This document shows positions 1 through 34,901 of a DNA stretch of 34,901 nucleotides, piece after piece (the first letter of the stretch is position 1; each line of letters opens with the position of its first letter). Origin of the DNA: Deltaproteobacteria bacterium (GTDB lineage Bacteria; Myxococcota; Myxococcia; Myxococcales; 40CM-4-68-19); the NCBI GenBank assembly GCA_025350525.1, contig JANXXR010000502.1, positions 1 through 34,901 on the forward strand, given 5' to 3'. The translations under genes were made by a program, and so were the position numbers. Below the pieces are notes generated by a model, which saw nothing but the letters and a program-made list of their open reading frames with translations, was not told where the DNA came from and made no database searches.

Positions 1-152
1 ATGATCTCGTCGCGCGTGACGTGCAAGAAAACCTTCCCTGGCGCGCTGGCGTTGGCTGCACCCGCGGCGCTCCAGCAGAGCGATACGATTGCCACTGCCA
101 GCAGGGGCGCGCGGAAGGCGCTGGATGCTTTGGTTGCGATCTTCATGGTCAT
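1..152 (-). CDS. Partial secreted protein, N-terminus only (runs off left edge)
   Basis: Reverse strand from ATG at 152: MTMKIATKASSAFRAPLLAVAIVSLCWSAAGAANASAPGKVFLHVTRDEI..., a signal-peptide-like N-terminus. Open to the window edge; too short to appear in the ORF track. Confidence 0.5.
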   Translation of the reverse strand, partial: MTMKIATKASSAFRAPLLAVAIVSLCWSAAGAANASAPGKVFLHVTRDEI

Positions 153-341
153 CGTTGTCTCCGTTCAAGAGTCAGGCGAGACGAATGCTCGCGTTGCAAG
201 GTCTTCGCACCGGTCCCATCCCAGTTCCCGATGGTTCTCTATCGTTGTCTGGAGATGCGGAGATGCGCAGAGTGCCCGGCGTCGCGCGCCGGATCTTCCG
301 GATTCTTGCGCGGAACTATCAAAATCTTGTGGCGCTACCGG

Positions 342-1241
342 CTACCGGGCGGCCTCGCGAAACCGACCAGGCGTGGTTCCGACAGCTCGGTGGAACGCAT
401 CGGTGAAGTGGCTCTGGCTCGCAAACCCGCATTGCAGGGCCACGTCCGCCACCGTTGCAACGGCAGTTCTGAGCATCGACTTGGCTCGCTCGATGCGCCG
501 GCGCAAAACGTACTGGTGCGGCGGTATCCCCGTCGCCAGTTTGAAAAGCCGCGCGAACCGGAAGACGCTCATCCCGTTCAGGGCAGCGAGAGCACCCAGC
601 GACACCTGCGTGTCGAGGCGCGCGTCGATGAATTCGTCGATCCGGCGCAGCTTGGTTGCGTCGAGCGGCGACGGCAGAGGCGCTGGACGCCACCGTTCAC
701 CGCTCGAGCCATAGCGCTGAGCGACGTGCGCGGCGACCGCCATCGCGAGTGTCTGACCGTAGCTGCAAGCGGTGCCGTGCTCATCCCGCGCCAGATCGTG
801 CAATGCGTGAACCATTTGCGCTGCGAAGGGGTCCTTCTCCGCGAAGACGGGCTGCAGGTCGACGGCGTGATCGCCATCCTCGGCCACTGCGGCAGCGGCG
901 AAGGGAGCGTCGATCTGCAGCATCAGGCTGTGCGTGGGACGCTCCCAGCGCGCGACGTACGACCTCGCAGCAGGAAACACGGTCACGGCACCGGCCGGAG
1001 CAATGCCTGAAAAGCGTGGGCCCCCAGACCAACTCAATTCCAGAAAATGGGGCTCGATCGAGATCGCAACCACGTGCCGAAGGAGGTGTCCCGGCGGAAG
1101 CTCGGCCCCCTTGTGGGAAGAGATGACCTCGACGCCAATGTCCGGCCAAAGGTTGCCGCTCGAGGTGCCTGCGTAAACGTGAGGCAGAGGCTGGACTCCA
1201 CCGCCATCGTCGGCAACCCAGGCTATCGTCGGAAGCGCCAT
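342..1241 (-). CDS. AraC-family transcriptional regulator
   Basis: C-terminal double HTH: LRRIDEFIDARLDTQVSLGALAALNGMSVFRFARLFKLATGIPPHQYVLRRRIERAKSML...VADVALQCGFASQSHFTDAFHRAVGTTPGRFR. Start placed at the internal MALPTIAWV. Confidence 0.9.
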   Translation of the reverse strand: MALPTIAWVADDGGGVQPLPHVYAGTSSGNLWPDIGVEVISSHKGAELPPGHLLRHVVAISIEPHFLELSWSGGPRFSGIAPAGAVTVFPAARSYVARWERPTHSLMLQIDAPFAAAAVAEDGDHAVDLQPVFAEKDPFAAQMVHALHDLARDEHGTACSYGQTLAMAVAAHVAQRYGSSGERWRPAPLPSPLDATKLRRIDEFIDARLDTQVSLGALAALNGMSVFRFARLFKLATGIPPHQYVLRRRIERAKSMLRTAVATVADVALQCGFASQSHFTDAFHRAVGTTPGRFREAAR

Positions 1242-1539
1242 CGGTCCCTTCCTCGCCCCTAAAGTTCGATCACCGCGGACGCAACCACGTTGGATCTCGG
1301 CGGTCAAAACGCATTGCGTCAATCAGCGCGGCGCAGAATTCGAAACTCCGGACCGATGCGCGCCGCGGTTGTCCTCGACGAGCGGTTTGCTTCGATCAGG
1401 GCCAGGAGCCGCCGGGCATTCGAGCCGTGAAATCTTGTGAGCGCAGCGGCCCGGCGAGCCTGTGTCAACCACTCTCTGCCCTACGTCCCCGCGAGACTTC
1501 AAATCGGTTGGCTCTGAGGGAGCCATAGGGCAGATATCG

Positions 1540-2239
1540 CCGTTCCGTCCACAGGCGCACGCCTGGTCTGCGCGGGCGGCGTCGGCTTCTTCGGCATCCT
1601 CTTCGTCGCGGTCGCGGCCCGCATCGTCGGGCTCGTCGGCGTGAGCTCGCAGCCGACCTCGGGAATCACGCTGGTGACCTTGCTCGGGACCGCGTCGGTG
1701 TTTGCCTTCTTCGGCTGGACCTCGCTCGAGGCGCGAGCCGCCGTGCTCACCATCGGCACCATCGTCGCCATCGCCGCGTCCAAGGCGGGAGACATCTCCC
1801 AGGACCTGAAGACGGGCTACCTGGTCGGCGCAACCCCGGCGCGCCAGCAACTCGGCCAGTTGATCGGGGCCGCGTTCGCCTGCTGGGCGGTGGCGGCCAC
1901 CGTCCTCTTGCTCGGGAACGCCTACACCTTCGGCTCCCGGGAGCTGCCCGGCTCCGCAGGCGACGCTGATGAAGACCATCATCGAGGGCGTGCTTTCGGG
2001 ACAGCGCGCGCTGGTGGGCGCTCGCCTGCCTGCAGCCGAGGCCGCCGACGCGGGCGTGCTGGCAGCCTTGGGCCTGGTCGCCGGAGAAGGTCGCGGGCGT
2101 GGTCATCGCCGCGCTGGTCGCGCTCCATGCCGCGCCCAGGTCGATGGCGCCGCGCCTTCCGGGGCTCTGGGGACTTTCGGCGGCGCTCCTCTTGATCGGC
2201 CTCGTCTGCGCCTTCCTCTTCCGCGCGGGAAAGAGATGA
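1540..2239 (+). pseudogene. OPT-family oligopeptide transporter remnant (N-truncated, several frameshifts, internal deletion)
   Basis: LVCAGGVGFFGILFVAVAARIVGLVGVSSQPTSGITLVTLLGTASVFAFFGWTSLEARAAVLTIGTIVAIAASKAGDISQDLKTGYLVGATPARQQ...; then frame changes to APQATLMKTIIEGVLSGQ, GVLAALGLVAGE and KVAGVVIAALVALHAAPR..FRAGKR*. Confidence 0.8.
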
Positions 2240-3156
2240 CGGATCACTTCGGCGCTGACGCCGGGTCCAATATCGTAGGCGGGGAGAGGTTGGAGGTCGC
2301 CGTGGCCAGCCAGGAAAATGCGTTGGCGTGGAAGGACTTCTTCCGGGTTCTCAAGGACAGGTTTCTCAAGGACAAGGTGATGGACCTGGCCGCGGCGCTG
2401 ACGTTCTACGGCGTCCTCGCCCTCTTTCCCTTCCTGCTCTTTCTGGTCACGCTGACGGGGATGGTATTGCAGCCGAACCAGGTGGAGCAGTTCATCCGGG
2501 AGGTCTCCCAGGTGGCGCCCGAGGATGCGAGCCGCATCATCGCGCAGCAGATCCGGGACATCAACCGCGGGCACAACGCCGGCCTGCTCACCATCGGCTT
2601 CGTCGGCGCCATCTGGTCCGCCTCCGGGGGCATCGTTTCCCTGATGGATGGCCTCAACGCCCTCCATCACGTCGAAGACAGCCGTCCCTTCTGGAAGACC
2701 CGCGCCATCGCCATGGCGGCGACGCTGGGCGGAGGCGCTCTGGTCCTCCTCGCCGCTCTCGTCGGCGTCGCCGCGGGGCCGATCGCCAGCGCCTTCGGAG
2801 GCCCGGTCGCGCGAGTCGTGCATTGGCTCCGGCTTCCAGTCGCCGGCCTGCTCATCGCCTTCGTCTGGGCGACCCTGTACCAGGTGCCTCTCCAACGTGA
2901 AGCAGCGCTTCCGGCTCTTCACGCCGGGCTCCGTCGTGGCCGTCGCCGCTGGTTGCTCGCCTCCTGAGGCTTCTCGTTCTACGTGGCCCATTTCGGCGAG
3001 TACAACAAGACCTACGGCGCGATCGGCGGCGCCATCGTCATGCTGCTCTGGATGTGGATCTCGGCGGCGTTCTTGCTAGCCGGTGCGCAGATCAACGCGG
3101 TGCGCGAGGATCTGACGAAGACGCCCGGCGGCGGTCAGCGCCCGCCGCCCCTCTGA
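2236..3156 (+). pseudogene. YihY/virulence factor BrkB family membrane protein, disrupted
   Basis: MDLAAALTFYGVLALFPFLLFLVTLTGM... in frame 1969; LSNVKQRFRLFTPGSVVAVAA continues in frame 2648; then LLAS-TGA-GFSFYVAHFGEYNKTYGAIGGAIVMLLWMWISAAFLLAGAQINAVREDL returns to the first frame. TGA sits where Trp is expected. Confidence 0.85.
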
Positions 3157-3182
3157 CGCCGGCAGTCGCAGCGCCCAGTCAC

Positions 3183-3983
3183 TCAGAGCAGCGGGATCTG
3201 GCCGGCCGCGGCGGGCTCGGGCGCGCCCTGGTATTGCGGCGGCGCCACCTCGAAGCCCGCCACCACCGGGCCGTGATCGCTGGTGCCAAACTCGCGCAGG
3301 CTTTCCGTCGACCGCGCCTTGTCCGCGAGCCCCGCGCTGGCCAGCACGTAATCGATGCGCCAGCCGATGTTGCGCTCCTTCTGGTTCCGCCACGGCGCCC
3401 ACCAGGTGAAGAGGTTGTCGTCGTCGGGAGCGAACTTGCGGGCGAGATCGACGAGCCCATGCGCGATGATCTTGCCGAGGAGCGCGCGCTCGACGGCGGT
3501 GGTGCCGATCTGCCCTTCCTTGCGCAGCTTGACATGGACGTCGCGCTCTTCGAGGGCGACGTTGAGATCGCCGCAAAGCACCACGCGCGCCGTGCGTCGC
3601 GAGGCCGCGAACTTCTCCAGCCCCTCGAGAAAGCGCAGCTTGGCGTCGAAGTCCTTGCCGCCGTTGGGGACGTAGATCGAGGCGAAAGCGAGGTCGCCCA
3701 CTTCCGCCTGCACCACGCGCGTCTCGCGATCGAACTCGGGATGCGAGAAGCGCGGGCGGCCCGGGAAAGTGGCCTTGCGCAGCAGCAGCGCCACGCCAGA
3801 GTAGCCCTTGTGGCCGTGCCAGAAGCTCCAGTAGTCGATGGCACAGAGCGCCTCCGGCACGTGCTCGGGCGAAGCCTTGATCTCCTGAAGGCAGACCACG
3901 TCGGGCTGCTCGCGCTCGAGGAGCTTGTGCACCTCGGCAGCGCGAGCCCGGATCCCGTTGACGTTCCAGGTGACGATCTTCAA
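3183..3983 (-). CDS. xth: Exodeoxyribonuclease III
   Basis: MKIVTWNVNGIRARAAEVHKLLEREQPDVVCLQEIKAS...GYSGVALL...CGDLNVALEERDV...RNIGWRIDYVLAS...SDHGPVVAGF: ExoIII/AP endonuclease motifs. Confidence 0.95.
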   Translation of the reverse strand: MKIVTWNVNGIRARAAEVHKLLEREQPDVVCLQEIKASPEHVPEALCAIDYWSFWHGHKGYSGVALLLRKATFPGRPRFSHPEFDRETRVVQAEVGDLAFASIYVPNGGKDFDAKLRFLEGLEKFAASRRTARVVLCGDLNVALEERDVHVKLRKEGQIGTTAVERALLGKIIAHGLVDLARKFAPDDDNLFTWWAPWRNQKERNIGWRIDYVLASAGLADKARSTESLREFGTSDHGPVVAGFEVAPPQYQGAPEPAAAGQIPLL

Positions 3984-3987
3984 GAGG

Positions 3988-5913
<1,926 letters not shown>

Positions 5914-5973
5914 TGCCTTTGTCTCCCGAAATTTCCGCTTGCGGCGTCTAGGTGCGAGCCGCGCTGCGGCGGT

Positions 5974-6001
5974 ACAGTAAGTACGCGGGAGGGTCTGTCA
6001 A
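5974..6001 (-). promoter_or_regulatory. Possible sigma70-type promoter for dnaK
   Basis: Reverse strand: TTGACA (6001-5996), 16-nt spacer, TACTGT (5979-5974), about 60 nt upstream of the dnaK ATG. Confidence 0.45.
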
Positions 6002-7314
6002 CTGCGGTCTGGCGAGGTCATCGGCGGCCGTTACCTCCTCGAGCAGCGGCTCGGTCTCGGGGGCATGGGCGAGGTGTGGCTCGCCGAGATGCAGGGGGCC
6101 GGCGCCTACCGCCGCCGGGTGGTCGTCAAGGTCCTGGCCCCGGAGCGGCGCGGCGACCCGCGGCTGTCGGCCATGTTGGCGGACGAGGCGCGGTGGTCGG
6201 GCTGCTCCACCATCCGGGCATCGTGGTCGCCATCGACTACCTCGAGACCGAGGAGCACGGGCCCATCTTCGTGCTGGAGTTCGTCGACGGCGCCTCGCTG
6301 CGCACCGTGCTCAAGCTGGCCCGCCGGCACCGTGCGGTCTTGCCGGAGAACCTCGCCGCGCACGTCGGCGCGCAGGTGGCCCGGGCGCTGCACGCGGCGC
6401 ATACGGCGGTTGGCCGCGAGGGCGAACCGCTGCGCCTCGTGCACCGCGACGTGGCGCCCGACAACGTGCTGCTCTCGCGCTCGGGGGCGGTCTACCTGGG
6501 CGACTTCGGCGTGGCTCGCGCCGAGGGAAACACCGAGACCACCGAGCCCGGCGTCGCGCCCAAGGGCAAGCGCGGCTACATGGCGCCGGAGCAGGCGCTG
6601 GGACGCGAGGTCGGGCCACAGGCGGACATCTTTTCCCTCGGCCGGCTGGTGGCGGAGGCAGCGGACCTGGGCACCGGCGCGGAACTTCGCGCCGTCCTCG
6701 ACAAGGCGACCGCGGAAGATCCGCTCGACCGCTACGCCACGGCCTCGCAGCTGGCGGCGGCGCTCCATGCCGCCTGCCCGCCGCCGGCCGACCCCGACGG
6801 CGCCCTCGCCCGGTGGCTGCAGGAGTACGCGCCCGAGGCGCTGGTGACGCAGAAGACCAGCCCGGGGCTGTCCACCCGCGCGGACCTGGTTCCCGCGGGA
6901 CGGCCGGCCGCGGAGGACAGCACCCGCATCGGGCCGGAGCCGCAGCTCTTTCCCTCGGTGCCGCCGCCGGTGCGCAAGACGGTCAAGCTGGTGGCGGCGG
7001 GAGCGGCGCTCCTCGTCATCGCGCTGCCGCTTCTGCTGCTGCGCTCAGCGTCGCGGGGCGAGACGCTCCTCTCGGCGGCCATCATCGGGACTCCAGCGCC
7101 GGCGCACGGCGAGCTGCGGGTGACCTCGCGGCCGGTGGAGGCCGAGGTCTACGTCGACGGCCGCCTGCGCGGGATGACGCCCTTCCTCCTCGAGCTTCCC
7201 GTCGGCCGGCACGCGGTGCGCATCGGCTCGCCGCGGATGGAGCATTGGCGCGCGTCCGAGGTCACCATCCGCGACCACACCGAGCACCGGCTGGAAGTCG
7301 ACCTCAGCGAATAA
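6002..7314 (+). pseudogene. Ser/Thr protein kinase with C-terminal TM and PEGA-like segment, one apparent frameshift
   Basis: Frame 6065: (L)RSGEVIGGRYLLEQRLGLGGMGEVWLAEMQGAGAYRRRVVVKVLAPERRGDPRLSAMLADEAR. Frame 3925: VVGLLHHPGIVVAIDYLE...LVHRDVAPDNVLL...YLGDFGVAR...GYMAPEQ. Junction near 6191-6195; later TM and HGELRVTSRPVEAEVYVDGRLRGMTPFLLELPVGRHAVRI. Confidence 0.8.
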
Positions 7315-7327
7315 CCGCGCCGCGGGG

Positions 7328-7356
7328 TTGACACGGTATTCAAGATACGCTACTCC
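7328..7356 (+). promoter_or_regulatory. Possible promoter upstream of the MerR gene
   Basis: TTGACA (7328-7333), 17-nt spacer, weak -10 TACTCC (7351-7356); spacer contains the short dyad GTAT-N5-ATAC. Confidence 0.4.
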
Positions 7357-7408
7357 TGCGAATGCATTCACGCGATGCCACTGAATCGCGGGGGATGGAG
7401 GGGGCCGG

Positions 7409-7957
7409 GTGGAGACTGCAGAGACTTTCCACGTCGAGGTGGCAATGGCGCAGCGCGAATCCGACGAGTTCGACGCGCTGGAGGAGCACTTCCCGCAAGG
7501 GATCAGCGCCGGCCAGATCGTCGAGTTCTTCGAGCCCCGCGGCGTCAAGCTGGCCCAGGCCACCTTCCGCAAGTACGTCCAGCTGGGCCTCTTGCCGCGC
7601 AGCCGGCGGGTGGGCGAGAAGGGCAAGCACCGCGGCTCGCACGGGCTCTATCCCGCCGCCGCCGTGCGCCGCATCAGCCTGATCAAGTCGCTGATGGACG
7701 AAGGGATGACGCTCGAGGACATCCGGCGGTCGTTTATTTTCTTCCGCGGCCAGCTCGACGGGGTGGAGCGCTCGCTCGACGAGCTCTTCATCGCGCTGGA
7801 CAAGTCGCTGCTGGAGAAGCCGGAGCTGAAGCCGTCGCGGCGCCGCGAGCTGGAGCGGCTGCTCGAAGGCAGCCGGCGTCAGGCCAAGGACTTCGTCAAG
7901 GACATCGAACGCACGGTCTCCGAAATCACCGCCCGCGAAGAACCCGGGAAGGGGTAG
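7409..7957 (+). CDS. MerR-family transcriptional regulator
   Basis: Winged-HTH region with PQGISAGQIVEFFEPRGVKLAQATFRKYVQLGLLPRSRRVGEKGKHRGSHGLYPAAAVRRISLIKSLMDEGMTLEDIRR; GTG start. Confidence 0.8.
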   Translation: METAETFHVEVAMAQRESDEFDALEEHFPQGISAGQIVEFFEPRGVKLAQATFRKYVQLGLLPRSRRVGEKGKHRGSHGLYPAAAVRRISLIKSLMDEGMTLEDIRRSFIFFRGQLDGVERSLDELFIALDKSLLEKPELKPSRRRELERLLEGSRRQAKDFVKDIERTVSEITAREEPGKG

Positions 7958-7960
7958 CCG

Positions 7961-8494
7961 ATGAGCGAGCCCAAGAGGAACGAACAGCCCGTCGACGCAG
8001 GCCCGGTGCCCGATTCCGAGGGCGACAAGCCGCGCCAGCGCGCGCGCACCATGAGCCGCAAGGAGATGGCGCGCATGTTCCGGCAGCAGAAGGCGCTGGG
8101 CGGTTCCGATCCGGAGCTGCAGTCGCTGATGACCGAGCTGGACGCCACCCGCCCCAAGGTCCGCGGCGACTGCGCCGAGGGCGAGCGGCCCTGCCCCTAC
8201 GTCTCCTGCAAGTACAACCTCTACGTGGACGTCAACCCGCGCACCGGGTCGGTGAAGATGAACTTCCCCGACAAGGAATTGTGGGAGCTGGCCGAGACCT
8301 GCGCCCTCGACGTGGCCGACAAGCAGGGCATCACGCTCGAGGAGGTGGGCGTGATCATGAACCTGACCCGCGAACGGGTCCGCCAGCTGGAGATGCGCGG
8401 GCTCACCAAGCTGCGGGTCCTCTGCGACGACGAGCCCAAGTCGCAGGCCGAGATCGACGCGGCCCGCGCGGCGCTGGATCAGGAAGACGAGTAG
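7961..8494 (+). CDS. Sigma-70 region-4-like HTH protein with Cys-containing segment
   Basis: [102 protein letters not shown] is sigma4-like. Confidence 0.8.
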
Positions 8495-8499
8495 CCGGG

Positions 8500-8937
8500 A
8501 TGGTGCGGCACGCAGTGCCGAGCGACTTCGCCGCTCTGCTGCGCATGCGGCTCGCGCTCTGGCCCGAGGACACCGCCCTGCATGAGGCCGACCTGGCCGC
8601 CTTCTTCGCCGGCCAGTCGCGTCACGCCCTGGCTCAGCTGGTGGCGGAGGAAGGCGGAGAGCTGGTCGGCTTCGCCGAGCTGTCGATCCGGCACTACGCC
8701 GAGGACTGCGCGACCGATCGCATCGCTTTCCTCGAGGGCTGGTACGTCGCGCCCTCCTGGCGCCGCCGCGGGATCGGGCGTGCCCTCGTGGCCGCGGCGG
8801 AAGCGTGGGGCCGCGCGCAGGGCTGCACCGAGTTCGCCTCCGACACGCAGGCGGACAACCAGGACAGCGCCGCGGCCCACCTCGCGCTCGGCTTCTCGGA
8901 CGCGGGCGCCGTCCGCTGTTTCCGCAAGGACCTCTAG
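8500..8937 (+). CDS. GNAT acetyltransferase, AAC(6')-like
   Basis: LRMRLALWPED...H...; DRIAFLEGWYVAPSWRRRGIGRALVAAAEAWGRAQGCTEFASDTQADNQDSAAAHLALGF..; R-x-x-G-I-G acetyl-CoA motif. Confidence 0.85.
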   Translation: MVRHAVPSDFAALLRMRLALWPEDTALHEADLAAFFAGQSRHALAQLVAEEGGELVGFAELSIRHYAEDCATDRIAFLEGWYVAPSWRRRGIGRALVAAAEAWGRAQGCTEFASDTQADNQDSAAAHLALGFSDAGAVRCFRKDL

Positions 8938-9869
8938 AGACTGGCGGAGAGCGCGTCGTGCAGGCCCTGCGGGTCGTCCACTTGCAGCGAGAGCGTCTGC
9001 GCGGTGCGGCGGATGCCGAAGAGGCCGTGCAGCTGGATGGGACGGCGCAAGCGCAGGATGAGGTTCGGCGAGCCGAGGACGGCGAGCTTCTGGCCCTCGA
9101 CGCGGCTGCCGAGCGCGGCGGAGTCGATCTCCGCAATGGCGATGTCTGCCTCCCACTTCAACCCGAGGCGCAGGTGCAGGACGCCGCCCTCGACGGTGAT
9201 GGGCCGCAGCACCATCGCGCGCAGGTCCCCGATCAGCCACAGCGCCGTATACAGATGCATCACGGCGCTGGCGATGGCCCAGCCGCGCGGGAGGACGAAG
9301 TGGAGCGGGATGCCCTCGGCGAGGACGGCGATGCCGAGCGCGACGTAGATGGCGATCCAGCCCGCGCGCTTGTACGCGGTGAAGCCCGAAGGCGCGGTGC
9401 GGCCCCAGGAGAAGAGCGCGTACCAGAAGACCGAGAACTCGGCGGCCACCGCGCGGGCGGCCGGGTGGTCGCCGAGAGCGTCCGAGAAGCCCAGGCGCAG
9501 CGCGGTGGCCGCATCGGGCGAGGTCCGCGCCTGCAGCGCGCGGCGTACCGAAGCGACTGCGAGCCAGATCAAGGCCAGCTCGAGCGGCACCGCCAGCAGC
9601 CGCACCTCGCGGCCGAAGATCGCCGCACAGAGCGCGATGGCGAGAAGCGCGACCCGCGCCACGGTCCGAGGACGGGCCAGCCCGCGCCGGACCACCAGCA
9701 GCCACCAGGCGAGCGGCGCCACCGTGCAGAGATCGAAGATCACCGCCAGCCGCAGGGGCAGCGGATGCAGCGCGAAGGCGCGCGAGGCCAGCACGGCGCT
9801 CTCGGCGGCCAGCACGAAGGCCAGCACCGCCGCGAACTGCAGGCGTGGACGCACGATGGCTGCGCTCAT
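8934..9869 (-). CDS. Integral membrane protein, unknown function
   Basis: MSAAIVRPRLQFAAVLAFVLAAESAVLASRAF... several hydrophobic helices followed by a C-terminal soluble segment. Start at the ATG at 9869. Confidence 0.65.
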   Translation of the reverse strand: MSAAIVRPRLQFAAVLAFVLAAESAVLASRAFALHPLPLRLAVIFDLCTVAPLAWWLLVVRRGLARPRTVARVALLAIALCAAIFGREVRLLAVPLELALIWLAVASVRRALQARTSPDAATALRLGFSDALGDHPAARAVAAEFSVFWYALFSWGRTAPSGFTAYKRAGWIAIYVALGIAVLAEGIPLHFVLPRGWAIASAVMHLYTALWLIGDLRAMVLRPITVEGGVLHLRLGLKWEADIAIAEIDSAALGSRVEGQKLAVLGSPNLILRLRRPIQLHGLFGIRRTAQTLSLQVDDPQGLHDALSASL

Positions 9870-9941
9870 GAAAAGAGCATACGCCCGGCGCGGGCTCAGA
9901 CGAGCGGCAGATCGCCGCGGCCCTGTGGTATGGAGCCGCGC

Positions 9942-11534
9942 ATGGCCATTGCCCGTGCGCTGCTCTCGGTCTCCGACAAGACGGGTCTCGTCGAATTTGC
10001 CCGCGGCCTCGTGTCGCTGGGCATCGAAATCCTCTCCACCGGCGGGACGGCGGCGGCGCTCGCCAAGGAGGGCATCGCGGTCAAGCAGGTGCAGGACTTC
10101 ACCGGCGCGCCCGAGATGCTGGGCGGCCGGGTGAAGACGCTGCACCCGAAGATCCACGGCGGCCTCCTCGCCCGGCGCAAGCTCGCCGCCGATCAGGCCG
10201 ACATGCAGGCGCAGAGCGTGCTCCCCATCGATCTGTTGGTGGTCAACCTCTATCCCTTCCGCGAGACGGTGCGGAAGGGCGCGCCCTACGAGGAGGTCAT
10301 CGAGAACATCGACATCGGCGGGCCGGCGATGATCCGCTCGGCGGCCAAGAACGCCGAGTACGTGACGGTGCTGGTGGACCCCGCCGACTACGCCATGGTG
10401 CTGGCCGAACTGCAGCAGAAGAAGGAAGTCCACGAGAGCACCCGAAGGCGCCTGCAGGCCCGGGCGTACTCGCACACGGCGGCCTACGATTCGGCCATCG
10501 CGGGCTGGCTCTCCGAGCAGCTGGCCAAGGCGCATCCGGAGGAGGGCGCGGGCTTCTCCGAGTCGCCCCCTTTGCCCGAGTTCCGCCGCCTGCAGTCGCT
10601 GCGCTACGGCGAGAACCCGCACCAGCGCGCGGCCTTCTACGGCGCGGTCCCGCAGCCCGAGGAGCCGACGCTGGCCTCGGCGAAGCAGCTGCAGGGCAAG
10701 GAGCTCTCGTACAACAACATCCTCGACGGCTCGTCCGCGCTGGAGGCGCTCAAGGAGCACGCCGAGGGGCCCAAGGGGCGCGCTGCCGTGGTGGTGGTCA
10801 AGCACACCAATCCGTGCGGCGTGGCGCGTGCCGCGAAGCTGATCGACGCCTACCGCCTCGCGCGCGACGCCGATCCGGTCAGCGCCTTCGGCGGCATCGT
10901 CGCGCTCTCGCACGTGGTGGACGCGGCCACGGGAGCGGCGCTGGCGGAGACCTTCCTCGAGGCGGTGATCGCGCCCGGCTACGACGAGGGCGCGCTCCTG
11001 GCCCTGAAGGGAAAGAAGTCGCTCCGCCTGCTTGAACTGCCCCTGCTGGGCGAGAAGCGCGACAGCTGGACGCTGGAGTCGCGCGAGTTGCGCAGCGTCC
11101 CCGGCGGCCTCTTGCTGCAGGAGCGCGACCTGGCCGAGGCCGACCCGCGCGGCTGGCGGACCATGACCAAGCGGGCGCCGACGTCGGAGGAGCTGGAGTC
11201 GCTGGCCTTTGCCTGGAGCGTGGTCAAGCACGTGAAGTCCAACGCCATCGTGCTGGCGCGCGGCGAGGTCACGGTGGGCATCGGCATGGGGCAGACCAAC
11301 CGGGTGGACTCGGTGCGCATCGCGGCGCAGCGCGCTGGTGAGAAGGCGCGGGGCGCGGCGCTCGGGTCCGACGCCTTCTTCCCCTTCCCCGACGGGCTCG
11401 AGGCCGCGGCGGCGGCGGGAGTGACGGCGGTGGCGCAGCCCGGTGGGTCGGTGCGGGACGACGAGGTGATCGCCGCCGCGGACAAGCTGGGCATCGCCAT
11501 GGTCTTCACCAGCGTGCGGCACTTCCGTCACTGA
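9942..11534 (+). CDS. purH: Bifunctional AICAR transformylase / IMP cyclohydrolase
   Basis: MAIARALLSVSDKTGLVEFARGLVSLGIEILSTGGTAAAL...GGRVKTLHPKIHGGLLARR...LRYGENPHQRAAFYG...VVVVKHTNPCGVA...QPGGSVRDDEVIAAADKLGIAMVFTSVRHFRH. Alternative ATG at 9930. Confidence 0.97.
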   Translation: MAIARALLSVSDKTGLVEFARGLVSLGIEILSTGGTAAALAKEGIAVKQVQDFTGAPEMLGGRVKTLHPKIHGGLLARRKLAADQADMQAQSVLPIDLLVVNLYPFRETVRKGAPYEEVIENIDIGGPAMIRSAAKNAEYVTVLVDPADYAMVLAELQQKKEVHESTRRRLQARAYSHTAAYDSAIAGWLSEQLAKAHPEEGAGFSESPPLPEFRRLQSLRYGENPHQRAAFYGAVPQPEEPTLASAKQLQGKELSYNNILDGSSALEALKEHAEGPKGRAAVVVVKHTNPCGVARAAKLIDAYRLARDADPVSAFGGIVALSHVVDAATGAALAETFLEAVIAPGYDEGALLALKGKKSLRLLELPLLGEKRDSWTLESRELRSVPGGLLLQERDLAEADPRGWRTMTKRAPTSEELESLAFAWSVVKHVKSNAIVLARGEVTVGIGMGQTNRVDSVRIAAQRAGEKARGAALGSDAFFPFPDGLEAAAAAGVTAVAQPGGSVRDDEVIAAADKLGIAMVFTSVRHFRH

Positions 11535-11547
11535 GGCGCGCCCGGCG

Positions 11548-12798
11548 ATGCCAACCAAGGTCGTCGTCATCGGCGGAGGCGCGCGGGAACATGCGCTGGT
11601 CCGCGCGCTGCGCCTCGGCGGCACGGACCGCGAGCTCGTCTGCATCCCCGGAAATCCCGGCATCGCCAGGGACGCGCGCTGCCTGCAGCCTGAGGGACCC
11701 GGCGTCGAAGGACTCGCCGCCGCCGCGCTGGCCGAGCGGCCCGACCTCGTCATCGTCGGCCCCGAGGCGCCGCTCGCCGACGGCCTGGCCGACCGGATGG
11801 CGCAGGCCCGCGTCCCCTGCTTTGGTCCCGTCGCGGCGGCGGCGCGCATCGAGGCCTCCAAGGCCTTCGCCAAGGAGATCATGCTCGCCGCCGGCGTGCC
11901 CACCGCGGCGGCGGCGCTCTTCGAAGACGCTGCTCCGGCCCGCGACTACGCCCGCGCGCAGGGCGCCTGCGTGGTCAAGCTCGACGGGCTCGCGGCGGGC
12001 AAGGGCGTCATCGTCGCCGACGACGGCGCGCAGGCGGCCCGGGCGGTGGACGAGCTGTGGCGGCCAGGCGCGAAGCTGCTCATCGAAGAGCGGCTCGAAG
12101 GCCCCGAGATCTCCATCATCGCCCTCTGTGACGGCGCCTCCGTGCTCCCGCTGCCTCCCGCCCGCGATCACAAGCGGCTCCTCGACGGCGACCAGGGCCC
12201 CAACACCGGCGGCATGGGCGCCGTCTGCCCGCCTCGCGACGGAACGCCGGCGCTGGTCGCCGAGACCGTCCGCGCCGTGCTCCTGCCCACCGTGCGCGAG
12301 CTGGCCCGCCGCGGGACGCCCTTCGTCGGCGCGCTCTACGCCGGCCTCATGCTCACTCCCCGCGGCCCGCGCGTGCTGGAGTTCAACTGCCGGCTGGGCG
12401 ATCCCGAGGCGCAGGCCATCCTCATCAAGCTGCGCAGCGATCCGCTGCCGCTCTTCCTCGCCGCCGCGCAGGGCCGGCTGGGAGGCGAGCAGCCTGTCTG
12501 GGATCCCCGTACAGCGGTCGCGGTGGTGCTGGCGGCGCACGGCTATCCGGGCACGCCGCGCCCGCACGACGCCATCGACGGCCTCGACGACATCGCCGAG
12601 GGCGAGGACCTCTGGGTCCTCCACGCCGGCACCAGCCTGCACCAGGGAAAGATCGCCACCGCCGGGGGCCGCATCTTGACCGTCGCGGCGCTGGGCGCGA
12701 ACGCCGCGCAGGCGCGGGAGCGGGCGTACGGCGCGGCGGCGCGCATCCGTTTCGCGGGCAAGCAGCTGCGCAGCGACATCGCCGCGGCGGAGGGCTGA
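11548..12798 (+). CDS. purD: Phosphoribosylamine-glycine ligase
   Basis: MPTKVVVIGGGAREHALVRALRLGG..CIPGNPGIARDA...VIVGPEAPLADGLAD...VKLDGLAAGKGVIVADDG...HKRLLDGDQGPNTGGMGAVCP...EFNCRLGDPEAQ. Confidence 0.97.
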   Translation: MPTKVVVIGGGAREHALVRALRLGGTDRELVCIPGNPGIARDARCLQPEGPGVEGLAAAALAERPDLVIVGPEAPLADGLADRMAQARVPCFGPVAAAARIEASKAFAKEIMLAAGVPTAAAALFEDAAPARDYARAQGACVVKLDGLAAGKGVIVADDGAQAARAVDELWRPGAKLLIEERLEGPEISIIALCDGASVLPLPPARDHKRLLDGDQGPNTGGMGAVCPPRDGTPALVAETVRAVLLPTVRELARRGTPFVGALYAGLMLTPRGPRVLEFNCRLGDPEAQAILIKLRSDPLPLFLAAAQGRLGGEQPVWDPRTAVAVVLAAHGYPGTPRPHDAIDGLDDIAEGEDLWVLHAGTSLHQGKIATAGGRILTVAALGANAAQARERAYGAAARIRFAGKQLRSDIAAAEG

Positions 12799-13926
12799 CT
12801 GCGCCCCGGCCGGCAACGCCTGGGCGGCCACCTCGACCGCCTCGTCCTCTCGCAGCTGGGCCGCCTCTTCGCGGCCACGCTGGGCGGCGTGGTGCTCATC
12901 TACCTGGTCATCGACTTCGCCGACCGCGCCCACGGCTTCTCCGGCCGCGCCTGGGGGAAGGCGGTGCTCGAGCTCTACGCCAACAAGGCGGCGGTGGTGG
13001 GCTACCAGCTGGCGCCGGCGGCGCTGATCCTCGCGGCGGCGCTCTTGGTGACGCTGCTCTCCCGGCGCGGCGAGCTGACCGCCCTCTACGCGCTGGGCGT
13101 TCGTCCGCTGCGACTGGCGGCGCCGGTGGCGGCCTTCGCGGCGGTGCTGGGCGTTCTGCTCTTCTGGCTGGGCGAAAAAGTCGTCATCAGCGCCGACGCC
13201 CGCGCCGAGGAGATCCAGGTCAAGCGCTTCAACCGCTGGGGCGACTGGGCCACCTACCACACGGGCTCGTCGTGGCTGCGCGGCAGGGAAGGGCGCATCT
13301 TCCACCTGGGTCCGCCGCGCGACGGAGGCTGGGAGCCTGCCACCGTGCTCGAGCTGGCGAAGCCGTTCCGTCTCGCGCGGCGCATAGACGCCCGGCGCAT
13401 CGAGCCGGCGGGCCTTGCTGTCGGCGGCTCGCGCTTCATGCTCTTCGACGCCACCGTGACCACCTACGGGCTCGAGGGCGGGCCGGGCGGCACCATCGAA
13501 GAGCAGCGCGCCGACGTGCTGGTGGAGATCTTTCCGGAGACGGCCGCCGACCTCGAGCTGCGGGGCGGCCGGCCGCGCCAGCTGCCCTGGCGCCAGCTGC
13601 GCGAGCAGGTGGGCCGCCGCGAGCACGCCGGCCAGCGCGCCCGCGAGTACGAGCTGGCGCTGGCCGAGCGGCTGGCGCAGCCGGTGCAGGTGGTCCCGGC
13701 GGCCCTGGCCGCGCTGGGCATCGCCCTCACCCTGCAGCGCCCGCGCCGCCGCACGCCGCTCGCGGGCGCGGTGGCCTCCGGCATCGCGCTCTCGATGGTG
13801 CTCTGGGCCGCCTCGGTCGTGGCCCACGCCGTCTCGCTGGGCGGGTCCCTCGGCCCCTGGACTGCGGGCGCCATTCCGGCCGCGGTCAGCGCGCTTTTGG
13901 CCCTGCTGGCATTTCGCCGCGGGTAA
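12799..13926 (+). CDS. LptF/LptG-family permease (start uncertain; possible CTG start)
   Basis: LDRLVLSQLGRLFAATLGGVVLIYLVIDFADRAHGF...LLSRRGELTALYALGVRPLRLAAPVAAFAAVLGVLLFWLGEKVVI..; C-terminal TM helices. ORF track starts at GTG 12889, but homologous-looking sequence extends upstream to purD's stop. Confidence 0.8.
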   Translation: MRPGRQRLGGHLDRLVLSQLGRLFAATLGGVVLIYLVIDFADRAHGFSGRAWGKAVLELYANKAAVVGYQLAPAALILAAALLVTLLSRRGELTALYALGVRPLRLAAPVAAFAAVLGVLLFWLGEKVVISADARAEEIQVKRFNRWGDWATYHTGSSWLRGREGRIFHLGPPRDGGWEPATVLELAKPFRLARRIDARRIEPAGLAVGGSRFMLFDATVTTYGLEGGPGGTIEEQRADVLVEIFPETAADLELRGGRPRQLPWRQLREQVGRREHAGQRAREYELALAERLAQPVQVVPAALAALGIALTLQRPRRRTPLAGAVASGIALSMVLWAASVVAHAVSLGGSLGPWTAGAIPAAVSALLALLAFRRG

Positions 13927-14016
13927 GGTGGCCCGGCCGCTGCCTTGCGGGGTCGACACTCCTCCGGATTTCTGGCAGAACGCCGCCGCCGCGAAAGCGC
14001 GGCAGAGGAGCAGTCG

Positions 14017-14763
14017 ATGAAGGGCGTCATCCTCGCCGGCGGAACGGGCTCGCGCCTCTTTCCGCTGACCAAGGTCACCAACAAGCACCTCTTGCCGGTC
14101 GGCCGCGAGCCGATGATCTTCCATCCGGTCAAGAAGCTGACCGAGGCGGGCATCGACGAGATCTGCATCGTCACCGGCGTCGATCACATGGGCGACGTGG
14201 TCAACCTGCTCGGCTCCGGCAAGGACTTCGGCTGCCGCTTCACCTACAAAGTGCAGGACGAGGCGGGCGGCATCGCCCAGGCGCTGGGCCTGGCGCGCAA
14301 CTTCGCCGGGCAGGATCTGCTCTGCGTCATTCTCGGCGACAACATCTTCCAGGATTCGATCGCCCCGCACGTGCAGGCCTTCGCCGCCCAGGGCCGCGGC
14401 GCCCGGCTGCTGCTCAAGCAGGTGCACGATCCGCAGCGCTACGGCGTCGCCGAGATCGAAGGCACCCGGGTGCTGCGCATCGTCGAGAAGCCCAAGGAGC
14501 CGAAGAGCGACCTGGCGGTGGTGGGCATCTACTTCTACGACGCGCAGGTCTTCGAGGTGATCCGCACCCTCAAGCCCAGCGGGCGCGGCGAGTTGGAGAT
14601 CACCGACGTCAACAACCACTACCTGGCCGCGGGGGCGCTGCAGTGCGACCGGCTCTCGGGCTGGTGGACCGACGCGGGGACCTTCGATTCGCTGCACGCC
14701 GCCAACGAGCTGGTCACCGGCCGCGCCACCGACGCGCGCGCCGCCGAGAAGTCCTTCACATGA
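14017..14763 (+). CDS. rfbA: Sugar nucleotidyltransferase, glucose-1-phosphate thymidylyltransferase type (short form)
   Basis: MKGVILAGGTGSRLFPLTKVTNKHLLPVGREPMIFHPVKKLTEAGIDEI...ILGDNIFQDSI...YGVAEIEG..VLRIVEKPKEPKSDLAVVGIYFYD...GELEITDVNNHYL..GWWTDAGTFDSL. Confidence 0.9.
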   Translation: MKGVILAGGTGSRLFPLTKVTNKHLLPVGREPMIFHPVKKLTEAGIDEICIVTGVDHMGDVVNLLGSGKDFGCRFTYKVQDEAGGIAQALGLARNFAGQDLLCVILGDNIFQDSIAPHVQAFAAQGRGARLLLKQVHDPQRYGVAEIEGTRVLRIVEKPKEPKSDLAVVGIYFYDAQVFEVIRTLKPSGRGELEITDVNNHYLAAGALQCDRLSGWWTDAGTFDSLHAANELVTGRATDARAAEKSFT

Positions 14764-15770
14764 ACGTGCTGGTCACCGGGGGCGCGGGCTTTATCGGGTC
14801 GAACCTGGTGCGGCTGCTGCGGCGCGAGCGGCCTCATTGGACCGTCGTCAACCTCGACAAGCTCACCTACGCCGGCAACGCCGAGTCGCTGGCCGATCTG
14901 CGCGACGACAAAAGGCACGTCTTCGTGCGCGGCGACATCGCCGACGCGGAGTTGGTGGCGAGCCTGCTGCGCGAGCACGCGATCGACGCCGTCTTCAACC
15001 TGGCCGCCGAGAGCCACGTCGACCGCAGCATCCTCGGGCCGGGCATCTTCGTCGAGACCAACGTCTCCGGCACGCAGGTGATGCTCGACTGCGCCCGGGC
15101 CGAGAAGGTGAAGCGGTTCGTACAGATCTCCACCGACGAGGTCTACGGCTCCCTGGGCGCGACCGGCCGGTTCACCGAGGCCTCGCCGCTGCAGCCGTCG
15201 AGCCCGTACAGCGCCTCGAAGGCGGCGGCCGATCTGCTGGTGCTGGCGTACGGCCACACCTATGGAATGGACGTGGTCGTCACCCGCTGCTCCAACAACT
15301 ACGGGCCGTACCAGTTTCCGGAGAAGCTCATTCCGCTGATGATCGCCAACGCGCTCGAGGACAAGAAGCTGCCCGTCTACGGCGACGGCCAGCAAGTTCG
15401 CGACTGGATCCACGTCGAGGATCACAACCGCGCGCTCCTGGCCGCGCTGGAGGAGGGCCGGGCGGGCGAGGTCTACAACCTCGGCTCCGACAACGAGTGG
15501 CCGAATCTCCAGATCGTCGGGCGCCTGCTCGAGATCCTCGGCAAGGGACGCGACCTCATCGCGCACGTGCAGGACCGCCCGGGGCACGACCGCCGCTACG
15601 CCATCGACGCGGCCAAGGCGCAGCGCGAGCTGGGCTGGTCGCCTCGCATCGCTTTCGCCGACGGACTCGCCAGCACGGTGGACTGGTACGTGAAGAACCG
15701 CGGCTGGTGGGAGCGCGTCCGCACCGGCGAGTACCGGACTTTCTACGAGCGCAACTACGGGGCGCGCTGA
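14760..15770 (+). CDS. rfbB: dTDP-glucose 4,6-dehydratase
   Basis: MNVLVTGGAGFIGSNLVRLL...NLDKLTYAGNAESL...FNLAAESHVDRSI...QISTDEVYGSL...SPYSASKAAADLLVLAYGHTYGMDVVVTRCSNNYGPYQFPEKLIPLMI. ATGA overlap with the upstream gene. Confidence 0.97.
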   Translation: MNVLVTGGAGFIGSNLVRLLRRERPHWTVVNLDKLTYAGNAESLADLRDDKRHVFVRGDIADAELVASLLREHAIDAVFNLAAESHVDRSILGPGIFVETNVSGTQVMLDCARAEKVKRFVQISTDEVYGSLGATGRFTEASPLQPSSPYSASKAAADLLVLAYGHTYGMDVVVTRCSNNYGPYQFPEKLIPLMIANALEDKKLPVYGDGQQVRDWIHVEDHNRALLAALEEGRAGEVYNLGSDNEWPNLQIVGRLLEILGKGRDLIAHVQDRPGHDRRYAIDAAKAQRELGWSPRIAFADGLASTVDWYVKNRGWWERVRTGEYRTFYERNYGAR

Positions 15771-16676
15771 GTGGCCAGCGCCGCAAAGATCACGCTCGTC
15801 ACCGGCGCCAACGGGATGGTGGGCAGCCGCATCGTGGCGCGGCTCCAGGATTCCGGGGCGGCCGTGGTGGGGGTGGGAAGGGGGCCGCGACGCGCCGCCG
15901 GCAACTTCGAGTACGTGGACCTCGACCTGCGCGTCCCGGAGAAGCTGGCGGAGCTGATCGGATCGCTGCGGCCCTCGGGCGTCATCCACGCGGCGGCCAT
16001 GACCGACGTGGACGCCTGCGAGAAGGATCCGCTCGAAGCCTGGCTGCTCAACGTCCGCGCGGTCGAGGCGGCGGCGCTGGCCTGCCGCGGCTTGTCGGCG
16101 CGCCTGACCGCGCTCTCCACCGACTACGTCTTCGACGGCGAGAAGGGCGACTACGCCGAGGACGACGCGCCCAACCCCCGCGGCGTCTACGCGCGCACCA
16201 AGCGGGCCGGCGAGGAGGCCGCGCTCCTCCTCGCGCCGGACGTCGCGCTCTGCCGCGTCGCCGTCATTTATAGTGGATATCAAATCTTGCGCAGGACCTT
16301 TGCCAGCAGCGCCGCCGAGAGCCTGCGCAAAGGGCAACCGGTGAAGGCCTTCCTCGATCAGGTGGTCACGCCCACGCTGGCCGACAACGCCGCCGAGATG
16401 GTGATCGGCGTCCACCGCAGCGGCGCGCAGGGCATCTTCCACTGCGCCGGCGCCTCGGCGGTGACCCGGGTCGAGTTCTGCCGCGCGCTGGCGCGCAAGC
16501 TGGGCGCGGACGAGGCCCTGGTCGAGCCGGTGCGGCTGGCGGATCTGCGGCTGCCCGCCCCGCGCCCGCTGCGCTCCTCGCTGCGCACCGACAAGGTGCG
16601 GCGGCTCCTCGGCGACGGCGTCCCGCTGCCGCTCGACCTGGCCCTCGACCGCTTTCTCGAGGAGGGCCGCGCGTGA
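15771..16676 (+). CDS. NDP-sugar reductase, RfbD (dTDP-4-dehydrorhamnose reductase)-like SDR
   Basis: TLVTGANGMVGSRIVARL...GVIHAAAMTDVDACEKDP...LSTDYVFDGEKGDYAEDDAPNPRGVYARTKRAGEEA; GTG start immediately after the rfbB stop. Confidence 0.8.
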   Translation: MASAAKITLVTGANGMVGSRIVARLQDSGAAVVGVGRGPRRAAGNFEYVDLDLRVPEKLAELIGSLRPSGVIHAAAMTDVDACEKDPLEAWLLNVRAVEAAALACRGLSARLTALSTDYVFDGEKGDYAEDDAPNPRGVYARTKRAGEEAALLLAPDVALCRVAVIYSGYQILRRTFASSAAESLRKGQPVKAFLDQVVTPTLADNAAEMVIGVHRSGAQGIFHCAGASAVTRVEFCRALARKLGADEALVEPVRLADLRLPAPRPLRSSLRTDKVRRLLGDGVPLPLDLALDRFLEEGRA

Positions 16677-17503
16677 CCACCGATTTGACCGCGTCTTCGC
16701 CGGTGCGCCGCGGCGGCGTCCCCGAGCTCTTCGACTACCGCCAGCTGGTGGCGCTGCTGGTCGTCCGCGAGCTGAAGGTCCGCTACAAGCGCAGCGTCTT
16801 CGGTCTGCTCTGGACCATGCTCAACCCGCTCTTGTTGATGATCGTCTACACGGTGGTCTTCAGCACCATCATGCCGGTGGCGCAGAAGAACTTCTCGGTC
16901 TTCCTCCTCAGCGCGCTTTTGCCCTGGCTCTTCTTCCAGACCGCGCTCGTCCAGGGCCTCAACTCGGTGGTGGCCAACCAGGATCTGATCCGCAAGGTGC
17001 GGGTGCCGCAGGCGGTCTTCCCGCTCTCGGTGGTGGGCTCGAACCTGGTCAACCTGGCGCTCTCGGTGGTGCCGCTCTTCTTGCTCATGCTCTTTTTGCG
17101 GCAGCCATTCACGCGCGCGCTCCTCTTCCTTCCCGTGGGCGTGATCCTGCTCACCTGCTTCACCAGCGGCGTGACGCTGGCGCTCGCGACTTTCACCGTC
17201 TTCTTCCGCGACGTGAAGCACCTCGCCGAGGTGGTGCTGCAGATGCTCATGTACCTCTCGCCGATCTTCTACGACCTGAGCGCGCTGGGGAACAGCAAGG
17301 CGTGGTGGTTCCGCCTCTTCCAGACCTTCCTCGCGCTCAATCCCCTCAGCTACCTGATCGCGCTCATCCGCGAGCCCGTCTACTACGGGCGCCTGCCGGC
17401 GGCGCAGACGCTGGAGATCGCCGCCGGCATCTCGCTCTTCACGCTCTTCGTCGGCTACCGGATCTTCCAGCGCCTCGCTCCCCGCCACATCCACTACCTA
17501 TGA
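16673..17503 (+). CDS. ABC-2 type polysaccharide export permease (Wzm-like)
   Basis: ELFDYRQLVALLVVRELKVRYKRSVFGLLWTMLNPLLLMIVYTVVFSTIMP...LLPWLFFQTALVQGLNSVVANQDLIRKVRVPQAVFPLS; GTGA overlap with the preceding gene. Confidence 0.92.
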   Translation: MTTDLTASSPVRRGGVPELFDYRQLVALLVVRELKVRYKRSVFGLLWTMLNPLLLMIVYTVVFSTIMPVAQKNFSVFLLSALLPWLFFQTALVQGLNSVVANQDLIRKVRVPQAVFPLSVVGSNLVNLALSVVPLFLLMLFLRQPFTRALLFLPVGVILLTCFTSGVTLALATFTVFFRDVKHLAEVVLQMLMYLSPIFYDLSALGNSKAWWFRLFQTFLALNPLSYLIALIREPVYYGRLPAAQTLEIAAGISLFTLFVGYRIFQRLAPRHIHYL

Positions 17504-17573
17504 TGACGATCGAGTTGTCGCCGCCCCTCTGCCCTGACCTGCCGTGTGCCCCCAAGAGCGGGGCGGGTGGTTG

Positions 17574-18353
17574 ATGCGCAACGGCGAGATCCGCCTCCGC
17601 GACGCCGGCGTCTCCTACCGGGTCTATCGCGAGAAGGTCACCACCCTGAAAGAAGCGGTGGTGCAGCGCTTCCGCCACCTGCGCTCGGCGGAGGTGTTCT
17701 GGGCGCTGCGGCACGTCTCGCTCGAGATCGCGCCGGGCGAGGCCATCGCCTTCGTCGGCCACAACGGCAGCGGCAAGAGCACGCTGCTCAAGACCATCGC
17801 CGGGGTGCTCCTGCCCAACGAGGGCGAGGTGCTGGCGCAGGGGCGCATCAGCCCCATGATCGAGCTGGGCGCGGGCTTCGACGCCGAGCTGACCGGCCGC
17901 GACAACATCTTCCTCAACGGCGCGCTGCTGGGCTTCTCGCGCAGGCAGATGGAGGCCAAGTTCGACCGCATCATCGCGTTCTCCGAGCTGGGCGACTTCA
18001 TCGACATGCCCATCAAGAACTACAGCTCGGGAATGTACGCGCGGCTGGGCTTCGCCATCGCCCAGGACGTCGAGCCGGACATCCTCATCATCGACGAGGT
18101 GCTGGCGGTCGGCGACGAGCGCTTCCAGGAGAAGTGCCGCAAGCGCATCGCCGACTTCCGGACCGCGGGCGTGACCTTCTGCTACGTCTCGCACAGCATG
18201 GACGCCGCCAAGCTGCTCTGCCCCCGTGCGGCGGTGCTCCACCATGGCAGGCTTGCTGCCGACGGTCCCATCGAGCAGGCGTGGGAGCGCTACCGGGAGC
18301 TCGAGCGTGGACCGCTGCCGGGCCCGGTCATCGACGCAGGGCAGCCTGCTTGA
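17574..18353 (+). CDS. ABC polysaccharide exporter ATP-binding protein (Wzt-like, short)
   Basis: Walker [19 protein letters not shown]; signature [15 protein letters not shown]; Walker [14 protein letters not shown]; ends about 260 aa without an extra C-terminal domain. Confidence 0.93.
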
Positions 18354-18428
18354 CAGGCGGCCGGCCCCTCGCGGTGACAGGAGGATGACAGAGGGCCGCT
18401 AGAGTCCTGCCTCCCCTTGGAGGCTCCG

Positions 18429-19199
18429 TTGGTCTACGCCTTTTTCGTCTCGCACTGGCTCTTGAGCGTGCTCTTCCAGAGCATGTTCCAGCACCGCTAC
18501 GCCGCGCACAAGATGTACACCATGAGCCCGCGCACCGAGAAGGTGATTCACTTTCTCACCTGGCTGGTGCAGGGCAGCTCGTACCTGAACCCGCGCGGCT
18601 ACGCGATCCTCCACCGCGAGCACCACGCCTTCAGCGACACCGAGAACGATCCGCACGCCCCCGGCTTCCACCAGAACGCGCTGGCGATGATGTGGCGCAC
18701 CAAGAAGCGGTACGACGACTACGCCCACGACCGGGTCAAGCCCGAGGCGCGCTTCGACGGCGACGTGCCGGAGTGGAAGCTGATCGACGTGACCCTGGGG
18801 CAGAGCTGGCCTATGCGCGTGCTCTTCAGCGTCGCCTACGCGGCGTTCTACTTCGCCTTCGCCACCCACTGGTGGCAGATCGCCTTCATGCTGCCGTTCC
18901 ACTTCGTGATGGGCCCCGTGCACGGCGCCATCGTCAACTGGTGCGGCCACAAGTACGGCTACCAGTCGTTCGACAACGGCGACAAGAGCCGCAACACGCT
19001 GCCCATCGACGTGCTCACCATGGGCGAGCTGTTCCAGAACAACCACCACAAGTACGGCGCCAGCCCCAACTTCGCCGCGCGGTGGTTCGAGATCGACCCC
19101 ACCTGGCAGGTGCTCAAGGTGCTGGCGGCAGCGCGCATCGTGACCATCCGGACGCCGCAGCGGGCCGCGTATCCGGAGCCCATCCGCCGCGCGGCGTAG
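18429..19199 (+). CDS. Fatty acid desaturase (acyl-CoA/acyl-lipid type)
   Basis: His boxes HRYAAH, HREHH, NNHHKYG; TTG start at 18429 preceded by GGAGG (alternative TTG 18417). Confidence 0.88.
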   Translation: MVYAFFVSHWLLSVLFQSMFQHRYAAHKMYTMSPRTEKVIHFLTWLVQGSSYLNPRGYAILHREHHAFSDTENDPHAPGFHQNALAMMWRTKKRYDDYAHDRVKPEARFDGDVPEWKLIDVTLGQSWPMRVLFSVAYAAFYFAFATHWWQIAFMLPFHFVMGPVHGAIVNWCGHKYGYQSFDNGDKSRNTLPIDVLTMGELFQNNHHKYGASPNFAARWFEIDPTWQVLKVLAAARIVTIRTPQRAAYPEPIRRAA

Positions 19200-19211
19200 T
19201 ACAAGGCGGGA

Positions 19212-20459
19212 GTGACCGAATCCTGGGGGCGCTATCCGGCGGCGGCGCACGCGGCCGAGATCCCGATCGCTTGGCGCTCCGAGGCGCGCCTTCCGCCGCA
19301 GCGCCCCGTGCTCGCCTTCGGGCAGGGCCGCAGCTACGGCGACGCCTGCCTCAACGACGGCGGCACGCTGCTGCACACCTTTGGGCTCGACCGCTTCATC
19401 GACTTCCAGGCCGGCGTGCTGCGCTGCGAGGCCGGCGTCACGCTGCGGCAGATCCTCGACTTCGCCGTTCCCCGCGGCTGGTTCCTTCCGGTGGTGCCCG
19501 GCACCGAGCAGGTCTCGGTGGGCGGCGCCATCGCCAACGACATCCACGGCAAGAACCACCACCGGGCGGGTACTTTTGGGGGGCACGTCCGGCGGCTCGA
19601 GCTGGTGCGGAGCGACGGGCGCGTCGAGTGCGCGCCGGGAGATCCGCTCTTCGCCGCCACCGTCGGTGGGCTGGGGCTCACCGGGCTCGTCACCTGGGCG
19701 GAGATCGCGCTCATGCCGGTGCCGGGCCCGGCCATCGAGGTCGAGTCGATTCCCTTCGCCGGGCTCGACCAGTTCTTCACCCTCTCCGACGAGAGCGACG
19801 CGCGCAGCGCCTATACGGTGGCGTGGCTCGACGTGCTCTCGGCCTCGCACCGCGGCATCTTCTTTCGCGGCGACGCGGTGGAAGGCGGGGCCCGCCCGCC
19901 GCGCCTCCGGGCCTCGGTGCCCTTCGACCTGCCGCTCGTCAACGGCTTCACCGTCCGCGCCTTCAACGCTGCCTACTCCGCGGCGAACCGGCTCGCCGCC
20001 GGACGAAAGCGCGTGCACTACCGTCCGTTCTTCTTTCCGCTCGACGGCATCGGCCGCTGGAACCGCCTCTACGGAAAGCGCGGCTTCCTCCAGTTCCAGT
20101 GCGTGGTGCCCACCCGCGACGGCATCCGCGCCATCCTCGACGCAGCGGCGCGGCTCCACGCCGGCTCGCCCATCACGGTGCTGAAGAAGTTCGGCGACCT
20201 GCCCTCGCCGGGGATGCTCTCGTTTCCGCGCCCGGGCTTCACCGTCGCCATCGACCTCGCCAACCGCGGCGAGGAGACCTTCGCCCATTACCAGCGGCTC
20301 GAGCAGCTGGTGATGGTCGCCGGCGGAGCGCTCTATCCGGCCAAGGACGCGCGCATGTCCGCCGAGAGCTTCGCGCGCTCGTATCCGCGGGTGGCGGAGT
20401 TTACGCCCTTCGTGGACCCGGCCTTCTCCTCCTCCTTCTGGCGCAGGGTCTCGCGATGA
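19212..20459 (+). CDS. dprE1: FAD-dependent decaprenylphosphoryl-beta-D-ribose 2-oxidase-like (DprE1)
   Basis: GQGRSYGDACLNDGG...VPGTEQVSVGGAIANDIHGKNHHRAGTFGGHVRRLELVRSDG...GGLGLTGLVTWAEI...GALYPAKDARMSAESF; closely resembles mycobacterial DprE1 motifs. Confidence 0.88.
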   Translation: MTESWGRYPAAAHAAEIPIAWRSEARLPPQRPVLAFGQGRSYGDACLNDGGTLLHTFGLDRFIDFQAGVLRCEAGVTLRQILDFAVPRGWFLPVVPGTEQVSVGGAIANDIHGKNHHRAGTFGGHVRRLELVRSDGRVECAPGDPLFAATVGGLGLTGLVTWAEIALMPVPGPAIEVESIPFAGLDQFFTLSDESDARSAYTVAWLDVLSASHRGIFFRGDAVEGGARPPRLRASVPFDLPLVNGFTVRAFNAAYSAANRLAAGRKRVHYRPFFFPLDGIGRWNRLYGKRGFLQFQCVVPTRDGIRAILDAAARLHAGSPITVLKKFGDLPSPGMLSFPRPGFTVAIDLANRGEETFAHYQRLEQLVMVAGGALYPAKDARMSAESFARSYPRVAEFTPFVDPAFSSSFWRRVSR

Positions 20460-21154
20460 AGATCCTGGTGCTGGGCGCGACCTCGGCCATCGCGCAGGCC
20501 GCGGCGCGCCTCTGGGCCGCGCGCGGCGAGGAGCTGCTGCTGGTGGCGCGCAACGGCGATCGGCTCTCGGCGGTGGCCGGCGACCTGCGCACCCGCGGCG
20601 GCACGGTCGAGACGCTGGTGCAGGATCTCGACGACGCCTCGCTCTACGGGCGCCTGGTCCGGCCGTTCGACCGGGTCCTGCTCGCGCACGGCGTGCTGGG
20701 CGATCCTGCCGAGGTGGAGCCCGCCGCCATCGAGAGGGTGCTGCGCACCAACCTGATCGGCCCCGCGCAGCTGCTCACCTTGATCGGGGAGCAATTGCCG
20801 CCCGGCGCGTGCATCGCCGCCCTCTCCTCGGTGGCGGGCGATCGCGGGCGCGCCAAGAACGGAATCTACGGCGCCTCGAAGGCCGGGCTCGACGCCTTCC
20901 TCTCCGCGCTGCGCCAGAAGCTCATCCGGCGCGGCGTCCGCGTCGTCACCCTCAAGCCCGGCTTCGTGGACACTCCGATGACTGCCGCCCTGCCCAAGAC
21001 GCCGCTCTTCGCCTCGGCAGAGTCGGTGGGCCGCGGCGTCGTCCGGGCGATGGAGTCGGGGGCGGACGTCGTTTACCTGCCTGGGTATTGGCGCATCGTC
21101 ATGTTTCTCATCCGCTCGCTGCCCGAGCGCATCTTCAAGAAGCTGTCGTTCTAG
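20456..21154 (+). CDS. dprE2: SDR oxidoreductase, DprE2-like
   Basis: MKILVLGATSAIAQAAARLWAARG...LSSVAGDRGRAKNGIYGASKAGLDAFLSALRQKLIRRGVRVVTLKPGFVDTPMTA...YWRIVMFLIRSLPERIFKKLSF; DprE2-like C-terminus. ATGA overlap with dprE1. Confidence 0.85.
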   Translation: MKILVLGATSAIAQAAARLWAARGEELLLVARNGDRLSAVAGDLRTRGGTVETLVQDLDDASLYGRLVRPFDRVLLAHGVLGDPAEVEPAAIERVLRTNLIGPAQLLTLIGEQLPPGACIAALSSVAGDRGRAKNGIYGASKAGLDAFLSALRQKLIRRGVRVVTLKPGFVDTPMTAALPKTPLFASAESVGRGVVRAMESGADVVYLPGYWRIVMFLIRSLPERIFKKLSF

Positions 21155-21174
21155 ACTGCGCGTTCTAGACTGCG
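21147..21174 (+). repeat. 14-bp exact tandem duplication at the dprE2/ubiA junction
   Basis: CGTTCTAGACTGCG x 2 (21147-21160, 21161-21174). Confidence 0.95.
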
Positions 21175-21177
21175 CCC

Positions 21178-22065
21178 ATGAATCCCTCCCTGGCCCGTAG
21201 TCCCGCGCTCCTCGAGGCGATGCGCCCGCGGCAGTGGATCAAGAACGTCTTCGTCCTCGCCGGCATCGTCTTCGCCGGGCGGCTCTTCGATCGCGCCGCG
21301 GAACTTCGCGTCCTGGCCGTCTTCGCCGTCTTTTGCGCGGCGGCGAGCGCGGTCTATCTCGCCAACGACGTCGCCGACCGGAACTCCGACGCGCACCATC
21401 CGCAGAAGCGGCTGCGCGCCATCGCCTCTGGGCGCCTCTCACCGCGCCTCGCCGCCGCCGCCTGCGTCGTGCTGGCCGCTGCCGCGCTGGCCGGGGCCGC
21501 GCTGCTCAACCGCGCCACGCTCGCCATCGTGGCGGGCTACCTCCTCTCGACCTTCGCCTACAGCTTTGGCCTGAAGCGCGTCTACCTGCTCGACGTGATG
21601 ATCGTCGCCTTAGGCTTCGTCCTGCGCGCCGCCGCGGGCGCCGCCGCCATCGACGCCGAGATCTCGCCCTGGCTCCTGGTCTGCACCTTCCTGCTCGCGC
21701 TCTTTCTCGCCCTGGGCAAGCGCCGCGCCGAGCTGGTGCTGCTGGGCGAGACGGCGCAGAGCCACCGCGCCGCGCTCTCGCACTACCAAAAGCCCCTGGT
21801 GGACAGCTGGCTGACGGCGCTCTCGGGGGCGGCCATCGTCTCCTATGCGCTCTATACGCAGTCGCAGCGGACGGTGGAGCACTTCGGGACCACCAACCTT
21901 TTATACACAGTACCCTTTGTGATCTACGCGCTCTTCCGCTACCAGCACCATGTCGTGCAGCTGGATGCCGGCGGCGATCCCGGCAACCTCATCCTGCGCG
22001 ATCGCGGCCTCTGGGTCGCGCTGCTCGGCTGGGCGGCGACGGCGGCGGTGGTGATCTACCGGTGA
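21178..22065 (+). CDS. UbiA-family decaprenyl-phosphate phosphoribosyltransferase-like protein
   Basis: LLEAMRPRQWIKNVFVLAGIVFAG...SAVYLANDVADRNSDAHHPQKRLRAIASG...LGKRRAELVLLGETA...NLILRDRGLW; Rv3806c-like signature. Confidence 0.88.
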   Translation: MNPSLARSPALLEAMRPRQWIKNVFVLAGIVFAGRLFDRAAELRVLAVFAVFCAAASAVYLANDVADRNSDAHHPQKRLRAIASGRLSPRLAAAACVVLAAAALAGAALLNRATLAIVAGYLLSTFAYSFGLKRVYLLDVMIVALGFVLRAAAGAAAIDAEISPWLLVCTFLLALFLALGKRRAELVLLGETAQSHRAALSHYQKPLVDSWLTALSGAAIVSYALYTQSQRTVEHFGTTNLLYTVPFVIYALFRYQHHVVQLDAGGDPGNLILRDRGLWVALLGWAATAAVVIYR

Positions 22066-22078
22066 GAGACGCGGTTCG

Positions 22079-23002
22079 CTATCGCTGGCGCTTGCCCAAG
22101 GCGTGCAGGACGTCGAGGAAGCCGGCTCCGGCGGCGCGCAGCTCGGCGAGCGCGTGCGATGGCTTTGCCTTGAGCAAGTCCAGCGGCGCCTTGAAGGCGA
22201 CCCGGTAGAGGATGGTCAGCGGCACCAGCGCCGCGACCTTGTAGAGCGGCTGGTGCAGGCCCACCGTGCGCAGGTGTCCGCGTCCAAGCAGGTAGCGCTG
22301 CTGGGGCGTGCCCCGGCCAAAGGTCGCGCTGAAGCGGTGGAGCGCCGTCGCCGCGCGGACGTACCAACTCGAGAAGCCGCGCCGGGACGCCCGCAGCGAG
22401 AGCTCCGCGTCCTCGTAATAGGCGAAGTAGGCGGGGTCGAAGAGCCCGATCTCGCGCAGCATCGAAGCGCGCAGCAGCGCCGCGCCGCCGCTCACTCCCG
22501 CGACCGGCCCGTCCTGCCTGGCCAGCGCCGCGAGCGGCACCCGGAAGTCGCGGTCCATGGCGCGCCCCAGCCTGTCGATGACGAGGCCGGTGGAGTTGAC
22601 CAGAGGCTGGTCGCGGAAGAGCAGGGTGCCGGTGAACAGCCCCGCCTGCGGCTGCGCCTGCGCGGCTTCCAGCAGGCGCGAGAGCCAGCCGGCTTCCAGC
22701 TCGACGTCGTTGTTGATGAGCGCGACGAAGTCGGCGCCCGCGTCCAGCGCTCGCCGCATCGCCTGGTTGTTGGCGCGCCCGTAACCGAGGTTGGTATCGA
22801 GCCTGAGGTGCTCCACCGAGGGAAAATCCTGCGCCAGGAGCGCGGCGGTGCCGTCGGTCGAGCCGTTGTCCACCACGACGACCTGCAGCCGCAAAGGACC
22901 CTGTTGCAAGAGCACCGCCCGCAGGCAGTCGGGCAAAAGGTGCGCTCCGTTCCAGGTGACGACGATGGCGTGCACCTGGGGCGCGTTGTTTGCTACATCC
23001 AT
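22079..23002 (-). CDS. Glycosyltransferase family 2
   Basis: VHAIVVTWNGAHLLPDCLRAVLLQQGPLRLQVVVVDNGSTDGTAALL...LGYGRANNQAMRRALDAGADFVALINNDVELE...GGAALLRASMLREIGLFDPAYFAYYEDAELSLRA. Confidence 0.92.
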   Translation of the reverse strand: MDVANNAPQVHAIVVTWNGAHLLPDCLRAVLLQQGPLRLQVVVVDNGSTDGTAALLAQDFPSVEHLRLDTNLGYGRANNQAMRRALDAGADFVALINNDVELEAGWLSRLLEAAQAQPQAGLFTGTLLFRDQPLVNSTGLVIDRLGRAMDRDFRVPLAALARQDGPVAGVSGGAALLRASMLREIGLFDPAYFAYYEDAELSLRASRRGFSSWYVRAATALHRFSATFGRGTPQQRYLLGRGHLRTVGLHQPLYKVAALVPLTILYRVAFKAPLDLLKAKPSHALAELRAAGAGFLDVLHALGKRQR

Positions 23003-23008
23003 CGGCGC

Positions 23009-24028
23009 TTGCCGTCCCTCATCGACGTCGGAATCAACGCTGCTCCTCTGGCCGCCGCCCGCACCGGGGTCGGGCGGTACATCGCGGGCCTGCTCGACGC
23101 GCTCGCGGCGCTGCGGCCCGAAGGCCTGCGGGCGCGTCCCCTCTTCCTTCCCGGCGCTCCCGCACGCGGGCTGCGCTCCGTGGTCAAGCGGCTTCCCTTT
23201 GCGTACGCCCTCGCCGAGGCGGGCCGCGCCGTGCTGCTGGAGCGCGAACGCCAGCGCGGGCTGACCGTCTATCACGAGACCAACCACGCTGCTCCGCGCT
23301 TTCGCGGGCCGGTGGTGGTGACCATCCACGATCTCTCGACTGTGCTGCACCCGGCCTCGCAGGAGTCGGCGCGGGCGCGGCATTTCTCCCGGGCGCTCCT
23401 CTTCCGGGCGCGGCTGGCGCAGCGGATCATCACGCCGACCGAAGCCATCGCCCGCGAGGTGGTCGAGCACCTCGGCGTCGAGGCCGCCCGAGTGCGCGCC
23501 ATCCACCACGGCATCGACGCGCGCTTCACTCCGGGCGAAGGGCCGCGCGGCGGCTTCGTGCTCTTCTCCGGCGCTGGAGGTCCGCGCAAGGGCCTCGACA
23601 CCCTGCGCGCCGCCATGCCCACGGGCGTCGAGCTGGTGCTGGCAGGCCCCGGCCACGCGGCCTCGTCCGGCGTGCGCGCTCCCGGCTACGTCTCGGAGGA
23701 CGAGCTTCTGGCGCTCTATCGACAGGCGGCGGTGCTGGTCCTTCCCTCGCTCTACGAAGGCTTCGGGCTCCCCCTCGCCGAAGCGATGGCCTGCGGCACG
23801 CCCTGCATCGCCAGCGACGATCCGGCGCTGATGGAAGTCGCGGGCGGCGCGGCGCTGCAGGTCCCGCGCGGCGACGCCACCGCGCTGCGGTCGGCGCTCT
23901 TGCGCGTGCTGGGCGACGACGGGCTGCGCGCGGAGCTCTCGGCACGCGGCCTCGACCGCGCCCGCGACTTCAGCTGGGCCACCTGCGCGGCCCGCCACCT
24001 CGAGGCCTACCGCGAGGCGGCGCGATGA
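23009..24028 (+). CDS. Glycosyltransferase family 4
   Basis: LPSLIDVGINAAPLAAARTGVGRYIAGLLDAL...VVVTIHDLSTVLHP...IITPTEAIAREVVEHLG...LYEGFGLPLAEAMACGTPCIASD; TTG start inferred. Confidence 0.88.
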   Translation: MPSLIDVGINAAPLAAARTGVGRYIAGLLDALAALRPEGLRARPLFLPGAPARGLRSVVKRLPFAYALAEAGRAVLLERERQRGLTVYHETNHAAPRFRGPVVVTIHDLSTVLHPASQESARARHFSRALLFRARLAQRIITPTEAIAREVVEHLGVEAARVRAIHHGIDARFTPGEGPRGGFVLFSGAGGPRKGLDTLRAAMPTGVELVLAGPGHAASSGVRAPGYVSEDELLALYRQAAVLVLPSLYEGFGLPLAEAMACGTPCIASDDPALMEVAGGAALQVPRGDATALRSALLRVLGDDGLRAELSARGLDRARDFSWATCAARHLEAYREAAR

Positions 24029-25122
24029 AGGTCGCCCTGGTCCACGACTGGCTCACCGGCCTGCGCGGCGGCGAGCGCGTGCTGGAGCAGCTCTGCCTCC
24101 TCTATCCGGAGGCGGACATCTTCACGCTGGTGCACGTGCCCGGGTCGTCCGGGCCCATCATCGGGCGGCACCGCATCACCGCGAGCTTCCTCGACCGCTT
24201 GCCGAAAGCGCAGTATCGAAATTACCTGCCGCTCTTTCCCGCCGCCATCGAGAGCCTCGACCTGCGCGGCTACCAGCTGGTCGTCTCCACCAGCCACGCC
24301 GTCGCCAAGGGCTGCAGGCCAGAGAAGGGCGCGACCCACGTCTCCTATATCCACACGCCGATGCGGTACGTCTGGGATCAGTTCGACGCCTACTTCGGCC
24401 CCGGGCGCGCCGGCGTCGTGACCCGGCTGGCCGCCCATGCGGTGGCGCCGTATCTGCGCAGCTGGGACGTCCGCTCGACGGCGCGGGCGCAGGGGCTCGT
24501 CGCCAACAGCCGCTTCGTCGAGGGCCGCATCCGGCGCTTCTGGAACCGCGAGACCGACGCGGTGGTCTACCCGCCCGTGGACACGGGGCGCTTCGTCCCC
24601 GCGGCGGAAGGCCCCGACGACTACGCGCTCATCGTCTCCGCGCTGGTGCCGTACAAGCGCATCGAGCTGGCGGTGCGCGCCTTCTCGCAGCTGAAGCGGC
24701 CGCTCTGGATCGCGGGCGACGGGCCGGAGCTCCCCCGCCTGCGCGCCCTCGCCGGGGACAGCGTCCGCTTTCTCGGCAGCGTCGCGGGCGAGTCGCTGCC
24801 CGGGCTCTATGCGCGGGCGCGCTTCTTCGTGCTACCCGGCGAGGAAGACTTTGGCATTGCCCCGGTGGAGGCGCAGGCCGCGGGCCGCCCGGTGCTGGCG
24901 CTGGGCCGCGGCGGCGCGCTCGAGACCGTGATCGACGGCGAGACCGGCGCCTTCTTCGCCGAGCCTACCGTCGAGTCGCTCATCGAAGGCGTCGCCGCCA
25001 TCGACAGGCTGCAGGCCGATCCCGCGCGGATCCGCGCCCACGCCGAGCGCTTCGACGTGCGCCGCTTCGGGCCTGAGCTGCGCAACGCGATCGACCGCAT
25101 CCGTGCTCTACTCCGCCCATGA
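24025..25122 (+). CDS. Glycosyltransferase family 4
   Basis: MKVALVHDWLTGLRGGERVLEQLCLLYPEADIFTLVH...HTPMRYVWDQFDAYF...NSRFVEGRIRRFWNRETDAVVYPPVDTGRF...PGEEDFGIAPVEAQAAGRPVLALGRGG; ATGA overlap with the preceding gene. Confidence 0.92.
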   Translation: MKVALVHDWLTGLRGGERVLEQLCLLYPEADIFTLVHVPGSSGPIIGRHRITASFLDRLPKAQYRNYLPLFPAAIESLDLRGYQLVVSTSHAVAKGCRPEKGATHVSYIHTPMRYVWDQFDAYFGPGRAGVVTRLAAHAVAPYLRSWDVRSTARAQGLVANSRFVEGRIRRFWNRETDAVVYPPVDTGRFVPAAEGPDDYALIVSALVPYKRIELAVRAFSQLKRPLWIAGDGPELPRLRALAGDSVRFLGSVAGESLPGLYARARFFVLPGEEDFGIAPVEAQAAGRPVLALGRGGALETVIDGETGAFFAEPTVESLIEGVAAIDRLQADPARIRAHAERFDVRRFGPELRNAIDRIRALLRP

Positions 25123-25820
25123 TCCTGCTCGACCAGCTCTGGCAGAAGTACGCGGCGCAGGTGCCGTACGCGCGGACCTTCGTGCAGCTGGCGCACGGGA
25201 AGTTCAGCAACGACCACGTCGCCTTCCGCTCGCTGGATCTGCGCCCCATCGCCCGCGTCTTCGAGGAGCTCGGCTGGAAGCGGGCAGGGGAGTACGACTT
25301 CCCCGAGACGCACCTGAACGCCATCCACCTCGTCAAGCCCGGCGAGCCGCGCGTCTTCGTCAGCGAGCTGCGCATCAAAGAGCTGTCGGCGCGGGCCCGC
25401 GAGATCCTGGCGCAGCTTCCGCCCGACCCGCCCTACGACGGCAGCGCCGGCTGGTTTTGCGGCCCGGACTTGCGCCCGCGCGAGGACGAGCTGCTCGAGC
25501 TGGAGCGCGAATCGCAGTACGGCGCCTGGCTCTTGCTCTTCGGGCGCGAGGTCAACCACTTCACCGCCAGCGTGCCCGACGTCGCCGAGTGGCAGCGCAA
25601 GATGCGGGAGGCGGGAATTCCCATGAAGGACGAAATCGAGGGCGCGCCCGGCGCCGGACTGCGCCAGACCGCCACCCGCGCGGCTCCGCGCCGCGTGCAG
25701 CTCCGCGAGCGCGAGCGCGACTGGCCCTATGCCTATCTCGAGATCGCCGAGCGCAACGGCGGCTTCGACGGCTTCGTCGCCGCCCAGGCCAGCCAGCTCT
25801 TCGACATGACCCGCCGTTGA
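25119..25820 (+). CDS. DUF1338-like (2-oxoadipate dioxygenase/decarboxylase-type) protein
   Basis: MILLDQLWQKYAAQVPYA...NDHVAFRSLDLRPIARVFEELGWKRAGEYDFPETHLNAIHL...FVSELRIKELS...VNHFTASVPD; matches the DUF1338 pattern from memory. Confidence 0.65.
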   Translation: MILLDQLWQKYAAQVPYARTFVQLAHGKFSNDHVAFRSLDLRPIARVFEELGWKRAGEYDFPETHLNAIHLVKPGEPRVFVSELRIKELSARAREILAQLPPDPPYDGSAGWFCGPDLRPREDELLELERESQYGAWLLLFGREVNHFTASVPDVAEWQRKMREAGIPMKDEIEGAPGAGLRQTATRAAPRRVQLRERERDWPYAYLEIAERNGGFDGFVAAQASQLFDMTRR

Positions 25821-25892
25821 GATCCGGGGACACCATACGCAACTCCGACCTTCGGGAGATCCGGGGACACCATACGCAACTCCGACCTTCGG
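25819..25892 (+). repeat. Exact 2 x 37-bp direct tandem repeat
   Basis: GAGATCCGGGGACACCATACGCAACTCCGACCTTCGG at 25819-25855 and 25856-25892; each copy ends with a mini hairpin CCGA-CCT-TCGG. Confidence 0.97.
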
Positions 25893-25984
25893 CTCCGCTG
25901 CTGCTGACGTCGTGCGCTCGAGAGTCTCCACGCGACGGGTGGCCGCGCGCTTGGGCCGGTGGTCCGCCTGCAAAGGAGGAAGTC

Positions 25985-26365
25985 ATGAAAAAGATCTGCG
26001 CCCTCGCTGCGGTGCTCCTCTGCGGGTGCTGGGAGACCGGCTTCTCCTGGTCAGTCTCTGGCACGGCGCGCGACGCACGGTCGGGCGCGGCGGTCTCCGG
26101 CGCCCTGGCCGTCATCCGCTGCGCCGGTGTGGCCGGCGCCGGATACGACTCTTCGGACTTGGAGGCGCAAGACTCGAACTCGCTCACCGACAGCGCCGGG
26201 CGCTTCGGCCTCTCGTCCCTGGGCGACGGCCCGCACCTCGGCTGCGAGCTGCAGCTCAGCGCCGCCGGGTACCAGAACTGGTCCGGAGCGCTCTCGCAGG
26301 CGTGCCAGACGCAGGCCAGCGGCCGCTGCCAGAAGGCGCAGGTGGAGGTCGCGCTCTCGCACTAG
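25985..26365 (+). CDS. Putative lipoprotein with carboxypeptidase-regulatory-like domain
   Basis: MKKICALAAVLLCGCWETG (lipobox LLCGC); SVSGTARDARSGAAVSGALAVIRC...SLTDSAGRFGLSSLGDGPHLGCELQLSAAGYQ; strong SD AAAGGAGG. Confidence 0.75.
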   Translation: MKKICALAAVLLCGCWETGFSWSVSGTARDARSGAAVSGALAVIRCAGVAGAGYDSSDLEAQDSNSLTDSAGRFGLSSLGDGPHLGCELQLSAAGYQNWSGALSQACQTQASGRCQKAQVEVALSH

Positions 26366-26389
26366 GACCGCTGACTCGAGTGGAAGCGT

Positions 26390-26560
26390 TCAGCGAAAGG
26401 GAGCGAAGTCGACCGAAAGCAAGAGCGCCACCGTGCCCACCGACTGGTCGGACTTCGCCGGAATTTCGGTCGACGCGCTGGTGTATGCGGGCCGCTCGGC
26501 CTGGCTCCAGAGCGTCCACTGCAGCGAGAGCCCCAGCGAGGCAAGCCCGGTAGCGATCAT
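26390..26560 (-). pseudogene. Possible remnant of an outer-membrane/secreted protein C-terminus
   Basis: Reverse strand: MIATGLASLGLSLQWTLWSQAERPAYTSASTEIPAKSDQSVGTVALLLSVDFAPFR*, alternating beta-strand-like residues. Confidence 0.3.
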
Positions 26561-26635
26561 GCCCGGCCGACCCCCTCGCGCGGCGGGTGGCCACACTCTT
26601 GCGCCGCCCGCCTGGTATTGCTAGGCCAACCCGCG

Positions 26636-28036
26636 ATGTTCAAGCGCCACAACCAGCTCCTCACTGCCCTGCGCGTGGCGCTCGACCTGCTCATCGTGGG
26701 CGGCGCCTTCTGGGGCGGGTGGGGCCTGCGCTTCGGCTCGCCCCGGACCTGGCCGTATACCGAGCTGCCGGCGCTGCGCGAGACCTTCCTCGTCGGCGTG
26801 CTCGCCGCCTTCATCTGGCCGTTCACCTTCAACGCCGTCGGCCTCTACCGCCCGCAGCGGCAGAAGACGCCGCTCGACGAGATGTTCTCCGTCTTCAAGG
26901 CTTCGCTCATCGCCGGCCTGCTGCTGGTCGCGCTGACGTACTTCATCGGCGAGCAGCGCTTCTCGCGCGGCATGCTGAGCATGTTCACCAGCCTGGCCTT
27001 CCTCGGCGTCTCGCTGGAGCGCGTCTTCTTCAAGGAGCTGCTGCAAGAGCTGCGGCGCCGTGGCTACAACCAGCGCTTCATCCTGGTGCTGGGCGCGGGC
27101 CGCCTCGCCCGGCAGGTGCTGGAGCAGGTGGACCTGCACAAGGAACTGGGCCTCACCGCCGTCGGCTGCCTGAGCGTCACCCAGCAGCGCGTCGGCACCA
27201 GCGTCGCGGGAGTGGAAGTGATCGGCACCGTCCGCGACCTGCAAAAGGTGCTGCGCGACCGCGTGGTGGACCAGGTGCTGGTGGCGCTGCCGTCGCGCTC
27301 GATGCACCACCTCTCGCGGGTGATGGACGTCTGCGCCGACACCACCGTCGACGTCAAGCTGGTTCCCGACGTCTACCAGTACGCCACGCTCTTCGGCGGT
27401 CTCGAGGAATTCGGCGGCCTGCCCATCGTCAACCTCCAGTCCACGGGCGTGCTCGGCATCAACGCCGTCGCCAAGCGGATCTTCGACCTGATCTTTTCGA
27501 CCCTCTTCCTGGTCGCGCTCTCGCCGCTCCTCGCCGCGCTGGCGCTGCTGGTCAAGGCGAGCAGCCCGGGGCCGGCGCTCTACCGGCAGGAGCGCGTCGG
27601 CCTCGACGGCAAGCCCTTCCGCATGATCAAGTTCCGCACCATGCGCGAAGGCGCGGAGGCCAAAGGCCCGCAGTTCGCCAGCGACAAGGATACGCGCACC
27701 ACCCCGCTGGGCGCTTTTTTGCGCCGCACCTCGCTCGACGAGCTGCCGCAGCTCTGGAACGTCCTCCAGGGTGACATGAGCCTGGTCGGCCCGCGCCCCG
27801 AGCGGCCCATCTTCATCGACCAGTTCCGCCGCCGCATTCCGCGCTATCAGCTGCGCCATATGGTGAAAGCGGGAATGACCGGCTGGGCGCAGATCCACGG
27901 CCTGCGCGGCAACACCAGCATCCAGATGCGCGTCGAATACGATTTATACTACATAGAACATTGGTCGCTGCTGCTCGACCTGCGCATCCTCGCGCGCACG
28001 GTGGCCTTCGGCTTCCTCTCGCGGAACGCGTACTGA
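26636..28036 (+). CDS. Polyprenyl glycosylphosphotransferase (undecaprenyl-phosphate sugar-1-P transferase, WcaJ/WbaP type)
   Basis: N-terminal TM helices, Rossmann-like FILVLGAGRLARQVLEQV, C-terminal KRIFDLIFSTLFLVALSPLLA...LYRQERVGLDGKPFRMIKFRTM...RRTSLDELPQLWNVLQGDMSLVGPRPERP...GMTGWAQIHGLRGNT. Confidence 0.95.
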   Translation: MFKRHNQLLTALRVALDLLIVGGAFWGGWGLRFGSPRTWPYTELPALRETFLVGVLAAFIWPFTFNAVGLYRPQRQKTPLDEMFSVFKASLIAGLLLVALTYFIGEQRFSRGMLSMFTSLAFLGVSLERVFFKELLQELRRRGYNQRFILVLGAGRLARQVLEQVDLHKELGLTAVGCLSVTQQRVGTSVAGVEVIGTVRDLQKVLRDRVVDQVLVALPSRSMHHLSRVMDVCADTTVDVKLVPDVYQYATLFGGLEEFGGLPIVNLQSTGVLGINAVAKRIFDLIFSTLFLVALSPLLAALALLVKASSPGPALYRQERVGLDGKPFRMIKFRTMREGAEAKGPQFASDKDTRTTPLGAFLRRTSLDELPQLWNVLQGDMSLVGPRPERPIFIDQFRRRIPRYQLRHMVKAGMTGWAQIHGLRGNTSIQMRVEYDLYYIEHWSLLLDLRILARTVAFGFLSRNAY

Positions 28037-29181
28037 TGGTGCGCCTCGGCATCCCGGAACTGGTCCTGGCCGTCAAAGGCCTGCGGGTCGGCGCCATCTT
28101 GAATCCCACCAGCGTCACGCCCGATCTGCGCCACCTCGCCGACGTGCTGCAAGAAGCGGGCGCCCTCGCCGCGCTCTTCGGCCCCGAGCACGGCGTCCGC
28201 GGCGACGTGCAGTATCTCGAGGAGGTGGAGGACGCCAAAGACCCGCGCACCGGCGTTCCGGCCCACTCGCTCTACGGCAAGGACTTCCAGAGCCTGACGC
28301 CGCGGGACCATCAGCTCGAGGGCCTCGACGCGCTGGTCTTCGACATCCAGGACGTCGGCAGCCGCTACTATACGTACCTCGCCACCATGGGCCTCGCGCT
28401 GCAGGCGGCGGCGAAGCACAAGCTGCGCTTCATCGTCCTCGACCGGCCCAACCCCATCGGCGGCGCCGCAGTCGAGGGCGGCGTCATCCAGCCGGGCTTC
28501 GAATCCTTCGTGGGCCTGTGGCCCGTCTGCGCCCGCCACGGGATGACCGCCGGAGAGTACGCGCGCTTCATCAACCGGGGCGCTGATCTGCAAGTCATCG
28601 AAATGCGCGGCTGGCGGCGCGACCAGCACTTCTCCGAGACCGGCCTGCCCTGGGTGATGCCCTCGCCCAACATGCCCACGCCCGAGACCGCGCTCGTCTA
28701 TCCGGGCATGTGCCTGCTGGAAGGAACCAACCTCTCCGAGGGCCGCGGCACCACGCGCCCGTTCGAGCTCTTCGGCGCGCCCTGGCTCGACGGCGAGCAA
28801 CTCGCAGAGGCGCTGCGGGCGGAGAAGCTGCCCGGCGTACGCTTCCGCCCCTGCTCCTTCACGCCCACCTGGGACAAGCACGCGAAGGTCCGCTGCCACG
28901 GGGTGCAAATCCATTTGCACTACGCGCGCGGCCTCGACGCCGTCCGCCTCGGCGTCGCCTGCCTGGTGCAGGCGCGGGCGCAAAACCCGGCGCAGTTCCG
29001 CTGGCGCACCGAGCGGTACGAGTTCGTCGACGACAAACCCGCCATCGACCTGCTGGCGGGCAGCGCGCAATTCCGCGCCCAGGTGGAGCAGGGCAGGTCG
29101 GTCGCGCAGCTGTGCGCCGCCTGGGACGCGGAGCGCGCGGCCTTCCTCGGCGCGCGCGAGAAGGTCCTGCTCTATGCCTGA
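28036..29181 (+). CDS. DUF1343 protein, NamZ-like exo-beta-N-acetylmuramidase
   Basis: GLRVGAILNPTSV...LFGPEHGVRGDVQ...LYGKDFQSLTPRDHQLEGLDALVFDIQDVGSRYYTYLATMGLAL..FIVLDRPNPIGG...GMTAGEYARFIN...PSPNMPTPETALVYPGMCLLEGTNLSEGRGTTRPFELFGAPW. Confidence 0.9.
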   Translation: MVRLGIPELVLAVKGLRVGAILNPTSVTPDLRHLADVLQEAGALAALFGPEHGVRGDVQYLEEVEDAKDPRTGVPAHSLYGKDFQSLTPRDHQLEGLDALVFDIQDVGSRYYTYLATMGLALQAAAKHKLRFIVLDRPNPIGGAAVEGGVIQPGFESFVGLWPVCARHGMTAGEYARFINRGADLQVIEMRGWRRDQHFSETGLPWVMPSPNMPTPETALVYPGMCLLEGTNLSEGRGTTRPFELFGAPWLDGEQLAEALRAEKLPGVRFRPCSFTPTWDKHAKVRCHGVQIHLHYARGLDAVRLGVACLVQARAQNPAQFRWRTERYEFVDDKPAIDLLAGSAQFRAQVEQGRSVAQLCAAWDAERAAFLGAREKVLLYA

Positions 29182-29713
29182 GGTCGCTCTCTTCGGGGGC
29201 AGCTTCGACCCCCCGCACGTCGGCCACCTGCTGGCCGCGGCGTACGTCCTCGCCACCGAGCCCGTCGACGAACTGTGGCTGGTGCCGGTCTTCTCCCATC
29301 CCTTCGGCAAGCAGTTCGTGGGCAGCTTCGAGCACCGCGTCGCCCTCTGCGAAACGCTCGCGCGCGAGCTGCCCCGCACCCGCGTCTCGCGCGCCGAGGA
29401 GGAGTCGGGCGAGGCCCGCACGGTCGATCTCCTGGAGTACCTGCACCGCCAGCATCCGGGCACGCGGTGGGCATTGGTGCTGGGCACCGATCTCAACGCC
29501 GAGCGCCCGCAGTGGAAGAACTTCGAGCGCATCACCCAGCTCGCCCGCGTCATCCCGGTGCAGCGGGGCGGCTATCCGGACGGCCAGGGCCCGGTGCTGC
29601 CCGAAGTCTCGTCGACACAGGTCCGCGCCCTGCTCAAGTCCGGCGGCAATCTGTCGCAGCTGTTGCCCCGCGCCGTGCTCGCGGCGATCCAGACGGCGGG
29701 CACCTACCGCTGA
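29174..29713 (+). CDS. nadD: Nicotinate-nucleotide adenylyltransferase
   Basis: EVALFGGSFDPPHVGHLLAAAYVLA...ELWLVPVFSHPFGK...VLGTDLNAERPQWKNFERI...EVSSTQVRALLKSGGN. Confidence 0.92.
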   Translation: MPEVALFGGSFDPPHVGHLLAAAYVLATEPVDELWLVPVFSHPFGKQFVGSFEHRVALCETLARELPRTRVSRAEEESGEARTVDLLEYLHRQHPGTRWALVLGTDLNAERPQWKNFERITQLARVIPVQRGGYPDGQGPVLPEVSSTQVRALLKSGGNLSQLLPRAVLAAIQTAGTYR

Positions 29714-29734
29714 TTCTAAGGTATCGTCCGATCC

Positions 29735-30535
29735 GTGCGCTCCCTCGCTCGCCTGTGTGCGTCCTTCGCCGTCCTCTGCGCCGCCGCCCCCGCGCTCGCC
29801 GCTGCCACGCCCGCGGAAGAGCCGCCGGAGACCCCGATCTCCGTGCCCTCCTCGATCCCGGTCGGCTTCCTCATCGCCTGGAAGCCCACCATCATCTCGG
29901 TGCGCATCGACACCGGCAAGGGCTCCGAGTTCGGCTCCGACACCTTCGAGGCGCTGCGCGCGCTGGGCCGCTACACGACCACGCTCTTCGGCGAGAAGCT
30001 GCTCGCCCGCGCCGAGATCGAAGGCGGCCAATTCCGCACCGACACGCAGGGCGCCCGGCTCGGCAGCAACGGCTTCGACCTCACCGCCCGCGCCCTCGGC
30101 GGCACCGCCACCCGCATCAACCAGGGCCTCACCGTCACCGCCAGCGCCGGCCTCATCACCCGCTACCAGCGGGGCACCGAGGCGCAGGGCGGGGCGCCGC
30201 GGGTCGGCATCCTCGGCTTCACCTCCAACCTCGAGTTCGAGTTCCGCGTCGCGCCGGCGGTGACCTTGTCCGCCTTCTTCGAGGGCGGGCTCACCCCCAT
30301 CGCCTACGGCACGCAGCCCAACGTGGGCGTCCTCTCCGACGCCAGCGAGCTTCGCTTCCGCCTCCAGGTGTCCATCGACCTCTCGCCCAGGACGGCCGTG
30401 GACATCGGCTACGACTTCACCCGGTGGCACGCCAGCTTCTCCGGCAGCACCGTGCTGGGAAACAGCAACCCCGACGCGCTCCTGCTCGAGGCGCGCGAGC
30501 ACGCCGTCACGCTGGGAGTGCGCTGGAAGCCTTGA
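29735..30535 (+). CDS. Secreted / outer-membrane beta-barrel-like protein of unknown function
   Basis: Signal peptide VRSLARLCASFAVLCAAAPALAAATPAEE; alternating hydrophobic strands; C-terminal HAVTLGVRWKP. Confidence 0.6.
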   Translation: MRSLARLCASFAVLCAAAPALAAATPAEEPPETPISVPSSIPVGFLIAWKPTIISVRIDTGKGSEFGSDTFEALRALGRYTTTLFGEKLLARAEIEGGQFRTDTQGARLGSNGFDLTARALGGTATRINQGLTVTASAGLITRYQRGTEAQGGAPRVGILGFTSNLEFEFRVAPAVTLSAFFEGGLTPIAYGTQPNVGVLSDASELRFRLQVSIDLSPRTAVDIGYDFTRWHASFSGSTVLGNSNPDALLLEAREHAVTLGVRWKP

Positions 30536-30568
30536 ACGGCGCCGGTGGCGGGGATACGGTGCGCCCCC

Positions 30569-31564
30569 ATGGCCTTTCCCGCCGACCGACCTCGCCGCCT
30601 CCGCCGCACCGAGACCCTGCGCTCGCTGGTGCGCGAGACCGAGCTGCGGCCGCGCGACTTCATGCTTCCGCTCTTCGCCGTCTCGGGCAAGGGCGTGCGG
30701 CGGCCCATCGCCTCGATGCCCGGCTGCGCCCAGCTCTCGGTGGACCTGATCGTCGAGGAGGCGCGCGGCGCCTGGAAGTCCGGCGTCCGCTCGCTGATCC
30801 TCTTCGGCATTCCCGACCAGAAGGATGCGCAGGGCACCAGCGCCTGGGATCCCGACGGCCCGGTCTGCACCGCCTTCAAGGCGCTCAAGGACGCGCTGCC
30901 CGACCTGGTGCTGGTCGCCGACGTCTGCATGTGCGAGTACACCGATCACGGCCACTGCGGCCCGCTCGAGCGCGACGCCCGCGGACACGTGGCGGTGGCC
31001 AACGATCGCACGCTGCCGCTCTTGGCGAGGGCCGCCGTCGCCTATGCGCAGGCGGGGGCGGACATCGTCGCGCCCAGCGACATGATGGACGGCCGCGTCG
31101 CCGCCATCCGCAAGGGCCTCGACGAGCACGGGCTGAGCGAGACCGCGGTCCTGAGCTACGCGGTCAAGTACGCCAGCGGCTTCTACGGCCCGTTTCGCGA
31201 CGCCGCCCAGAGCACCCCCAAAGAGGGCGACCGGCGCGGCTACCAGATGGATCCCGGCAACGTGCGGGAGGCCCGCCGCGAAGCGCTGCTCGACGTGGAG
31301 GAGGGCGCCGACATGCTCATGGTCAAGCCGGCGCTCGCCTACCTCGACGTCATCGCCGAGGTGAAGCGCATCAGCAACCTGCCGATCGCGGCCTACAACG
31401 TCTCGGGCGAATACTCGATGCTCAAGGCGGCGGCGCAGCACGGCTGGATCGACGAGCGCCGGGTCTGCCTCGAGATCCTCACCGCCATCAAGCGCGCCGG
31501 CGCCGACCTCATCCTCACCTACAGCGCCGTCGACGCCGCGCGCTGGCTGCAAGATGTCGCTTGA
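30569..31564 (+). CDS. hemB: Delta-aminolevulinic acid dehydratase (porphobilinogen synthase)
   Basis: [32 protein letters not shown]...[17 protein letters not shown]...[22 protein letters not shown]...[20 protein letters not shown]...[37 protein letters not shown]. Confidence 0.97.
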
Positions 31565-31619
31565 AGAGGAGGAGCCGGCTTTGCCGGCGACGGGCCGCAG
31601 CCGAAGGGCGGAGGCAATC

Positions 31620-31817
31620 GTGTCCACCCGGTGGAAGATCGTCGAGACCAGCGCGGTCACCGACGATAATCTGGAGTCCATCCTCAACGAGTGGACCGGG
31701 CAAGGCTGGACCTTCGAGGGTATGCAGTTCGCCATGCGGGAGTCGTCGAAGCGCCCGGCCATGGCCTTCGTGCTCTTCACCCGCAGCGAGGAAGCGCAGG
31801 CCGATGACGTTGGATAA
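31620..31817 (+). CDS. Small DUF4177-like protein (start uncertain; ATG at 31554 possible)
   Basis: VSTRWKIVETSAVTDDNLESILNEWTGQGWTFEGMQFAMRESSKRPAMAFVLFTRSEE. Confidence 0.6.
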   Translation: MSTRWKIVETSAVTDDNLESILNEWTGQGWTFEGMQFAMRESSKRPAMAFVLFTRSEEAQADDVG

Positions 31818-32394
31818 CGCAGGGCCTCCCAGCCCGGGCTATCCGCCGGCGGACTTCCGCCGCCGCGCGGTGGCGCGCAGCCTCGACCTGGCCGTGGCCC
31901 TCGCGCCGCTCCTGCTGGTGCCCCGCGGACACCTGCGCGCGGGGCAGATCCTCTCGGCTGCGCTGCTCCTCTGCGGCGACTCGCTCTTCGGGCCCGGGCG
32001 CTCCCTGGGCAAGCGGCTCACCGGTCTTAGAGTGTTGGTGCTGGGCAGGCCGCGGCCCTGCGGCAACCGGCAGTCGATGGTCCGCAACGCCATCTTCGTG
32101 ACGGGCCTGTTGCCGGCCGCTGCCGGCGCGCCCCTGCCGCTGACCTTTGCCGCGCTCGCCTGCCTGGTGCTGCTGGAGGCCGGGGTGGCGCTGCGGCCGC
32201 TAACTCGCGATCTCGGCCAGCGCCGTCTGGGCGATCTCCTCGCCGGCACGCAGGTGATCGACGCCTCCATCGCCATCGGCCTGCCGCGAGCGCCGCCCGT
32301 CGAACCTCCTCGCGCGACGGCCCCGCTGGCCTCGCGCGCCGCACGAAAGTCTGTCCAGCCCGACAAGGAACCTCAAGCATGCGCCTGGCCCTGA
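31804..32394 (+). CDS. RDD-family membrane protein
   Basis: FRRRAVARSLDLAVALAPLLL...SLGKRLTGLRVLVLGRPRPCGNRQSMVRNAIF...RDLGQRRLGDLLAGTQVI. Confidence 0.75.
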   Translation: MTLDNAGPPSPGYPPADFRRRAVARSLDLAVALAPLLLVPRGHLRAGQILSAALLLCGDSLFGPGRSLGKRLTGLRVLVLGRPRPCGNRQSMVRNAIFVTGLLPAAAGAPLPLTFAALACLVLLEAGVALRPLTRDLGQRRLGDLLAGTQVIDASIAIGLPRAPPVEPPRATAPLASRAARKSVQPDKEPQACAWP

Positions 32395-34544
32395 CGCACA
32401 ACCTGCGCCTCACCGACTCCGAAGACGAGGCCGAGTTCGACAGCCGCGAGACCATCGACTCGCTCACCGCCGCCTTGGAGCGCCTCGGCCACCGCGTCGA
32501 GCGCATCGAGGTCTCCGGCCCCGCCAGCCGCACCGCCGCGCGCCTCGAAGCCTACGCGCCCGACCTCATCTTCAATACCGCCGAGGGCCGCCGCGGCCGC
32601 TTCCGCGAGGCCTTCTATCCGGCGCTCTTCGACGAGCTGGGCTTTCCCTATACCGGCTCCGACGCCTGGGTCTTGGCGGTCACGCTGGACAAGTCGCTCA
32701 CCAAGCTGGTGCTGCGCGAGCACGGCGTCATCTCGCCCAAGGGGCAGTTCATCGAGGAGCTGTCGGAATTGAAGCTCGACGGCTGGCGCTTCCCGGTCAT
32801 CGTCAAGCCCAACTTCGAAGGCTCGTCGAAGGGCATCAGCCAGGAGTCGGTGGTCGAGGACAAGGCGCGGCTGCGGGCGCTGGTGGAGAAGCAGCTCGCC
32901 AAGTTTCCCGCCGGCGTGCTCATCGAGGAATACATCCCCGGCAAGGACCTGACCGTCGCCTATCTGGAGAAGGCCAGCGCGGGCGTGCTCACCCCGGTCG
33001 AATATGTCTTCGACGAGGCCGAGCTGGCCAAGCGGCGGTATCGCATCTACGACTATGATTTGAAATCGGTCCATTTCAACGCCGTCAACGTGCGCTGCCC
33101 GGCGGAGTTTCCCGCCTATGTGCTGGAGCGCGCGCAGGAGCAGGCGCGGCGGGCCTACAAGGCGCTGGGCGTGCGCGACCTCGGACGCATCGACTTCCGC
33201 GTCGCCGAGGACGGGCAGGTGTATTTCATTGAAATCAATGCGCTGCCTTCATTGGAGCCGGGCGCGGGCATCTATGCCGCGGCGGCCTTGGAAGGCCTGC
33301 ATACCGACGGCGTCCTGGCCAAGGTGGTGGAGTCGGCGGTGGCCCGCTGGGGAATCAACGACCCGCGCAAGGCGCGCAACAAGCCGCCGCGCAAGACCGG
33401 CCCGCTACGGGTGGGCTTCACCTTCAACGTCAAGCGGGTCAAGCCGGCCCTCGACGGCACCCGCGACGAGGAGGCCGAGTACGATTCGCCCAAGACCATC
33501 CAGGCGGTGCGCGAGGCCATCGTGGCGGCCGGGCACGAGGTCATCGACCTGGAGGCGACGGCGGACCTGCCCTCGCTGATCGAGGCGATGAAGCCGGACC
33601 TGGTCTTCAACATGGCCGAGGGCATCAAGGGCCGCAATCGCGAATCGCAGGTTCCCGCTCTCTTGGAATTGCTCGATATCCCCTATAGCGGCTCGGATCC
33701 GGCGGCATTGAATATTGCATTGGACAAGGCACTGGCGAAGAAGATCGTGCGGCAGCACGGCATCCTCACGCCCAACTTCTTCACCCTGACCACCGGCAAG
33801 GAGCGGCTGCCCAAGGACCTGCGCTTCCCGGTCATCGTCAAGCCGGTGGCGGAGGGCAGCTCCAAAGGCGTGCACGCCACCAGCGTGGTCGAGAACGAGG
33901 CGGAGCTGCGCTCGGCGGCGCAGGCCATGATCGCCAAGTATGATCAGCCGGCCCTGGTCGAGGATTACATCGGCGGGCGCGAGTTCACGGTGGGAATGCT
34001 CGGGGAGCGCAGGCCCAAGGTGCTGCCGCCCATGGAAGTGGTCTTCCTCGACGCCAGCAAGAAGCGGCCGGTCTATTCGTTCGAGTTCAAGCAGGACTGG
34101 TCGTCGAAGATCCGCTACGACGTGCCGCCCGTCCTCGAGGCGGGACAACTCAAGGCGCTGGAGCGCGCCGCGCGCGAGTGCTTCATCGCGCTCGGCTGCC
34201 GCGACGTCGCCCGGGTGGATTTCCGCATGGACGAGCAGGGCAAGCTCTACTTCCTCGAGTGCAATCCGCTGCCGGGGCTGACGCCGGGCTGGAGCGACCT
34301 GGTGCTGATCGCGAAGGCGGCCGGCATCGACTACAACCCGCTCATCAGCGAGATCCTCTCCGGCGCCATCCGCCGTTACAAGGAGCGCGAGCGCGAGCGG
34401 CGCAGCGAGGCGCGGGCTCCGTCGGAGGCGCGCATCGCCGCGGAGACCAAGCCCGCCAACGGCTTCCACGCCGCCCAGCCTTCCAGCCCGCCGCCGATCG
34501 CGGAGGAGCCGCGCACCGCGCCGGCGGTTCCGCCCGTCATCTGA
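32379..34544 (+). CDS. Tandem two-domain D-Ala-D-Ala ligase-like ATP-grasp protein
   Basis: Two repeats: VIVKPNFEGSSKGISQESVV / VIVKPVAEGSSKGVHATSVV; LIEEYIPGKDLTVAYL / LVEDYIGGREFTVGML; GRIDFR..GQVYFIEINALPSLEPG / ARVDFR..GKLYFLECNPLPGLTPG. Confidence 0.93.
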   Translation: MRLALTHNLRLTDSEDEAEFDSRETIDSLTAALERLGHRVERIEVSGPASRTAARLEAYAPDLIFNTAEGRRGRFREAFYPALFDELGFPYTGSDAWVLAVTLDKSLTKLVLREHGVISPKGQFIEELSELKLDGWRFPVIVKPNFEGSSKGISQESVVEDKARLRALVEKQLAKFPAGVLIEEYIPGKDLTVAYLEKASAGVLTPVEYVFDEAELAKRRYRIYDYDLKSVHFNAVNVRCPAEFPAYVLERAQEQARRAYKALGVRDLGRIDFRVAEDGQVYFIEINALPSLEPGAGIYAAAALEGLHTDGVLAKVVESAVARWGINDPRKARNKPPRKTGPLRVGFTFNVKRVKPALDGTRDEEAEYDSPKTIQAVREAIVAAGHEVIDLEATADLPSLIEAMKPDLVFNMAEGIKGRNRESQVPALLELLDIPYSGSDPAALNIALDKALAKKIVRQHGILTPNFFTLTTGKERLPKDLRFPVIVKPVAEGSSKGVHATSVVENEAELRSAAQAMIAKYDQPALVEDYIGGREFTVGMLGERRPKVLPPMEVVFLDASKKRPVYSFEFKQDWSSKIRYDVPPVLEAGQLKALERAARECFIALGCRDVARVDFRMDEQGKLYFLECNPLPGLTPGWSDLVLIAKAAGIDYNPLISEILSGAIRRYKERERERRSEARAPSEARIAAETKPANGFHAAQPSSPPPIAEEPRTAPAVPPVI

Positions 34545-34611
34545 TCGGCATGCGCCGCATCGGCGCCCACCGCGAGTAGCCGCCTCCGGAAAAGCAGGCT
34601 AGACAAGAAGG

Positions 34612-34901
34612 GTGAAGCGGCCCGTCGAACGCACCCAGATCCACAACACCGAGAAGCGCTTCCGCGCCCGCGAGCTGGGCCTCCCGCTCGGGCGCTTCAA
34701 GCCTGGAAAGTGGAACGCCATCACCGACGTCGAGGGGGTGCTGGTCGGGCACTCGACCATCATCCGCGGCGCCGGTCCGCTCAGGCGCGGCAAGGGACCG
34801 ATCCGCACCGGCGTCACCTGCATCCTCCCCAACCAGCACAACATTTTCGAGCAGCGCGTCGTCGGCAGCGGCTTCGTCCTGAACGGCGCCGGCAAGGTGT
34901 C
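34612..34901 (+). CDS. P1-family peptidase (DmpA/L-aminopeptidase D-esterase-like), 5' part only
   Basis: GTG start, open to the window edge: VKRPVERTQIHNTEKRFRARELGLPLGRFKPGKWNAITDVEGVLVGHSTIIRGAGPLRRGKGPIRTGVTCILPNQHNIFEQRVVGSGFVLNGAGKV. Confidence 0.85.
   Translation, partial: MKRPVERTQIHNTEKRFRARELGLPLGRFKPGKWNAITDVEGVLVGHSTIIRGAGPLRRGKGPIRTGVTCILPNQHNIFEQRVVGSGFVLNGAGKV

Follow-up and report, generated by a model that had tools for sequence, protein, structure and literature searches.

What does a tandem ATP-grasp ligase do in a myxobacterium, and is the P1-family aminopeptidase encoded directly behind it part of the answer? The question arises at the end of the 34,901-nt window, by which we mean the whole stretch of DNA analysed here; it makes up the entire contig C216 of a parent genome of 5.27 Mb in 728 contigs. 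The first-pass annotation had read the two genes, together with an overlapping RDD-family membrane protein gene, as a candidate module that may make and trim a small peptide containing D-Ala or beta-amino acids, or edit envelope peptides, and had known of no named system to match it. In Myxococcus xanthus, MXAN_4097 carries tandem DDL domains and belongs to a five-gene cluster with sglS that is conserved in the Cystobacterineae, and insertions in MXAN_4098 or MXAN_4097 left S-motility, growth and morphology unchanged (Subedi and Wall 2022, PMC9108774).

Results

Layout of the locus and its published counterpart

All genes discussed here lie on the forward strand. Upstream of the pair are hemB, encoding porphobilinogen synthase (30545 to 31564; PF00490, E 2.5e-143; NF006762; synteny), and an SglS-like gene of 87 aa (31554 to 31817), both of which are additions to the earlier description. 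The latter occupies the sglS position by synteny (PMC9108774) and scores 79 bits on NF058545, far under the cut-off of 170, so that its orthologues may be left without a name in genomes that are not Myxococcus-like. The RDD-family membrane protein of about 196 aa, at the MXAN_4098 position (31804 to 32394), is assigned by synteny and by a PF06271 score of 25.1 bits that barely exceeds the Pfam cut-off of 24.1, and its reading frame shares 16 nt (32379 to 32394) with that of the 721-aa ligase, which begins with ATG (32379 to 34544). A gap of 67 nt (34545 to 34611), in which no terminator-like site was found on the forward strand, separates the ligase from the P1/S58 (DmpA-like) aminopeptidase gene with its GTG start (34612 to 34899). 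This layout agrees with the first-pass annotation down to the coordinates, as do the gene families, namely two ATP-grasp units (PF07478 twice) and a P1 aminopeptidase (PF03576, E 2.4e-15). It is more than chance, because other genera, and Archangium, show the same 16-nt RDD/ligase overlap and the succession of ligase and P1 is repeated across the phylum. Since the assembly contig ends within P1, just its first 96 aa are present (57 bits over PF03576 profile positions 1 to 52, compared with approximately 380 to 400 bits for complete orthologues), and statements on the catalytic half therefore rest on orthologues.

The hemB-sglS-RDD context places the ligase in the MXAN_4097 orthologue group, as the M. 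xanthus cluster shares with the window the order hemB-sglS-4098-4097, two tandem Ddl C-terminal domains and overlapping frames. Contrary to the expectation of a nameless system, the ligase is thus already published and even has a family name: in PMC5987646, "MXAN_4097-like amidoligase" denotes a "type 3" D-Ala-D-Ala ligase of lichen Nostoc, which bears the same family name by its authors' label. The downstream side differs from the published account, in that P1 directly follows the ligase in the window, whereas the main text on the M. xanthus cluster does not contain the word "peptidase" (PMC9108774).

The tandem ligase is probably a two-site amidoligase

Each half of the ligase is a complete ATP-grasp unit with changed acceptor residues (half 1, residues 1 to 332, 32379 to 33374; half 2, residues 343 to 689, 33405 to 34445), and identity between the two is 36%. 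Structure prediction gave high confidence inside each unit (mean pLDDT 88.5) and left the placement of the units relative to each other unfixed (pTM 0.53). Ddl was the top Foldseek match, with target-normalised TM values of 0.84 to 0.85. The large subunit of carbamoyl phosphate synthetase likewise has two ATP-grasp units per chain, but it matches the fold weakly (TM about 0.3, rmsd about 22), and the ligase units are Ddl-like in sequence.

Conservation was counted over 46 aligned sequences for each half, with Ddl positions mapped by sequence alignment and established Ddl residue roles, without superposition. Equivalents of Ddl E15, K97, K144, E180, E187, K215, D257 and N272 were found in 46/46 rows of both halves, the E187 equivalent being D in half 1, and those of R255 and E270 in at least 44 of the 46 rows of both. 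Thus aligned, the ATP, Mg and catalytic residues are retained in each half. Around the acceptor, the position of Y216 is mostly occupied by T/S/N in half 1 and by Q/L in half 2, Glu replaces H63, the S281 equivalent is mostly A in half 1 and retained as S in half 2, and the G276 equivalent is lost in half 1. Because the catalytic residues are kept and the acceptor-pocket residues are changed, the tandem protein is, as judged from these alignments, probably a two-site amidoligase and not a Ddl. The likeness to Ddl lies in the fold and the catalytic residues; the differences lie in the two units per chain, the altered Y216, H63 and half-1 S281 equivalents, and the presence of a separate Ddl in the genome.

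Profile scores can mislead on this point. The NCBIfam Ddl model gives 144 and 191 bits to the two halves and 330 bits to the whole protein as the two-domain sum, and the ligase passes the cut-off only because these scores add. The other Ddl of the same genome reaches just 215 bits on that model, below the cut-off, which therefore does not discriminate. The probable housekeeping Ddl gene of this genome (L002:1107-2168, reverse strand) adjoins genes recognised by eye as XerC-like, HslV-like and HslU-like.

The linked P1 enzymes form one clade

The ligase-linked P1s (50 sequences) form a single clade with a support of 0.99, and unlinked P1 paralogues are 28 to 51% identical to the reference. Linked orthologues carry a Gly-Ser self-cleavage and nucleophile site within YGSII, a region that lies past the contig end in the window copy; Gly-Ser is the self-cleavage site of the P1 family (PMC9570944). 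The nearest solved structure to the P1 orthologues is the D-aminopeptidase of P. horikoshii (2drh), ahead of BapA (3n2w) and DmpA (1b65), and complete orthologues share near full-length similarity and the Gly-Ser site with these P1/S58 enzymes. Unlike them, the window-type P1 is genetically tied to a ligase. Neither a signal peptide nor an N-terminal membrane segment was found in the linked P1s inspected, the copy on contig C143 excepted, and both enzymes should therefore be cytoplasmic. From their residues, both enzyme types look catalytically intact.

The C143 copy is a second, nearly complete P1 gene of the same genome (L128:1-1377, G000:C143). Towards the C-terminus and in the downstream DNA it matches the linked P1 locus of sister genomes; its N-terminus resembles a signal peptide, and it is identical to the window fragment (34612 to 34899) at 40 of 56 positions in part of the overlap. 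The final residues of the window fragment depart from the consensus (GAGKV for GAGEV). The two may be tandem copies or the product of mis-assembly at the contig break.

Ligase and P1 occur together across Myxococcota

The ligase and P1 were nearly always jointly present or jointly absent in the 60 relatives compared; named relatives in the collection comprise Deltaproteobacteria/Myxococcales MAGs, Anaeromyxobacter and Archangium. Across 195 Myxococcota genomes, ligase orthologues occur in 133; both genes were found in 129 genomes, the ligase only in 4 (G003, G079, G119 and G032, with completeness of 61 to 86%), some P1 only in 8 and neither in 54. The corresponding Fisher p of 2e-34 ignores the relatedness of the genomes and is not to be taken at face value, and co-absence is partly non-independent because one deletion or assembly gap removes adjacent genes together. 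Outside the host's order, all ligase-bearing genomes (8/8) also have P1, and 5 genomes have some P1 without a ligase. One genome (G017) is counted among those with both genes although its single P1 is distant and divergent (28% identical, 3.6e-46) and is not the orthologous partner, and another (G116) has a linked-type P1 and no detected ligase, the contig stopping 3.3 kb upstream of this P1.

Gene order is more uniform still. In a count compiled by hand, with the nearest P1 taken where several are present, P1 lies downstream on the same strand as the ligase in 107/107 genomes with coordinates for both genes on one contig. The distance is up to approximately 1 kb in 65 genomes, 1.2 to 6 kb in 24, 6 to 30 kb in 8 and 30 to 142 kb in 10. 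A candidate P1 start and the ligase stop share 4 nt in ten loci spread over several lineages (L032, L050, L120, L121, L122, L123, L125, L127, L134 and L135). In Myxococcaceae, P1 lies as far as 142 kb from the ligase, so co-transcription is not required. The genes that separate the two are unrelated and often on the opposite strand in the four loci examined, and the arrangement thus looks like an ancestral pair of neighbours that slowly separated in Myxococcaceae and was kept tight elsewhere.

Linkage of hemB, sglS and RDD to the ligase is restricted to the host's order; near the ligase-P1 pairs of deeper lineages, none of the three was found, which makes the pair the conserved unit, more widely conserved than the published M. 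xanthus cluster. The neighbourhood survey that the first-pass annotation had called for therefore bears out a conserved neighbourhood across Myxococcota. It also trims the proposed module: co-occurrence, order, 4-nt overlaps and the single P1 clade leave a functional link between ligase and P1 well supported, and RDD, linked within the order only, drops out of the core. HemB, SglS and RDD were all ruled out as core members, as they were not found beside the ligase in deeper lineages. A general third gene downstream of P1 was likewise rejected, as the neighbours vary by group (DUF72, a GGDEF protein, an AI-2E transporter, a mechanosensitive channel and others), and a phage origin was ruled out with no PHROG matches.

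Related pairings beyond the tandem ligase

Outside Myxococcota, matches to the ligase in genome contigs were all single-domain, as were the three rhizobial plasmid matches examined, one of them beside a CapA gene (L138:5893-8975 on pNGR234a, 38% identical to the second half). In two genomes, a single-domain Ddl-like ligase adjoins a gene for a Peptidase_Mx zinc metallopeptidase (L150:1733-3968, reverse strand; L151:2970-5041, forward strand); these peptidases are 68% identical to each other and unrelated to P1. In a third (L152:3082-6264, forward strand), the relative is followed by a transglutaminase-core protein. Ligase plus peptidase may be a theme of this enzyme group, which we regard as a lead. 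The survey of Iyer et al. (2009, Mol Biosyst) is said to describe such pairing as a recurring theme in the group. In the literature examined, which does not include that survey, the partnership with P1 seems to have no earlier report.

Discussion

We propose that ligase and P1 form a two-gene module that Myxococcota have inherited vertically. Each ligase half would activate a small amino acid by phosphorylating its carboxylate and condense it with an amine. With a different acceptor for each half, the product would be a short non-ribosomal peptide or an acceptor modified twice. P1 would be a cytoplasmic, self-cleaving Ntn aminopeptidase and take the N-terminal residue off this peptide or one closely related to it, and would thereby set the peptide level or recover building blocks. 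We give the whole account, a bifunctional amidoligase with a P1 acting on the same or a closely related peptide, an even chance of being correct; the make/break mechanism is plausible, and ligation by both halves, a shared substrate and the direction of control are what we infer. Counting against a paired function are the genome that keeps the ligase without an orthologous P1 partner (G017), the one that keeps P1 without a detected ligase (G116), and the MXAN_4097 insertion, which was silent in the phenotypes tested (PMC9108774).

The same linkage would be expected if the two enzymes performed consecutive steps of salvage, with P1 acting ahead of the ligase: it would release small D- or beta-amino acids from peptides that were imported or set free inside the cell, and the ligase would build them into another product. 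The P1 family consists of aminopeptidases, the nearest solved one is named a D-aminopeptidase, and myxobacteria are soil predators with peptide-rich diets. Since the conserved order puts the ligase first and linkage to a transporter or amino-acid gene is not general, we consider salvage unlikely.

Cell-wall editing, in which the ligase, of the "type 3" D-Ala-D-Ala kind, would supply peptidoglycan precursors with an alternative D-amino-acid dipeptide while P1 recycled peptides of the wall, draws on the Ddl fold and catalytic residues and is the reading given for the lichen Nostoc relative in PMC5987646. It appears distinctly doubtful, as the genome carries a separate Ddl, acceptor residues are changed in both halves and the neighbourhood has no wall gene other than the ligase. 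Moreover, cells with the MXAN_4097 insertion showed no defect in growth or shape (PMC9108774), which speaks against an important role in the envelope under laboratory conditions.

A tagging cycle comparable to tyrosination or pupylation, in which a protein or cofactor receives one or two amino acids from the ligase and loses them again to P1, would fit the pairing of ligase relatives with unrelated peptidases and the weak similarity of the ligase to the tubulin-tyrosine-ligase profile in a profile search; with free amino acids as the normal substrates of Ddl-type pockets and neither a small tag nor an acceptor protein encoded by a conserved gene nearby, it is very unlikely. That the genes are neighbours through inheritance only, as their distance in some genomes and the partnerless ligase of G017 might suggest, is highly improbable given that adjacency persists where all other neighbours changed, that 4-nt overlaps arose in several lineages and that ligase and P1 are jointly present and absent.

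The make/break account, in its most far-reaching form, would be a phylum-wide, undescribed peptide cycle in which a specific short non-ribosomal peptide, with D- or beta-amino acids perhaps among its residues, is assembled by a two-site ligase, serves as a cytoplasmic signal or store and is dismantled by a dedicated Ntn aminopeptidase; we hold this extension to be improbable as it stands. Automatic annotation would label the ligase a cell-wall Ddl as two weak domain scores sum, and the acceptor-site changes argue for a product other than that of Ddl. The P1 partner supplies a concrete hypothesis for the MXAN_4097-type ligase, namely that P1 cleaves its product. Should that product be a new small peptide shared by most myxobacteria, a well-studied social bacterium would prove to make a new metabolite.
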